In this document: one piece after another, positions 1-64,000 of the stretch
Position numbering within the stretch: the first letter of the stretch is position 1
How the letters are laid out: each line of letters opens with the position of its first letter
Source of the DNA: Sphingomonas sp. TZW2008
GTDB taxonomy: Bacteria; Pseudomonadota; Alphaproteobacteria; Sphingomonadales; Sphingomonadaceae
Reading direction: 5' to 3'
DNA: 64,000 nt
NCBI RefSeq assembly: GCF_002117915.1
Contig: NZ_BDJB01000003.1
Span: 434,001 to 498,000 of the forward strand
Made by a program: the position numbers and the translations under genes
Notes under the pieces: generated by a model
Told to the model about the DNA's origin: nothing
The model's input: the letters and a program-made list of their open reading frames with translations, nothing else
Database searches by the model: none

Positions 1-2348
1 GAATAGCCGTCGATATCGGTGTAGATCGAGCGTGACGCGTTGGACGAGAATTTCGAGCGGTAATTGGCGTCGTAGCCGACATAGCCCTGCGCCTCCTGCC
101 CGAAGACGATGCCCGGCACGTTATATTCGCCGCCCCACGAGAAGGCCCATTTCGACAGGCCCGGCAGCCACTGGCCCGAGACGTTGCAATTCGCCGGGCT
201 GTTTGCGCCCGGCGTCGCGGCCGGCCCCGGCGGCGTGCCGGTGCCGCCGCCGGCGAGCTCGGGCGGGCACGGCGCATCGACGAAGCGGACGAACTTGCCG
301 TCGGTGTACGCACCGCTGACATAGCCGCTGAACCGGTCGGTCGGGCGGACCGAGAAATCTGCCTCGACGCCGCGCACGCGTACCTTGTCGGCGTTGGCGA
401 GATAGCCGCGCAGCACGTTGCTGCCGCTGACGTTGCTGATCACGCTCGCCTGGAAATCTTTGATGTTGGTCCAGAAGCCGGTGACGTTGAGCGTCGCGCG
501 GCGATCCCAGAATTGCGATTTGACGCCGATTTCGAAGTGATCGACCTTTTCCGGATCGATCTGCGCGACGTCGAGCGCGGGAAGGCCGCTCGGCAGGCTG
601 GGCACACCGTTGAGGTTGATCCCGCCGGTCTTGAACGATCGCGCATAGGTGGCGTAGCCGAGCACGTCGGGCGCGACCTTGTACGACAGGTTCAGATCGT
701 ACGACAGATTCCAGTCGCTGAACTTGGGCTCAAAGAATTGCGATGCCTGCGTGCCGCGCTGCGCCGCGATCCAGGGATCGTTGTAATAGGCGCTTGCCGG
801 GTCGTTCGAGACGACGCGCCGCGTGCCGTCCGACGCGGTGCCGGTGACGATCGAGTTATACAGCCCATCCTTCTTGTCGTAGTTGATGCGGATGCCTGGC
901 GAGATCGTCAGCGCCTCGGTCGGATGCCAGTTGAGCTTGCCGAACGCCGCGACGCTGAGATTGTCGAGCCGGATGTCGTTTTCCGCGAGCAACCCGTTCA
1001 GCACCGCCGGGTTGCGCGACAGCGCGCTGCTGGGCGCGAGCAGCCACGCGCTTCCCGCGGGGCCCGTCTCCTGCACCCCGCTGGTGCGAATTTCCTGATA
1101 AAAGCCGAACGCACCGACGACGAAGTCGATCTTGCCCGCGTCATAGGCGTAGCGCAGTTCCTGCGTATACTGGTTCTGCTTGGTCGGGTTGTTGACGCGC
1201 GTGTAGACCGGCAGGCCGGTGAAATCGCGGTCGTTCTTCGGCCCCCAATCCCAGTAGCGCCACGCGGTGACCGACGTAAGCGTGCCGTCGCCGACGTCCG
1301 CCTCGGCACGCAGCGACAGCCCGCCCATCTCGTTGCGCGCGGCCAGCGCCGCGTCGAGATCGGTCAGGCGATCGAACGGATCGGTGCTCGGCACGCGATA
1401 GCCGGGAAACAGCGCGGTGAGCGCGGCATATTGGCGGTTGGCGGCGCGCTGCGTCGTGCCGACGCGGGCGTAGATCTGGCCGCAGCAGATCGGATCCTGC
1501 AGGTTGTAATCGCCCGACAGCGTCAGCCGCAGCCCGTCCATCGGCTTCCACAGCAGCGATCCGCGCACGCCCAGATTGTCCTGCGAGTTGATCCACTGGT
1601 TGCTGGTGACGTTGTAGATCGTGCCGCGGCGATCGGTGGTGGACACGCTGATCCGCGCGGCGAGATCGTCGGTGATCGGGCCGGAGACCGACGCCTTGCC
1701 CTGTTTGAAGCTGTAATTGCCGAGCGACACCTCGGCCTTGCCCTCATACTCGAAGCTCGGCGCGCGGGTGGTGATGTTGATCGCGCCGGCGGTGGTGTTC
1801 TTGCCGTAGAGCGTGCCCTGCGGCCCGCGCAGCACCTCGATCTGCTCGACGTCGACGAAATCGAGCGTCGCGGCCGCGATGCGGTTGTAATACACCTGAT
1901 CTATGTAGATTCCGACGCCTTGTTCGAAGCCGTCGTTGGTAAGGCCGAACGGCGCGCCGATACCGCGGATGTTGATGAACGTATTGCGCGGATTGGTGGA
2001 GAAGAACTGCAGCGTCGGCTGCAGCTGAGTCAGCCGGTTAATGTTGTATGTGCCCTGCGATTCGAGCGTGCCGGCGTCGATCACGCTGATCGCGATCGGC
2101 ACGTCCTGGACATTCTCCGCCTTGCGCCGCGCGGTAACGAGGATGTCGCCGCCGTTGGTGGCAGCGGGCGGGGTCGCTGGCTCGGTCGCGGTCGGCGTCT
2201 GCGGCTGGGGGGCGTTTGCGGCGGGCACCGCGTCTGCTGTCGCCGGCGCGGTCACCGCGCTGTCGGCGACCTGCGCGGCCGCGCCCCCGGCGGGGACCAA
2301 TCCCAGCGCACTACCCACCAGAAGCGCCGCGACATGGCTGCGGACCAT
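1..2348 (-). CDS. TonB-dependent receptor, 3' end beyond the window
   Basis: Outer-membrane active transporter for a scarce ligand, energised by TonB-ExbBD. The translation starts MVRSHVAALLVGSALG, a signal peptide ending near AAAQ, followed by a Pro/Ala/Thr-rich linker. The plug domain carries the TonB-box-like stretch DILVTARRKAENVQDVPIAI and the motif EVLRGPQGTLYGKNTTAGA, then beta-barrel strands that continue off the left edge, so the C-terminus is missing. ATG 2348 was chosen because GAGGGGG lies just upstream and the signal peptide follows at once. The type (IAISVIDA, IRGIG, GVGIYIDQVYYNR) is the one abundant in sphingomonads. The substrate cannot be told from sequence. Confidence 0.93.
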   Translation of the reverse strand, partial: MVRSHVAALLVGSALGLVPAGGAAAQVADSAVTAPATADAVPAANAPQPQTPTATEPATPPAATNGGDILVTARRKAENVQDVPIAISVIDAGTLESQGTYNINRLTQLQPTLQFFSTNPRNTFINIRGIGAPFGLTNDGFEQGVGIYIDQVYYNRIAAATLDFVDVEQIEVLRGPQGTLYGKNTTAGAINITTRAPSFEYEGKAEVSLGNYSFKQGKASVSGPITDDLAARISVSTTDRRGTIYNVTSNQWINSQDNLGVRGSLLWKPMDGLRLTLSGDYNLQDPICCGQIYARVGTTQRAANRQYAALTALFPGYRVPSTDPFDRLTDLDAALAARNEMGGLSLRAEADVGDGTLTSVTAWRYWDWGPKNDRDFTGLPVYTRVNNPTKQNQYTQELRYAYDAGKIDFVVGAFGFYQEIRTSGVQETGPAGSAWLLAPSSALSRNPAVLNGLLAENDIRLDNLSVAAFGKLNWHPTEALTISPGIRINYDKKDGLYNSIVTGTASDGTRRVVSNDPASAYYNDPWIAAQRGTQASQFFEPKFSDWNLSYDLNLSYKVAPDVLGYATYARSFKTGGINLNGVPSLPSGLPALDVAQIDPEKVDHFEIGVKSQFWDRRATLNVTGFWTNIKDFQASVISNVSGSNVLRGYLANADKVRVRGVEADFSVRPTDRFSGYVSGAYTDGKFVRFVDAPCPPELAGGGTGTPPGPAATPGANSPANCNVSGQWLPGLSKWAFSWGGEYNVPGIVFGQEAQGYVGYDANYRSKFSSNASRSIYTDIDGY

Positions 2349-2361
2349 CGATTCCCCCTCA

Positions 2362-2384
2362 ATTCCTATTTCGCGCATAGGAAT
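2362..2384 (-). promoter_or_regulatory. Inverted repeat in the leader of the TonB receptor
   Basis: A perfect 8-bp inverted repeat (ATTCCTAT / ATAGGAAT, 7-base loop) ends 14 bases upstream of the receptor start codon, next to the ribosome binding site. It could be an operator or an mRNA hairpin that masks the site. No binding protein can be named. Confidence 0.35.
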
Positions 2385-2514
2385 ACACGGAAGGCTGCGC
2401 GCGCCAATGGTAGAAGCGCTTTGCCGTGGCTGAAGCACAGCTTCATGCATTAGCGAACGGCGATCGCCGGCGGCGGCTTGGCGCATCGCCTGTGCGCGCC
2501 TATCTGCCGCCGCC

Positions 2515-4296
2515 ATGGCTGCCCCTATTCTCGCCTACGAAGACCTCGGCCTCATCCAGGGCGCCGGCTGGCTGTTCCGCCACCTCAACTTCTACGTCGG
2601 GCCGCGCGACCGGCTGGCGCTGATCGGGCGCAATGGCGCGGGCAAGACGACGCTGCTGAAGCTGATCGCCGGCACGGTGGAAGGCGACGAGGGCCGCCGC
2701 ACGATCGTGCCAGGCACGCGTGTCGTGCTGCTGGAGCAGGACCCGAACCTCACCGGCTTCGCGACGCTTGCCGACTATGTCCTGTCGGGGAGTGACGCGC
2801 CCGAGCATTTCGAGGCTGCGGCGATCGCCGACCAGCTCGGCATCGATCTCGGCCGCGAGGCGGCGACCGCATCGGGGGGCGAGCGGCGCCGCGCCGCGAT
2901 CGTCCGCGCGCTGGCGCAGGATCCCGACGTGCTGCTGCTAGACGAGCCGACCAACCACCTCGATATCGGTGCGATCGAATGGCTGGAGGAATGGCTCGGC
3001 CGGTTTCGCGGCGCGTTCGTCGTCATCAGCCACGACCGCACCTTCCTGACGCGGCTGACCAAGCAGACGCTGTGGCTCGATCGCGGCAACCTGCGCCGCG
3101 CTGAAGTCGGCTTCGGCGGGTTCGATGCGTGGACCGACCAGGTCTATGCCGAGGAACAGCGCGCGGCGGAGAAGCTCGACGCCAAGCTCAAGCTCGAGGA
3201 GCATTGGCTGCAGCGCGGGGTGACGGGGCGGCGGCGGCGCAACCAGGGCCGGCTCACCAAGCTGAAGGAGATGCGTGCCGAGCGCGCGGCGATGATCGGG
3301 CCGCAGGGGTCAGCGGCGCTGTCGGTCGGAAGCGACGACAACAAGACCAAGATCGTGATCGACGCCGCACACGTCACCAAGGAATATGGCGGGCGCACGA
3401 TCATCCGCGACCTGACGTTCCGCGTCGCGCGCGGCGACCGCATCGGCATCGTCGGGCGCAATGGCGCGGGCAAGACGACGCTGCTCAAGCTGCTGACCGG
3501 CGAGATTCAGCCCGACAGCGGCGAGGTGAAGCTCGCCAAGACGCTCGACGGGATCGTGATCGACCAGCAGCGGCGGCTGATGGCACCCGACAAGACGGTT
3601 CGCGAGGTGCTGGCCGACGGCGGCGACTGGATCGAGGTGATGGGCGTCAAGAAGCACATCCACGGCTATCTCAAGGAATTCCTGTTCGATCCCAACCTGA
3701 CCGAGGCGAAGATCGCGTCGCTATCGGGCGGCGAGCGGTCGCGCCTGCTGCTGGCGCGCGAGTTCGCGCGGCCGTCGAACCTCCTCGTCCTCGACGAGCC
3801 GACCAACGACCTCGATCTCGAGACGCTCGACCTCTTGCAGGAAGTGATCGGCGACTATGGCGGCACCGTGCTGATCGTCAGCCACGACCGCGACTTCCTC
3901 GACCGCACCGTGACCGTGACGCTGGGGCTCGATGGATCGGGCAAGGTCGACGTGGTGGCGGGCGGCTACGAAGACTGGGAGCGGCAGCGCGCGCCCAGGA
4001 TCGAGGCGAAGAAGGCCGCCGCCAAGCCGGCGGCCGCCGCGCCGGCCCAGGCACAGGCGAAGACCAAGCTCAGCTACAAGGACCAGCGCGACTATGATCA
4101 GCTTCCCAAGCGGATCGAGGCGCTCGACGCCGCTATCGCGCGCGACGAGGCGCTACTCGCCGATCCGTCGCTCTACGTCCGAGACCCGGCAGGGTTCGAT
4201 CGGCTGATGAAGGCGATTGCCGCGGCGCGCGGTGAGAAAGACGCGGCGGAGCTGCGTTGGCTGGAACTTGCCGAGCAGGCCGAAGCGCTCGGCTGA
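2515..4296 (+). CDS. ABC-F family ATPase, Uup-like
   Basis: Soluble protein of 593 residues with two ABC ATPase domains and no membrane part, so it belongs to the ABC-F class that acts on ribosomes or translation rather than in transport. Walker A motifs GRNGAGKTT lie near residues 38 and 315, signatures SGGER near 120 and 403, and Walker B LLLDEPTNHLD near 140. The linker has the basic RGVTGRRRRNQGRLTKLKEMR pattern seen in Uup. A C-terminal Ala/Lys-rich coiled coil (about 505-593) also fits Uup, where it binds DNA or ribosomes. The ribosome binding site is weak. Four bases separate its stop from the convergent DUF815 gene. The Uup assignment over other ABC-F branches is inference. Confidence 0.9.
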   Translation: MAAPILAYEDLGLIQGAGWLFRHLNFYVGPRDRLALIGRNGAGKTTLLKLIAGTVEGDEGRRTIVPGTRVVLLEQDPNLTGFATLADYVLSGSDAPEHFEAAAIADQLGIDLGREAATASGGERRRAAIVRALAQDPDVLLLDEPTNHLDIGAIEWLEEWLGRFRGAFVVISHDRTFLTRLTKQTLWLDRGNLRRAEVGFGGFDAWTDQVYAEEQRAAEKLDAKLKLEEHWLQRGVTGRRRRNQGRLTKLKEMRAERAAMIGPQGSAALSVGSDDNKTKIVIDAAHVTKEYGGRTIIRDLTFRVARGDRIGIVGRNGAGKTTLLKLLTGEIQPDSGEVKLAKTLDGIVIDQQRRLMAPDKTVREVLADGGDWIEVMGVKKHIHGYLKEFLFDPNLTEAKIASLSGGERSRLLLAREFARPSNLLVLDEPTNDLDLETLDLLQEVIGDYGGTVLIVSHDRDFLDRTVTVTLGLDGSGKVDVVAGGYEDWERQRAPRIEAKKAAAKPAAAAPAQAQAKTKLSYKDQRDYDQLPKRIEALDAAIARDEALLADPSLYVRDPAGFDRLMKAIAAARGEKDAAELRWLELAEQAEALG

Positions 4297-4300
4297 GCGG

Positions 4301-5107
4301 CTATAGCGCGGTGCCCGATCGTCCGGCGAGGTCGACGACGTACTGCCACGCCACCCGGCCCGAGCGGCTGCCGCGCCGCGTCGCCCACAGCAGCGCGTCG
4401 GCGGGATCGAATGCCAACCCGTAGCGCTCGGCATAGCCGCGCACGATCGCGAGGTAGAGCGGCTGGTCGACGACGTGGAAGCCGAGGCTGAGCCCGAAGC
4501 GATCGGCGAGCGCGAGCTGATCGTCGACCGCATCGCGCGCATTGATCGCGCTCTCCTGCTCGTGAATGTCGCGCGGGATGAGATGGCGGCGGTTCGACGT
4601 TACCACCAGCCGCGCGTTCGCGGGCCGCGCCTCTGCGCCGCCTTCGAGCAGCGAGCGCAGCGTGCGCGCGTCGGACGCCGCGTCGAAGCCGAGATCGTCG
4701 AGGAAGAGGACGAAGGCGCGCGGCACAGCGGCGATCGTATCGAACAGGGCGGGCAGCCCACCAAGCTGGTCCGCCGCCACCTCGACCAGCGCGAGATCGC
4801 CGCCTGCGCGCTGCACCGCGCCGACGCACGCCTTGACCAGCGCCGACTTGCCCGTGCCGCGCGCACCCCACAGCAGCGCGTCCTGCGCGGCGTGCCCCGC
4901 CGCCAGCCGCTCGAGATTGGCGAGCAGCGCGGCGCGCTGCGCCTCCACCCCGTGGAGCAGATCGAGCGGCAGCGGCGCGAAGGCGCGCGCGGGCGCGAGC
5001 GTGCCAGCGCGCCAGACATAGGCGGGATGCGCGCGCGGATCGGCGGGCGGCGGTGGCGGCGGCGCGAGCCGTTCGAGCGCGGCGGCGATACGGGCGAGAT
5101 CGTCCAT
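4301..5107 (-). CDS. DUF815-type AAA+ ATPase
   Basis: Predicted ATP-binding protein of 268 residues. A Pro-rich stretch (15-22) precedes the family pattern around residues 28-60, then Walker A GARGTGKS at 81-88, Walker B FVLFLDDLGFD and a sensor-like VVTSNRRHLIP. DUF815 proteins are AAA+ ATPases of unknown cellular role. The start is set at ATG 5107, where the family-like MDDLARIAAALERL begins. A longer reading frame upstream is Arg/Ala-rich and overlaps the TPR gene, so it was rejected. It sits 43 bases after the TPR gene of the PEP-CTERM module and may be co-transcribed with it. Confidence 0.85.
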   Translation of the reverse strand: MDDLARIAAALERLAPPPPPPADPRAHPAYVWRAGTLAPARAFAPLPLDLLHGVEAQRAALLANLERLAAGHAAQDALLWGARGTGKSALVKACVGAVQRAGGDLALVEVAADQLGGLPALFDTIAAVPRAFVLFLDDLGFDAASDARTLRSLLEGGAEARPANARLVVTSNRRHLIPRDIHEQESAINARDAVDDQLALADRFGLSLGFHVVDQPLYLAIVRGYAERYGLAFDPADALLWATRRGSRSGRVAWQYVVDLAGRSGTAL

Positions 5108-5150
5108 GGTTGCGCGTGCTAGGGTGCCGCCCCGCCCCGCGCAACGCTTG

Positions 5151-7251
5151 CTACAGCGCGGCGAGCAGCGCCAGCGCGGGCTTGCGATCGAGGAAAGCGG
5201 GGTCGGCGAGTGCGCGCGATATCGCCTGCCGCGCCTCCGCCCCCCGGCCGAGCTCAGCCAGCGCCTGCGCGAGGTGCCAGCGGATGCCGGCGTGCTGCGG
5301 CGCGAGCGTCGCGGCCTTGGCGAGCAGCGGCAGCGCGGCGCGCGCATCGCCCTCTTCGTACAACGCCCAGCCATAGGCGTCGCACGCCGCCGGGTTCATC
5401 GGCACCAGCCGATGCGCCGCCCGCGCGTAGACCAGCCCGGTATCGGCGTCGCCCGCCCCGACATAGGCGTAGCCGAGTTGCGCCAGCACGACCGCGTCGC
5501 GCGTGCCGATATCGGCACGCAGTCCCTCGAGCGTGTCGATCGCAGCGGCCCAGTCACGCACACCGAGTTGCAGATTGGCGAGTGCCCGCCGCGCGACGAT
5601 GCTCTGCGGGTTCTGCGAGAGATACAATGCTAGCGCCTCTGCGCCGAGCCGCCGCTGCCCGGCCCGGTCCGCCGCGTCGGCGAGCCGCAGCAGCGTCGGC
5701 GCGTCGAAACGCAGGTCCGCCGCGCGGCGATAGGCGGCGAGCGCGGGCGCGAACTGCCCCTGCGTCGCATAGACGTCACCGGCGAGCAGCTGCGCGTCGG
5801 GCACGCCGGGCGAGACGTCGGCGATCCCCTGCGCCTCGCGCAGCGCGGCCGCGCCGTCGCCGGCATCGAGGAGACCGCGGATAAAGGCGACGGCCGCGCC
5901 GGGATCGCCCGGCGCCGCGGCGACGGCGTTGGCGAGTACTGCGACGCCATTGTCGCTGCCGAACGATGTCGGCCCGGCGAGCGCCGGCCGGGCGGCACGA
6001 TCGAGGAAGCGCGCCGCCCAGTCGCGCGCGCCCTTCGCCTCGAACGCGCGCGCGACGAGACCGAGCGTGTAGCTGTCCGCGTCGCGGCGGGTGGCGACCG
6101 GTTCGAGCACGTCGAGCGTGCCCTGCGCATCGCCCGAACGAAGCAGCGCGGCGCCGAGCAGCCGCCGCGCGACGAGGTTCATCGGCTGCCGCGCGACGAC
6201 CTCGCGGAAGCTCGCCACCGCCTGTTCGTAGCCGCCGTCGGCATAGGCGAGCAGGCCGGTGAGCAGGACGGCGCCTGTGTTCCCGCTGGCGCCGTTCATC
6301 CGGCCGAGCATCGCGCGCGCGAGATCGCGCTTGCCGGCGCGCGCCGCCATCACTGCTTGGAGATACAGCGCCTGCGGATCGCCGGGTCGCGCGGCGAGCG
6401 CGCGCCGTGTCGCGCCGAGCATGTCGGCGTAGCGCCCAGCGTCCCCCGCGGTCGCGGCATATTCGATCAGTGCGGGCTGATAGTAAGCATCGCGCGCCAG
6501 CGCCCGCTCGAACCACGGCAGCGCGGCGACGAGGCCGAAGCGGCTGCGCACCACCTGCCCGACGAGCACGGTCGCCGCGAGGTTCGCCGGATCAAGCGCG
6601 AGCGCGCGCTGCGCCGCCTCGCCGCCGCTGCGCACGTCGCCAGCGTCAAAGCGGATGCGGCCGAGATCGGCGAACGCCTCGGCGTCGCGCGGGTTAACGG
6701 CGACGATTGCTTGCAGCGCCTGTGTCGCGCCCGGCACGTCGCCCTTCGCGGCAAGTGCGCGCGCGGCCACGCGCCGGGCGTAGATGGCGTAGCGCGGCGC
6801 GGTGCGCGCGGCCTCAGCGATCGCACGATCGGGGTCGTCCTGCGCCAGCCACGCGTCGGCGAACAATTGGTGCAGCCGCGCCCGGGAGACGCCGCCCGCG
6901 ACCGCTCGGTTGAGCGCGCCTTCCGCCGCGACGCCTTCGCCGAGAAGAAGATAGATGCGGCCGAGCACGGCGCTGGCGATCGCGCCGTCGGGCCCCTTGC
7001 TGGCGACCAGCGCGTGATTGCGTGCCGCGCTATAGTTGCCGCGGTCGAGTGCGGCGAGGCTGGCCGAGAGCGCGCCGCGCGGATCGGGCGCGGCGGCGCG
7101 GCGTGCGAGCAGCACGATCCCGCCGAGGAGCAGGCCGGCGAGCGCGAGCCCGGCGACGAGACGCAACACGCTCGCGGAGAGCCACGCCGGGCGCGCGAGG
7201 CGGCGCGACGCACGGCGCCGGCCGCGCAACATCGGGTAGCGGCGCGGTTCC

Positions 7252-7259
<8 letters not shown>
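5151..7259 (-). CDS. prsT: Membrane-anchored TPR protein of the XrtA/PEP-CTERM module (PrsT-like)
   Basis: Protein of 702 residues with a basic N-terminus, one transmembrane helix at about 29-51, and then tandem TPR-type helical repeats to the end (for example YAIYARRVAARALAAKGD and DAEAFADLGRIRFDAGD). TPR proteins of this kind lie beside prsK/prsR in PEP-CTERM exopolysaccharide loci and probably scaffold export or assembly. ATG 7259 overlaps the prsR stop by 8 bases (ATGCTTGA), which points to translational coupling. The gene symbol rests on neighbourhood and architecture. I saw no lipobox, so it is not a typical PrsT lipoprotein. Confidence 0.82.
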
Positions 7260-8594
<1,335 letters not shown>

Positions 8595-8598
<4 letters not shown>

Positions 8599-10664
8599 GC
8601 CGCCATTCCCATCACTGCATCGCTCGGCGGCGCGAGCGGCAGGGTGATGCAGAAGCGCGTCCCCTCCCCCTCGCGGCTCGCCACGCCGATCGTCCCCCCC
8701 ATCGCCTCCGCCAGCTGCCGCGCCTCGAAGGCGCCCAATCCGAACCCGCCGGGCTTGGCGGAGACGAACGGGCGGAACAGCTCATCGCGCACGAAGGCCG
8801 GCGTCATGCCGCAGCCGCGATCGACGACGGTGATCGATGCTGCCCCATTTGCCGCCGCGACCGCGAGCGTGACAGGTGCGTCGGGCGCGCTCGCCTCGAT
8901 CGCGTTCTGCACGAGGTGTGTGACCAACGTCTCGAGCGCGACGGGATCGGCGATCGCCGCCACGCCGGCGTCGCCGCTCACCAGCACCGGATGCTGCGCG
9001 CGGCGGCCGTCTGCGATGCGCTGCGCGATCCCCAGCAGCGGCACCGCGCGCACCGGCTCACCGCGGCTGCCGTGATGCTGCGACAGCTTGGCGAGCAGCG
9101 CGTTCATCCGCTGCGACGAATCGGTGAGCGTCGCGACCATATCGGCACGGAACGCGGGGTTGTCGGCGTGCCGCTCGGCATTGCGCGCGACCAGGGTGAG
9201 TTGGCTGACGAGGTTCTTCAGGTCGTGCATGATGAAAGCGAAGCGGCGATTGAATTCGTCGAACCGCTGCGCGTCGGCGAGCGCGGCATGCGCGCGCGCC
9301 TCGGCGAGGTAGCTCGCCGCCTGCCGCCCGGCGACGCCGAACAGGTCGAAGTCCTCCCAATCGAGCGCACGGTCGAGCATCGGTCGGTGCAGCACCACAG
9401 CGCCGGCGAGGCGGTCGAAATGCAGCAGCGGCACCACCGCCCATGCCGTGCTGCTGTCACGCAGCCAGTCGCCTACCGCCGCCACGTCGGCGGGATCCGC
9501 GGTGCCGGCGCGCACCGCGTCGATCTCGATGATCCGTGCGGTGCCGGCAAGGTGCGCGAACAGCGCAGTGTCCGGCTCGGGTGGCAGCGGGGCGTCGGGC
9601 CACGCCCAATCGGCACCCGCGCCAAGCGCCGCGCCGTCGGGCACCAGCAGCGCGCCGCCGGGCGAGCCCGTGAGGTCGGCGATCGCCTTAATCACGCGGC
9701 GGTCGAGCGAGGCGAGTTCGACGCCGGGCGATCCCAGCGTCTCGGTAAAGCGAAGCCACTCGCTGCGATAATCGTAGCGGTGGCTGAAGAGATGTTTCGC
9801 CACCTGCACCTTGGCCCAGGCGCGCACCCACGGCGTTGAGACGATCGTCATTAGCGCCGCCGCGGTGCCGAGCACAAAGGCGGTCTGCGCGATGCGCGCG
9901 TGATCCCCGCCGAATGCTGCGATCACCCCCATCACCAACCCGGTGACGACGACGTAAAGACCCGCCGTCACGATTGACAGCGATTGCAGCGCCACGGTGC
10001 GCGACACCTGCAACGTCCACTCGCCGTCGCGCTGCACGGCTAGGCCGAACAGCGGCGCCAATGCCACCATCACCGCGCCGCGCGCGTCGATCAGCCCAGC
10101 GGGCCACCTGTCGGTTAGCCAGGCGCCGGCGTAGACCGCGAGATCGACGCCCCACATCAGCATCAGCGCGATGCCGACGATCCGCATGCCGCCGCGCGCA
10201 CGCCACAGCGCCCCGGCGCGCAGCTGATGGACCAGCACAAGCGCCGCGGCCGCGACGAGCATCCGGAGCGCGACGCGGGTATAGCTGAGCGCCGACAGCG
10301 CCGCGCGATCGCTGACGGTGGCCGATACGAGCGCGAGCATCGCGCAGCCGATCGCGACGAGTGCGACCGCACCGTAGACGCCACTCACCCAGCGCAACGG
10401 CGCGTGGGCGCCGTCACGCCGCGCGAGCGCGTACATGAAGGCGAGCCAGGCGAGATTGCGCACCGATTCGGCGACGCGGGTCGCGACGTCGCGGCTGTCG
10501 ATCCCAGCGACGGCGAGCGCCCACAGAGCGGTGGCGATCAGCGCGGCGATGAAGGTTGCGCGCGGCAGCCCCCCGCCCCCTGCGCGGATCTGCGCCAGCG
10601 CGAGCATGCCGAACAGCAGCGCCGCGAGCGCGTGCGTCCATAGGGTCAGCGGTGCAGTGGTCAC
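8595..10664 (-). CDS. prsK: XrtA/PEP-CTERM-system histidine kinase PrsK
   Basis: Membrane sensor kinase of 689 residues. The first 280 or so residues contain about eight hydrophobic segments, then a GAF-like region (about 300-450), an H-box with His480 in FIMHDLKNLVSQL, and a HATPase domain with the G-box KPGGFGLGAFEARQ. This N-terminal multi-span plus GAF layout is the PrsK architecture. It is expected to phosphorylate PrsR, encoded next with a 4-base overlap. The start codon is GTG 10664, one base after the stop of the sugar transferase gene, so the four genes form one tightly packed unit. Confidence 0.92.
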
Positions 10665-10665
10665 G

Positions 10666-12054
10666 CTAGCGTGCGCCCGCCGGCCATAGCACGACGCGCA
10701 GCGTCTGCAGCAGGATCAACAGATCGAGGAACGGCGAGTAATTCTTGGCGTAGTAGAGATCGTATTCAAGCTTGTGCCGCGCATCCTCGATCGACGCGCC
10801 ATAAGGATAGTTGATCTGCGCCCAGCCGGTGATCCCCGGCTTCACCATGTGGCGCTCTGCGTAAAAGGGTAGCTGGTCCTCGAGTTCCTTGACGAACTGC
10901 GGCCGCTCGGGACGCGGGCCGACGAAGCTCATCTCGCCCTTCAGCACACTCCAGCATTGCGGCAGCTCGTCGATCCGCACCTTGCGGATGAAGCGGCCGA
11001 TGCGGGTGACGCGCGGATCGTCCTGCGCCGCCCAGACGGGGCGGCCGGCAACCTCGGCATCCTGCCGCATCGAGCGCAGCTTGAGGATATCGAAGCCCTC
11101 ATTGTAGAGCCCGACGCGGCGCTGGCGATAGAAGGCAGGGCCGCGGCTTTCCAGCTTGATCGCGATCGCCGTTACCACGATCACGGGCAGCGCGAGCGCG
11201 AGCAGCAGCGCGCTCGCCACCACGTCGAACGCGCGCTTCGCCATGCCGGAAAGGACGCGGCCCGACGCGAACCCATCGGAGAAAATCAGCCACGACGGAT
11301 TGACGCTGGCGAGGTCGATCCGCCCCGTCTCGCGCTCGAGGAAGGTCGATATCTCGTTGACGTGCACGCCTGTCGTCTTGACCCGCAGCAGGTCCTTGAG
11401 CGGCAGCGCGTTGCGGCGTTCCTCAATCGCTAGGACGACCTCGGTCGCGCCGCGCTCGACGACGAAGGCGGCAAGATTGGGGATGTCGGCACGCGGCACC
11501 GCGTCCGCAATCGCGAGTGTCGGCTCGCCCATCGCGACATAGGCGGCGACGACGAAACTCGATCCCGTCATCGGCTCCAGCGCCTTCAGCCGTGCCGCAC
11601 GATTGCCAGCGCCCAGCACGACGATGCGCCGCTTGAAGCGCTCACCGCCCAGCATCCGGCCGAACAGGATGCGCGCCGCGGCGAGCCCGCCGATCGCGAA
11701 CAGCATCGCGTAGAACAGGCTCGATCGCCACAGCGTGACCGTCGGCAGGAAGAAGTAGAGCAGGCTGAGGAAGATGATGCCGAGCGATACCGCGACGATC
11801 AGCCGCATCACCGCCTGTCGCGTCGAAACAAGCACGTCGGCGTGATAGGCGCCCACCGCCACCATCGCGACGAACAGCGGGGCGGCGAAACCGAGCAGCT
11901 GCGGCGTGCGCGTCCAGACCGGCTCGGGGACCATGTCGATCTGCCAGGCGCGCAGCAGCCAGCCGAGCTCCGCCGCCAGCAGCAGCAGCAGGACGTCGAT
12001 CAGCCCGAGCAGCGCCACCGCATTGGGGACGTAGTGTTTGAAAATCCTGATCAT
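10666..12054 (-). CDS. XrtA/PEP-CTERM exopolysaccharide sugar transferase (TIGR03013-like)
   Basis: Polyprenyl-phosphate sugar-1-phosphate transferase of 462 residues that would start repeat-unit synthesis at the inner membrane. It has four N-terminal membrane helices (about 11-120), a CoA-binding-like Rossmann region ([15 protein letters not shown]), a fifth helix, and the bacterial sugar transferase domain with [36 protein letters not shown] and [14 protein letters not shown] 12054 ([10 protein letters not shown]) was preferred to an upstream in-frame ATG because the intervening 25 residues look non-coding and MIRIF is the usual start of this family. It is first in the prsK-prsR-TPR unit. 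Confidence 0.9.
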
Positions 12055-12219
12055 CCGCGCAACGCCCGTCCGTCCGTTCGCCCGATCTGTAAGACAATCC
12101 GACAGGCACGGTGTCGCAGCAAATGGCAAAGAAAGGCTGAACGTGGCCGCGGGCGGATCGAAATCCGTTGCCGTGTGTTAGGCGCTCGGGGAGCATCTAA
12201 ATTGATTCGCTTAAGCTAC

Positions 12220-12250
12220 GCCGGTTCGCGCCCGACCGGCGGCCTATAAT
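12220..12250 (+). promoter_or_regulatory. Candidate promoter with inverted repeat ahead of the guanylyltransferase gene
   Basis: A perfect TATAAT hexamer lies at 12245-12250 and the inverted repeat GCCGGT/ACCGGC (12220-12225, 12235-12240) covers the place of the -35 box, which is itself a poor match. If used, transcription would start within about ten bases of the start codon. It may be a regulated promoter or a chance match. Confidence 0.3.
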
Positions 12251-12266
12251 CGTGGGGATTGTATTG

Positions 12267-13310
12267 ATGTCGCTGATCGTTCCCGTCATCCTTTCCGGCG
12301 GGTCGGGAACCCGGCTGTGGCCGATGTCGACGCCCGAGCGGCCCAAGCAGATGCTGGCGCTGACCGCGGAGCAGACGATGCTCCAGCTAACCGCCGCGCG
12401 CGCCGTTGGCGAACGGTTTGACGCGCCGATCGTCGTCGCCAATGCGCGCCACACCGAACTGATCGAGGATCAGCTGGCGGCGATCGGCGTGCGGCCGCAG
12501 GCGCTGATCCTCGAGCCCGTCGGCCGCAACACCGCGCCGGCAATCGCGCTCGCGGCGCTGGCGGCGCCCGATCCATCGGCGCCGCTCCTCGTCATGCCGT
12601 CCGATCACGTCATCGGCGATGTCGCCGCCTTCCAGCAGGCGATCGAGGCGGCGCTGCCGCTGGTCGAGGACGGCTGGCTCGTCACCTTCGGGATCACGCC
12701 CGACGCGCCCGAGACAGGCTACGGCTATATCAAGGTCGGCGCGCCGATCGCGTCCGGCGTCCACCGCGTCGACCGCTTCGTCGAGAAGCCGCCGCGCGAC
12801 GTTGCCGAGGCGATGCTGGCGAGCGGCGACCACGCGTGGAACGGCGGCATCTTCCTATTTCGCGCCGACGCTTTCCTGGACGCGCTGGCGCAGCACGAGC
12901 CGACGATGCTCGACGCGGTACGCCGCTCGCTGGCGCAGGGCGATCGCTCGGGTTCGCGGCTGCATCCCGCCGCCGCCGCCTTCGCCGAGGCACCGAGCGA
13001 ATCGATCGATTATGCCGTGATGGAAAAGGCCGATCGCGTCGCGGTGGTGCCGGTGGCGATGGGCTGGAACGACGTCGGCAGCTGGGACGCGCTGCACGCG
13101 ATCAGCCAGGCGGACGATGCGGGCAACGCGTTTGGAGGCGAGGTGATCGCGGTCGATACCGCCAACTGCCTCGCGCGCAGCGACGGGGCGCGGATCGCGA
13201 TGGTCGGCGTCAGCGACCTTATCGTCGTCGCCTCGGGCAACGACATCCTGATCCTGCCGCGCGGGCGCAGCCAGGAGGTGAAGAAGCTCCTAGAGGCGAT
13301 GAAGGGCTGA
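12267..13310 (+). CDS. Mannose-1-phosphate guanylyltransferase (ManC/AlgA-type nucleotidyltransferase domain)
   Basis: Makes GDP-mannose from mannose-1-phosphate and GTP for exopolysaccharide. The 347-residue product opens with PVILSGGSGTRLWPMS, the nucleotide-binding signature, followed by ERPKQML, GRNTAPAIALAAL, MPSDHVI and the FVEKPP motif near the middle. At this length it lacks the C-terminal cupin-type isomerase domain of bifunctional ManC/AlgA, so it should be monofunctional. ATG 12267 was chosen over GTG 12252 because GTGGGGA sits between them and MSLIVPVILSGG is the family start. It is divergent from the sugar transferase unit, consistent with a shared exopolysaccharide role. Confidence 0.9.
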   Translation: MSLIVPVILSGGSGTRLWPMSTPERPKQMLALTAEQTMLQLTAARAVGERFDAPIVVANARHTELIEDQLAAIGVRPQALILEPVGRNTAPAIALAALAAPDPSAPLLVMPSDHVIGDVAAFQQAIEAALPLVEDGWLVTFGITPDAPETGYGYIKVGAPIASGVHRVDRFVEKPPRDVAEAMLASGDHAWNGGIFLFRADAFLDALAQHEPTMLDAVRRSLAQGDRSGSRLHPAAAAFAEAPSESIDYAVMEKADRVAVVPVAMGWNDVGSWDALHAISQADDAGNAFGGEVIAVDTANCLARSDGARIAMVGVSDLIVVASGNDILILPRGRSQEVKKLLEAMKG

Positions 13311-13408
13311 TCGGGGCGATCGTGACCGGTATCGGGCTGTGACATTCCCGCCACGGCACGATGCGGCGCGGTGACGGCTATTCACAGGGTGTTCAATCGC
13401 TTGGGGCT

Positions 13409-13717
13409 ATGCGAGCGGGCATGAGGATGTGGTTTGCCCTGCCCCTGTTGCTCGCCGTGTCGCCGGCCGCTGCCCAGCCGGGCGACGGGCAGCGCGACGG
13501 CGTGGCGGCGTGGCGGGCGCTGCGCGAGGGACGCATCCTGTCGATCCGCGAGATCGAGAAGCGCGTCGTGCCGACGATGAAGGACGCGCAGTATATCGGC
13601 TTCGACTTCGAGATGCCGAGCGCGGTCTACACGCTGAAGTTCCTGCGCGACGGCACCGTCATCTGGGTCGACGTCGACGGCCGCTCGGGCCAGGTGATCG
13701 GCCGTACCGGCAAATGA
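13409..13717 (+). CDS. Small secreted PepSY-like protein
   Basis: Product of about 102 residues with a signal peptide (MRAGMRMWFALPLLLAVSPAAAQP) and a short domain with LREGRILSIREIEKRV and VYTLKFLRDGTVIWVDVDGRSGQVIG, which resembles a PepSY fold. Such proteins are often encoded just ahead of a PhoP/PhoQ-like pair and may modulate the sensor in the periplasm, but this is inference. ATG 13409 has GGGG 5 bases upstream. Other ATG codons at 13421 and 13427 would keep the signal peptide. It probably forms an operon with the next two-component genes. Confidence 0.75.
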   Translation: MRAGMRMWFALPLLLAVSPAAAQPGDGQRDGVAAWRALREGRILSIREIEKRVVPTMKDAQYIGFDFEMPSAVYTLKFLRDGTVIWVDVDGRSGQVIGRTGK

Positions 13718-13777
13718 ACGAGACTGTCGCGGCGCGGCGGGGGATGCTAGTCCGCGCCATCGAACAAGGGAGTGAGC

Positions 13778-14440
13778 ATGCGCGTCCTGATTGTCGAGGA
13801 TGAGCCCAATCTGGGCCAGCAGTTGAAGAACACGCTCGAGGGCGCGGGCTATGCGATCGACCTCGCCACCGATGGCGAGGAAGGCCATTTCCTCGGATCG
13901 ACCGAGAATTACGATGCGATCGTACTCGACCTTGGGTTGCCCGAGATCGACGGGCTGACCGTGCTCGATCGCTGGCGCAAGGAAGGCAAGGTGACGCCGG
14001 TGCTCGTGCTGACGGCGCGCGACAGCTGGTCCGACAAGGTCGCCGGGCTCGATGCGGGCGCCGACGATTACGTCGCCAAGCCGTTCCAGACCGAAGAACT
14101 GATCGCGCGCCTGCGTGCGCTGATCCGGCGCGCATCGGGCAACGCTTCGTCGGAACTTACCGCCGGCGATATCCGCCTCGATACGCGCTCGGGCAAGGTC
14201 ACGCGCGCGGGCGAGCCGGTGAAGCTCACCGCGCAGGAATACAAGCTGCTATCATACCTGCTGCACCACAAGGGCAAGGTGGTCAGCCGCACCGAGCTGA
14301 TCGAGCATATCTACGATCAGGACTTCGATCGCGATTCGAATACGATCGAAGTGTTCGTCACGCGCATCCGCAAGAAGCTGGGACAGGACGTAATCACCAC
14401 GATCCGCGGGCTGGGTTACAGCCTGGAAGAACCCGCGTAG
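13778..14440 (+). CDS. OmpR-family response regulator, PhoP-like
   Basis: DNA-binding response regulator of 220 residues. The receiver domain has EDE at 7-9, phospho-acceptor Asp51 (IVLDLGLPEIDG), the switch Thr in VLTARD and Lys in YVAKPF. The winged-helix output domain carries LTAQEYKLLSYLLHHKGKVVS and DSNTIEVFVTRIRKKLG. ATG 13778 lies 8 bases after AGGGAG. The GTG two codons earlier is less well placed. The kinase at 14701 is the obvious partner, separated by a small convergent gene. Its regulon cannot be inferred. Confidence 0.93.
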   Translation: MRVLIVEDEPNLGQQLKNTLEGAGYAIDLATDGEEGHFLGSTENYDAIVLDLGLPEIDGLTVLDRWRKEGKVTPVLVLTARDSWSDKVAGLDAGADDYVAKPFQTEELIARLRALIRRASGNASSELTAGDIRLDTRSGKVTRAGEPVKLTAQEYKLLSYLLHHKGKVVSRTELIEHIYDQDFDRDSNTIEVFVTRIRKKLGQDVITTIRGLGYSLEEPA

Positions 14441-14661
14441 AGATCCTCGGCTCGCGGTTCTTCCCACAGGCCGATGCGCTCATACCCCGCCCCGCGCCAT
14501 TTATCGTCGATGCTGGGTGCGGCCTGCGCCAGCGACGGCGGTGCGGCGTAGGCAGGGATGATGCCGGCGACGGTCCAGGAGGCGAGCAGGAAGCCGCCGA
14601 GGAGGCTGACGAACAGACCACCGAGAAACAGGATGGCGAACAACGGAAAGGTACGCGACAC
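14416..14661 (-). CDS. Small single-span membrane protein, unknown function
   Basis: Product of 81 residues with one N-terminal transmembrane segment (SRTFPLFAILFLGGLFVSLL and onward) and a polar tail rich in Trp, Glu and Arg (DDKWRGAGYERIGLWEEPRA). It starts at GTG 14661, 8 bases after GGGAGA, and lies between and antisense to the two-component genes, overlapping the 3' end of the response regulator gene by 25 bases. I do not recognise a family. The membrane helix, good ribosome binding site and low Arg bias suggest a real gene rather than a shadow. Confidence 0.5.
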   Translation of the reverse strand: MSRTFPLFAILFLGGLFVSLLGGFLLASWTVAGIIPAYAAPPSLAQAAPSIDDKWRGAGYERIGLWEEPRAEDLYAGSSRL

Positions 14662-14700
14662 GACTGGTCTCCCTTCGGTTGCGTCAAACAACAGTAAATC

Positions 14701-16080
14701 ATGATGGTTCCGAAGGACGACGAGAGCGCTGCGCGCGCGCCGATCACGCATTCAGGCTCGCTGACGCGGCGGATGATCGTGATTGCGGCGCTGTGGATTT
14801 CGCTGCTGCTGGCCGGCGGCGGCTTCGCGCTCGACCGGGTACTTACCTCAGCGGTGACGCAGAACTTCGACGACCAGCTCGAATACGTGCTACGCTCTTT
14901 GCTCGTCTCGGCGGAGATCGGGCCGGAGGGCGAGGTGGTGTTCAACCGCGAGCCAGCCGATCAGCGTTTCCTCGAGCCCTATTCAGGGCTCTACTGGCAG
15001 GTCTCCGCCAAGGGGCGCGAGGCGTTTCCCTCGCGCTCGTTGTGGGATCGCCAGCTCGCCTATGGTGTCGTCCACGACGATCGCGCGGTGCACACCTACG
15101 ACAGCCGCCAGTTCGGCGCGGAGAAGCTGCGCATCGTCGAGCGCGACGTGAAGCTGCCGGGCTCCACGGTTCGCTGGCGGTTCCAGGTCGCCCAGAGCCG
15201 TGACGGGCTCGACGCGCAGATCGGCGCGCTGCGGCGGACGCTGGTGCGCAGCTTCCTGCTGCTCGGGCTCGGGCTGATGGTGCTCGCCGCGTTGCAGACC
15301 TTCTACGGCCTGCTGCCGCTGCGCCGCCTCAGGCTCGAGATCGCGCGGATGCGCGGCGGGCGGATCAATCGCGTCGCCGGCCCGCTGCCGCTTGAGGTCG
15401 CACCGATGGTGGAGGAGCTCAACGCGCTCGTGGCGCATAACGAGACGCAGGCGGAGGAGGCGCGCCGCCACGCGGGCAATCTCGCGCATGCGCTTAAGAC
15501 GCCGCTGACCGTCATCATGAACGCAGCGACCGCGCAGTCGGACGATCTCGCGGATACCGTGGTGCGCGAGGCGCGGACGATGCGCCGCCAGGTCGATCAC
15601 CACCTCGCCCGTGCCCGCGCGGTTGGGCGCCGCGGCTCGGCGCACAGCCGGGCGGAGGTATGGCCAAGCGTCGAGTCGGTCGAGCGCGCCGTACAGCGGC
15701 TCTACCCGCACGTGCGCATCGACATGGATGGGCCGAAGGACCTCGTCGCGCATATCGAGCGGCAGGATCTCGACGAGATCATGGGCAATCTGGTCGAGAA
15801 TGCCGCGAAATACGGCGGTGGCAGCGTGTTCGTCACCGTCGGCGCGCAGGCCGGCTTCGTCGAGATCATGGTCGAGGACGACGGCATGGGCATCCCGGAG
15901 GAGGACCGCATCCGCATCTTCGATCGCGGCGTACGGCTCGATACCGGCAAGCCCGGCACCGGCCTCGGCCTCGCGATCGTGCGCGACGTGGCGGAAATCT
16001 ACGAGGGCACCGTCAGCCTCGAGGAAAGCGACGACCTGGGCGGGCTGCTCGTCCGGCTGCGACTGCCGATGGCGGGCTGA
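14701..16080 (+). CDS. Sensor histidine kinase, PhoQ-like
   Basis: Inner-membrane kinase of 459 residues. It has transmembrane helices at about 25-45 and 184-205 around a periplasmic sensor region, a HAMP-like stretch, the H-box NLAHALKTPLTVI with His263, and a HATPase domain with the N-box IMGNLVENAAKYG and G-boxes EDDGMGIPEED and GTGLGLAIV. The ALKTPL form of the H-box is the one found in PhoQ-type kinases. It should phosphorylate the OmpR-type regulator encoded at 13778. The periplasmic ligand is unknown. Confidence 0.92.
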   Translation: MMVPKDDESAARAPITHSGSLTRRMIVIAALWISLLLAGGGFALDRVLTSAVTQNFDDQLEYVLRSLLVSAEIGPEGEVVFNREPADQRFLEPYSGLYWQVSAKGREAFPSRSLWDRQLAYGVVHDDRAVHTYDSRQFGAEKLRIVERDVKLPGSTVRWRFQVAQSRDGLDAQIGALRRTLVRSFLLLGLGLMVLAALQTFYGLLPLRRLRLEIARMRGGRINRVAGPLPLEVAPMVEELNALVAHNETQAEEARRHAGNLAHALKTPLTVIMNAATAQSDDLADTVVREARTMRRQVDHHLARARAVGRRGSAHSRAEVWPSVESVERAVQRLYPHVRIDMDGPKDLVAHIERQDLDEIMGNLVENAAKYGGGSVFVTVGAQAGFVEIMVEDDGMGIPEEDRIRIFDRGVRLDTGKPGTGLGLAIVRDVAEIYEGTVSLEESDDLGGLLVRLRLPMAG

Positions 16081-16102
16081 CGCGGCAGGTTTTGAAGCGC
16101 GC

Positions 16103-17098
16103 TCAGGCGAATTCGGGAACGCGCATCGCCTCGGCCGCAATCGCGATCGAGTGTTTGCGCGCATCATGGTCGTAGATGCTGCTTGTCAGCATCACTTCGT
16201 CGACCCCGGTGCGCTTGACGAACGCCGCGATCCCCGCCGCGATCTCGTCGCGCGTGCCGACCGCGCTGCACGACAGCACGTGATCAAGAATCGCCGAATG
16301 CGCGCGCGGCAGGCTCTCGCGATAGCCCTCGACCGGCGGCTTCATCTTGCCGGGGTTGCCGGTGCGCAGCGCGACGAACGCCTGCTGCTGCGAGCTGGCG
16401 AGATATTCCGCCTCGGCGTGCGTGTCGGCGGCGAAGACGTTGAACCCTGCCATCGCATAGGGTTTCTCGAGCTGCGCCGACGGGCGGAAATCGCGGCGGT
16501 AGATCGCCATCGCCTGATCGAGCGCGTCGGGCGCAAAGTGCGACGCAAAGGCATAAGGAAGGCCGAGAATCGCTGCGAGCTGCGCACCGTAAGTCGACGA
16601 GCCAAGGATCCATAGTTGCGGCGCCGCCCCCGCCCCGGGGGTCGCCTGGATGCCGGTACGGCCGTCGTCGGCGAAATAGCTTTGCAGCTCGACCACATCG
16701 TTGGGGAAGGCGTTGGGATCGGTATCGAGATTGCGCCGCATCGCGTGCGCGACGCGCTGGTCGCTGCCCGGCGCACGCCCCAGACCTAGGTCGATCCGGC
16801 CAGGAAACAGCGCGTCGAGCGTGCCGAATTGCTCGGCGATCTGCAGCGGCGCATGGTTAGGCAGCATGATCCCGCCCGCGCCGACCCGGATCGTCTTCGT
16901 CGCCTGCGCGACATGCGCGATCACCACCGAGGTCGCCGCCGACGCAATGCCCGCCATGCCGTGATGCTCCGCCACCCAGTAGCGGTTGAACCCCACCGCC
17001 TCCGCATGCCGCGCGAGATCGGCGGCGTTGGCGAGTGCGTCGGCGACCGTGCGGCCTTCGACGACGGGGACGAGATCGAGCAGCGAATATTGGGTCAT
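16103..17098 (-). CDS. LLM-class flavin-dependent oxidoreductase
   Basis: Luciferase-like monooxygenase of 331 residues in the single-component group often labelled MsnO8-like. It has the TIM-barrel features [53 protein letters not shown] and [15 protein letters not shown]. It would use FMN or F420-like flavin on an unknown substrate. The start is ATG 17098 ([11 protein letters not shown]). Upstream in-frame residues do not match the family. It is convergent with the histidine kinase gene. Confidence 0.9.
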
Positions 17099-17269
17099 GG
17101 ATTGAATGTGGGCCGAAGGGTTGCTGATCGCAACCATCCCCCGCTTCGCCCCGCCAAAGCTTCGCTATGCGGCTTCGGGTTGGCGCCAGACACCGCGGCT
17201 GAGGGCGGCATGCGCGCAAAGCAGCCGGGGTTGCCCGCGCGGGCGCGCGTCGCGTAGAGCCCGCAGCCG

Positions 17270-17935
17270 ATGCCACCGGCCCTCGATCACGTCAGCGCCT
17301 GGATCTTCGATCTGGACAATACGCTCTACCCGTCGAGCGCCGATCTGTTCGCGCGCATCGACGCCAAGATGACCGACTATATCGCGCGCCTGCTCGATCT
17401 CGACCGGGTCGAGGCGCGGCGGATCCAGAAGGCGTACTTCCTCGGCCACGGCACGACGCTCGCTGGGCTGATGGCGGAGCACGACGTCGATCCGCACGAT
17501 TTCCTCGCCTACGTCCACGACATCGAGATGGACGTGCTCGAACGCAACGTGCCGCTCGTCGCCGCCGTCGCCAAGCTACCCGGCCGCAAGGTCGTCTTCA
17601 CCAACGGCGATGCGCCCTATGCGCGGCGCGTGCTCGATCGCCTCGGCCTCGGCGAGAGTTTCGAGGCGGTGCACGACATCCACGCGATGGATCTCGCGCC
17701 CAAGCCCGCGCCGTCGGCCTATGCCGGGCTGTGCAAGGCGCTGGCGATCGATCCGGCGTGCGCGCTGTTCGCCGACGACATGGCGCGCAACCTAGCGCCC
17801 GCCAAGGCGATCGGCATGACGACGGTGTGGGTCGACAACGGATCGGAGCAGGCCGCCGACGCCGATCGCAGCTTCATCGATTACACGACGCCCGATCTGA
17901 CGGCGTGGCTTCAGGGGATATTGGAACCGGCATGA
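17270..17935 (+). CDS. Pyrimidine 5'-nucleotidase-type HAD hydrolase
   Basis: Cytosolic HAD phosphatase of 221 residues. Motif I is FDLDNTLYP (nucleophile Asp14 and Asp16), motif II is VVFTNG, the conserved Lys lies in LAPKPAP, and motif IV is [10 protein letters not shown]. The DNTLYP form with an all-helical cap is typical of the pyrimidine 5'-nucleotidase/Sdt1 group, though the actual substrate is uncertain. The stop overlaps the dapD start as ATGA, so the two are translationally coupled. Confidence 0.87.
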
Positions 17936-18747
17936 GCGAACTCGAAACCACCATCGACGCCGCCTGGGAAAACCGCGCCGAGATCGGCCTTTCCACCAGC
18001 GGCGAGGTGCGCATCGCGGTCGACCGCGCGCTGGCGCTGCTCGACAGCGGCGCCGCGCGCGTCGCCGAGCCAGACGCCAGCGGCGGCTGGCGCGTCAACC
18101 AGTGGCTCAAGAAGGCGGTGTTGCTGTCGTTCCGGCTCAACGACAATGCGCTGATCGACAACGGGCCGGGCGCGGGACACTGGTTCGACAAGGTGCCATC
18201 GAAATTCTCCGGCTGGAGCGAGACCGAGTTCCGCGCCGCCGGCTTCCGCGCGGTGCCCGGCAGCGTGGTGCGGCGCGGCGCCTTTGTCGGCAAGGGTGCG
18301 ATCCTGATGCCGAGTTTCGTCAACATCGGCGCCCATGTCGGCGAAGGAACGATGGTCGATACCTGGGCGACGGTGGGCAGCTGCGCGCAGATCGGCAAGA
18401 ACGTCCATCTATCGGGCGGCGCGGGCATCGGCGGCGTGCTCGAGCCGCTGCAGGCCGATCCCGTCATTATCGGCGACGGCGCGTTCATCGGCGCGCGCTC
18501 CGAAGTCGCCGAAGGCGTGCGCGTCGGCGAGGGCGCGGTGCTCTCGATGGGCGTATATCTCGGCGCCTCGACCAAGATCATCGATCGCGCGACCGGCGAG
18601 ACCTTTATCGGCGAAGTGCCACCCTATGCCGTGGTGGTGCCCGGCACGACGGGCGGTAACCTCGGCCTCTATTGCGCGGTGATCGTCAAACGCGTCGACG
18701 AGCGGACGCGGTCGAAGACGAGCATCAACGAGCTGCTGCGGGACTGA
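17932..18747 (+). CDS. dapD: 2,3,4,5-tetrahydropyridine-2,6-dicarboxylate N-succinyltransferase
   Basis: Lysine and diaminopimelate biosynthesis enzyme that transfers succinyl from succinyl-CoA to tetrahydrodipicolinate. The 271-residue product matches the usual length. The N-terminal helical domain ([22 protein letters not shown]) is followed by left-handed beta-helix hexapeptide repeats ([58 protein letters not shown]). It overlaps the upstream phosphatase gene by 4 bases. Confidence 0.96.
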
Positions 18748-18799
18748 CGCCGGACGCTGCCTCTCCGCTGCGATCGACGAGCGCAGTAGTTTCGCACTC

Positions 18800-18830
18800 T
18801 GAACGGGTCGTTGTTTCAGGTTCATGCAAC
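18800..18830 (+). promoter_or_regulatory. Copy A of a 31-base element shared by two glycine-zipper gene leaders
   Basis: Begins TGAACGGGTCG and ends GGTTCATGCAAC. It matches copy B at 19726-19756 at 26 of 31 positions. It lies 68 bases upstream of the first glycine-zipper start codon. Both copies contain TGAAC and GTTCA in inverted orientation and a GTTTC core. It could be an operator, an alternative-sigma promoter or an RNA element. Confidence 0.45.
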
Positions 18831-18898
18831 CCGAGCCACAAGCGCACGTTACGATCGCGTCACTGCTTTTTTCGACCCGATCCGAAAGGAAGAGTATC

Positions 18899-19207
18899 AT
18901 GCGTAAGATGTTGCTGGCGCTCGGCGCCTCCGCGATGGTTCTGCCAACGCTCGTCGCCACCACGACCGAGGCGGACGCGCAGCGCCGTTACAAGTATCGC
19001 GAATGGCGCGGCAACGACGGCCGCCTGCGCTGCCGCAAACCGAACGGCACGACCGGCCTCGTCGTCGGCGGTGTCGCCGGCGCGCTGCTCGGCCGCACGA
19101 TCGACACGCGCGGCGACCGGACGCTCGGCACGCTGGGCGGTGCTGCCGTAGGCGCGCTTGCCGGTCGCGAGGTGGAGCGCGGGACGAGCAGCCGTCGCTG
19201 CCGCTAA
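18899..19207 (+). CDS. Glycine-zipper 2TM-domain secreted protein
   Basis: Product of 102 residues with a signal peptide (MRKMLLALGASAMVLPTLVA, cleavage near DAQ), a basic RRYKYREWRGNDGRLRCRK region, then a glycine-zipper segment GLVVGGVAGALLG and LGTLGGAAVGALAGREVE. Two conserved Cys lie near the linker and the end. Such proteins sit in the cell envelope and may act in outer-membrane stability or stress, but the function is unknown. The start follows AAAGGAAGAG. A rho-independent terminator follows at 19234. It is a paralogue of the frameshifted gene at 19807. Confidence 0.8.
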   Translation: MRKMLLALGASAMVLPTLVATTTEADAQRRYKYREWRGNDGRLRCRKPNGTTGLVVGGVAGALLGRTIDTRGDRTLGTLGGAAVGALAGREVERGTSSRRCR

Positions 19208-19233
19208 GCGATCTTCTTCTGTGAAGCCTTTCG

Positions 19234-19264
19234 GGGGCGCGATCGTTACGGTCGCGCCCCTTTT
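19234..19264 (+). terminator. Rho-independent terminator
   Basis: A perfect 9-bp stem GGGGCGCGA / TCGCGCCCC with a 9-base loop is followed by TTTT at 19261-19264. It lies 27 bases after the glycine-zipper stop and just ahead of the OsmC gene. Confidence 0.8.
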
Positions 19265-19284
19265 GGTTTGCAGGAGACGTTTCG

Positions 19285-19713
19285 ATGCCCGTTCACAGTG
19301 GTTCCGCCCGGTACGAAGGCCTCGGCAAGGACGGCAAGGGTTGGGTATCAACCCAGTCGGGCGCGCTCGCCGATCAGTCCTACGGCTTCGCCACGCGCTT
19401 TGAAGACACGCCGGGGACGAACCCCGAGGAGCTGATCGCCGCCGCGCACGCGAGCTGCTTCACCATGGCGCTGAGCTTCGCACTCGCGCGCGCCGGACAT
19501 ACGAAGGGCACGCTCGAGACGCACGCCAAGGTCAGCCTGGAAAAGGATGGCGACGGCTTCACCATCACCAAGTCCGAACTCGATCTGCGTGCCAGCGTGC
19601 CGGGCATCGCTGCCGCCGACTTCGATCACATCGCAGCGGAAGCAAAGGCAAATTGCCCGGTGTCAAAGGTACTTAAGGCGGAGATCACGCTTAAGCATTC
19701 GCTCGCCGAGTAA
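19285..19713 (+). CDS. OsmC-family peroxiredoxin
   Basis: Thiol-dependent peroxidase of 142 residues for organic and fatty-acid hydroperoxides. The paired redox cysteines are Cys58 (AAHASCFTMALS) and Cys124 (AKANCPVSKVL). The N-terminal TNPEELIAAAHA belongs to the OsmC branch rather than the Ohr branch, and a separate Ohr is encoded at 45080. A ribosome binding site AGGAG lies 9 bases upstream. It is set between two glycine-zipper genes, which suggests an envelope or stress island. Confidence 0.93.
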   Translation: MPVHSGSARYEGLGKDGKGWVSTQSGALADQSYGFATRFEDTPGTNPEELIAAAHASCFTMALSFALARAGHTKGTLETHAKVSLEKDGDGFTITKSELDLRASVPGIAAADFDHIAAEAKANCPVSKVLKAEITLKHSLAE

Positions 19714-19725
19714 CTGACGCGCGCA

Positions 19726-19756
19726 TGAACGCGACGTAGTTTCTGGTTCACGCAAC
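19726..19756 (+). promoter_or_regulatory. Copy B of the shared 31-base element
   Basis: Begins TGAACGCGACG and ends GGTTCACGCAAC, 50 bases upstream of the frameshifted glycine-zipper start. It overlaps a perfect 12-bp inverted repeat at 19730-19765 (CGCGACGTAGTT / AACTACGTCGCG, 12-base loop). See copy A at 18800-18830. Confidence 0.45.
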
Positions 19757-19765
19757 TACGTCGCG
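19730..19765 (+). repeat. Perfect 12-bp inverted repeat between osmC and the second glycine-zipper gene
   Basis: The arms CGCGACGTAGTT and AACTACGTCGCG flank a 12-base loop. There is no T-run after it, so it is a poor rho-independent terminator. It could instead be an operator or an mRNA hairpin. The loop contains the GGTTCACGC portion of the shared element. Confidence 0.6.
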
Positions 19766-19806
19766 CCTTCACTGTTCTACCCGCATCGCCATCAAGGAGT
19801 AACGTG

Positions 19807-20351
19807 ATGCGTATCGTTCTTGCCGCGGCGCTCGCCGCGACCACCGTCGCCGCGATGCCTGCGACCGCCCAGTCGGGTGCGGCGCGCGAATATCGTCAGG
19901 ACGTCCGCCAGGCGGAGCGCGACTATCGCCGCGATCTGCGCAATGCCGATTCGCCGCGCGACGTGCGCCGTGCCAATCGTGAATATCGCCGTGATGTGCG
20001 CGACGCCCGTCAGGATTATCGTCGCGACTATCGCCAGTGGCGCCAGTTCGACTACAATCGTCTGCCGCCGGGTCAGCGCTATTATTACGCCGACAGTTTC
20101 TATCGTGACGGCCGCTACTACCAGCCGCGCCGCCTGTCGCGTGCCGACCGCGTCTATCGCGGCAACAACGGCCGCTACTATTGCCGCCGCGGTGACGGCA
20201 CGACGGGCTGATCATCGGCGGTCTGGGTGGTGGCGTGCTCGGCAGCCTGATCGCGAACGGCCGTTCGAACACGCTCGGCGCGCTGCTCGGCGCAGGCGCA
20301 GGCGCGGCGCTCGGCGCGTCGATCGATCGCGGCAACGTGGTCTGCCGCTGA
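19807..20351 (+). pseudogene. Glycine-zipper secreted protein, frameshifted
   Basis: The first frame (19807-20211) encodes a signal peptide (MRIVLAAALAATTVAAMPATAQ), an Arg/Asp/Tyr-rich repeat region (EYRRDVRDARQDYRRDYRQW) and YYCRRGDGTTG, then stops at TGA 20209. Reading on in another frame from about 20207 gives LIIGGLGGGVLGSLIANGRS and LGALLGAGAGAALGASIDRG ending in CR, which is the expected glycine-zipper tail. The paralogue at 18899 has GTTGLVVGGVAG in one frame. One C appears to be missing in GGGCTGATC at about 20207. The total of 545 bases is one short of a multiple of three. It is either a real frameshift or a sequencing error. The start follows AAGGAG by 7 bases. Confidence 0.8.
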
Positions 20352-20391
20352 AGGTAAATCGTTTCAGCCGGAAGTAACGGCGCGTACCCCG

Positions 20392-20427
20392 GGGCTCGGC
20401 GAGTGATCGCCGGGCCCTTCCCTTTTC
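20392..20427 (+). terminator. Rho-independent terminator
   Basis: An 11-bp stem with one G-U pair (GGGCTCGGCGA / TCGCCGGGCCC) closes a GTGA tetraloop and is followed by TTCCCTTTT. It lies 41 bases after the second glycine-zipper reading frame. Confidence 0.75.
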
Positions 20428-20516
20428 CGGCCCGCGGGATCGATGCAGTCCGGCGCGATTATTCGGAACTCCGCCAATCGTCGCCGCCGTCCGCGCCGCC
20501 TGCTAACACCTGCTCC

Positions 20517-21062
20517 ATGACCGGTAGCCAACCCTCACCCCGCGTGCTTGGCGCAATCCTCGCGGGCGGCCGATCGTCGCGCTTCGGGTCGGACAAGGCG
20601 GACGCGCTGCTCGGCGGCACGACGCTGCTCGACCATGTCGCTGCCGCGCTCGCGCCGCAGGTCGATGCGCTCGCCGTTGTCGGGCGTGTCCACCCCGCAT
20701 TGACGAGCATTGCCGACGTGCCCGCCCCCGGCCTCGGTCCGCTTGGCGCGCTCGCGGGCGCGCTGCGCTACGCTGTGGACTACGGTTTTAGCGCGGTGCT
20801 CAGCGTGCCGTGCGACGCGCCGCTGCTGCCCGCCGACCTGCGCCACATCCTCGGCGAGGACGGCCCGGCCTATCTGCGCGACCTGCCCGTGATCGGCTGG
20901 TGGCCGGCAAGGCTGGCGGCGCCGCTCGCGCAGTGGCTGGCCGACGACCGTCCACGCGCGGTACGGCGCTGGGCCGCGGCGATCGAGGCGCGCGCGGTCG
21001 ACGTCGATCGACTGCCGCCCAACGTCAACACGCCCGCCGATCTCGCCGCGCTAGGCGGCTGA
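20517..21062 (+). CDS. mobA: Molybdenum cofactor guanylyltransferase
   Basis: Attaches GMP to molybdopterin to make the MGD cofactor of DMSO-reductase-family enzymes. The 181-residue product has the nucleotide-binding signature GAILAGGRSSRFGSDKA, then LLDHVAAALAPQ, PAPGLGPLGALAGAL and VPCDAPLLP, and ends NVNTPADLAALGG, all typical of MobA. ATG 20517 matches the family start. The in-frame extension upstream to 20403 overlaps the terminator and does not look coding. It is convergent with the NnrU gene. Confidence 0.92.
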   Translation: MTGSQPSPRVLGAILAGGRSSRFGSDKADALLGGTTLLDHVAAALAPQVDALAVVGRVHPALTSIADVPAPGLGPLGALAGALRYAVDYGFSAVLSVPCDAPLLPADLRHILGEDGPAYLRDLPVIGWWPARLAAPLAQWLADDRPRAVRRWAAAIEARAVDVDRLPPNVNTPADLAALGG

Positions 21063-21068
21063 TCGCAG

Positions 21069-21749
21069 CTACCCGATCCAGCGCCAGATGCCTGCGCGCC
21101 AGCCGGCGAGCGGGATGTGCGCCCAGGTGGCGACCAGCCAGACGAGCAGCCCGCCGGCGAGCGCGTGCATTCCGATCGTTCCGACCCGCGCACGCCCGGC
21201 GGCGATCGCGGCGAACGGCCAGTAGCTCGTCCGTGCCTGCCACGCGGGCCAGAAATCGGGTTGCAGCCGCGCCTTCTTGCGATCCTGCAGGTGCGCGCCG
21301 ACGAGCGCGAGGACGATGACGGCGAGCGAGAGAACGATGTTCGACGGATCGGGATAGACGAGGATGTGGACTACGCCCCACAAGGCAAAGCCCCACATCA
21401 TCGGGTGGCGCGTGATCGCGAACACGCCGCGCGCTTGCGGTACGGTGACGGTCCGGGCCTCGGGCAGCGCAGGGTTGCGCACCAGCGATCCCATGAACAG
21501 GATCGCTCCCGCCGCCATCACTACGGTGCCGATCGCCCACAATGCGTCGCCGACGGGCCACAGCGGCGCGGCCGGCGGCGCGGCGCGATACGCCAGCGCG
21601 AGCCAGATCAGCGTGGCGAACGCGACGAGGCTGTAGATTCCCAGGAACCCGCGCTCCCCCGCCGCCCGCACGATTGGCGCGCGTAGCGGATGCGACAGGA
21701 GAAAGTGCGTCCCGACGAACGCGATCGCTGCCAGCACCAGGTTACCCAT
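21069..21749 (-). CDS. NnrU-family integral membrane protein
   Basis: Protein of 226 residues with about six membrane helices. Family marks are THFLLSHPLRAPIVRA near the start, GPL-like loop NPALPEARTV, and the central ITRHPMMWGFALWGVVHIL. NnrU proteins occur near denitrification or isoprenoid genes and their role is not settled. No denitrification genes are present here. Confidence 0.9.
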   Translation of the reverse strand: MGNLVLAAIAFVGTHFLLSHPLRAPIVRAAGERGFLGIYSLVAFATLIWLALAYRAAPPAAPLWPVGDALWAIGTVVMAAGAILFMGSLVRNPALPEARTVTVPQARGVFAITRHPMMWGFALWGVVHILVYPDPSNIVLSLAVIVLALVGAHLQDRKKARLQPDFWPAWQARTSYWPFAAIAAGRARVGTIGMHALAGGLLVWLVATWAHIPLAGWRAGIWRWIG

Positions 21750-21792
21750 TGCCGCCTCCTAAGTAAGCGGCGTCAACATGGCGCAAGCCGCG

Positions 21793-23421
21793 CTATCCTG
21801 CAAACGGCAATTGATAGCCCGTCATGCGCTGGCGGATCAGCTTCTTGTCGATCTTGCCCGTCGCGCCGAGCGGAATTTCGTCGACGAAGACGACGTCGTC
21901 GGGCATCCACCATTTGGCGATCTTGCCATCGAGGAAGCCGGTCAGGTCTTCCTTCGCCGCCGCTTCGCCGGGCTTGAGCTGGCACAGCAGGATCGGCCGC
22001 TCGTCCCATTTGGGGTGCGCGACACCGATGACGGCAGCAAGCGCCACCGCCGGGTGGCCGGCGGCGATATTCTCGATTTCGATCGAGCTGATCCACTCGC
22101 CGCCCGACTTCACCACGTCCTTCGCGCGATCGGTGATCGTCATGTAACCGCGCTGGTCGATCGTCGCGACGTCGCCGGTATCGAAATAGCCGTCCGCGTC
22201 GAGGATCTCGCCGCCTTCCCCGCCGAAATAGGATTCGACGATCGTTGGCCCCTTGATCTTCAGCCGGCCGAACGTCTCGCCGTCGTGCGGCAGCGGCGTG
22301 CCCGCGTCGTCGGTCAGCTTGAACTTGAGCCCGCACATCAGCCGGCCCTGCTTGATCTTGTGCGCGACCTGCGCGTCCGCGTCCATTGCCGCGACCTCGG
22401 CGCTGGGCGAGGAGAGCGTCGCCAACGGCGACGTCTCGGTCATCCCCCAGCCCTGCACCACCTCGACGCCGAATTCGTCGTGGAAGGCGCGCACCAGCAT
22501 CTCGGGCACCGCCGAACCGCCGATCGTCACGCGCTGCAGCGTCTCGAGCTTGCGGCCAGAGCTGCGCAGATATTGCAGCAGACCCTGCCACACCGTCGGC
22601 ACCGCGGCGGAATAGGTGACGCCCTCCTGCTCGATCAGGTCGCAGATCGATTGGCCGTCCATCTGCGGCCCCGGCAGCACCAGCTTCGCGCCGACCGCGG
22701 GCGCGGAATAGACGACGCCCCACGCGTTGGCGTGGTACATCGGGACCACCAGCAGCACCGTGTCGCGCGCCGACAGCGCGAGCGCGTCGGCCTGCAGCGT
22801 CAGCATCGTATGGAGGTAGTTCGAGCGGTGCGAGTAGAGCACGCCCTTGGGATTGCCCGTCGTGCCGCTGGTGTAGCACAGCCCGCAGGCGAGATTCTCG
22901 TCGAACCCGCCCCAGGCATATTCCGCCGGCTCGCCCGCGATCCAATCGTCGAACGCGGTCGCGGCATAGTCGGTCCGCGGCATTGCGGCCGCGTCGCACA
23001 GGAATATCACGCGCTCGATCCCTGGCGCCTGCGGCAGCAGCTGCGCGATCGTTTCGGCGCAATTGGGATCGGCGAGCAGGATGCGATCGCCCGCGTGATT
23101 GGCGATATAGGCGATCTGTTCGAGGAACAGCCGCGGATTGAGCGTGTGGAGCACCGCGCCCATGTTCGTCGCGCCGTACCAGGCGGCGAGGTGGCGATGC
23201 GTGTTCCATCCCATCGTCGCGACGCGATCGCCCTGCCCGATGCCGGCACGCGCGAGCGCCGACGAGACGCGCTTTGCCATCGCATGCACCGCCGCGTAAT
23301 CGCTGCGCGTCACGATGCCCGCAGCGTCGCGCGACACGATCTCGCGCGTGCCCGACCATGTCGCGGCGTGATCGAGGAACGTGTCGACCGTCAATTGCCC
23401 CGACTGCATCAGGCCCAGCAT
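21793..23421 (-). CDS. Long-chain fatty-acid-CoA ligase
   Basis: ANL-superfamily acyl-CoA synthetase of 542 residues that activates a fatty or aromatic acid with ATP and CoA. The P-loop-like motif is YTSGTTGNPKGVLYSHR, followed by GWGMTET, YFDTGDVATID and the C-terminal hinge/Lys region IPLGATGKIDKKLIR. The start ATG 23421 (MLGLMQSGQLTVDTFLDHAA) has GGAGAG upstream and matches the family. Longer in-frame options lack a ribosome binding site. It is downstream of the acyl-CoA dehydrogenase on the same strand and probably part of the same degradation route. Confidence 0.92.
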   Translation of the reverse strand: MLGLMQSGQLTVDTFLDHAATWSGTREIVSRDAAGIVTRSDYAAVHAMAKRVSSALARAGIGQGDRVATMGWNTHRHLAAWYGATNMGAVLHTLNPRLFLEQIAYIANHAGDRILLADPNCAETIAQLLPQAPGIERVIFLCDAAAMPRTDYAATAFDDWIAGEPAEYAWGGFDENLACGLCYTSGTTGNPKGVLYSHRSNYLHTMLTLQADALALSARDTVLLVVPMYHANAWGVVYSAPAVGAKLVLPGPQMDGQSICDLIEQEGVTYSAAVPTVWQGLLQYLRSSGRKLETLQRVTIGGSAVPEMLVRAFHDEFGVEVVQGWGMTETSPLATLSSPSAEVAAMDADAQVAHKIKQGRLMCGLKFKLTDDAGTPLPHDGETFGRLKIKGPTIVESYFGGEGGEILDADGYFDTGDVATIDQRGYMTITDRAKDVVKSGGEWISSIEIENIAAGHPAVALAAVIGVAHPKWDERPILLCQLKPGEAAAKEDLTGFLDGKIAKWWMPDDVVFVDEIPLGATGKIDKKLIRQRMTGYQLPFAG

Positions 23422-23540
23422 CGATCTTCTCTCCATCGTCGTCGTGCCGGGTGCATCCCGGCACTCCTTGTTGTCATGTTCCAAGCCGAAACTGTGCGGC
23501 ACGCGTCATGCCCGCACAACCCCGGCTGGACCGTGCCGGA

Positions 23541-24719
23541 TCAGGCCGCCTGCGCCGCCTTCCAGTCACGCTTCACCTTCTTCGCGAGGCTCCATTTGTG
23601 CACCTCGGTCGGGCCGTCGTAGATGCGGAAGGCGCGGATCTCGCGGAACACCTGCTCGACGATCGTGTCGCCGCTGACGCCCGTCGCACCCATCACCTGG
23701 ACGCAGCGATCGGCGATGCGCATCAGCGCCTCCGACACCGCAACCTTCGCCATCGAGCTTTCCACCGTGCCGAGCACGCCAGTGTCGAGCACGTCGGCGC
23801 ACCAATCGATCATCAATTCGGCCTGCTTCAGATCGATGAGGTTTTCGGCGAGCATGAAGCCGACGCCCTCGTGATCGACCAGCGGCTTGCCGAAGGCGTG
23901 GCGACGGTTGGCGTAATCGGTGGCGATCTCGTGCGCGCGGGCGCACGCGCCATGCCAGCGCATGCAGTGCGTGAGACGCGCAGGCGCGAGGCGGACCTGC
24001 GCGAGCTTGAACCCGTCACCCGGATCGCCGAGCATCTGGTCCGCCGGCACGCGCAGATTGTCGATCGTGACCACCGAATGGCCGCCGGGCATCGAGCTGT
24101 CGATCGTGTCGAGAACGCGTTCGATGCGGATCGCGGGATCGGGCAGGTCGACGAGGAACATCGACGCGCCTTCGTCGGCCTTGGCCATGACGATGCCGAC
24201 TTTCGCGCCGTCCGCGCCGGTGATGAACGTCTTGCGGCCGTCGATGACCCAGTGATTGCCGTCGCGCACCGCCGTGGTGCGCATCATCGACGGGTCGGAT
24301 CCAGCGCCACCACCGCCCTCTCCGTCCATCGCCGGCTCGGTCATGAAGAAGGCGCTGCGGGCGTCGCCGCTGACGAGCGGCTTGAGGAAGCGTTCCTTAA
24401 GCTCGGGGCTCGCCTTCTTGCCGAGCAGGTACATGTTGCCCTCGTCGGGCGCCATCACGTTGACCGCCAGCGGCCCGAGCGGCGACAGGCCCGACGCGCG
24501 CAGCACGTCGGCGGTTTCGCGATGCGTCAGATGGTCACCGTCGGGCAGGATGTGCGGCGTCAGCACGCCGGCCGCGCGCGCCAGCCCGCGCATCTCCTGC
24601 ACCAGCGCGTCCGACGGCCCGTGATCGCCGCAGCGCGGATCGCGTTCGTACGGCACGATCTGTTCGCGCACGAATGCCTCGACCTTGGCGGCGATCTCCT
24701 GGCCTCTCGTCATCGTCAT
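23541..24719 (-). CDS. Acyl-CoA dehydrogenase
   Basis: FAD-dependent dehydrogenase of 392 residues. Recognisable features are FFMTEPAM (FAD/substrate region), the variant loop GGGGAGSDPSMMRT, WVIDGRKTFITGA, HAFGKPLVDHEGVGFMLAE and the C-terminal QVMGATGVSGDTIVEQVFRE with RIYDGPTEVH. This group resembles the long ACAD10/11-like dehydrogenase domain that often accompanies an aminoglycoside-phosphotransferase-like kinase, which is not seen here. It is in the same leftward group as the acyl-CoA ligase and the CitE-like lyase. Confidence 0.92.
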   Translation of the reverse strand: MTMTRGQEIAAKVEAFVREQIVPYERDPRCGDHGPSDALVQEMRGLARAAGVLTPHILPDGDHLTHRETADVLRASGLSPLGPLAVNVMAPDEGNMYLLGKKASPELKERFLKPLVSGDARSAFFMTEPAMDGEGGGGAGSDPSMMRTTAVRDGNHWVIDGRKTFITGADGAKVGIVMAKADEGASMFLVDLPDPAIRIERVLDTIDSSMPGGHSVVTIDNLRVPADQMLGDPGDGFKLAQVRLAPARLTHCMRWHGACARAHEIATDYANRRHAFGKPLVDHEGVGFMLAENLIDLKQAELMIDWCADVLDTGVLGTVESSMAKVAVSEALMRIADRCVQVMGATGVSGDTIVEQVFREIRAFRIYDGPTEVHKWSLAKKVKRDWKAAQAA

Positions 24720-24801
24720 TCCCGCATCATTGTTGCCCGAGCCCCAGGCTCTTGTCGTGTTTCGTTTCGTGTCGCCAGCGTTATCGGCGCGGCGTCGTCG
24801 C

Positions 24802-25641
24802 TCAGTCGATCAGCGCGAGCAGGCGCCGCGCGCTCTTGAGGTGCGGCGCGTCGATCATCCTGCCGTCGAGCTGCAGCGCCCCCGCGCCGGGGTTCGCATC
24901 GAATGCGGCGACGACGGCGCGGGCGTGCGCGATCTCGGCGTCGCTCGGGGTAAAGGCCTCGTTGATCACCGCCACCTGCGTCGGGTGGATCGCCATCATC
25001 CCGGTGAACCCGTCGCGCCGGCCGCGCGCGGCGTAGCCGGCGAGGCCCTCTAGGTTGCGGAAATCAGGGAACACCGTCTCGATCGCGGGCACGGCGGCGG
25101 CGTGTGCGCCGAACAGCGTGAGCGCACGGACGACGCGATAGGGATCGGTGTAGCTGCCATCGTCCTCGCGCGCGGTCATCGCGCCGATTGCGGCGGGCAG
25201 ATCCTCCGCCCCCCAGGTGACGCCCGCGAGGCGCCCTGCCACCTCGGCGAAGGTGCCGAGGCGGAAGACCGCGGCGGGCGTCTCGCTCGCGACAGGCAGC
25301 ACCAGGTAATCGCCTGGCAGCCGATCGATCAGCATCGCGACCGATTCGGCGCCTTCGGCCTTGGGCAGCACGATGCCGTCGAGCGCCAGCCCCGCCAGCG
25401 CGTCGAGATCGGCCGCCGCCTCGTCGCTGTCGATCGGGTTGATCCGCACGAAGACCGCCGGGCCGTCTTCCTCGCGCGGCGCGGCGATCCAGTCGCGCAC
25501 CGCGGCGCGCGCTTCGGGCTTGCGATCGGGCACCACCGAATCCTCGAGGTCGAGGATCAGCGCGTCGGCGCCGGTGGCGACCGCCTTGGGGAAACGCTCG
25601 GGCCGGTCGCCGGGCACGAACAGCAGCGAGCGGAGCCTCAC
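24802..25641 (-). CDS. HpcH/HpaI aldolase / CitE-like CoA ester lyase
   Basis: TIM-barrel lyase of 279 residues in the citrate lyase beta-like family. Motifs are LRSLLFVPGDRPERFPKA, ADALILDLEDSVVPDRK (metal-binding acidic residues), FVRINPIDS, GIVLPKAE and FTGMMAIHPTQVAVINEAF. Known relatives split malyl-CoA, citramalyl-CoA or similar esters. The exact substrate is not fixed by sequence. The GTG start overlaps the galE stop (GTGA), so the two are coupled. Confidence 0.9.
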   Translation of the reverse strand: MRLRSLLFVPGDRPERFPKAVATGADALILDLEDSVVPDRKPEARAAVRDWIAAPREEDGPAVFVRINPIDSDEAAADLDALAGLALDGIVLPKAEGAESVAMLIDRLPGDYLVLPVASETPAAVFRLGTFAEVAGRLAGVTWGAEDLPAAIGAMTAREDDGSYTDPYRVVRALTLFGAHAAAVPAIETVFPDFRNLEGLAGYAARGRRDGFTGMMAIHPTQVAVINEAFTPSDAEIAHARAVVAAFDANPGAGALQLDGRMIDAPHLKSARRLLALID

Positions 25642-26651
25642 TTGCCCATCTCCGCCAGCTTGCGTTCCCAGGCCAGTGCGTCGCGCACGATGCCATCGAG
25701 ATCGGCGCGCTTCGGCCGCCAGTCGAGCGCGGCGAGGATCGCGCTGTTGTCCGCCACCAGTTCCGCCGGATCGCCCGCGCGCCGCCCCTCGATGCGGCGC
25801 TCGATCGTCATGTTGGTGACGCGGTCGACCGCGTCGAGCACTTCGAGCACCGAGAAGCCGCGGCCGTAGCCGCAGTTGAAGGTGAAGCTTTCGGTGGGTG
25901 CGGCGATCAGCTGCGACAAAGCCGCGACATGCGCGTCGGCTAGGTCGGACACGTGGATATAGTCGCGCACCCCGGTGCCGTCGCGCGTCGGGAAATCGGT
26001 GCCGAACACGCCGACCGCGGCACGCTTGCCCGTCGCCGCCTCGACCGCGATCTTGATGAGGTGCGTCGCGCCCACCGTCGATTGCCCGCTGCGTGTCTGC
26101 GGATCGGCGCCGGCGACGTTGAAGTAGCGCAGCGCGCCGTAATTGATCGGATGCGCCGCGGCGACGTCGCGCAGCATCGCCTCGGTCATCAACTTCGACA
26201 TGCCATAAGGGTTAATCGGCCCCTGGGGATCGCCCTCCGTGATCGGCACCTTGGTGGGGTTGCCGTAGGTCGCGGCGGTCGAGGAGAAGATGAAGTGGGG
26301 GACGCCCTCCGCCACTGCGCTTTCGATCAGGCTGCGCGTCGCGGCGGTGTTGTTGCGGTAATATTTGAGCGGGTTCTCGACCGATTCGGGCACCACCACC
26401 GAACCGGCGAAATGCATGATCGCGCGGACGTTGTGAGCGCGAATCACCTCGCGCACGCCTGGATCCTCGACCGCGATCTCGACAAAGGCGGCGCGGCGGT
26501 CGATCGCCCAGTCGAACCCAGTGACGAGATTGTCGATCACCACCACGTCGTGGCCGGCATCGAGCAGCGCGAGCACCGCGTGGCTGCCGATATAGCCGGC
26601 CCCGCCCGTCACCATCACCTTGCCGCTCAAAGTTTTGCTGCCGAGCGTCAT
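25638..26651 (-). CDS. galE: UDP-glucose 4-epimerase
   Basis: Interconverts UDP-glucose and UDP-galactose for surface polysaccharide. The 337-residue extended SDR protein has VMVTGGAGYIGSHAVLALL (NAD site), FAGSVVVPESVENPLKYY, the catalytic Ser/Thr region SSTAATYG and the YGMSK (YxxxK) motif, then RYFNVAGADP and DYIHVSDLADAH. AGGGAG lies 6 bases upstream of the start. About ten extra residues precede the usual GalE start. Coupled to the CitE-like lyase by a 4-base overlap. Confidence 0.95.
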   Translation of the reverse strand: MTLGSKTLSGKVMVTGGAGYIGSHAVLALLDAGHDVVVIDNLVTGFDWAIDRRAAFVEIAVEDPGVREVIRAHNVRAIMHFAGSVVVPESVENPLKYYRNNTAATRSLIESAVAEGVPHFIFSSTAATYGNPTKVPITEGDPQGPINPYGMSKLMTEAMLRDVAAAHPINYGALRYFNVAGADPQTRSGQSTVGATHLIKIAVEAATGKRAAVGVFGTDFPTRDGTGVRDYIHVSDLADAHVAALSQLIAAPTESFTFNCGYGRGFSVLEVLDAVDRVTNMTIERRIEGRRAGDPAELVADNSAILAALDWRPKRADLDGIVRDALAWERKLAEMGK

Positions 26652-26716
26652 GCCATTCTCCCTCTTTGCGCGTCGCCTAGCGGCTTCCTACATTGGCGGC
26701 AAAGGAGACTGCATCC

Positions 26717-27262
26717 ATGACCGAATATGCAACGCTGGCCGGCGGCTGCTTCTGGTGTACCGAGGCCGTGTTCAAGGACGTGATCGGTGTCGAAAGCGTC
26801 GAGAGCGGCTATATTGGCGGCACCGTCGATAATCCGACGTACAAGCAGGTGTGCAACGGCGATACCGGCCATGCCGAGGCGATCCGCGTCGGTTTCGATC
26901 CTGAGAAAGTGAGCTACGGCGACCTGCTCGACATCTTCTTCGCGACGCATGATCCGACGCAGCTCAATCGCCAGGGCAACGACGTCGGCACGCAATATCG
27001 TTCGGCGATCTTCCCGATGACGGTGATGCAGGAAGAGCAGGCCAATCAGGCGATCAAGCGCGCGCAGGAAGACCAGTCGAAGCCGATCGTCACGACGATC
27101 GAGCAGGCCGACAACTGGTTCCCGGCGGAGGATTATCACCAGGACTATTGGGATACCGAGGGCAAGCGGAACCCCTATTGCATGGCGGTGATCCCGCCCA
27201 AGCTGCAGAAGCTGCGCAAGAGCTTCGCCGCGCGCTCCAAGGCGGCGACGGTCGCGGCCTGA
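26717..27262 (+). CDS. msrA: Peptide-methionine (S)-S-oxide reductase
   Basis: Repairs methionine-S-sulfoxide in proteins. The 181-residue product carries the catalytic motif [11 protein letters not shown] (nucleophile Cys11), then [27 protein letters not shown] and GTQYRSAIF. The ATG at 26717 follows AAAGGAG by 9 bases. It is divergent from galE. Confidence 0.96.
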
Positions 27263-27266
27263 CGCG

Positions 27267-27494
27267 ATGGTGTTCGATCTCCGCTCGGCGCTGCTGCGCC
27301 GGGCGGAGGTCGAGACCGCGCGACTGGTGGATTTCGCGTTCCGCGGTCGAACGCGCACGACGCGGCTGCTGGCGGAGCGCATCGGTCGCGATCCAGCTGA
27401 GACGGTCTCGCGGAACGCACGCGCCGACGTTGCTGCTATTCTTGCCGATCCGGCGCGTGAAATCGGCGGCTCATCTGCCGCTTGTGCCGGTTGA
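27267..27494 (+). CDS. Short hypothetical protein behind msrA
   Basis: Possible 75-residue product starting 5 bases after the msrA stop. The first 65 residues look protein-like (RAEVETARLVDFAFRGRTRT, ERIGRDPAETV), with charged helices and no signal peptide or membrane segment. I recognise no family. The close spacing suggests translation with msrA, but coding status is uncertain. Confidence 0.38.
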   Translation: MVFDLRSALLRRAEVETARLVDFAFRGRTRTTRLLAERIGRDPAETVSRNARADVAAILADPAREIGGSSAACAG

Positions 27495-27559
27495 GCCGCG
27501 GCGGCTCAGGCAGCACTGATCGCCTAACGCGGCGATCCTCCCCGCATCGGCCTAGCGGC

Positions 27560-28489
27560 TCAGCGGTGCGCCGCGCGGCGCAGGCGATCGTTGATCGCGG
27601 CGCCAATCCCGGTCGCCGGCACCGGCGCGACGGCGATCCGTTCGGCGGGCGCGGCATCGGCGCGGTGCAGCGCGTCGAACAGGCGCGCGGCCGCTTCGAG
27701 AAGGTCGCCGCTGGCTGACAGCGTGTCGTCGCCAGTGACCGCGCCGAAGCCGATCAGCCATTCGCCTGCCTCACGCGTGATCGCATGGAGCCGCAGCGGC
27801 TTGTGCGGCGCGTAATGGGTGGCGAGCTGCCCGGGCGCGTTGATCCGCGCCTCGCCGGCCGCGAGCGGCAGGCCGAGATCCTCCGCGGTGATCGGCCCGG
27901 GCCGCAGGATCGCAGCCCCCGCCGCGCCCCAGCCGATGATCGTCGATTCGACGCCGGCGCTGGTCGGCCCGTCGTCGAGGATCAGCGGCACGCGCGCGCC
28001 TAGGCTGGCGGCAACGTGCGCCGCACGCGTTGGGCTGATCGCGTTGCTCACATTCGCCGAGGGCGCGGCGAGCGGCCCGCCGAAAGCTCGCAGAACCGCC
28101 TGCATCGCACGGTGCGCCGGTACGCGGATCGCGATCGTCTCAAGCCCCGCAGTGACGAGCCCGGCGATCCCCGCTTCGCCGCGCAGCGGCAGCACCAGCG
28201 TCAGCGGGCCGGGCCACCAGCGCGCGGCCAGTCCGCGCGCCTCCTCGTCGAACAGGGCGATCCGCTCCGCCGCGGCGAGATCGGCGACGTGGACGATCAG
28301 CGGGTTGAAGCTCGGCCTGCCCTTGGCGCCATAGATGCTCGCCACCGCCGCGCCATGCGTCGCGTCCGCGGCGAGGCCGTAGACCGTCTCGGTCGGCAAT
28401 GCGACGATCGCGCCTACGCGCAGCACCGCTACCGCCGCGGCGACGGCATCGTCGCCGAACGGCACGATACGGGGGAGTTGAGCCGTCAT
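27560..28489 (-). CDS. L-threonylcarbamoyladenylate synthase, Sua5 type
   Basis: Makes threonylcarbamoyl-AMP for the t6A modification of tRNAs reading ANN codons. The 309-residue product has the YrdC domain (ALPTETVYGLAADAT, YGAKGRPSFNPLIVHV, PGPLTLVLP, GPLAAPSANVSNAISPT) and the C-terminal Sua5 extension after SPGQ-like INAPGQLATHYAPHKPL. Length and extension favour Sua5/YwlC over the short TsaC. ATG 28489 matches the family start. It is divergent from the acyl-CoA dehydrogenase gene with 37 bases between start codons. Confidence 0.94.
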   Translation of the reverse strand: MTAQLPRIVPFGDDAVAAAVAVLRVGAIVALPTETVYGLAADATHGAAVASIYGAKGRPSFNPLIVHVADLAAAERIALFDEEARGLAARWWPGPLTLVLPLRGEAGIAGLVTAGLETIAIRVPAHRAMQAVLRAFGGPLAAPSANVSNAISPTRAAHVAASLGARVPLILDDGPTSAGVESTIIGWGAAGAAILRPGPITAEDLGLPLAAGEARINAPGQLATHYAPHKPLRLHAITREAGEWLIGFGAVTGDDTLSASGDLLEAAARLFDALHRADAAPAERIAVAPVPATGIGAAINDRLRRAAHR

Positions 28490-28526
28490 CGCCGCACGGT
28501 ATAGCGGACCCAGCCCGGAGAAGAAC

Positions 28527-30209
28527 ATGCCCTACGCCGCCCCCATCGCCGAACAGCGTTTCGTCCTCGACCAGATCGTCGGCATCGACGCGCTCGCCGG
28601 CACCGAACGCTTCGCCGCCGCCACCCCCGACGTGATCGACGCGGTGCTCGAGGGCATTGCGCAGCTGGCGGAGGGCGAGTGGGCGCCGCTCGCGCGCGCC
28701 GGCGATACCGTGGGCGCGAAGTGGACGCCCGACGGCGTGGTGATGCCCGACGGCTACAAGGCGGCGTACCGCGCTTATGTCGAGGGCGGCTGGGGGACGA
28801 TCGGCGTGCCCGAGGCGTTCGGCGGCCAGGGCCTGCCCTTCGCGGTGCAGTGCGCGGTGCTCGAGACGCTCGGCAGCGCCAACATGGGCTTCGCGCTCGC
28901 CCCGATCCTGTCAGTTGGCGCGATCGAGGCGCTGCAGCATCACGGCACGCCCGAGCAGCAGGCGACGTGGCTGCCCAAGCTCGCGACCGGCGAGTGGACC
29001 GGCACAATGAACCTGACCGAGCCGCAGGCGGGCAGCGATGTCGGCGCGCTGCGCACGATGGCCACGCCGCGCGGCGACGGCACGTTCGCGATCAAGGGCA
29101 CCAAGATCTACATATCGTTCGGCGACCACGATCTGGCCGAGAACATCGTCCACCTCGTCCTCGCGCGCACCCCCGATGCGCCCGCCGGCACGCGCGGCAT
29201 CTCGCTGTTCCTCGTCCCCAAGGTGCGCAGCGACGGCACGCCCAACGACGTTCGCGTCGTCTCGATCGAGCATAAGATGGGGCTGCACGCCTCACCTACC
29301 TGCGTGCTGGCGTTCGGCGATCACGAGGATTGCGTTGGCGAGCTGATCGGCCCCGAATATGGCGGGATGCGCGCGATGTTCACGATGATGAACAACGCGC
29401 GCCTCAACGTCGGCCTACAGGGCGTGCAGGTGGCCGAGGCGGCGACGCAGAAGGCGGTCGAATACGCCCGCGAGCGCGTCCAGGGCGCACGCGAGGGCAA
29501 GCTGACGGCAATCATCGAGCACCCCGACGTGCGCCGCATGCTGATGCGGATGAAGGCACAGACGCAGGCGGCGCGCGCGCTGGTCTATTATGCCGCGGGC
29601 CAGGTCGATCGCGCCGGGCTGGGTGATGCCGCCGCGCGCGACCGGCTGGAGATCGCGACCCCGCTCGCCAAGGCGCACGGCACCGATCTCGGCAACGAAG
29701 TCGCGAGCCTCGGCGTGCAGGTGCACGGCGGCATGGGCTATGTCGAGGAGACCGGCGCGGCGCAGTTCTTCCGCGATGCGCGCATTACCCCGATCTATGA
29801 GGGCACCAACGGCATTCAGGCTGCCGACCTCGTCGGGCGCAAGCTGTCGCTGTCGAACGGCGCGGCCTTTGCGACGCTGATCGACGATCTGCGCGGCGCC
29901 AAGCACGAGGGGCTGGGCGCGCTGGTCGCCGCGTGCGACGCGGTCGGCCGCCGCTTGCAGACGGCCGACGCCGACGATCGCAATGCGGCGAGCTATCCGT
30001 TCCTCACCATGCTGTCGGTCGCGACGTGCGGCTGGCTGCTCGAGCGCGAGGCGGCGGCCGCGGGCGACGACGCGTTCGGTCGCGCCAAGAAGGCGGTGGT
30101 CGCCTTCTACCTCGATCAGATCGTGCCCGAGGCGATGGGGCTGCGTGCCGCGGCCGAGGCGCTAGCCGCCCCGCTCTACGCGCTGTCGGCGGAGGCGTTC
30201 GCCGCGTGA
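28527..30209 (+). CDS. Acyl-CoA dehydrogenase with C-terminal extension
   Basis: FAD enzyme of 560 residues. It has MNLTEPQAGSDVGAL, KGTKIYISFGDHDL, NNARLNVGLQGVQVAE, VQVHGGMGYVEETGAAQFFR and ITPIYEGTNGIQAADLVGRK, then an extra C-terminal helical domain (about 470-560). This long form is common in proteobacteria, where relatives include DmdC (methylmercaptopropionyl-CoA dehydrogenase), but many have unknown acyl-CoA substrates. The stop overlaps the start of the N-acetyltransferase gene (GTGA). Confidence 0.92.
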   Translation: MPYAAPIAEQRFVLDQIVGIDALAGTERFAAATPDVIDAVLEGIAQLAEGEWAPLARAGDTVGAKWTPDGVVMPDGYKAAYRAYVEGGWGTIGVPEAFGGQGLPFAVQCAVLETLGSANMGFALAPILSVGAIEALQHHGTPEQQATWLPKLATGEWTGTMNLTEPQAGSDVGALRTMATPRGDGTFAIKGTKIYISFGDHDLAENIVHLVLARTPDAPAGTRGISLFLVPKVRSDGTPNDVRVVSIEHKMGLHASPTCVLAFGDHEDCVGELIGPEYGGMRAMFTMMNNARLNVGLQGVQVAEAATQKAVEYARERVQGAREGKLTAIIEHPDVRRMLMRMKAQTQAARALVYYAAGQVDRAGLGDAAARDRLEIATPLAKAHGTDLGNEVASLGVQVHGGMGYVEETGAAQFFRDARITPIYEGTNGIQAADLVGRKLSLSNGAAFATLIDDLRGAKHEGLGALVAACDAVGRRLQTADADDRNAASYPFLTMLSVATCGWLLEREAAAAGDDAFGRAKKAVVAFYLDQIVPEAMGLRAAAEALAAPLYALSAEAFAA

Positions 30210-31033
30210 GCCTGCCGTTCAACCTGCCCGCCTATATCGATCGCATCCGCCTGCCCGCCCGCCCGACGCTCGATCATTTCGGGCTGGCGGCGGTTCAGCG
30301 CGCGCATCGCCTCGCAATCCCGTTCGAAAACCTCGACGTCGCGCTCGGCCGCCCGATCGCGATCGATTCCCCCGCCGTCTTCTCGAAGCTCGTCGTCGCG
30401 CGCCGCGGCGGTTATTGCTTCGAGCAGAACCGGTTGTTTCTCGACGCGCTGGGCGCACTGGGGTTCGACGCACGCCCGCTGCTCGCGCGCGTCTGGCTCA
30501 ACGGCGACGGCGTGCCGCCCAAGACGCACACGCTGAGCCTCGTCACCGTCGACGGCCAGCCGTGGATCGCCGATGCCGGCTTCGGCGGCAGCTACGCGCC
30601 GCCGATGCCGCTCGCCGACGGGGCGGAAGCGGAGGCGCCCGACGGCGCGCGCTTCCGCCTAACGCAGGATGCGACGCACGGCTGGCTGCTCGCGCGCGAC
30701 GGCCATGCGGCGAGCACCGACGGGCGCGGCGCTGGCGACGGCTTCCAGCCGCAGTACAGCTTCACCACCGACACCGTCTGGCCGGCGGATCTTGCGCTGT
30801 CGAACCACTGGACGTCGACCGCGCCTGGCACGCGTTTCACCACGCTGAAGATCGCCAGCATCGTGCTACCGCACGGCTTCGCCAGCCTGACCGATCGCGC
30901 TTACCGCCGCCGCGCCGGCGAGGAGGAGAATGAGGCGACGATCGGCGATCCGCGCGTCTATCGCATGCGGCTGAGCATGATGTTCGGGATCGATCTCACC
31001 GCCGAAGAGGTAGCGGCACTCGGGCTGTTCTGA
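30206..31033 (+). CDS. Arylamine N-acetyltransferase
   Basis: Acetyl-CoA-dependent transferase of 275 residues acting on arylamines and hydrazines. The Cys-His-Asp triad is visible: Cys71 in RRGGYCFEQN, His108 in KTHTLSLV and Asp123 in WIADAGFGG. FENLDVALGRPI is also typical. GTG 30206 overlaps the preceding stop by 4 bases, so the gene is translationally coupled to the acyl-CoA dehydrogenase. An in-frame reading region further upstream is Arg/Gly-rich shadow sequence. Confidence 0.93.
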   Translation: MSLPFNLPAYIDRIRLPARPTLDHFGLAAVQRAHRLAIPFENLDVALGRPIAIDSPAVFSKLVVARRGGYCFEQNRLFLDALGALGFDARPLLARVWLNGDGVPPKTHTLSLVTVDGQPWIADAGFGGSYAPPMPLADGAEAEAPDGARFRLTQDATHGWLLARDGHAASTDGRGAGDGFQPQYSFTTDTVWPADLALSNHWTSTAPGTRFTTLKIASIVLPHGFASLTDRAYRRRAGEEENEATIGDPRVYRMRLSMMFGIDLTAEEVAALGLF

Positions 31034-31043
31034 TCGCCGCGGC

Positions 31044-31400
31044 TCAGGCGCGCTCGCGCGCGAGCAGGTCGGCGGCGTCGAGCCCGAGCAGATCGATGTA
31101 GCCGTGGATGCGCGGCCAATGCTGCGTCACGAACGTCTCGCGCTCGGCCGTCCGCAGCCGCTCCGACGCGCCGGGAAGGACGAACATGCCGACCCCGCGC
31201 CGCACCTCGACATAGCCCTCGTCCTGGAACGACTGATACGCCTTGGCCACCGTCAGCGGATTGGCGCCATGTTCCGCGGCGAGCGCACGTACCGAGGGGA
31301 GCTGGTCGCCCGCGCGAAAATCGCCGCGCAGAATTCCCGCGGCGATCGTCCCGCGCAGCCGGATGTAGACCGGGCTGTCCTCGCTGCTCAGCGCTGTCAT
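31044..31400 (-). CDS. GntR-family transcriptional regulator, YtrA-like
   Basis: Short regulator of 118 residues. The N-terminal winged helix contains PVYIRLRGTIAAGILRGDF, GDQLPSVRALAAEHGANPLTV and YQSFQDEGYVEVRRGVGMFV. The C-terminal tail of about 45 residues is too short for an effector domain, as in the YtrA subfamily, which often controls neighbouring ABC transporters. None is adjacent here. It lies 37 bases downstream of the nitroreductase gene on the same strand. Confidence 0.9.
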   Translation of the reverse strand: MTALSSEDSPVYIRLRGTIAAGILRGDFRAGDQLPSVRALAAEHGANPLTVAKAYQSFQDEGYVEVRRGVGMFVLPGASERLRTAERETFVTQHWPRIHGYIDLLGLDAADLLARERA

Positions 31401-31437
31401 GCTGCCTTAATACAGCAATGAACGCGCACGTCGAGTC

Positions 31438-32016
31438 CTAGACTGTCCATTTCCGGACAGTTGTCGCGAGGTCGGGCCGCGGCCGCTCCTCCAGCCCGCG
31501 CGACGGGGTGCCGATGAACATGAAGCCGGCGATCCGCTCCGGCGCAGCGCCGAACGCGTCGCGCACCGGCTCGGCGAACGCCGCCCAGGTCGTCAGCCAT
31601 CCGGCGGCGAAGCCCATCGCATGCGCCGCATGGAGGAGGTTCATGCATGCGGCGCCAGCCGACAATTCCTGCTCCCACACCGGGATCGGGCTGTCGAGCC
31701 GCGGCGACGACAGCACCACGACCAATGCCGGCGCCTGCCGCGCAAACTGCACCTGCGCGTCGAGCTCGTGCGGCTTCGCGTCGGGCTTCTCGGCGCTATA
31801 GGCGTCGACCAGCAGCGCGGCGAGCGCTTCGCGCTGCTCGTCGCCGACGATCACGAAGCGCCACGGCGCGAGCTTGCCGTGATCGGGGGTGCGGCTGGCG
31901 ATCGCGCACATTTCGGCGAGCTGCGCCTCGCTCGGCCCCGGTGCTACCAGATCGCGCGGCTTGCCCGAGCGGCGCGAGGCGAGCAGCGCGAGCGGTGTTG
32001 AGGTGTCGTTGAACAT
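31438..32016 (-). CDS. Nitroreductase-family protein
   Basis: FMN-dependent oxidoreductase of 192 residues. Motifs are LLASRRSGKPRDLVAPGPSE, ASRTPDHGKLAPWRFVIVG (YdjA-like), AGAACMNLLHAAHAMGFAAGW and FMFIGTPSRGLEERPRP. The PDHGKLxPWRF form is the YdjA branch. The substrate is unknown. ATG 32016 has AGAGGG upstream. It may be co-transcribed with the GntR gene. Confidence 0.92.
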   Translation of the reverse strand: MFNDTSTPLALLASRRSGKPRDLVAPGPSEAQLAEMCAIASRTPDHGKLAPWRFVIVGDEQREALAALLVDAYSAEKPDAKPHELDAQVQFARQAPALVVVLSSPRLDSPIPVWEQELSAGAACMNLLHAAHAMGFAAGWLTTWAAFAEPVRDAFGAAPERIAGFMFIGTPSRGLEERPRPDLATTVRKWTV

Positions 32017-32212
32017 ATCCGCCCTCTTATCGCGAACCGTTCGCAAGTCGAGCGCAATCGCGGCAACGCAGCGTTGCGGTGCGCCTGGCCGGCGGTCGTC
32101 TCACCTGCAACAACCCGCTTGGCATCCGCGCGCGATGCGTTAGGTTCGCCCGCTTTGGGGGAGGCCTCTCCCGATCCGCAACTTGGCCCGGCTGTATCTT
32201 GGGAGCGTATCC

Positions 32213-33817
32213 TTGCCCATCATTCCATCGATCGCGCTCGGCTTCCTTGCGATCCTGATCGGCGGCGGCGCCGTCGCGGCGACCACCAAGGGCCCCGAGT
32301 TCATGGGCCATCCCAAGGGTCTCTACGTCCTGTTCTTTGCCGAAATGTGGGAGCGCTTCTCCTATTACGGCATGCGCGCGCTGCTGATCTTCTACCTTAC
32401 CAAGCACTGGCTGTTCGACGACGGCAAGTCGAACCTGATCTACGGCGCCTATACCAGCCTCGTCTACATCACCCCCGTGCTTGGCGGCTATCTTGCCGAT
32501 CGCTATCTCGGGCAGCGCAAGGCGGTGGTGTTCGGCGCGGTGCTGCTGACGCTCGGCCACCTGCTGATGGCGGTGGAGGGCGACGGCGGCCAGGGTTCGG
32601 CGGCGATCAACGTCTTCTGGATGGCGCTCGCCTTCATCATCGTCGGCTCGGGCTTCCTGAAAGCGAACATTTCGGTGATCGTCGGCCAGCTCTATCCGCT
32701 GACCGACGTGCGCCGCGACGGCGCGTACACGATCTTCTACATCGGGATTAACACCGGCGCGGCGATCGGCACGATCATGGCCGGCTGGCTTGGCGAGACC
32801 TATGGCTGGGCCTATGGTTTCGGCGCGGCGGGGATCGGCATGCTGCTCGGCCTCGTCGTGTTCGTCCTCGGCAAGCCGCTGCTGCTCGGCAAGGGCGAGG
32901 CGCCGCATCCGCTGACCAAGAAGGCCGAATGGTCGATCTACGCGATCGGCCTCGCCGCCATCGCGGTGATATGGGCGCTGGTTCAGTATCAGAGCGTGAT
33001 CCAGACGCTGCTGATCATCTCGGGCGTCGCGCTGCTCGGCTACGTCCTGTTCGAAAGCTTCAAGCTCGAGCCGCATGCGCGCGACCGGATGTTCGCCGTC
33101 TTGTTCCTGATCGCGCTCAACCCCGTTTTCTGGGGCCTATTCGAACAGGCGGGCGGCAGCCTCAACCTCTATACCGATCGCTACGTCGATCGCGGCGGGG
33201 TGCCCGCCTCGCTGTTCCAGTCGATCAACCCGATCTACATCGTGCTGCTCGGCCCGATCTTCGCGGGCCTGTGGGTGTGGCTCGGCAAGCGCGGACTCGA
33301 GCCCTCCGCGCCGGCCAAGTTCGGCCTCGCTTTGGCTCAGGTCGGCCTGTCGTTCCTGGTCTTCGTTTGGGGCGCGCATACCGTCGGCGTCGAAGTCGCG
33401 ACGCCCGTCTTCTTCGTCTTCGCGATCTACTTCCTGCAGACCACTGGCGAATTGTGCCTCAGCCCCGTTGGCCTCAGCGCGATGAACCGGCTCGCGCCCA
33501 AGCACCTCGCCAGCCTGATCATGGGCGCTTGGTTCTACATGACGGCGGTGGGCAATTTCGTCGCCGGCAAGATCGGTGAGGCGACCGGCGGCGAGAGCGG
33601 CGAGATGACCAAGGAGGCGACGCTCGCGGTCTATTCGACGATCGGCTGGTGGACGATCGGCATCGCCGCGGTCGTGCTGGCGCTGAGCCCGTTCGTGCGT
33701 CGCCTGATGCACCTCGACACGCTGCGCAACGACGGCGACCACGCGATGGCCGGGGAGGCGGAACTCGCCGAGCCGCAGGCAGCGGGGATCAACACCGCCG
33801 CGGCGACGCGCCACTGA
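32213..33817 (+). CDS. POT/PTR-family peptide transporter
   Basis: Proton-coupled di- and tripeptide importer of the inner membrane, about 534 residues with 12 or more helices. The family signature is [22 protein letters not shown] (ExxER-type motif), followed by [15 protein letters not shown] and [12 protein letters not shown], with [20 protein letters not shown] in the second half. No ATG fits: TTG 32213 has GGGAG 8 bases upstream and gives [14 protein letters not shown] 32183 is an alternative. It likely heads an operon with the pseudouridine synthase and RNase H-like genes. Confidence 0.93.
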
Positions 33818-33867
33818 CGCGCCGGCCTGCTGCAGGCAAGCCGGCGCGGCCAGCGGGCGCGCGCCGC

Positions 33868-34401
33868 TTGGTCCTGTTCAACAAGCCGTTCGACGTCCTA
33901 AGCCAGTTCACCGATCGCGGCAGCCCGACGCAGCGGCGGACGCTGTCGGACTATATCGACCTGCCCGGCGTTTACCCCGCCGGTCGGCTCGATCGTGACA
34001 GTGAAGGATTGCTGCTGCTGACCGACGATGGCCAGCTTCAGGCGCGGATCGCCGATCCCCGTTTCAAACTGCCCAAGACGTATCTCGTGCAGGTCGAGGG
34101 CGTGCCCAACGACGCCGCGCTCGATCAGCTGCGCGCCGGCGTCACGCTCGCCGACGGGCCCACCCGCCCCGCCGAAGCTGCAGTGATCGCGCCGCCCGCG
34201 CTGTGGCCGCGCGATCCGCCGATCCGCTACCGCGCGGCGATCCTCGACAGCTGGCTGCGACTGACGATCCACGAAGGACGTAACCGCCAGGTACGCCGGA
34301 TGACGGCGGCGGTCGGACATCCGACACTGCGTTTGGTGCGCTGGCGGATCGGCGAGTGGTCGCTCGACGGTCTGGCGCCGGGCGTGTGGCGGCTGGCGTG
34401 A
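33868..34401 (+). CDS. RluE-like pseudouridine synthase
   Basis: Isomerises a uridine in 23S rRNA (E. coli RluE acts at U2457). The core matches RluE closely: [34 protein letters not shown] with the catalytic Asp, [49 protein letters not shown]. There is no N-terminal S4 domain, as in RluE. The start is uncertain: no ATG lies between the transporter stop and the core, so TTG 33868 is given. A non-canonical start up to 50 bases earlier is possible. Its stop overlaps the next gene (GTGA). Confidence 0.87.
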
Positions 34402-34763
34402 AGATCTTCTTCGACGGCGGCTGTCGCCCGCTGCCCGCCGGGATGGAATATGCGCTGGTAGCGGCGGGCAAGTTGACGATCTGCCGCGATCTGGGTGCCG
34501 GCACCAGCATGGAGGCGGAGTGGCTCGCGCTGATCGCCGCGGCGCGGCTCGTGGTCGCGCTGGAGTTGTGCGAGCCGATCCTGCTGGGCGATGCGGCCGC
34601 GGTGATCGCGCAGGCGAACGGCGCGGTGCGCTGCCCGCCGCGCCACGCGGCGCAGCTCGCGACGCTGCGCGCGCTGCCGCTCCCGCCGCGCACCCGCATC
34701 CGCTATTTGCGGCGCGCGCAGAACCTCGCCGGCATCGCGCTGGCGCGGCTCCACGATCGCTAG
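34398..34763 (+). CDS. Small RNase H-fold protein
   Basis: Product of 121 residues starting at GTG 34398, coupled to the pseudouridine synthase by a 4-base overlap. The opening [19 protein letters not shown] with Asp6, the central [15 protein letters not shown] with Glu39/Glu41 and LLGDAAAVI with Asp65 follow the first three acidic positions of RNase HI. The last helix reads [15 protein letters not shown], where RNase HI has N..AD.LA, so the fourth acidic residue seems to be missing. It may still cut or may only bind nucleic acid. Function is unknown. Confidence 0.75.
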
Positions 34764-34772
34764 GCCGCCCGC

Positions 34773-35126
34773 TCAGTGCGCGCTGGTCGACGCGCTGAAC
34801 GCCGCCGCTTCGCGCAGCAACTGCTCCAGCTTGCCCCGCGCGGTCTCGGTCATCGAGATGCGTCCGGTCGGCCCCGGCTCCGCGACTAGCAGATCGCACG
34901 GGCCGAGCACCGCGATCCAGCGGTCGAGCAGCGATGCCGGCGCCTGGCACAGCCGCCCCGCTGCGCGACGATCGACCGGGGCGCCCTTCTCCTCTTCGGC
35001 GATGAAGATCGCGAGCAGCAGGTCCCACGGCCCCTCGGTCGCGAGATCGCTTCCCTCGAGCATCGCGCGCCGCCCGCGGCGGATCGCCTGATGCCGGCGC
35101 GCCATCTCGAGTATCATCTTTTCCAT
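34773..35126 (-). CDS. MarR-like winged-helix protein
   Basis: Small cytosolic protein of 117 residues. After a basic helix (MARRHQAIRRGRRAML) it contains WDLLLAIFIAEEEKGAPVD, LCQAPASLLDRWIAVL and a wing-like ISMTETARGKLEQLL, which fits the winged-helix fold of MarR-type proteins found in sphingomonads. It may regulate transcription but lacks an obvious sensor. ATG 35126 was chosen since GAGG lies 9 bases upstream and the extension is Pro/Gly-rich. Convergent with the RNase H-like gene. Confidence 0.68.
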   Translation of the reverse strand: MEKMILEMARRHQAIRRGRRAMLEGSDLATEGPWDLLLAIFIAEEEKGAPVDRRAAGRLCQAPASLLDRWIAVLGPCDLLVAEPGPTGRISMTETARGKLEQLLREAAAFSASTSAH

Positions 35127-35244
35127 TGTGGGACCTCGGAACCGAAAAGAAGGGTGCCGCCCGCCCCCGGGCGGGCTAAGACCGCCGCCGGGCAACCGCG
35201 CGCATGATCGCGCAGGAGCGCCCGGCTTGACGTAAGGTGCGTGA

Positions 35245-35424
35245 ATGGGCGTGTCGGGCAGTGATCGGACGGAATTGCTTCGGGATCTCGAACATCTGCT
35301 GACGTCAGCGCTCGATACGGCGGAGGCGGCCGGCGAGCTGGTCGTCGCGCTGCACGTCGCGCACGCGCTGGAAACGCTGCGCCCCGGCGGGCTCGACGCG
35401 CACGATGCGGAGCGCCTGCACTGA
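35245..35424 (+). CDS. 59-residue acidic helical protein
   Basis: Short gene encoding MGVSGSDRTELLRDLEHLLT then a helix SALDTAEAAGELVVALHVAH and HALETLRPGGLDAHDAERLH. AAGG lies 7 bases upstream of ATG. It is intracellular, acidic, and has no Cys or membrane helix. Its amphipathic helices suggest a protein-binding role. I recognise no family. It is divergent from the winged-helix gene with 118 bases between starts and convergent with the RadC-like gene. Confidence 0.62.
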   Translation: MGVSGSDRTELLRDLEHLLTSALDTAEAAGELVVALHVAHALETLRPGGLDAHDAERLH

Positions 35425-35427
35425 CGC

Positions 35428-36183
35428 TCATGCGAGATCGCCGCGCGCGCGCAGGCTGACGTGGCCCGCGGCGCCGATGATCAGGTGATCGTGCACCACG
35501 ATGCCGATCTGCCGACACACCGCCGCCAGCGCACGGGTGATTGCGATGTCCGCCTTGCTCGGCTGCGGATCGCCCGACGGATGATTGTGGACGAGGATCA
35601 GCGCCGCCGAGCCGAGTTCGAGGCAGCTTGCCACCACCTCGCGCACTGGCAGCGGCGCGCCGTCGACGGTGCCTTCGCTCAGAAGCTCGTCGCGGATCAG
35701 CCGATTGCCGGCGTCGAGATGCAGCAGCCGCACCTGCTCAACGCGGCGATGCGCCAGATCGGCGCGTAGATAGTCGAGCAGCGCAGCCCAGTCCCCCAGC
35801 AGCGGGCGCTCGGCGATCCGCTCGTGCAATATTTCGTGCACCGCTTGGCCCAGCGCGTCGACCAGCGGCGCGACACCGCTGCCAGCGAGCCGCTCGATGC
35901 GCTTACGTGAGCCCGCGAGCAGCGCGCCGAGCGAGCCGAACTCGTCGATCAGTGTCGCCGACGCACGACCCGGCTCTTCGACGACGCCCGTCAGGATTCG
36001 GGCAAGGATCGTCTCGGCCGGCGGGGGTGGCGCCAGATCGCCGCTGCCAGCAGTACGAGCTGCGGGATGCTCGATGCGCTTTCCATGATGGCGTAGACGT
36101 CGAGATCCATTGCCGGATCGATCACCCGCCCGAAATGCGCGAGCGTCGACACGATCTGAAACGCGGCTGCGATAATACACCAT
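35428..36183 (-). CDS. RadC-like JAB-domain protein, start uncertain
   Basis: The C-terminal JAB/MPN metalloprotease-like domain is clear: LRADLAHRRVEQVRLLHLDA, NRLIRDELLSEGTVDGAPLP, then EVVASCLELGSAALILVHNH, PSGDPQPSKAD and a late VVHDHLIIGAAGHVSLRA, with the HxHxxxxxxxxD-type zinc ligands. An N-terminal helical part begins near ETILARILTGVV. Despite the name, RadC proteins have no proven repair role. No ATG, GTG or TTG lies between ATG 36183 and that domain, so the real start is either 36183, inside the upstream gene by 193 bases, or a rare codon near 36030. Confidence 0.8.
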   Translation of the reverse strand: MVYYRSRVSDRVDARAFRAGDRSGNGSRRLRHHGKRIEHPAARTAGSGDLAPPPPAETILARILTGVVEEPGRASATLIDEFGSLGALLAGSRKRIERLAGSGVAPLVDALGQAVHEILHERIAERPLLGDWAALLDYLRADLAHRRVEQVRLLHLDAGNRLIRDELLSEGTVDGAPLPVREVVASCLELGSAALILVHNHPSGDPQPSKADIAITRALAAVCRQIGIVVHDHLIIGAAGHVSLRARGDLA

Positions 36184-36419
36184 CGGCGCCCATGTCGGAT
36201 CGCCAGCGCCACCAGTCCGGCGAGCACCGCGAGGTCGATCAGCAGCAGCCGGATCAGGACCTGCGGCGCATCCGCGCGGATGGTGGGCAGCGATAGATAA
36301 GACAGGAGCGCGGCCGCGGCGAACAACGCCACCGCCAGACGCTCCGGCAGTGCCGCGCGCCACAAGGCGAGCGCGGCGAGCACGGCGAAGGCGAGATAAA
36401 AGGCGATGACGAAGGCCAT
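35991..36419 (-). CDS. Four-helix membrane protein, unknown function
   Basis: Protein of 142 residues with about four hydrophobic segments (MAFVIAFYLAFAVLAALALW, LAVALFAAAALLSYL, LIRLLLIDLAVLAGLVALAI and a C-terminal IPQLVLLAAAIW). No conserved motif is recognised. Its 3' end overlaps the RadC-like gene, whose start is unclear. Confidence 0.65.
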   Translation of the reverse strand: MAFVIAFYLAFAVLAALALWRAALPERLAVALFAAAALLSYLSLPTIRADAPQVLIRLLLIDLAVLAGLVALAIRHGRRWCIIAAAFQIVSTLAHFGRVIDPAMDLDVYAIMESASSIPQLVLLAAAIWRHPRRPRRSLPES

Positions 36420-36455
36420 CGCGCGATCCTGCCCGCGCCGCGCGGCGGCATCAAC

Positions 36456-36824
36456 TCACGGCATCTCGCACGGGCACCACGGCCCCCAGGCGGTGACCCC
36501 AATCTGCGGCGGCAACCGATAGAGCTCGAGTTCGAGCCGCGCGACATCGCGCCGCGCCTTGATCGAACTCGCCAGCGCTTCGGCAGCGACGTCGAGCGCA
36601 TCGAAGCCGAGCGCCAGCGGCATGCGGCGGTTGCGCCGCTCTTCGACGAAGGTGGCGATGGTGCGCGCGGTCGCAGCGACGGTGTTGTCCGCCGCGGTCA
36701 TCGCGCTGACGATGTCGCTACCGACCTGATCGACGAAATGCATGGCATCATCGGGCACGACCGGTGCGGCGCGGACGGAACGGGCGAGCAGCTTGCGCTC
36801 GAGGGCTTCGGCGGTGACGGTCAT
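36456..36824 (-). CDS. Hypothetical cytosolic protein, 122 residues
   Basis: Starts at ATG 36824 with GGGGAG upstream. It is mainly helical (ALERKLLARSVRAAPVVPDD, DNTVAATARTIATFVEERRN, AEALASSIKARRDVARLELE), ending in WGPWCPCEMP with two Cys. No family is recognised. It lies 39 bases downstream of the membrane-anchored LuxR-type gene and may be co-transcribed with it. Confidence 0.6.
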   Translation of the reverse strand: MTVTAEALERKLLARSVRAAPVVPDDAMHFVDQVGSDIVSAMTAADNTVAATARTIATFVEERRNRRMPLALGFDALDVAAEALASSIKARRDVARLELELYRLPPQIGVTAWGPWCPCEMP

Positions 36825-36863
36825 CGGTGCTCCCCGCTCGCGCGGAGAGCGCACCGCGCGAGG

Positions 36864-37439
36864 CTAGTAAAAGGTTCGGATGATCCACGCGGTGAAAGCC
36901 CGGAAGCTTTCGACGAGCATCGGCGTGGCGGCAAAGATCACGATGATCCCGATGGTCGTCGCGACGATCATCGCGACGGTCGAGATCCGGCCGTCGAGCG
37001 ATGCTGGCTGCTCGCGGACCGGTCGCACCGCCAGTGGTTCGGGAAGGAAGATCGCTCGTTCTTCCTGGACCATCGCCGGGCGACGATCACTGTCATCACT
37101 GTTCCGAACGGTTTCGGGGATAGCGAACGGCTGGTTAGTGGGTGAACCACTATCCGCCTGCGCTACGTCCGAGAGCGCGTCCCGCCCCGGTGCATCGTCG
37201 GTCATCCCCGCGGCGTCGGCCGCGCCGAGCATCCGCGCCGCCTGGCGCCGGGTGACGCCCCCCAGCTTGCGGCGCGCACTGGCGACTTGATTCTCGATCG
37301 TGTTGGGCGAGCGGCCGAGCGCGCGCGCGATCTCATCGGTTTGGTAGCCGCCGTGCACCATGCGAAGCACGGTGCGCTCCCGCTCGCTCAGCGATGCGAC
37401 GGCATCGAGCCCGCGCACGTCATTCTCCATCACGCTCAT
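36864..37439 (-). CDS. LuxR-type HTH protein with C-terminal membrane anchor
   Basis: Product of 191 residues. The LuxR/FixJ-type HTH is at the N-terminus (LSERERTVLRMVHGGYQTDE, IARALGRSPNTIENQVASAR), followed by a polar linker of about 80 residues and a single transmembrane helix near the end (STVAMIVATTIGIIVIFAAT). This order suggests a membrane-tethered transcription factor. There is no receiver or ligand domain. The signal that would act on it is unknown. Confidence 0.78.
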   Translation of the reverse strand: MSVMENDVRGLDAVASLSERERTVLRMVHGGYQTDEIARALGRSPNTIENQVASARRKLGGVTRRQAARMLGAADAAGMTDDAPGRDALSDVAQADSGSPTNQPFAIPETVRNSDDSDRRPAMVQEERAIFLPEPLAVRPVREQPASLDGRISTVAMIVATTIGIIVIFAATPMLVESFRAFTAWIIRTFY

Positions 37440-37501
37440 GGCTAGTTAGACATAGATCAGTGCAACGCGCGATGGCGAGCGGATTTCCAAGGTGTCGCCG
37501 G

Positions 37502-37969
37502 TCACGCCGGGTAGCGGCGGCGCAACTGGACGAGCGCGGTGTCCAGCGCCGATAGGAAGCGCGAGCGATCCTCCTTGCCGAACGGCTTCGGCCCGCCGAT
37601 CTGCTCGCCGCCCGCGCGAAGATCGCTCATGATCGCGCGCACTGCCACCGCGTTGCCGATCGACGCGGCGGTGAACGGCTTGCCGGTGGGGGCGAGCACG
37701 CTCGCGCCCGCCTTGATGCATCGATCGGCGAGCAGGATGTCCGCCGTCACGACGACCGCCGCGGCGTCGGCATGGTCGGCGATCCAGTCGTCGGCGGCAT
37801 CGAACCCGTCCGACACGACGACGCGGCGGATCAGCGAGTGCGCGGGCACGCGCAGGTGCGCGTTGCTGACGATGGTGACGGGCACCGCGAGGCGATAGGC
37901 GACGCGGTAGATCTCCTCCTTCACCGGGCAGGCATCGGCGTCGACGAGGATGGCAGGGCGCAGGCTCAC
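37502..37969 (-). CDS. YaiI/YqxD (DUF188) family protein
   Basis: Protein of 155 residues in the UPF0178 family, which has a PIN-like nuclease fold. Motifs are ILVDADACPVKEEIYRVAYR, VSDGFDAADDWIADHA, VVTADILLADRCIKAGA and GKPFTAASIGNAVAVRAIMS. The conserved Asp residues in VDADACPV and TADILLADR would bind metal. Biological role is not established. The start is GTG 37969. Confidence 0.92.
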   Translation of the reverse strand: MSLRPAILVDADACPVKEEIYRVAYRLAVPVTIVSNAHLRVPAHSLIRRVVVSDGFDAADDWIADHADAAAVVVTADILLADRCIKAGASVLAPTGKPFTAASIGNAVAVRAIMSDLRAGGEQIGGPKPFGKEDRSRFLSALDTALVQLRRRYPA

Positions 37970-38027
37970 GCCCGCTTCCCTGCCATCGATGCCGTCGTCC
38001 GGCTAGCCGCGGCAGGCGCGGCGCCGA

Positions 38028-40808
38028 TCAGAAGCCGATCGCGAGCTTCGCGTACAGGAACCGCCCGTTGAAGCCGAACGGCGAGAAGTTGCTGTACGGC
38101 AGGAACTGGTAGGTCGCCGGGTAGCTGCCGCCGACCGCCGCCGGGCGCGGCCCGAACGGGCGGCGATCGGGGTAGACGTCGAACACATTGTCCGCGCCCA
38201 CCGTCAGCTGCGCGCCACGTACGTCGACGCTCAGCGACAGATCGGTCACCCACTTCGGGCTGAGCCGCTGATCGTCGGGGCCGAGTGCGGTGAGGCTGAG
38301 CGCATCCGCGCCGAGCGGCGCGGTCGTCTCAGGCGAAATTACCGAGCCGTAGCGCGTGGTGCGCGCCGACACGCCGATCCCGGCGATCTTGCCGTCGGTC
38401 GCCAGCACCAACTTGTCACGCGGCTGACCGCGTTCGAAGCGGATGCCCTCGACGCGCCCGAACAGGACGAGGCCGGGGATCTGCGACAGGCCGCTGAGAT
38501 TGTTCAGCCGCTCGTCGATCTTGTTCTGCGTGTAGTTATACGCTGCCGAGAAGTTCCAAGCGCCCAGCCCGCCAAGGTTGGCGCGATAGGTCGCCACCGC
38601 GTCGACACCCTGCGTCGTCGTATCGAGCCCGTTGAGGAAGAAGCGCGCCGCGCCGACGCTGGCGAAACCGTTGGCGTCGAGGATCGCCTTCACCGCGGCA
38701 TTCTGCGCCGCGGTGCCGACGCCGGCCGCGCCGAGGTTCTCCGACAGGACGATGCGGTCTTTGATCTTGATGTGGAAATAGTCGACCGTCAGGTTGAAGC
38801 CGGGGAACGGGTTGGCGGTGAAGCCCGCCGACAGGTTGAGCGACTTTTCGGGATCAAGCGGCTGCGAGCCGAGCGCACGCGCCACCGGGCTGTTCACCGG
38901 CACCGTCGACACGTCCACCGGCACGCCGGCGAGGAAGTTGGTCGAGGTGGTGGTGAAGAACTGCTGGTGCAGCGACGGCGCGCGGAAGCCGTTCGACACC
39001 GAACCGCGCACCGCGAAACCTTGCGTGAATTCGTAGCGCAGCGCGAGCTTGCCGTTCAGCGTATCGCCGAAATCGCTGAAATGCTCGTAGCGCCCCGCCG
39101 CCGTCGCGGTCAGCCCGTCGAACAGGTCGGCGTCGAACTCGAGGTAGCCGGCGAAGCTGTCGCGGTTGACGTTGGTGCGCGCCGAGGCGGGCAGCCCGCC
39201 GAAGCCCTGCGCGCCCGCTGCCGCGGTGCGGCCGGGGAAGGTGCACACGCCCGTCGCCGCCGCGAAGTTGCCGCCCTGCGCGTCGCAGTTCGCCCGCGTC
39301 GTCGTCTGCGTCGGCACGAAAAACGGGCCGGTGCGATAGGATTGCGGATCGCCGGGGCGGATCTCGAAGATCTCGTGGCGATATTCACCGCCGAACGCGA
39401 ACGTCAGCGGGCCGGCGAGCCCGATGTCGAACTGGCGCGACAGATCGGCGTTGGCGAGGATCTGCGAGAAGCGCAGGCCGCCGGCATCGAAGTTGCGCTG
39501 GCTGTTCGGCCCGAACGACACGTTGACGCTGTTGGTGGTGCGGTAGCTCAGCTCGTTGCGCCCGAAGCCGACCGAGAAATCGCTCTTGAACCCGGCGATT
39601 TCGGTGCGGATGCCACCGGTGCCGGCGAGATCGTCGATGCGCGACTGGATGAAGGGCAGATAGCCGTCCGGCGTCAGCCCGACGAAATTGGCGTTGGTCA
39701 GCGTCGCACCCGGCAGCACCGCGGAGAAATCGCGGTTGGTCGCGGCCGACTGCTGGCGGAAGTTCGCCGCCGACTGGCCGTCGCGATGGCCATAGGTGAA
39801 GAAGGCGTAGAAATCGGCTGCGCCGAGCGGCACTTCCGAATTGATGAGGAAATTGAAATCCTCGGTCTTCGCATCGCCGTAGCGGAAGTTGAGGCGGTTG
39901 AACGACGCCTCGCGCGCGTCGAACGTCGTCGTCGACGGGCGAATGTAGTTCGGCCGGAGGTCATAGCCCTGGCGGTTGGTGAAGCCGCGGTCGCGATACT
40001 CGCCGGTAAAGTTGAAGAATCCGCCGTCGCCCACGGGCAGGCCGACGTTGACGCCGTAGGTCAGCAGCTCGCCGTCGCGCGCCTTGCGCTCGCCGTCGCT
40101 GTTCGCCTGAAGGTAGCGCGTGTCGGCGGGATCGAGCACCGGCTGTCCGCCGTTCAGCACCAGCCCGCCGAAGTTCGACACGTCGTTCAGCGTCGTGACG
40201 TACTTGCCAAAGCTCACCTGCGCGCGGCCGCCGTCGCTTGCGCTCTTGAGCTGGACGTTGATCACGCCCGCGATCGCGTCCGAGCCATATTGCGACGAAG
40301 CGCCGTCGCGCAGCACTTCGATCCGCCCGATCGCCAGCGCCGGGATCTGGTTCATGTCGACCGCCGCCGAGCCGCGCCCGACGGTGCCGTTGATGTTAAG
40401 CAGCGCGGACACGTGGCGGCGCTTGCCGTTGACCAGCACCAGCGTCTGATCTGGGCTGAGGCCGCGCAGCGTCGCGGGGCGCGTCACGTCCGATCCGTCG
40501 GCGATCGACGGCTGCGGGAAGTTGAAGGAGGGCACCTGCTGATTGAGGATCTTGTTAACTTCGCCCAGCCCCGACGATTGCAGCGCGCTGTCCGAAATGA
40601 CGTCGATCGGCACCGGGCTGTCGGCGACGGTGCGGTTGGCGACGCGGCTGCCGACGACGACGATCGTGTTCTCGGGCGTCGCATCGGTCTCGCCGGCGGG
40701 CTCGGTCGAGATTTCCTGGCTCGGCGCGGTCTGGGCGGTCTGCGCGACGGCCGGCATGGCGACGGCGGCGAACGACACACCGGCGAGAAGACGAACGTAC
40801 TGACGCAT
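38028..40808 (-). CDS. TonB-dependent receptor
   Basis: Outer-membrane receptor of 926 residues. After the signal peptide (MRQYVRLLAGVSFAAVAMPAVAQ) the TonB-box-like TIVVVGSRVANRTV and plug motifs GEVNKILNQQVPSFNFPQPS, LRGLSPDQTLVLVNGKRRH and EVLRDGASSQYGSDAIAGVI are seen. The C-terminus ends in Phe (FLYAKLAIGF), as outer-membrane barrels do. This large VNGKRRH-type branch is widespread in sphingomonads and its ligands are mostly unknown. ATG 40808 follows GGGGG. Confidence 0.95.
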   Translation of the reverse strand: MRQYVRLLAGVSFAAVAMPAVAQTAQTAPSQEISTEPAGETDATPENTIVVVGSRVANRTVADSPVPIDVISDSALQSSGLGEVNKILNQQVPSFNFPQPSIADGSDVTRPATLRGLSPDQTLVLVNGKRRHVSALLNINGTVGRGSAAVDMNQIPALAIGRIEVLRDGASSQYGSDAIAGVINVQLKSASDGGRAQVSFGKYVTTLNDVSNFGGLVLNGGQPVLDPADTRYLQANSDGERKARDGELLTYGVNVGLPVGDGGFFNFTGEYRDRGFTNRQGYDLRPNYIRPSTTTFDAREASFNRLNFRYGDAKTEDFNFLINSEVPLGAADFYAFFTYGHRDGQSAANFRQQSAATNRDFSAVLPGATLTNANFVGLTPDGYLPFIQSRIDDLAGTGGIRTEIAGFKSDFSVGFGRNELSYRTTNSVNVSFGPNSQRNFDAGGLRFSQILANADLSRQFDIGLAGPLTFAFGGEYRHEIFEIRPGDPQSYRTGPFFVPTQTTTRANCDAQGGNFAAATGVCTFPGRTAAAGAQGFGGLPASARTNVNRDSFAGYLEFDADLFDGLTATAAGRYEHFSDFGDTLNGKLALRYEFTQGFAVRGSVSNGFRAPSLHQQFFTTTSTNFLAGVPVDVSTVPVNSPVARALGSQPLDPEKSLNLSAGFTANPFPGFNLTVDYFHIKIKDRIVLSENLGAAGVGTAAQNAAVKAILDANGFASVGAARFFLNGLDTTTQGVDAVATYRANLGGLGAWNFSAAYNYTQNKIDERLNNLSGLSQIPGLVLFGRVEGIRFERGQPRDKLVLATDGKIAGIGVSARTTRYGSVISPETTAPLGADALSLTALGPDDQRLSPKWVTDLSLSVDVRGAQLTVGADNVFDVYPDRRPFGPRPAAVGGSYPATYQFLPYSNFSPFGFNGRFLYAKLAIGF

Positions 40809-40925
40809 GAAGAAACCCCCTGTTATCTCGGGTGGCTTCCCCTCCACCCGTTTATGTGCGGAGGCTGCGTCGTTCAGCGGCGGCGCGCAAGCGGCTGATC
40901 GCCGATCGGTTGCTTTGCGACAACA

Positions 40926-40945
40926 ATGTTGCAGCGCGGCAACAT
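40926..40945. repeat. Perfect 7-bp inverted repeat upstream of the TonB receptor
   Basis: ATGTTGC and GCAACAT flank a 6-base loop. It lies between the stop of the AI-2E family gene and the start of the TonB receptor (both leftward). It may be an operator for the receptor or a weak terminator for the upstream gene. No T-run supports the latter strongly. Confidence 0.35.
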
Positions 40946-40952
40946 CGCTGCG

Positions 40953-42068
40953 TTAGCCAGTCGTGCCGGGAACCCCGTCCGCTGCGCCGTCCGAAGCATC
41001 AAAAGGCTCCGTGCGAGCATCGCGCTGCTCGCGCAGGATCTGCCAGCCGGTGAGGAATAGCGCGCCGAAGAGCGGGCCGACGACGATCCCGCTCAGGCCG
41101 ACGAGATCGATCCCGCCCAGCGTCGTCACCAGCACCAGCCAGTCCGGAATGCCCGTATCGCGGCCGACTAGGATCGGGCGCAGGATATTGTCCGCCAGCC
41201 CGATCACGACGACGCCCGACACGATCACGACCGCCGCCTGCCAGATCGCGCCCGTCGCGAGCAGGTAGATCGCGACCGGCCCCCAGATGATCGCGGGGCC
41301 GATCGCCGGCAGCAGCGCGGCGATCGCCATCAGCACGCCCCACAGCAGCGCGGCGGGCAGCCCGACGATCCAAAAGGTGATCGCGCCCAGCGCGCCTTGC
41401 ACCAGCGCGACGACGCCCGATCCCTTGATCGTCGCGCGCACGACCGCGACGAACTTGTCGCTGAGCCGCTGCGCCACAGTCCGCTCGAGCGGCAGCGCGC
41501 GCACCACCGCCGGCCCGATCCGCTCGCCGTCGCGCAGCAGGAAGTAGGTGACGTAGAGGCCGACGCCGAACGCGAGCAGGAACGCCGCGGCATTCGCGCC
41601 GATCGATAGCGCGCGCTGCGCCAGCATGCTGGCGCTGCTGCCCACCGCTTGCGTGATCTGCGCCTGCGCGCGTTCGAAACTGCCGAACCCGGCATTGTCG
41701 AGCAGGCGCTGCAGCCGCGTCGGCAGCGCATCGTGGATCTGATCGAAATAGGTCGCGAAGTTGATCTGCCCGCTGCGCATCTGCGCGTAGACGCCCGCGG
41801 CCTGATCGACGACCAGGCTGGCAACGATCATCGCCGGGATGACGACCGCGACGGTGATGATCAACAGCGTCAGCGCGGCCGCGCGATTGCGCTTGTCGGG
41901 CGCGCGGGCGAGCATGCGCTGGAACAGCGGCTGGAACAGCAGCGCCGCGAGCGCCGCCCACAGCAAGGCGCCGGCGAAGCTCGATACGATCAGCATCAGC
42001 CCGATCGTGATCAGCGCCAGAAACGTGATCAACCCGCCGTTCTCGACGCGGTGTCGCCGGATAGCCAT
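40953..42068 (-). CDS. AI-2E family transporter (UPF0118)
   Basis: Inner-membrane permease of 371 residues with about seven or eight helices. The family pattern includes LITFLALITIGLMLIVSSFA, PLFQRMLARAPDKRNRAAAL, GLYVTYFLLRDGERIG and the late conserved part WGPVAIYLLATGAIW, IPDWLVLVTTLGGIDLVGLS and GIVVGPLFGALFLTGW. Members range from AI-2 exporters to sodium-proton antiporters, so the substrate is open. ATG 42068 is preferred; GTG 42104 is an alternative that would add 12 residues. It is divergent from selO. Confidence 0.9.
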   Translation of the reverse strand: MAIRRHRVENGGLITFLALITIGLMLIVSSFAGALLWAALAALLFQPLFQRMLARAPDKRNRAAALTLLIITVAVVIPAMIVASLVVDQAAGVYAQMRSGQINFATYFDQIHDALPTRLQRLLDNAGFGSFERAQAQITQAVGSSASMLAQRALSIGANAAAFLLAFGVGLYVTYFLLRDGERIGPAVVRALPLERTVAQRLSDKFVAVVRATIKGSGVVALVQGALGAITFWIVGLPAALLWGVLMAIAALLPAIGPAIIWGPVAIYLLATGAIWQAAVVIVSGVVVIGLADNILRPILVGRDTGIPDWLVLVTTLGGIDLVGLSGIVVGPLFGALFLTGWQILREQRDARTEPFDASDGAADGVPGTTG

Positions 42069-42103
42069 GAACCTGCCGAAGCCCCCTTTTGGTATATCGA
42101 GCA

Positions 42104-42122
42104 CGCTAAACGCAGTTTAGCG
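42104..42122. promoter_or_regulatory. Inverted repeat in the selO divergent promoter region
   Basis: CGCTAAAC and GTTTAGCG form a perfect 8-bp inverted repeat with a 3-base spacer, in the 118 bases between the AI-2E family gene and selO. The position suits an operator acting on one or both divergent promoters. No matching regulator gene is seen nearby. Confidence 0.45.
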
Positions 42123-42186
42123 CAAAAAGTATGGGCTGCACGTCATCGCCGCTGAACGTGACCCGCGCACGGCGCGTTTGCATTGC

Positions 42187-43650
42187 ATGACCTTCCGTTT
42201 CGACAACAGCTACGCCCGCCTGCCGGCCCACTTCCACGCCCCCGCCGCCGCGGCGCCGGCGCGGGCACCGCGGCTGATCCGCGTCAACCATCCGCTCGCG
42301 CGCGAGCTCGGGCTCGATCCGGCCATGCTGGAGAGTGCTGACGGCATCGCAATTCTCTCCGGCCAGACGGTCGCGGAAGGGTCGCAGCCGATCGCGCTCG
42401 CCTATGCCGGTCATCAGTTCGGCAATTTCGTGCCGCAGCTGGGCGACGGGCGGGCGATCCTGCTTGGCGAGGTGATCGATACACAGGGCCGCCGGCGCGA
42501 CATCCAGCTGAAGGGCGCCGGCCGCACCTTCTATTCGCGCAGCGGCGACGGCAACGCTGCGCTCGGCCCCGTGCTGCGTGAATATCTGGTCAGCGAGACG
42601 ATGGCCGCGCTCGGCATTCCCACCACCCGCGCGCTTGCCGCGGTGCTGACGGGCGAGACGATCGTGCGAGACGCCGAGCTGCCCGGCGCGATCATCACCC
42701 GCGTCGCGGCGAGCCACATCCGCGTCGGTACCTTCCAGTTCTTCGCGGCGCGCGAGGACGTCGACGCGCTGCGCCTGCTCGCCGACCATGTCATCGCGCG
42801 CCACTATCCCGATGCCTCATCGGCCGACCGCCCGTATCGCGCGCTGCTCGACGCGGTGATCGCCGCGCAGGCGCGGCTTGTCGCGCAGTGGCTGCTGATC
42901 GGCTTCATTCACGGCGTGATGAACACCGACAACGTCTCCGTCGCGGGCGAGACGATCGATTACGGCCCATGCGCCTTCATGGACGAGTACGACCCCGCCA
43001 CGGTGTTCAGCTCGATCGACCGCGCAGGACGCTACGCCTATGGTAATCAGCCGCGCATCGCGCACTGGAACCTGACGCGGCTGGCCGAGGCGATGCTGCC
43101 GCTCCTGGCGGACGACAGCGATCCCGCGATCGCCGACGCGCAGGACGCGCTCGCCGCCTTCGGTCCCGCGTTCGAGCGCGCTTATCACGGCGGGCTGCGC
43201 CGCAAGCTCGGCCTGGCCAGCGAGGAAGCCGGCGACATCGATCTCATCAGCGAGCTGTTGACCAAGATGCAGCAGAACCAGGTCGATTTCACCTTGTTCT
43301 TCCGCGCGCTGGGCGATGCTGTGGCGGGTGACGAGGAGCCAGCACGCGCTCTGTTCGTCGATCCTACCGCCTATGACGAATGGGCGGCGCGGTGGCATGC
43401 GCGGCTGTCGGACACGGTGGGTGGCGAGGATCGCCGCGCGGCAATGAACGCGGTCAACCCAGCCTTCATCCCGCGCAACCACCACGTCGAAGCGATGATC
43501 GCCGCGGCGGTCGAGCGCGACGATTTCGGACCATTCGAGGAGATGCTTGCCGTCCTCGCGCATCCGTACGACGATCAGCCCGACTATGCGCGCTACGCGC
43601 AGCCGCCGCTGGCACACGAGCGCGTCGCCGCCACCTTCTGCGGCACGTAA
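42187..43650 (+). CDS. selO: Protein adenylyltransferase SelO (YdiU)
   Basis: Pseudokinase-fold enzyme of 487 residues that transfers AMP from ATP to Ser, Thr or Tyr of target proteins; E. coli SelO AMPylates proteins in oxidative stress. Family features are FDNSYARLPAHF, YAGHQFGNFVPQLGDGRAIL, DIQLKGAGRTFYSRSGDGN, HGVMNTDNVSVAGETIDYGP and the end TFCGT. The Cys near the C-terminus takes the place of the selenocysteine in eukaryotic SelO. ATG 42187 is chosen over TTG 42178. Confidence 0.95.
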   Translation: MTFRFDNSYARLPAHFHAPAAAAPARAPRLIRVNHPLARELGLDPAMLESADGIAILSGQTVAEGSQPIALAYAGHQFGNFVPQLGDGRAILLGEVIDTQGRRRDIQLKGAGRTFYSRSGDGNAALGPVLREYLVSETMAALGIPTTRALAAVLTGETIVRDAELPGAIITRVAASHIRVGTFQFFAAREDVDALRLLADHVIARHYPDASSADRPYRALLDAVIAAQARLVAQWLLIGFIHGVMNTDNVSVAGETIDYGPCAFMDEYDPATVFSSIDRAGRYAYGNQPRIAHWNLTRLAEAMLPLLADDSDPAIADAQDALAAFGPAFERAYHGGLRRKLGLASEEAGDIDLISELLTKMQQNQVDFTLFFRALGDAVAGDEEPARALFVDPTAYDEWAARWHARLSDTVGGEDRRAAMNAVNPAFIPRNHHVEAMIAAAVERDDFGPFEEMLAVLAHPYDDQPDYARYAQPPLAHERVAATFCGT

Positions 43651-43654
43651 TCGG

Positions 43655-44950
43655 TCAGGCCGTCCACTCCGCCAGATCGTCCTGCTCGCCGATCAGCGCG
43701 AGGCCGTGCGCGATCGACGTCAGCTCGCCCCCGGTCGCGATTCGCTCCGCGCCGAAGCGCCGGTCGAAAATCGCGCGGATCGCCGGGATCAGCGATGATC
43801 CGCCAGTTAGGAACACGCGATCGATCGCGCCTGCCTCGGTCGCCGCACGCGCCAGCGCGACGTCCATCGCCGCCTCAATCCGCGCAAGGTCGCCCGCGAT
43901 CCACGCCTCGAACTCAGGCCGGCGTACCGGCGCGCTGATCGCCACCCCGCCGCCCTCAAAGGCGAAGCGCGCTTCCTCGTCGACCGACAGGGCGCGCTTC
44001 ACCCGTCCGACCGCATCGTAGAGCGGGAAGCCCTGCTCGTTCTCGATCAGCGCGATCATCCGCCCGATCGCCGCGGGATCGGCGGCGTCACGCTGCAGCT
44101 TGCGCAGTTCCTCCAGCGTGCGGCGGTTGCGCATCATCGCTAGGCGGGACCAGTCGGCAAAATCGCTGAAATAGCCGCCGGGTATCTCGAGCAGCTTGCC
44201 GAACGAACGGTAGCTGCCGCCCTTGCCGAGCAGCGGCAGTACCAGTTGGTTCATTATCCGCTGATCAAAGCGATCGCCCGCGATACCGACGCCGGCGGAT
44301 GCCAGCGGCACGCAGCGGTGCGGCGCGCCGGGCGCGGCGACACGCACGATCGAGAAGTCGGTCGTGCCGCCGCCGAAATCCGCCACCAGGATCGTCGCCG
44401 GCTCGGTCAACCGCGCGGCATAGCTGTAGGCCGCGCCGAGCGGCTCGTAGACATAGTGAATCCCGGTGCCGAACCCCTCGAGCATCAGGTCGTAGCGCGC
44501 CCGCGCCAGCGCCGGATCGGGCCGCGCCCCGGCATATTCGACCGGGCGGCCGACCACCACGCGGCGCGGCCGATCGGCGAGCGCGCCGCCGGTGTGCGCC
44601 ACCAGCCGCTGCAGGAAGCGGCGACCCAGATCCTCGAACCGGAACGGCTTGCCGAAGATCAGCGCGCGCTCGAACGACGCGCTCGCCGCGACGGTCTTGA
44701 ACGATTGCACGAAGCGGCTGTCGAGCGGCGCATCGAGATATTCGGCAATCGCCCACGGTCCCGCTTCGTGCGCGATCCCGTCCCAGCCGCGATCATCCTC
44801 CCAGAAGCACAGCGCCGACCGGAACACCGCCCCCGCCGCCGCGTCGCCAGCAAGCTCGACCAGGCGCGACGTCCCACGGCCATCGGCGAGCGCCGCGACG
44901 GTATTGGTCGTGCCAAAATCAAGGCCGAGTGCGGTCGCGGCGTGATCCAT
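43655..44950 (-). CDS. Hsp70-family protein, YegD-like
   Basis: Actin/Hsp70-fold ATPase of 431 residues. The phosphate-1 loop is GLDFGTTNTVAAL, phosphate-2 VADFGGGTTDFSIV, and the adenosine motif VFLTGGSSLIPAI. The protein ends soon after, so it has only the nucleotide-binding domain and lacks the substrate-binding domain and lid of DnaK. YegD relatives are of unknown function. ATG 44950 has GAGGAG 8 bases upstream. It is convergent with selO and divergent from ohr. Confidence 0.92.
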   Translation of the reverse strand: MDHAATALGLDFGTTNTVAALADGRGTSRLVELAGDAAAGAVFRSALCFWEDDRGWDGIAHEAGPWAIAEYLDAPLDSRFVQSFKTVAASASFERALIFGKPFRFEDLGRRFLQRLVAHTGGALADRPRRVVVGRPVEYAGARPDPALARARYDLMLEGFGTGIHYVYEPLGAAYSYAARLTEPATILVADFGGGTTDFSIVRVAAPGAPHRCVPLASAGVGIAGDRFDQRIMNQLVLPLLGKGGSYRSFGKLLEIPGGYFSDFADWSRLAMMRNRRTLEELRKLQRDAADPAAIGRMIALIENEQGFPLYDAVGRVKRALSVDEEARFAFEGGGVAISAPVRRPEFEAWIAGDLARIEAAMDVALARAATEAGAIDRVFLTGGSSLIPAIRAIFDRRFGAERIATGGELTSIAHGLALIGEQDDLAEWTA

Positions 44951-45032
44951 GGCGCTGCTCCTCAGGCAATGCGGGGCGGCGCCTATCGCACGTCGATCCT
45001 GGCGCCACAACCACACTTCAGCGGCTTGCAAT

Positions 45033-45050
45033 TGTATTGCGTACAATACA
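45033..45050 (+). promoter_or_regulatory. OhrR-type operator upstream of ohr
   Basis: TGTATTG and CAATACA form a perfect 7-bp inverted repeat with a 4-base centre, 29 bases upstream of the ohr start. The AT-rich TAC/CAAT half-sites resemble OhrR boxes, and an ohrR gene follows ohr. Peroxide oxidation of OhrR Cys14 would release it and switch on ohr. Confidence 0.75.
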
Positions 45051-45079
45051 TACTAACGCAGCAAGCAAGGAGATGTAGC

Positions 45080-45502
45080 ATGAGCCATCTGTACACCACC
45101 AAGGTTACTGCGGTCGGCGGCCGTAGCGGCACGATCAAGAGCGAGGACGGCATCCTCGATCTGCCGCTCGCCATGCCCAAGGAACTTGGCGGCAAGGGCG
45201 GCGCGACCAATCCCGAGCAGCTCTTCGCCGCGGGCTATGCCGCATGCTTCGAGAATGCCGTGATCCACGTCACGCGCGCGCAGGCGGATAAGGTGCGCGA
45301 CGACCAGATCGAGGTCGTCGGCGAGGTCGGGCTCGTCCCCGCCGGCGCCGGCTTCGGCCTCACCGTCACGCTCGACGTCGCGATCAGCGGCGTCGATCAG
45401 GCGAAGGCGGAGCAGATCGTCCAGGCCGCGCACGCCGTGTGCCCCTATTCCAACGCCATCAAGGGCAATGTAGACGTCAAGCTCAACGTCACCGCGCGCT
45501 GA
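45080..45502 (+). CDS. ohr: Organic hydroperoxide resistance protein Ohr
   Basis: Cys-based peroxidase of 140 residues that reduces organic hydroperoxides. The N-terminal YTTKVTAVGGRSGTIKSEDG, Cys56 in AGYAACFENAV and Cys121 in AHAVCPYSNAIKGN are the Ohr-type pattern. AAGGAG lies 7 bases upstream. The operator at 45033 and the downstream ohrR imply peroxide-induced expression. A long in-frame extension upstream, inside the antisense Hsp70 gene, is not real. Confidence 0.96.
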   Translation: MSHLYTTKVTAVGGRSGTIKSEDGILDLPLAMPKELGGKGGATNPEQLFAAGYAACFENAVIHVTRAQADKVRDDQIEVVGEVGLVPAGAGFGLTVTLDVAISGVDQAKAEQIVQAAHAVCPYSNAIKGNVDVKLNVTAR

Positions 45503-45538
45503 GACACGAGCGAGGCCGGGTGCGAGAGGCGACGTGCG

Positions 45539-45988
45539 ATGACGGATGACGATCCCCTGCTGCTTGATCGGCAGGTGTGCTTCCCGCTCTACGCCGCCTC
45601 CAACCTGTTGAACCGGCTGTACGGGCCGGTACTCGGCGCGCTCGGCCTCACCTATCCGCAATATCTCGTGCTGCTCGTGCTGTGGGAAAAGGACGCGCAG
45701 TCGGTCGGAGCGCTCGGTGCGCGGCTGCATCTCGACAGCGGGACGCTGACCCCGCTGCTCAAGCGAATGGAGCGCGCCGGGATCGTCACGCGTGACCGCG
45801 ATCCCGCCGACGAGCGCCGCGTCATCATCCGCCTCACCCCCGAAGGCCGCGCGATGCGCGCGCGCGCGCTGCACGTGCCCGAGACGATGGCGGGCGGGTA
45901 CGATCCCGAAGGGGTCGAGGAACTTCGCGAGCGGGTGCGCGACCTCGTCGCCGTTCTTGCGCGTCACGATGCGAAACGCGGGACCTGA
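45539..45988 (+). CDS. ohrR: MarR-family peroxide sensor OhrR
   Basis: One-Cys-type repressor of 149 residues. It carries the reactive cysteine Cys14 in RQVCFPLYAASNLLNRLYGP and the OhrR pattern LGLTYPQYLVLLVLWEKDAQ, then the winged helix LHLDSGTLTPLLKRMERAGI with RDPADERRVIIRLT. It is encoded 36 bases after ohr and should repress the operator at 45033. Confidence 0.95.
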   Translation: MTDDDPLLLDRQVCFPLYAASNLLNRLYGPVLGALGLTYPQYLVLLVLWEKDAQSVGALGARLHLDSGTLTPLLKRMERAGIVTRDRDPADERRVIIRLTPEGRAMRARALHVPETMAGGYDPEGVEELRERVRDLVAVLARHDAKRGT

Positions 45989-46003
45989 CGAGGCGAGTTC
46001 GCG

Positions 46004-46246
46004 CTATTCCGTCGCGTGTCGGAGGTGCCGATTTCGCCTCGCCGCTGCATGAGCCGGCCAGACCAGCGGCGCGCTCTGCAGCATCATGGGGACGGCCAAC
46101 GAAGTCACGAAGCCGAGGGCCGCGACGCTCGCCAGGTAAACGCCTCTTGACTCGCGTCGCATCCGCCGCAGCAGCCACACGAGCGTCAGGCCAAGCAGCA
46201 GGCTTGCCGTCAACAACACGGCCAACGCGATCGCAAACGGCAGCAA
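46004..46246 (-). CDS. Hydrophobic membrane protein, possibly truncated
   Basis: Product of 80 residues from TTG 46246 with two hydrophobic segments (FAIALAVLLTASLLLGLTLV and VYLASVAALGFVTSLAVPMM). The same frame stays open upstream to a stop near 46378 and continues to read plausibly (TVFTLELASAWLPVRRIAA) without an ATG, GTG or TTG, so the gene may have lost its start. Family unknown. Confidence 0.38.
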   Translation of the reverse strand: MLPFAIALAVLLTASLLLGLTLVWLLRRMRRESRGVYLASVAALGFVTSLAVPMMLQSAPLVWPAHAAARRNRHLRHATE

Positions 46247-46518
46247 GGCGAGTTCGACCGACCACCCGATATCGCGCGCGGCGATCCGCCGGACAGGAAG
46301 CCACGCACTTGCAAGCTCCAGCGTGAATACCGTCGGCAGTCCGCCGCAACGAACGCGCTCACGGAACGGTTACAGCGCCCGCGACCTGCCGTTGTAGCGC
46401 CTGCGGATGAGCTCATCTCGCGGTGTGGGGCGGCAGCGTCCGTAGCTTTCAACCATGGCAAGACATCGGCCAAACACCGGGCTCGGCAACCCAGCGCGGG
46501 ATCGGCCGTTACCCGATC

Positions 46519-47025
46519 ATGGCAACGCTCACCATTCCGCGCTCCTCCCCGCTCGTCGCCGGCACCATCGTCGCCGGCGTGCTGGGCGCGAGCGCGCTGC
46601 TTGGCCGGCGCAATGCACCCGATGCGTCGCATCCCGGTGTCGCGCGGTGGTATCGCCGGCTCAGCAAGCCGCCCTTCACGCCGCCCAAGCCGGTATTCGG
46701 CGCCGTGTGGCCGGTGCTCGAAAGTGCGATGGCGGTCGGCGGCTATCGCGTGCTGCGCGCGCCGCCCTCACCGCAGCGCACCGCGGCGCTCGGCCTGTGG
46801 CTCGGCACCAGCGCGATGATCGGCGGCTGGACCGAATTGTTTTTCCGCCGCCACGCGCTCAGCGCCAGCACTGCCGCCTCGGCCGCAACGACGGTCGCGA
46901 GCGCGGGCTATGTCGCCGCCGCCGCGCGCGTCGACCGGCCCGCCGCGCTTGCCGGCGCCCCGCTGACCGGCTGGCTCGTCTTCGCCACCGTCCTCGCCAA
47001 CAGCGTGCGACGCCGCAACGCCTGA
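46519..47025 (+). CDS. TspO/MBR-family membrane protein
   Basis: Five-helix membrane protein of 168 residues in the TspO (translocator/benzodiazepine receptor) family, which binds porphyrins and heme-related ligands. The core pattern is WYRRLSKPPFTPPKPVFGAV followed by WPVLESAMAVGGYRV, with GGWTELFFRRHAL in the second half. It lacks several of the Trp residues seen in classic TspO. ATG 46519 starts a short hydrophobic N-terminus. The downstream hydrolase is 83 bases away. Confidence 0.85.
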   Translation: MATLTIPRSSPLVAGTIVAGVLGASALLGRRNAPDASHPGVARWYRRLSKPPFTPPKPVFGAVWPVLESAMAVGGYRVLRAPPSPQRTAALGLWLGTSAMIGGWTELFFRRHALSASTAASAATTVASAGYVAAAARVDRPAALAGAPLTGWLVFATVLANSVRRRNA

Positions 47026-47108
47026 TAAAGGGGAGCGGCGGCGCGGACTGGCATGCGCTTGCCGACTGCTGCGAAGCATGGGATTACGAGCGCGGAGAGG
47101 ATAAAGCC

Positions 47109-48050
47109 GTGCCGAACACCCGTCATCTCGTCGATCCCGAGCTCGCGCCGCTACTCGATGCATGGCCGGCGTTCGATCTTTCGGTGGAGACGCTGCCGGC
47201 GGTGCGCTCGCGGCAATTGCCGCGGCCGCCGATGCCGCCGGTCGACGTCGCCTACGATCTTCTCAAGGCGCCCAGACGCGATGGGGCACCTAGCGTTCCG
47301 CTTCACGTTTATCGCGCGCGGAACGCGGACGGCGCTTTACCGTGCATTCTTCACCTGCACGGGGGCGGCTATGTTGCCGGCAGCGCGGGCGAGCTAGCGG
47401 ACTTTCATCGGGTGCTGGCGGACGATCTTCGCTGCGCCATCGTCTCGGTCGACTATCGCCTTGCGCCGGAGACGAGCTTCCCCGGCAATATCGAAGATTG
47501 CTACGCCGGGCTCGATCACGTCATGCGCGAGGCCGATGCGCTGGGGCTCGACACTGCGCGCGTCGGGGTGATGGGCGAGAGCGCTGGCGGTGGGCTCGCG
47601 GCGGCGCTGGCATTGCTCGCGCGTGACCGCGGCGAGCATCGCCTGGCGTTCCAGCACCTCATCTACCCGATGCTCGACGATCGCACCTGCACCGCCGATC
47701 CGCATCCGACCGCCGGCGAGTTCATTTGGAACCGCGCAAAGAACATCTTCGGCTGGACGGCGCTGCTCGGCCACGAACCGGGCCGCGAAGGCGTGTCACC
47801 GCACGCCGCCCCGGGGCGCGCGATCGATCTTGCTGGCCTGCCGCCTACGTTCATCTCGACCGGCGCGCTCGATCTCTTCGTCGACGAGGACATCGACTAT
47901 GCCCGTCGCCTGATCGCCGCCGGCGTGCCGACCGAGCTTCACGTCTATCCCGGCGCCTTTCACGCCTTCACCATCGTGCCCGGCGCGCGCGTGGCGCAGG
48001 CGGCGCAGCGCGACAGCCGCGAGGCGTTGCGCCGCGCACTCCACGGGTGA
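47109..48050 (+). CDS. Alpha/beta hydrolase, hormone-sensitive-lipase family
   Basis: Esterase of 313 residues. The oxyanion motif is HLHGGGYVAGSAGE, the nucleophile elbow MGESAGGGLAAAL (Ser), the acid in TGALDLFVDED and the His in YPGAFHAFTIV, giving a full Ser-Asp-His triad. The HGGG motif puts it in the HSL (family IV) group, which act on short acyl or aryl esters. The start is GTG 47109 with GGAGAGGA upstream. A longer in-frame reading region inside tspO was rejected. Confidence 0.92.
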   Translation: MPNTRHLVDPELAPLLDAWPAFDLSVETLPAVRSRQLPRPPMPPVDVAYDLLKAPRRDGAPSVPLHVYRARNADGALPCILHLHGGGYVAGSAGELADFHRVLADDLRCAIVSVDYRLAPETSFPGNIEDCYAGLDHVMREADALGLDTARVGVMGESAGGGLAAALALLARDRGEHRLAFQHLIYPMLDDRTCTADPHPTAGEFIWNRAKNIFGWTALLGHEPGREGVSPHAAPGRAIDLAGLPPTFISTGALDLFVDEDIDYARRLIAAGVPTELHVYPGAFHAFTIVPGARVAQAAQRDSREALRRALHG

Positions 48051-48437
48051 GGCAAGTCGCCGCGCGGCAGTGCCATAGCGATCGCGGTTCACTGTATAGT
48101 GTCTGGTCGGGCAGCTGCTGATCCGTGAAATGCTAAGCGGAGGCCGAAGCTCATGGTGTTGTCGGTCTGCGCAAGCCGGGTGGATTGACGCTTCATTGCC
48201 ACTTGGGAGTGACGAGCGTGATCCTCGTCCTAGCGCTGTTCCATCGAACGATCTGTTGGTCGACGACTAAATAGCCGTAGCCGGATCGCATGGCGCGGGT
48301 GTGGGCCTGCTTTGGCGAAGCCAGCCACCGCGTGCGTGGCTACGCGCTATGCGCCAGTCAGCGAGCGGTCGGCGGCTGCTGACCGCTCAGGCTTGACGCT
48401 GGGCGCCGATGCGACTTCGGCGCTCCAGGCACTGGTT
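48051..48437. other. Gene-free stretch next to a pseudogene
   Basis: 387 bases with no convincing gene. The G+C content by eye is lower than around it. It holds a hairpin GAGCGGTC/GACCGCTC (48363-48388, 10-base loop) and a smaller AGCCAC/GTGGCT hairpin at about 48320. The short reading frames are under 50 codons and match nothing I know. It may be the remains of lost sequence or a small RNA locus. Confidence 0.4.
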
Positions 48438-49012
48438 TCACCCATCTTCGAGCAGCCGCGCGGCTTCGGCGAGGACGCCCGCGATCCGCGCCGGTACGCT
48501 GGGGCTGGTGCATACGTAGGTCGGCGAGGGATGCGGCATCGCAAGCACCACGACATCGGGCCGCGTTGCGGTGACCAGATCGCGCGCCTCGCCGCAACGC
48601 GCCCGGCGAGTACGACGACGCGCAGCCGCCGGAGCAGCGCGAGCAGCGGCGGCAGAGACGCGCGCCCGGCAACGATCTCGCCGCGCCGCAGCGCGCGATT
48701 GCGCGCGCCGGGCGCGTGGACGATCCACGGTACCGCGTTCCAGAGCAGCGTATCGCCGCGTGCGATCCCCGCCGCGCCGAGGAAGCGGACGAGATTGCGC
48801 GCGGTGCCCGTGGCGTTGTCGCGCGAGACGATGCGCGGCGCGCCGTCACTCGGCGCACGGCCAGGACACGGGTCTGGGCCAGGCGTTTCGAGCAGCAGCA
48901 GGAGGCGCGCTGTGGCGCCGCCATCCGCCGGGTCAAAGCCCGGCACGCGCCGTCCGTCGACGGCGAGCGATGCCCGCCACGCCTCCAGCCGGCGCTGCGC
49001 CGCCGCGGGTAT
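48438..49012 (-). pseudogene. Uracil-DNA-glycosylase-superfamily gene, frameshifted and without a normal start
   Basis: Reading leftward, frame one gives FDPADGGATARLLLLLETPG, TARNLVRFLGAAGIARGDTL, LWNAVPWIVHAPGARNRALR and RRLRVVVLAGR up to about 48605. A second frame then gives CGEARDLVTATRPDVVVLAM, PHPSPTYVCTSPSV and AARLLEDG to the stop at 48438. Together they form a uracil-DNA-glycosylase-superfamily protein with the late HPSP motif. Joining them needs one extra base near 48600-48606. The frame has no ATG, GTG or TTG after the upstream DUF885 stop; an ATA at 49010-49012 sits where the start should be, just after AGGGG. Both defects point to decay. Confidence 0.75.
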
Positions 49013-49020
49013 CGCCGCCC

Positions 49021-50835
49021 CTATCCCTTCTTCGCCGCGATGTAGCGGTTGACCTGCTCCTCTAGCACGTCGAGCGGCAGCGCGCCCTGGCTCAATACCG
49101 CCTCGTGGAAATCGCGGATGTCGAAGCGCTGGCCGAGTTGCTGCTCGGCACGCTTGCGCAGCTCGGCGATCTTGAGTTGGCCGACCATGTAGCTCGTCGC
49201 CTGCCCCGGCCAGTTGAAGTAGCGATCGACCTCGCGCGCGATATCGGTGTCCGAGACCGAACTGTTCGCCTTGAAATACGCGATCGCCTGCTCGCGCGTC
49301 CACCGCTTGGAATGGATGCCGGTGTCGAGCACAAGCCGGATCGCGCGCCATACCTGCAGCGAGAGCATGCCGAAGCGATCGTAGGGTGTCTTGTACACGC
49401 CCATCTCGTTCGCCAGCCGCTCCGAATAGAGCCCCCAGCCTTCCATGTACGCGCCGTAGCCGCCGAAGCGGCGGAACTTGGGAATGCCCTGCAGCTCCTG
49501 CTGACGCGCGATCTGGAAATGGTGCCCCGGCGCGCCCTCGTGCGCCGCGATCCCCGCCACCTGCACCTTCTGCGTCTGGTTCATGTCGACGAGGTTGACG
49601 TAATAGATGCCCGGCCGCTTCCCGTCGGCCGACGGCGAATTGTAGAAGGCGGTCGACGCCGTTCCCTCGCGCCACTTCTCCACCGCACGCACCTCGAGCG
49701 GCGCCTTGGGCAGCACGCGGAAATAGCGCGGCGCGGCGGTCATCACCGAGGCGATCACCGCGCGCGCATCGGCGAGATATTGTTCGCGGCCCGCCTCGGT
49801 ATTGGAATATTTGAACTGCGGGTCGGTGCGGATCTTGTCGAAGAACTGCTCCAGCGTGCCGGTGAAGCCGACCTCCTTCTTGATCGCCTCCATCTCCTGC
49901 CGGATCGCGGCGACCTGCTGCAGCCCGGTCTGATGGATCTGATCGGCGGTGAGCTTGGTCGTCGTCGAGCCTTCGAGCCGGTCGTTGTAGTACGCCGCGC
50001 CATCGGGCAGGCTCCACGCGCCGAAATTGCCCTTCGACTTGGGCTCGATCTCGTCGAGCGCGGCGAACAGCATGTCGTAGCCGCGCTTGAACGGGCCGGT
50101 CAGTGCCGCTTGCGCGTCGGCGATCAGCTTCGCCTTGGTCGCCGCCGGCGCGTCGAGCGCGGTCACCTTCTTGCGGAAATCGGCAAGCACTGTCGAATCC
50201 GTGCCGCCGTCGAACGGCGCGCCCGTCACCACCTTCTTCGCGTCCGCCCGCGCCGGCGCGAAATTGACCTTGTTGGGGACGATCCCCGCCGCCGCCTGCT
50301 CGCGCATCGTCGCGGTCACTTCGCGCATCACGCGCTCGGTCTCGCGCAGCCGCGCGATATACGCCTCGGCATCGGCGACGGTGTCGATCTTATGCGTGTT
50401 GATCAGCAGCACGGGGATGTCGCCCGCCGGGCTGCCGTTGGTCGATACGGGGAAGCGCAGCTTGCGGAAGCGGAACGACTCGCGGCTGCGCTCCACCTCA
50501 TATTCGAACAATCGATAGCTGACGCGCGCGCTCTCCCCCAGCTTGGCGGGATCGAACTGCGCGCGCATCGCCTTCAGCTGCCGCTCGGCCAGATCGCGCG
50601 ATCGCACCGCGGCGGCGTCGGTATAATCGTCGAGCTTGTCGTAATCGGTCTTGAAGCCCAGCTGCGTCTGCGTCTCGGGGCTCAGCGCCACCTGTTCGTC
50701 ATACGCCTTGTCGAGGAACGCGAGCAGCGCCGCATCCTGCGCGCCCGGCTGTGCCGCGGCCGGCGTCGGTGCCGGGGCGCTCGCCGTCGCCAGCGGCACG
50801 GCGGTCAGCAACAGCAGGGCAAGGGTCGCACGCAT
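49021..50835 (-). CDS. DUF885 zinc-metallopeptidase-like exported protein
   Basis: Exported protein of about 604 residues. A signal peptide (MRATLALLLLTAVPLATASA) leads into the DUF885 domain, with the zinc motif AAHEGAPGHHFQ (HExxxHH-type), then RRFGGYGAYMEGWGLYSERL, the downstream Glu ligand region, and SYMVGQLKIAELRKRAEQQL. Such proteins resemble M3/gluzincin-like peptidases and are common in sphingomonads; substrates are unknown. ATG 50835 has AGGAG 9 bases upstream; ATG 50841 is nearly as good. Confidence 0.92.
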   Translation of the reverse strand: MRATLALLLLTAVPLATASAPAPTPAAAQPGAQDAALLAFLDKAYDEQVALSPETQTQLGFKTDYDKLDDYTDAAAVRSRDLAERQLKAMRAQFDPAKLGESARVSYRLFEYEVERSRESFRFRKLRFPVSTNGSPAGDIPVLLINTHKIDTVADAEAYIARLRETERVMREVTATMREQAAAGIVPNKVNFAPARADAKKVVTGAPFDGGTDSTVLADFRKKVTALDAPAATKAKLIADAQAALTGPFKRGYDMLFAALDEIEPKSKGNFGAWSLPDGAAYYNDRLEGSTTTKLTADQIHQTGLQQVAAIRQEMEAIKKEVGFTGTLEQFFDKIRTDPQFKYSNTEAGREQYLADARAVIASVMTAAPRYFRVLPKAPLEVRAVEKWREGTASTAFYNSPSADGKRPGIYYVNLVDMNQTQKVQVAGIAAHEGAPGHHFQIARQQELQGIPKFRRFGGYGAYMEGWGLYSERLANEMGVYKTPYDRFGMLSLQVWRAIRLVLDTGIHSKRWTREQAIAYFKANSSVSDTDIAREVDRYFNWPGQATSYMVGQLKIAELRKRAEQQLGQRFDIRDFHEAVLSQGALPLDVLEEQVNRYIAAKKG

Positions 50836-50930
50836 AGTCATTCTCTCCTGATCGATGGCGCGCGTTCTTGCCGCGAATGCTGCGCGACGCAATCGCAGCG
50901 CGATCACGTTAGTTGTGGAAAAGCCGCGCC

Positions 50931-52685
50931 TTATTCCTCGGCCGAGCCGAAATCGGACGGCCGCCGCCGCGGCATGCGCGGCCCGCGCCGGTTGAGCGCC
51001 TGCGCCACGCGATCGAGCAGGTCCGATCGGCGATACGGCTTGCCCAGCACGTCGAGCCCCGACTGACGCGGTCCCTCGATCACCAATTCCTCATTATAGC
51101 CCGTCGTCATCAGCACCGGCAGCTCGGGTGCGAGCGCGCCGATCCGATCCGCCAGCACGATGCCGTTGATCGATCCGGGCATGACAAGATCGGTGAAGAG
51201 CAGGTCGAACGTATCGGGCTCGGTCGCCTCGAACAGCTTCAGCGCAGCATCGCCGGTCTCCGCCGACGTCACGCGATAGCCCACCTCTTCCAGGATTTCG
51301 CGCGACAAGGCGAGCACTTCGGGGCTGTCCTCCACCACCAGGATGTGCGCCGAGCCGCGCCCGCGCGATCCCGCATCCGGCGCGGGCTGCGGCGCTTCCG
51401 GCGGCTCGGTGACGGGATCGCGCGCGATCGGGAACAGCATCCGCACCTGCGTACCCTGTCCGACGACGCTCTCGATTTCCAGCCGGCCGCGCGATTGCTG
51501 AACGAAGCCCGATGCCATCGCCAGCCCGAGCCCGGTGCCTTTGCCGGTGCCCTTGGTGGTGAAGAACGGCTCGGTCGCGCGGTCGATCACGTGCGGGGGC
51601 ATGCCCTCGCCTTCGTCCTTCACCTCGACCGCGACATAGTCGCCCGGCGTCAGCCCGCGTGCGGCCGCGTCGCCGTTGAGGTGGATCTTGCGCGTCGATA
51701 TCTCGACCAGCCCGCCGTCGGGCATCGCGTCGCGCGCGTTGATCGCGATGTTGAGCACCGCCATCTCGAACTGCTCGGGATCGATCACCGCCTTGGGCAG
51801 CCCGCGCCGCAGGCTGAGATGGACTTCGACGCGCTTGCCGAGCGAGCTTTCCATGACGTCGATGAAGCTCGTCAGGCAAGCGCTGACGTCGGTTGGTCGC
51901 GGATCCAGCCTGGTCTTGCGCGCGAAGGCGAGCAGCTGCCCGGTCAGCTTCGCGCCGCGTTCCGCCGCGCCGCGCGCGGCGTTAAGATAGCGCAGCACGC
52001 GCTCGTCCTCGACGCGCCCGGTGGCGAGTTCGAGATTGCCGTTCACCACCTGCAGCAGGTTGTTGAAATCGTGCGCCAGCCCGGCGGTCAGCTGCCCCAC
52101 CGCCTCCATCTTCTGCGCCTGGAGGAACGATTTCTCGCTCTCGCGCCGCCGCGTCACGTCGAGCTGGCTGGCGAAAAAATAGAGCAGTTTGCCCGACGTG
52201 TCGTAGACCGGGCCGATGAACACCGCGTTCCAGAACGGCGAGCCGTCGCGGCGGTAGTTGAGCAGTTCGAGCGCAATCGAATCGCGATGCTCGACCGCGG
52301 TGCGCAACTCGGCGACCGCCTCACGATCGGTCTGCGCGCCCTGCAGGAAGCGGCAGTTGCGTCCAAGCACCTCGTCTTCCTCATATTGCGTGAGGTCGAG
52401 GAATGCCTTGTTGGCGAAGACGATGGGATTGTCGTCCTGATGCGGATCGGTGAGGATCATCGGCATCCGCGTCATCTCGATCGCGGCGAAGAACACGTTA
52501 CCGCGATCTTCAAGCCCAGGCTCGGTGATGGTCGCCTCGCGCCAGTGATGCAGCCCTGGGCGGCCGAGCGGCTCGCGTGCGCCCACATCCGCCGCGCCCT
52601 CGGCCGGCACGCCGCTGCTCTGCCCGCCGCCCTCGACGTCCCGGCCGTGCGGCTCACGACCCTCTAGTTCTTCGTCACCACTCAC
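50931..52685 (-). CDS. LOV-domain hybrid histidine kinase (blue-light sensor)
   Basis: Soluble protein of 584 residues in three parts. A LOV/PAS domain at about 60-180 has the flavin-adduct motif LGRNCRFLQG with Cys111. A HisKA domain has His205 in GQLTAGLAHDFNNLLQVV, and the HATPase has NIAINARDAMPDGG and GTGKGTGLGLAMASGFVQQS. A C-terminal receiver domain (HILVVEDSPEVLALSREILE, phospho-acceptor Asp in LLFTDLVMPGSING) completes it. This is the layout of LOV-HK-RR photoreceptors known from Pseudomonas syringae. The start is GTG 52685 after AAGGA. There is no separate response regulator gene adjacent. Confidence 0.92.
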   Translation of the reverse strand: MSGDEELEGREPHGRDVEGGGQSSGVPAEGAADVGAREPLGRPGLHHWREATITEPGLEDRGNVFFAAIEMTRMPMILTDPHQDDNPIVFANKAFLDLTQYEEDEVLGRNCRFLQGAQTDREAVAELRTAVEHRDSIALELLNYRRDGSPFWNAVFIGPVYDTSGKLLYFFASQLDVTRRRESEKSFLQAQKMEAVGQLTAGLAHDFNNLLQVVNGNLELATGRVEDERVLRYLNAARGAAERGAKLTGQLLAFARKTRLDPRPTDVSACLTSFIDVMESSLGKRVEVHLSLRRGLPKAVIDPEQFEMAVLNIAINARDAMPDGGLVEISTRKIHLNGDAAARGLTPGDYVAVEVKDEGEGMPPHVIDRATEPFFTTKGTGKGTGLGLAMASGFVQQSRGRLEIESVVGQGTQVRMLFPIARDPVTEPPEAPQPAPDAGSRGRGSAHILVVEDSPEVLALSREILEEVGYRVTSAETGDAALKLFEATEPDTFDLLFTDLVMPGSINGIVLADRIGALAPELPVLMTTGYNEELVIEGPRQSGLDVLGKPYRRSDLLDRVAQALNRRGPRMPRRRPSDFGSAEE

Positions 52686-52787
52686 ACGCTGTCCTTCGAC
52701 GCTTGGTCCGCACCGGATTACGTCGGCCCGACCTGCGTTGAACAGCCATAAGACGATTCCGCTCCGCGACGAAAGACGCGGGCGTTG

Positions 52788-53498
52788 TCAGCGCTCGAGC
52801 GACGTGGCCAGTGCGTGCAGCCGTGCGTCCGCAGCGGCGCGGAGCCACGCGATCAGTTTCACGCGGAATGCCGGCGTTCCGCGCTCAGCCGCGTCGACGA
52901 ACCATCGCTGCGCGGCATCGTCGTCGCCCGCGGCGTGGAGCATCCGCGCATGGTTGAACGCGCCGCGAAAATCGCCGCCCGCCGCGCGCGCGTAGCAATC
53001 CGCCGCGCGCGCCATGTCGCGCGGCCCGGCCCAGCCGTCTTCGGCGAAACTGCCGACGTAGTTGAGCGCCTTGGCGTAGCCCATCCCCGCGGCGCGCTCG
53101 AACCACGCGAGCGCAGCCTCACGGTCCTGCGCCACGCCCTCGCCCAGCGTCAGACGGGTGGCGTAATTGTACATGCCTTCCGCCAGCCCGCGCTCGGCGG
53201 CGAGGCGGAAGCACGTCGCCGCCCGCTCCATGTCGACCGCGACGCCCCACCCCAGTTCGTAGCAGCGCCCAACCATGTTGAGCGCCATCAGGTGATGCTG
53301 CGCCGCCGCGCGCCGGAACCAGCCGAACGCCGCGGCAGGATCCATCGCAACGCCAACGCCGTCGAGCAGCATCTGCGCGTAGACCGCCTGCGCCTCGGCA
53401 TGCCCCTCCTCCGCCGCGGCGCGCAGGAACGCCGCGCGCGCGGCGGGCGGCCCCGCGAGCCGCGCGGCGATCTCCTCCGATGTCAGCGTATCGAGCAA
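52788..53498 (-). CDS. Sel1-repeat protein
   Basis: Protein of 236 residues with about five Sel1-like repeats (AEAQAVYAQMLLDGVGVAMD, MALNMVGRCYELGWGVAVD, AEGMYNYATRLTLGEGVAQD, AKALNYVGSFAEDGWAGPRD). It has no signal peptide, so it is cytosolic. It starts at TTG, 7 bases after the stop of the siderophore receptor gene, and is probably in its operon. The link to iron uptake is by position only. Confidence 0.87.
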   Translation of the reverse strand: MLDTLTSEEIAARLAGPPAARAAFLRAAAEEGHAEAQAVYAQMLLDGVGVAMDPAAAFGWFRRAAAQHHLMALNMVGRCYELGWGVAVDMERAATCFRLAAERGLAEGMYNYATRLTLGEGVAQDREAALAWFERAAGMGYAKALNYVGSFAEDGWAGPRDMARAADCYARAAGGDFRGAFNHARMLHAAGDDDAAQRWFVDAAERGTPAFRVKLIAWLRAAADARLHALATSLER

Positions 53499-53505
53499 GC
53501 GCGGC

Positions 53506-55971
53506 TCAATATTTCACCGTCACCGTGCCGAAGATCGTTCGGCCCGGCGCGATGCCCGCATAGTGCGTGGTGAACACCTGATTGAAGTACGTCTCGTTCG
53601 TCAGATTCTGCGCGTTGACCGCGAGATCGAGATGCTCGTTCAGCTTGAGCGCGGCACGCGCGTCGAACCGCCAATAGCCCGGCACGCTGCGCTCGATGAT
53701 CCGCGTCGCCGGGTTCACCGTCACTACGCCGGCGGCGGTCTGCGTCGCCGAGCGATTGTCCTGGAACCCGCCGTAGACGCGGCTCTGGTAAAAGGCGCCG
53801 CCGCCGATCTCGACGCGGTCGAACAGCGTCGCGTTGGTCCAGATCGACAGATTGTGCTTCGCCGCCTGGGGCGCGGGGCGCCCGGTATTGGCGGCGGGCA
53901 CAAGCACCGTCTGCGCAGGCCGCGTGCCGACGGCGGGCGCGGTCAGCGCGGTAAACCCGCCGTCGACGATCTTGGCGTCGAGATAAGTATAGCCGCCGAA
54001 GATCGTCCAGCCGGGCAGGATCGTCCCGCTCGCGGTGAATTCGGCGCCCTGGATGCGACGCTTGCCGATGAACTCGATCGTGTTGCCCGGACCGGTGACG
54101 CGGGCATTGGCGGTTTCGGTGCGGAAGCCGGCGAGCCCGAGCGACAGCCTCCCGCCCATCAGGTCGGCCTTGGCGCCGATTTCGTACGACTTCGACTTCT
54201 CGACCTTGAGCGAATCGAGCAGCAGCAGCGCGGCGGGCGTGTTGGTGGTGCCGAGCGAATTACCCTCCTGCCCCTCGCCGACGAGGCTGTTGGGTGGCGT
54301 CGCCGACGTCGCGTACGAGGCATAGACGCTGGTCGTCGGCGTCGGCTTGAAGACGAGCCCCGCCTGCCAGTTGAAGATATCGTCCTCTCGCGTCAGCTCG
54401 AACGTGCCGGTGGTGCTCGGCGGCGTGACGGTCGAACGGAAATTGTCGAACCGTGCGCCGAGGTTGAGGATCAGCTGCGGCAGGAACGTGATCGAATCGA
54501 ACGCGTAGACGCCGCGCGTTCGCGATTCATTCTGCGTCTCGCCGGTGATCGGCGTGCGGGTGATCGGCGTCGCCATATTCGAGGTGTCGGACGCGTAATT
54601 GACCCACGGATCGTTCGGATTGGGCGCGAACAGGCTGGTGCAGTTGAACCGCGCGATGCCCTCGGCCGTGCAGCGCGGGCTGGTGGTGACGACAAAGGTG
54701 CCGCGCCGTGCCTTCTCCCACAGAAGCTCCGCGCCGATCGCGATCGAGTGTTCGATTCCGCCGGTCATCACCTTGCCGAACAGGTCGGTCTGGTTCGCTA
54801 GCGTCTCGACATAGCCGTAGCGTGTGTTGGCACGCCGCCACACCAAGCCCCCGCCTGATGCCGGCGCGGCGGTGCCGACACCGAAGACGTTGCCCTGGCT
54901 GTCGTCGGGCTGGGTGAAGATATATTGCTGGCTGTTATGGCTGTAGCGCGACGAGTTGCGCACCGTCAGCGTGCCAAAGTCATGCTCCACCCGCATCATC
55001 GCCTGATCGGTCTTGGTATCGCGGAAATCGCGGTTGCGCAGGCCGTAGAAGGTCGACCGGTCGACCCGCCCGACGGTGCCGTTGGCGGTCGTCACGCGGC
55101 CCACCGCGGGCTCGTTGCGCGTCGTGCCGAGCGGCGCGTTGGCGAGCGTGTAGAGGTACGGGATGCCGCTGTCGGGCAGCTCCTCCGTCGTCAGGTGATA
55201 ATAGTTGATGCTGAGCCGCGTCGGCGTGCCTAGCCCGATCGCGATCGATGGCGCGATGCCCCAGCGTTTCTGCCAGATCGCGTCACGCCCGGCGACGTCT
55301 TGGTCGTGCCACGCGCCCGCGACGCGCACTGCCGCCATGTCGCCGAGCTGCACGTTCACGTCGGCGGTGAGGCGCTTGTAGTCCGCCTCGCCGTAGCTGC
55401 CGCTCGCCTGCGCGAACGTATCGAGCTTGGGCATCTTGGTGATGATGTTGATCGATCCGCCCGCGCTGCCACGCCCGCCCAGCGTCCCGTCCGATCCGCG
55501 CACCACTTGGATCTGCTCGACCGCGAACACTTCGCGGCTTTGCGCCGCGGTGTCGCGCACGCCGTCGACGAAGGTCGATCCCTGGCTGTCGAAGCCGCGG
55601 ATGAACGGCCGATCGCCGACCGGATTGCCGCCCTCGGCTGCGCCAAAGGTGATCCCTGGCACGGTGCGCAGTGCCTCGGTCAGCGTCGCCGAGCCGGTCT
55701 GCTCGATCACGGCCGCTGGCAGCACCACGATCGAGCGCGGCGTATCGACCAGCGGCGCGACCGCCTTGGGATCGGCGCTGCGCCGCTCGCGCTCACCGTT
55801 GACGACGATGTCGTCGGGATTGCGATTGGCTTGCGCGTCGGCCTCCGCCGTCGCGGTCCCCGCCGCGACCGGCTCGCCCCCCGCAGGCGCTGCCAGCGCG
55901 GGCGACGTCGAGAGAACGCCTGCGCATGACAGTGCGAGGAATGCACTCGACTGCGGCACGGTAATGATCAT
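53506..55971 (-). CDS. TonB-dependent siderophore receptor
   Basis: Outer-membrane receptor of 821 residues of the ferric-siderophore type. The plug domain shows DTPRSIVVLPAAVIEQTG, GGNPVGDRPFIRGFDSQGST, VDGVRDTAAQSREVFAVEQI and VRGSDGTLGGRGSAGGSINI. The barrel ends in the aromatic FGTVTVKY. The pattern is close to catecholate receptors (Fiu/FhuE-like). ATG 55971 is 3 bases after GGTTCC with AAAGGGGG just upstream. A Fur-like site at 56001 precedes it. The downstream Sel1 gene is coupled. Confidence 0.95.
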   Translation of the reverse strand: MIITVPQSSAFLALSCAGVLSTSPALAAPAGGEPVAAGTATAEADAQANRNPDDIVVNGERERRSADPKAVAPLVDTPRSIVVLPAAVIEQTGSATLTEALRTVPGITFGAAEGGNPVGDRPFIRGFDSQGSTFVDGVRDTAAQSREVFAVEQIQVVRGSDGTLGGRGSAGGSINIITKMPKLDTFAQASGSYGEADYKRLTADVNVQLGDMAAVRVAGAWHDQDVAGRDAIWQKRWGIAPSIAIGLGTPTRLSINYYHLTTEELPDSGIPYLYTLANAPLGTTRNEPAVGRVTTANGTVGRVDRSTFYGLRNRDFRDTKTDQAMMRVEHDFGTLTVRNSSRYSHNSQQYIFTQPDDSQGNVFGVGTAAPASGGGLVWRRANTRYGYVETLANQTDLFGKVMTGGIEHSIAIGAELLWEKARRGTFVVTTSPRCTAEGIARFNCTSLFAPNPNDPWVNYASDTSNMATPITRTPITGETQNESRTRGVYAFDSITFLPQLILNLGARFDNFRSTVTPPSTTGTFELTREDDIFNWQAGLVFKPTPTTSVYASYATSATPPNSLVGEGQEGNSLGTTNTPAALLLLDSLKVEKSKSYEIGAKADLMGGRLSLGLAGFRTETANARVTGPGNTIEFIGKRRIQGAEFTASGTILPGWTIFGGYTYLDAKIVDGGFTALTAPAVGTRPAQTVLVPAANTGRPAPQAAKHNLSIWTNATLFDRVEIGGGAFYQSRVYGGFQDNRSATQTAAGVVTVNPATRIIERSVPGYWRFDARAALKLNEHLDLAVNAQNLTNETYFNQVFTTHYAGIAPGRTIFGTVTVKY

Positions 55972-56000
55972 GGAACCCCCTTTGCTTGGGCGCTCCCTAT

Positions 56001-56018
56001 TGCGAATCATTATCGCGA
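56001..56018 (-). promoter_or_regulatory. Fur-box-like site ahead of the siderophore receptor
   Basis: Contains GCGAATCATTATCGC, an imperfect inverted repeat with the AATCATTATC half of a Fur box, 30 bases upstream of the receptor start codon. It fits repression by iron-bound Fur, as expected for a siderophore receptor. Confidence 0.5.
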
Positions 56019-56062
56019 GTCAACGCTATTGCGAAGCGCTCGCAGTCTTGTCGCGAAAGATG

Positions 56063-57307
56063 TTAGCTCGCGCGCATCCTGGCGTGGAACAGCTTGCCCT
56101 CCTCAACCACGAAGACGATTGCCAGTACCGCGACGCCGATGCACAGGTAGCCTACTGCGAGCGGCATCGTCGTGCCGGCGTACGACTGGCCGATCGCCGA
56201 GCCGACGATGACTGCGCCGACGCTGGTGATGAAGCCCTGCACCGACGATGCGGTGCCCGCGATATGCCCGACCGGCTCCATCGCCATCGCGCCGAAATTC
56301 GAGCCGCACAGCCCGATGCACGTCATGCTCAGCGCCTGGAACACGATGTAGCTCGCCAGGCTCTCCCATCCCGCGACGATCAACGCGACGTGGACGATCG
56401 ACAGCCCGATCAGAGCGAGCACCGCGACCTGCGAGATCAGCCGTGTGCCGAGCCGCTCGACCAGCCGGCTGTTGGCGAAGGAGGCGACGCCCATCGCCGT
56501 CGCGCAGATGCCGAACAGCAGGGTGAAACGATCGCCCGCGCCGAATTCGTCGACGAAGATCTGCTGCGACAACGAGACGAAGGCGATGATCCCGCCGAAG
56601 GTGAGCGCCGCGGCGAGCGCGTAGCCGATCGAATAGCGGTTGGTCAGCGTCAACGTGTAGCTCTGCCGCAGCCGCGTCAGCGAAATCGGCACGCGCCGTT
56701 CGGCCGGCAGCGTCTCGACCAGCCGGAACGCGACCCAGGCGAGCACGAACGCCGCAAACCCGCCGAGCGCGTAGAAGATGAACCGCCACGGGCCGATCAG
56801 CAGCAGCCCCTGCCCCAGCGTCGGCGCCATGATCGGCACGATGAAGAAGATCATCTGCGCCACCGACATGGTGCGCGCCATCTGCCGCCCCGACGACCCG
56901 TCGCGCACGATCGCGACCGCAAGAACGCGGGTCGATGCGGACATCAGCCCCTGGAGCACGCGCGCGCCGAGCAGCGCCGCGAACGTCGCCGAGCTCGCCG
57001 CGAAGATGCTCGCGCCGACGAACCCGGCGAGCGTCGCGATCAGCACCGGGCGCCGCCCGAAGCGGTCGGCAAGCGGACCGTAGACGAGCTGCCCCATGCC
57101 GAAGCCGAGCATATAGGCGGTGATCACCCATTGCCGGTGATTGGCGGCGGCGATGGCGAGGTCATGGGCGATATCGGCGAGCGCCGGCAGCATCAGGTCG
57201 ACGCCGAGCGCGTTGACCGCCATCACGGCGGCGATGAAGCACACGAATTCGCGCGGGTGCATGCCGGCGCTGGCCGGGCGGGTCTCGATCGGGGAGGCGG
57301 AAGTCAT
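56063..57307 (-). CDS. Bcr/CflA-type multidrug MFS transporter
   Basis: Inner-membrane drug-proton antiporter of 414 residues with 12 helices. Key marks are FVCFIAAVMAVNALGVDLML, the MFS loop LVYGPLADRFGRRPVLI (motif A), ARVLQGLMSASTRVLAVAIV, and FIVPIMAPTLGQGLLLIGPW. It matches the Bcr/CflA subgroup. The specific substrate is unknown. ATG 57307 is chosen; the extension to 57343 is Arg-rich. Confidence 0.93.
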   Translation of the reverse strand: MTSASPIETRPASAGMHPREFVCFIAAVMAVNALGVDLMLPALADIAHDLAIAAANHRQWVITAYMLGFGMGQLVYGPLADRFGRRPVLIATLAGFVGASIFAASSATFAALLGARVLQGLMSASTRVLAVAIVRDGSSGRQMARTMSVAQMIFFIVPIMAPTLGQGLLLIGPWRFIFYALGGFAAFVLAWVAFRLVETLPAERRVPISLTRLRQSYTLTLTNRYSIGYALAAALTFGGIIAFVSLSQQIFVDEFGAGDRFTLLFGICATAMGVASFANSRLVERLGTRLISQVAVLALIGLSIVHVALIVAGWESLASYIVFQALSMTCIGLCGSNFGAMAMEPVGHIAGTASSVQGFITSVGAVIVGSAIGQSYAGTTMPLAVGYLCIGVAVLAIVFVVEEGKLFHARMRAS

Positions 57308-57374
57308 CGCGCGCCCTATCGGCGCGGGCGCCCGCCGCGACAAGCAAGCGATGCTTTAGCGCGCCGATCGCGCG

Positions 57375-58106
57375 TCAGAAATGCGCCAGATACCCGCCAT
57401 CGACCGCGAGCACCTGCCCGGTGACGTAGGACGCCGCCGGCGAGGCGAGGAACAGCACCGGCCCGGCGATCTCCGCCGGCCGCCCCCATCGCCCGAGGCT
57501 GGTACGGCGCGCGAGATGCGCGGCGACTTCCGCATCGGCGACCATCGCCTCGTTCGCGTCGGTCGCGAAATAGCCCGGCGCGACCGCGTTGACGGTGATG
57601 CCGCGCGGGCCGAGCTCCGCCGCCAGCGCGCGCGTCATTGCGTCAAGCGCGCCCTTCGACGCGGTATAGGCGGCGTCGCCGCCGCGCGCGATCTGCCCCG
57701 CGATCGAACTGACGTTGATGATCCGCCCGCCGGCCGGCATCCGCGCCGCGACCAGCCGACATAGGTCGAACGGCGCGACGAGGTTCACCTCGATCATCGC
57801 GCGCACCGCGTCGCGATCGAGCGCGTCGATCGTACGACGGTCGCGTCGCCCGGCGTTGTTGACGAGAATGTCGATCGGCGGCAGTCGCGCGATCAGCGCC
57901 GCCACGGCGGTGGCGTCGCCCAGATCGATCGCGGCGATCTCCGCCCGCCCGCCCGCCGCGCCGATCTGCGCCGCCACGTCCTTCAGCACCGCCGCGCGTC
58001 GGCCGACCAGCACGACGTGCGCGCCCGCCCCGGCCAGCCCATGCGCGATCTCGCGGCCGAGCCCGCCGCCCGCCCCCGTCACGATCGCTCTCTTGCCGTC
58101 CAGCAT
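57375..58106 (-). CDS. Short-chain dehydrogenase/reductase, FabG/gluconate-dehydrogenase-like
   Basis: Classical SDR of 243 residues. The NAD(P) site is VTGAGGGLGREIAHGLAGAG, the NNAG motif lies in ILVNNAGRRDRRT, the catalytic Ser in INVSSIAGQIA, and Tyr/Lys in AAYTASKGALDAM. The VNAVAPGYFATD and GQVLAVDGGYLAHF ends are common in gluconate 5-dehydrogenase-like enzymes. The substrate is not assigned. ATG 58106 is the start; the much longer in-frame reading region upstream lies antisense to the TonB receptor gene. Confidence 0.92.
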   Translation of the reverse strand: MLDGKRAIVTGAGGGLGREIAHGLAGAGAHVVLVGRRAAVLKDVAAQIGAAGGRAEIAAIDLGDATAVAALIARLPPIDILVNNAGRRDRRTIDALDRDAVRAMIEVNLVAPFDLCRLVAARMPAGGRIINVSSIAGQIARGGDAAYTASKGALDAMTRALAAELGPRGITVNAVAPGYFATDANEAMVADAEVAAHLARRTSLGRWGRPAEIAGPVLFLASPAASYVTGQVLAVDGGYLAHF

Positions 58107-58235
58107 CGTTCTGTCCCCGAAGATCGCCGGACCTAGTCGGCTAGCGGCATCGTCGGCAACCGCAGCATGCCCGCGCTTCCAAGCTGAACGCCGCGTTCGC
58201 GCCCGGTTCATCGCGGCGGACGTTATGACCGCCCG

Positions 58236-60668
58236 ATGACCCAGATTTGGCCGTTCCTCCTCCTCGCCGCTCCTGCCGCACAGCAAGCGCCGCCCGCTGC
58301 GCCGCCTAGCGAGACCCCCGCGGCGCCCGCCGACAGCCCGGTCGACGAGATCGCGGACGAGGAAACCGACGGCGAGGATATCGTCGTCACCGGCAGCCGC
58401 ACGCCGCGCGGCTCGGTCGTCGGCGACATCAAGCCCGAGGTGACACTCAACGCGCGCGACATCCGCGCCTATGGCGCGAGCAACATCGGCGAGCTGCTGC
58501 AGGAATTGAGCCCGCTGACCGGCAGCATCCAGGGCCGCGGCGAGGGCCAGCCCGTCGTTCTCCTCTCCGGCCGGCGGATCAGCGGCTTTCGCGAGGTGCG
58601 CGATCTGCCGCCCGAGGCGATCGCCCGCGTCGAGATCCTGCCCGAGGAGGTCGCGCTCAAATACGGCTACCGCCCCGATCAGAAGGTGGTGAACATCGTC
58701 CTGCGCCGCCGCTTCAACGCGATCACCGCGGAGGCGCAGACGACGCTCGCCACGGACGGTGGGCGGCAGGTGCACGAGGCCGACGTCAACTACCTGCGAC
58801 TCGGCAGCAACAGCCGCTTCAGCATCGACGGCGAATATACCCGCAGCAATCCGTTGTTCGAGACGCAACGCGCCTTTCCCGGCGCCGATCCCGATCGTAC
58901 CCTGCTCGCCGCGAGCGACGCGGCGAAGCTCGATGCGACGTACAACCGGACGATCTTCGGCAACATTTCCGCGACGCTCAGCGGCGGGCTGGAGGGACAG
59001 AACAGCCTTGCCGCGCTCGGCCGGTCGAGCGACGGCACGCGCCGGCTGCTGCGCGACAATCGTACGCGCACCGGCACGCTCAACTATGCGCTGAACGGCG
59101 ATCTCGCGCAGTGGCGCTGGACGCTGAACGGTGGCTACACCCGCGACTGGTCGACGACGCTGACCGATCGCGACGCGGCGGTCGGCACCACGCGCGATCG
59201 CGCTCGGTCGGTCGCCGAGACGATCACCAATGAGGCGACGATCAACGGCCGCCTGTTCGATCTTCCCGCCGGCGCGGTGACGACGACGCTGAAGGCGGGC
59301 GTCACGCTGCGCGACATCACCGGCGAATCGGTTCGCGCCGGCGTGTTGCGCCCCGTCGACCTGTCGCGTGATCAGGGCAGCGGGCAGGCGAATATCGACG
59401 TGCCGATATTGCGCAACAGCCCGGTGGGGGCGCTGTCGGCGACGATCAACGGCGGGATCGACCAGCTGTCGGATTTCGGCACGCTCGGCACCTTCGGCTA
59501 CGGTTTCAACTGGCGGCCGAGCGCCGCGATCCGGCTGATCGGCTCCGTCACGCACGAGCAGGGCGCGCCCTCGATCCAGCAGCTCGGCAACCCGCAGATC
59601 GCGACCCCCAACGTGCGCGTGCTCGATCTGACAACCGGCCAGACGGTCGATGTAACGGTGGTGGAAGGCGGCAATCCTGCGCTGCGCGCCGATCGCCGCC
59701 GCGTGCTGAAGCTTGGCCTAACCGCCAAGCCGATCGCCGACACCGATCTGACGCTGATTGCCAATTATACCGACAGCCGGATTACCGATCCGATCGCGAG
59801 CTTCCCCACCGCCTCGCCCGAGATCGAGGCGGCATTCCGCAACCGCTTCATTCGCGATGACGCGGGCACGCTGATCCAGATCGACAATCGCGCGGTAAAT
59901 TTCACCAGCAGTCGCCAGCGCCAGATCCGCTGGGGCGTCAATTGGTCCGAAACGCTCGAGGCCCCGCCGCCGACCGGCCCCGACGGCCAGCCGCTCACGC
60001 CCGAGCAGATCGAGGAGCGCCGCGCCGCCTTCCGCGAGGCCCGCCGCGCTGGGAACGCGCCGGGTGCGAGCGCGAGCGGCGTGCGCGAGCCGGGCGCCGG
60101 CCGTGGCTTCGGGCGGGGCGGTTTCGGTGGCGGCGGGTTTGGAGCGGGCGGCTTTGGCGGGCGCGGCGCGCGGCAGGGTCGGATCCAGCTCAGCGCCTTT
60201 CATACCTGGCGGCTGGAGGACACGATCCTCGTCCGCCCGGGCGTACCCGAACTCGATCTGCTCGGCGGATCGGCGATCGGGTCACGCGGCGGGCGGCCGC
60301 GACACGAGATCGAATTTAACGCCGGCTACAACCGCAACGGCCTCGGCGTGCGGCTTAGCGGCAACTGGGTCAGCGGCACGACGCTCAACGCCGATCCATC
60401 GGGCGCGCCCTCGCCGCAGGATCTGGCGTTCGGCTCGCTGTTCACCAGCAACCTGCGCGTCTTCGCCGATCTCGGTCAGCAGAGGACGCTGGTAGAGAAG
60501 GCGCCGTTCTTCCGCGGCGCGCGCGTAACGCTGTCGGTCAACAATCTGTTCAACCAGCGGCTCGACGTACGCGACACGCTGGGCGTCACGCCGATCGGCT
60601 ACAATCCCTCGCTGCTCGATCCGCTCGGGCGTTCGGTGCGGCTCAGCTTCCGCAAGCTGTTCTTCTAG
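58236..60668 (+). CDS. TonB-dependent receptor with a glycine-rich insert
   Basis: Outer-membrane receptor-like protein of 810 residues. A signal peptide (MTQIWPFLLLAAPAAQQAPP) and Pro/Ala linker precede EDIVVTGSRTPRGS and plug motifs SNIGELLQELSPLTGSI, PVVLLSGRRISGFREVRDLP and PEEVALKYGYRPDQKVVNIV. The barrel is interrupted at about residues 619-648 by a low-complexity stretch (RGFGRGGFGGGGFGAGGFGG). It ends in LSFRKLFF. The AxxxYGYRPDQK plug is typical of a sphingomonad-specific branch. Substrate unknown; the convergent GH130 gene hints at a glycan. Confidence 0.92.
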   Translation: MTQIWPFLLLAAPAAQQAPPAAPPSETPAAPADSPVDEIADEETDGEDIVVTGSRTPRGSVVGDIKPEVTLNARDIRAYGASNIGELLQELSPLTGSIQGRGEGQPVVLLSGRRISGFREVRDLPPEAIARVEILPEEVALKYGYRPDQKVVNIVLRRRFNAITAEAQTTLATDGGRQVHEADVNYLRLGSNSRFSIDGEYTRSNPLFETQRAFPGADPDRTLLAASDAAKLDATYNRTIFGNISATLSGGLEGQNSLAALGRSSDGTRRLLRDNRTRTGTLNYALNGDLAQWRWTLNGGYTRDWSTTLTDRDAAVGTTRDRARSVAETITNEATINGRLFDLPAGAVTTTLKAGVTLRDITGESVRAGVLRPVDLSRDQGSGQANIDVPILRNSPVGALSATINGGIDQLSDFGTLGTFGYGFNWRPSAAIRLIGSVTHEQGAPSIQQLGNPQIATPNVRVLDLTTGQTVDVTVVEGGNPALRADRRRVLKLGLTAKPIADTDLTLIANYTDSRITDPIASFPTASPEIEAAFRNRFIRDDAGTLIQIDNRAVNFTSSRQRQIRWGVNWSETLEAPPPTGPDGQPLTPEQIEERRAAFREARRAGNAPGASASGVREPGAGRGFGRGGFGGGGFGAGGFGGRGARQGRIQLSAFHTWRLEDTILVRPGVPELDLLGGSAIGSRGGRPRHEIEFNAGYNRNGLGVRLSGNWVSGTTLNADPSGAPSPQDLAFGSLFTSNLRVFADLGQQRTLVEKAPFFRGARVTLSVNNLFNQRLDVRDTLGVTPIGYNPSLLDPLGRSVRLSFRKLFF

Positions 60669-60681
60669 GGGCACGGCGACA

Positions 60682-61968
60682 TCATGCGGGCACCATGACG
60701 CTCAGGATATCGTCGACGCTCGCCACCGCGAACGCGCTATATTCATCGCCGATCGCATAGGGCAGCAGGATGCGCCGCCCGTGCAGCAGACCGCCGCAGC
60801 TGTAGGTGACATTGGGCACGTAGCCGCCGCGCTGCTCCGCACTGGGGAACAGCAGCGGCGAGGGCGTGCGCTTCAGCACCTGCGCCGGATCGTCCTTGTC
60901 GAGCAGGCACGCGCCGATGCAATAGCCGCGCACCATGCCCACGCCATGGGTGAACACCAGCCAGCCCTCGTCAATCTCGATCGGCGAGCCGCAATTGCCC
61001 AGCTGGACGAACTCCCACGGATATTTGGGCGCCATGATCCGCTCGCCGGCGTCCCATTCGTGCAGCGAGTCTGACCGCAGTAGCCAGATATGCTCGTTGT
61101 CCTGCCGGCCGAGCATCACGAACTTGCCGTCGATCCGTCGCGGGAACAGCGCCATGCCCTTGTAACCCGTCATCGTGCCGCCGAGCTTGCGCATCTCGAA
61201 GGTGCGCAGGTCGACGCCGCGCAGCATCTCCTGCCGCGCGTTCTGCCCGTCGAACGCGGTATAGGTGCCGATGACGCTCTCGGTGCCGTCGTCGTCGGTG
61301 AAGTTGACCAGCCGCAGGTCCTCCACCCCCGACCGCTGGCTCGGCAGCACCGGGAAGATCACCGTCTCCGACGCTTCGCTGCTGTCGTCGCACAGCAGCC
61401 GCACCCAGCCGTCGTCCTCCTTCACGATCCGCGGCGGCACGCCGTGCTCGCTCGCCGGATCGATGACGACGCCCATGTCGCCGTCCCACATGCCGGTGCG
61501 GAACGTCACCGACGACACGTGCCCCTCGCCGATGCCGCGCAGCGACAGCAGGAACGGCATCTTGCCATCGTCGAGATCGCTGTCGGGCATGCGCACCATG
61601 CTGGGGTTGAACAGGGCCGCCGATTCGAAGGCATATTCCTGGCTGTAATAGGCGCCGATCAGATAGCGATCGCACTCGTCAAGATCGTCCGCGATGCCGA
61701 GCTCGTCTCGCAGCGCGTCGAACCGCGCGAGGAAGGTTGCCGCCGCATTGGGGTGGCGCTCGTCCATCGGCGCAGCGATCAGATCGCGCATACGGTGGCG
61801 CATCTCGGGCTCCAGCGCCAGCACACGCTCGGCCACCTGTTTCATGCGCGTCGGCCGCCCGTCGGCGAAGGCGGCGGGATATTCGAAGCTGAACGGCCGG
61901 ATCACGGTGCGAGACGGATCGGGTTTGAGCTCGATCGGCAATTTGCTGAAGACTTCGGCAGCGTTCAT
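60682..61968 (-). CDS. Glycoside hydrolase family 130 protein
   Basis: Five-bladed beta-propeller enzyme of 428 residues, probably a phosphorylase of beta-mannosides. Marks are VIRPFSFEYPAAFADGRPTR, YYSQEYAFESAALFNPSMVR, GIGEGHVSSVTFRTG, GYKGMALFPRRIDGKFVMLG and VPNVTYSCGGLLHGRRILLP. GH130 enzymes release mannose-1-phosphate from beta-mannosyl disaccharides or beta-mannans. The N-terminal extension of about 100 residues is seen in part of the family. It is convergent with the TonB receptor gene and divergent from the KaiC-like gene. Confidence 0.9.
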   Translation of the reverse strand: MNAAEVFSKLPIELKPDPSRTVIRPFSFEYPAAFADGRPTRMKQVAERVLALEPEMRHRMRDLIAAPMDERHPNAAATFLARFDALRDELGIADDLDECDRYLIGAYYSQEYAFESAALFNPSMVRMPDSDLDDGKMPFLLSLRGIGEGHVSSVTFRTGMWDGDMGVVIDPASEHGVPPRIVKEDDGWVRLLCDDSSEASETVIFPVLPSQRSGVEDLRLVNFTDDDGTESVIGTYTAFDGQNARQEMLRGVDLRTFEMRKLGGTMTGYKGMALFPRRIDGKFVMLGRQDNEHIWLLRSDSLHEWDAGERIMAPKYPWEFVQLGNCGSPIEIDEGWLVFTHGVGMVRGYCIGACLLDKDDPAQVLKRTPSPLLFPSAEQRGGYVPNVTYSCGGLLHGRRILLPYAIGDEYSAFAVASVDDILSVMVPA

Positions 61969-62162
61969 CGGCGGGCGTCCTGAGCTATGTTGGTCGCAAG
62001 GATCGCAGAACGACCGCCGGCGCCTGTAGGTCCGCCGGGCAACGAAGCCTTACACCGCCGCGCGCCGCGCCGGGGATCGGGGCGTAACATTGTTAGCGGC
62101 CCGCACAACGCCATGCTACGAATGGAGAAAGTGGTCGCCAGCCTGGCGGTCGGGAGTGATCG

Positions 62163-63647
62163 ATGACTGGCCGTTCTGATCAGGCGATGACGAAGATCGC
62201 GGGGCTGGACGACGTTCTCGCCGGCGGGTTCGAGCGCGGCCGCGTCTTCCTGCTCGAAGGAACGCCGGGTGCGGGCAAAACGACGATTGCGCTCCAGTTC
62301 CTGCTCGCCGGCGCCGCGGCGGACGAGCGCTGCCTCTACATCACCCTCTCCGAAACCACCGACGAACTGCATGCCACCGCGCGCGCGCACGGCTGGTCGC
62401 TGGAAGGCGTCGAGGTATACGAACTGGTGCCGCCGGAGAGCCTGCTCGACGACGATCAGCAGCAGAGCCTGCTCTATTCCTCCGATCTCGAGCTCGGTGA
62501 GACGACGCGTCGCATCTTCGAGGCGTATGAACGGGTGAAACCCGATCGGGTGGTGATCGACAGCCTGTCCGAGATCCGGCTCCTCGCGCAAAGCTCGCTG
62601 CGCTACCGCCGTCAGATCCTGGCGATGAAGCATTATTTCGCTCGCCAGCGCACAACCGTGCTGATGCTCGATGATCTGACGAGCGATGCCAACGACAAGA
62701 CGGTCCACTCGGTCGCGCACGGCGTCGTCCGGCTCGAGGAGACGACCCCTGAATACGGTGCTGCGCGCCGCCGAATGCGCGTCGTGAAGTATCGCGGCCG
62801 GCGCTACCGCGGCGGCTACCACGATTTCGCCATCCTGACGGGAGGCATCCGCGTCTTCCCGCGGCTCGTCTCGGCCGAGCACAAGGGCGACATCTCGCGC
62901 GCGATCGTATCCACCGGATCGCGTGAGTTCGACGGGCTGCTGGGCGGCGGGATCGATCGCGGGTCGGGCGTCCTGCTGCTCGGCCCCGCGGGATCGGGCA
63001 AGACGATCATCGCGCTGTCGCTGATCGCGCAGGCGGTGGCGCGCGGCGAGCGCGCGGCGATGTTCGTCTTCGACGAGGAGATCGGGCTGATGATCGCGCG
63101 CGCGCTGACCCTCGGCATCGATCTCAAAAAAATGATCGATGCGGGCGCGCTGCTGCTCGAACAGGTCGACGCGGCCGAACTGACCCCGGGAGAGTTCACT
63201 GATCGCGTGCGCGAGAGCGTGCAGACGGTGAAGGCGGAAACGGTCGTAATCGACAGCCTCAACGGCTATCGCGCGGCGATGCCCGGCGAGGAAGCGCTGG
63301 TGCTGCACATCCACGAGCTGCTTCAATATCTCAACCGGCGCGGTGCCACGACCTTCCTCACCGTCGCGCAGCATGGGCTGGTCGGCGACATGAACACACC
63401 CGTCGACGTGACGTACCTCGCCGATACGGTGATCTTGCTGCGCTACTTCGAGGCGATGGGCCACGTACGCCGCGCCGTTTCCGTGTTGAAGAAGCGCATG
63501 GGCGCGCACGAGAACACGATCCGGGAATATCAGATCGGTAGCCGCGGAGTGACGTTCGGTGATCCGCTCGATCGCTTCCAGGGCGTGCTGCGGGGCAGCC
63601 CTACCCCGGTCGGCGATCAGGTTTTGATGGATCCGTCGAAGGCATGA
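62163..63647 (+). CDS. KaiC-like double-RecA ATPase
   Basis: Soluble protein of 494 residues with two RecA/KaiC domains. Domain 1 has Walker A GTPGAGKTT at 33-41 and Walker B-like VVIDSL. Domain 2 has Walker A GPAGSGKTI at about 274-282, FVFDEEIGLMIARA, and VVIDSLNGYRAAMPGEEALV. The family is KaiC (circadian ATPase), and many non-cyanobacterial members work with a histidine kinase. No kaiA or kaiB is in the window. The GGGAG site is 8 bases upstream. The stop overlaps the next gene (ATGA), so they are coupled. Confidence 0.92.
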   Translation: MTGRSDQAMTKIAGLDDVLAGGFERGRVFLLEGTPGAGKTTIALQFLLAGAAADERCLYITLSETTDELHATARAHGWSLEGVEVYELVPPESLLDDDQQQSLLYSSDLELGETTRRIFEAYERVKPDRVVIDSLSEIRLLAQSSLRYRRQILAMKHYFARQRTTVLMLDDLTSDANDKTVHSVAHGVVRLEETTPEYGAARRRMRVVKYRGRRYRGGYHDFAILTGGIRVFPRLVSAEHKGDISRAIVSTGSREFDGLLGGGIDRGSGVLLLGPAGSGKTIIALSLIAQAVARGERAAMFVFDEEIGLMIARALTLGIDLKKMIDAGALLLEQVDAAELTPGEFTDRVRESVQTVKAETVVIDSLNGYRAAMPGEEALVLHIHELLQYLNRRGATTFLTVAQHGLVGDMNTPVDVTYLADTVILLRYFEAMGHVRRAVSVLKKRMGAHENTIREYQIGSRGVTFGDPLDRFQGVLRGSPTPVGDQVLMDPSKA

Positions 63648-64000
63648 AGCGCACCACCGTCTCCGAACGCGCGCTGGTGCTGGCACCGCGCGGGCGGGAC
63701 GCGGCGGTGGCGACCGCCATGCTGCGTGAGGCGCAGATCACCGCGACAGTGTGCCACAACCTTCCCGCGCTGATCGCCGCGCTCAACGCCGGCGCGGCCT
63801 TTGTCGTCGTGACCGAGGAAGCAATCGCCAGCGCCGATCTCGGGCCGCTCGCCGCCTGGCTCGGCGACCAGGAGGAATGGTCGGACCTGCCCTTCGTCCT
63901 GCTGACGCGGCGCGGCGGCGGGCTGGAGCGCAATCCGGCCGCCGCGCGCTACCTCGAGCTGCTCGGCAACGTCACCTTCCTCGAACGGCCGTTTCATCCG
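63644..64000 (+). CDS. Signalling protein with N-terminal receiver-like domain, partial
   Basis: Starts at ATG 63644, overlapping the KaiC-like stop by 4 bases, and runs off the right edge after about 119 residues. The visible part (MKRTTVSERALVLAPRGRDA, AATAMLREAQITATVCHNLP, LPFVLLTRRGG) resembles a degenerate receiver domain that lacks the usual acidic pocket and has Glu-Glu in place of the phospho-acceptor region (VVTEEAIASADL). In this genomic position a histidine kinase is usual, but the kinase part is not in the window. Confidence 0.75.
   Translation, partial: MKRTTVSERALVLAPRGRDAAVATAMLREAQITATVCHNLPALIAALNAGAAFVVVTEEAIASADLGPLAAWLGDQEEWSDLPFVLLTRRGGGLERNPAAARYLELLGNVTFLERPFHP

Follow-up and report, generated by a model that had tools for sequence, protein, structure and literature searches.

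A gene of Sphingomonas sp. TZW2008 within the 64,000-nucleotide stretch of DNA analysed here (the window) changes reading frame at the border between an Arg/Tyr-rich head and a glycine-zipper tail, which raises the question of whether the bacterium has lost one base, whether the deposited consensus has, or whether the break belongs to a mechanism such as programmed frameshifting or phase variation. As deposited, the head frame comprises 134 codons (19807-20208) and is closed by TGA at 20209-20211, directly after ...YYCRRGDGTTG, and the LIIGGLGGGVLGSL...NVVCR tail takes over in the -1 frame at 20208 and runs up to a TGA at 20349-20351. At 545 bases, the whole (19807-20351) would need one more to be divisible by three. 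In a Pfam scan the tail matched PF05433 (glycine zipper 2TM domain) at 33 bits (E 5.5e-8; gathering cut-off 24.2 bits), and since this lies above the cut-off, the split does not reflect a chance frame. The stop at 20209 precedes the zipper domain, so PF05433 falls outside the open frame of the head; scanned alone, the head gave no match to PF05433 at E up to 1, and no Pfam match above cut-off. An AAGGAG site can be read upstream of the start at 19807, and the break sits inside a 667-kb contig, away from its edges (see Table 1 for coordinates). The initial annotation, made from the letters alone, had described the stop after CRRGDGTTG, the tail in another frame ending at 20351, the length one base short of a multiple of three, and the GTTG-LVVGG junction in a single frame in the neighbour at 18899-19207, and translation and counting bore out all of these. 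Its naming of one C as the lost base is not established, as the alignment with the sister genome puts the single gap slightly elsewhere and its placement is ambiguous.

Table 1. Features of the broken glycine-zipper gene and its surroundings (positions in the window).
Feature	Position	Strand	Basis
Truncated ORF: signal-like N-terminus, charged Arg/Tyr-rich head, YYCRRxDGTTG, TGA 20209	19807..20211	+	Translation, orthologues; signal judged by eye
Out-of-frame tail: 47-aa glycine zipper 2TM domain, Cys-Arg end, then TGA	20208..20351	+	PF05433; protein identical in G183
Junction with frame break: one-base net loss relative to listed relatives, G_GGC tetramer beside TGA	20199..20212	+	
Terminator-like hairpin with T-rich tail, following the gene	20391..20428	+	1 found versus mean 0.6 in shuffles, weak by itself; very similar sequence in sister
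Intact short glycine-zipper neighbour, Cys-GTTG-zipper-Cys-Arg layout	18899..19207	+	
OsmC-family gene between the two glycine-zipper genes	19285..19713	+	PF02566, E 1.4e-18

With the intact 181-residue protein of the nearest relative (G183) as query and a threshold of E 1e-20, a match, paralogues included, was found in 292 of the 295 Sphingomonas genomes, the exceptions being G184, G210 and G260; the gene is widespread in the genus. Among the best 150 of the 292 matching genomes, listed with one match per genome, only the window's own genome (G000) has an internal stop. The initial annotation had named relatives that all share the same stop as grounds for its refutation, which is not what the relatives show; each of the 149 other listed genomes lacks an internal stop, 148 of them extending to the last query residue (one, G060, matched only from residue 56) and G148 ending at residue 173. 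In a closer examination of 35 orthologue loci, the zipper shared a single open frame with YYCRRxDGTTG in 31 and with FYCRRNDGTTG in the remaining four. Two intact orthologues were also scanned with Pfam, the sister gene scoring 29.6 bits and the orthologue L034 scoring 28.4 bits against the PF05433 cut-off of 24.2. Literature searches combining glycine zipper or Rick_17kDa_Anti with Sphingomonas returned no published study of the gene, the one paper that came up being about a Stenotrophomonas secretion system, though a study that these searches missed may exist.

The nearest relative, in which the gene is intact, shares 92.8% DNA identity with the window's genome over 567 kb. The tail proteins of the two are identical, and the 8 base differences between them are all silent and in third positions, with 129 of the 423 possible single changes in the tail expected to be silent. 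Without constraint, 8 of 8 silent changes would arise with a chance of ~7e-5 if the changes are treated as independent, although the G183 side would be under constraint in any case, so that only changes on the branch of the window's genome are informative. By outgroup majority (five loci), four of the eight changes, one of them weakly, fall on the branch of the window's genome, and all four are silent (chance ~0.009, or ~0.03 without the weak one), which implies that the break occurred late, or is an error, or that the tail is still translated. Neither further lesions nor relaxed constraint were found in the gene, given that every tail difference is silent. The unique internal stop among the best 150 genomes and the lack of decay in the tail support the loss of one base where head and zipper meet, a single and very recent deletion within this strain or culture, which we regard as the probable event, if by no means a secure one. 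Much the same observations speak for an error of sequencing or assembly, in which the strain has an intact gene and the consensus misses one base in the GC-rich junction; the other listed genomes are free of the stop, the divergence of the tail from the sister is wholly silent, and a lone frameshift without decay is exactly how a consensus error would appear. We consider such an error a quite plausible alternative, though held with less confidence than the deletion.

Evidence against an error came from the junction itself, where the longest run is GGG, accompanied by two ACG units, and no long homopolymer is present, and from a survey of frameshifts between the window's genome and G183. When 430 coding-like frames, covering 460 kb of G183, were checked in the window's genome, 25 were flagged, two of them as strong rows; the reverse direction, with 429 frames, flagged 30, again with two strong rows. 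One strong row in each direction was the aconitase gene, which is open in both genomes and was flagged through an over-long 5' end, and the other strong row of the reverse direction was a gene open in both genomes from a common methionine onward. Inspection of the strong rows thus left the gene at 19807 as the sole surviving internal frameshift among the 430 frames, and none among the 429 in reverse. Early filters had flagged many frames (e.g. 112 of 290 in one direction), which we took as mostly antisense shadows and over-long 5' ends, and a run with a third-position filter and overlap removal retained one strong frameshift in 297 frames and none in 288 in reverse, together with 15 and 24 weaker frameshift rows and 11 and 16 in-frame-stop rows. 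The survey of 430 and 429 frames covered a larger stretch at looser thresholds than this run. The frameshift is an isolated event. That only one break survived among 430 frames argues against a generally error-rich assembly and makes a consensus error less likely, though possible.

The published expectation pulls the other way: Antonov et al. (2013), working on 1106 complete genomes, expected that, where BLASTp validates the frame transition of a singleton, the cause is an error of sequencing and not a genuine indel (PMC3711429). Weighing a base error against a real deletion, we find the deletion somewhat favoured. The initial annotation had offered a recent deletion or a sequencing error, and both of these stand, the listed relatives being intact and the tail undecayed; the break is either a commonplace, recent mutation or an error of sequencing, and not a new mechanism.

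Three other explanations were tried and rejected on the evidence of the relatives, the repeats, the RNA fold and the undecayed tail, namely a programmed frameshift, a repeat-driven switch and an old pseudogene. We did observe a G_GGC tetramer directly before the new stop, which a check for heptamers only would miss and which was absent from the initial annotation; the latter's statement that the slip site matches no known frameshift heptamer is correct, in that no X_XXZ_ZZN was found. Programmed or tolerated -1 slippage at ACG_GGC_TGA would give some full-length protein beside the truncated one, and both the unspoiled tail and this Z_ZZN-type tetramer, placed in the needed -1 direction, agree with it. 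However, none of the 149 other listed genomes has the frame transition, and a stimulatory fold is absent by a method that leaves pseudoknots aside (20180-20300, z = +0.96, with 169 of 200 shuffles folding at least as well). Nor is G_GGC among the motifs that rose above background with a stimulator in E. coli, in the available part of a survey in which tetramers without a stimulator averaged 0.147% against a background of 0.112%, i.e. were barely or not shifty alone (PMC4066793). Slippage is accordingly very unlikely in our estimation. An old pseudogene, or two separate genes, might be suspected from the two abutting open frames, but the gene has no further lesion, its tail protein is identical to that of the sister, no start codon (ATG, GTG or TTG) occurs in the tail frame ahead of residue 10, and the listed orthologues are single frames, all of which makes this explanation more doubtful again. 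Least likely of all is phase variation by slipped-strand mispairing, which the initial annotation had entertained as a phase-variation-like change; a one-base change in an otherwise intact gene would suit it, but there is no repeat tract beyond GGG and the two ACG units, no direct repeat spans the junction, and no listed relative carries an off-phase copy.

The position of the break had also been presented as exact to the domain border, and this claim divides into two parts. Once one base is lost from the intact sister gene, translation would pass into a frame whose only stops are at codons 135 and 148, so any one-base loss in the head ends the protein at the border and the position of the stop is unremarkable. 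That the break itself lies within a few bases of the border does remain remarkable, and is a post hoc coincidence that we put at perhaps 2% (~10 of 545 positions). The locus carries a caution in this respect, as a protein cut so neatly at the edge of a domain gives an impression of design, yet the loss of any one base in the head would produce it.

If the deletion is real, the cell would secrete an Arg/Tyr-rich head that lacks both the one membrane anchor predicted for it and one cysteine of a conserved pair. Ribosomes would stop at TGA 20209, and a head of ~110 residues would be exported; this head would probably be unable to enter the membrane, since no anchor other than the zipper is predicted and there is no lipobox cysteine, and the conserved cysteine would have lost its partner. 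Confirmation by reads would make this a natural anchor-less allele of a gene widespread in the genus. A further reading, to which we give a slim chance, is that the deletion is both real and favoured, with the lineage using the freed soluble head and perhaps trace full-length protein made via G_GGC_UGA slippage; if so, the loss of a single base would free an envelope protein from its anchor and make it soluble.

The cysteine in question is the only one in the window's head, the one of YYC just before the zipper. A conserved cysteine stands just before the zipper in the orthologues as well, where a Cys-Arg end follows the zipper in 35 of 35 loci, and a rough count on stop-to-stop frames minus the first 25 residues finds a single cysteine in the head for 30 of 31 orthologue frames. 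This arrangement suggests a disulfide that may close the membrane hairpin at its periplasmic side, and the two conserved cysteines that flank the zipper hairpin in the intact orthologues may merit more attention than the break. The genome encodes five other glycine-zipper proteins, and the cysteine pairing of this conserved layout, Cys-(2-4 residues)-GTTG-2TM glycine zipper-Cys-Arg-stop, recurs in four of them; the fifth, an OmpA-like protein (L069), is without it. The structure model of L034 with five orthologues was poor (mean pLDDT 48.8), its only two confident helices, both charged, spanning residues 26-47 and 51-82, with ten-residue blocks from 31 to 70 at 83-88 pLDDT.

Two homologues elsewhere in the genome, C3:639072-639359(-) and C5:57926-58417(-), are open throughout and full length, and could buffer the loss. 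The first of them (L002), taken together with its upstream sequence, has the same C-terminal layout together with, by eye, a lipobox-like ...VMVTGC N-terminus, and is probably a lipoprotein version. Across 30 loci, the window's own included, the 1.5-kb flanks of the long gene, which two contigs cut short, held a match to the short glycine-zipper gene over 74 residues or more in 23 and the OsmC gene in 17.

Among known systems, the locus resembles the singleton frameshifted genes of GeneTack surveys (PMC3711429) in being confined to one genome, having intact homologues and keeping a tail that still matches Pfam, and set against those singletons nothing in this gene is distinctive. It also resembles PF05433 (Rick_17kDa_Anti) proteins, as the tail and both scanned intact orthologues exceed the curated cut-off, but differs from them in that, in this genome, head and zipper are not encoded in one open frame. 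In its intact form the protein is probably like other 2TM glycine-zipper outer-membrane proteins, with a hairpin that would pack in the membrane and oligomerise and a basic head that would be periplasmic. SlyB, an outer-membrane lipoprotein of E. coli, forms an oligomeric ring round outer-membrane proteins. With a profile of six intact orthologues, SlyB (PDB 7ojf/7ojg) was the best solved-structure match in a sequence search of the PDB, over residues 139-181 at a weak E of 0.24. Both proteins have a 2TM glycine zipper; unlike SlyB, the Sphingomonas protein has a head without an N-terminal lipobox cysteine that is long, basic and helical, and the deposited ORF is without the zipper. By analogy with SlyB, which is not a claim of membership, the intact protein may thus have an envelope-stabilising role.
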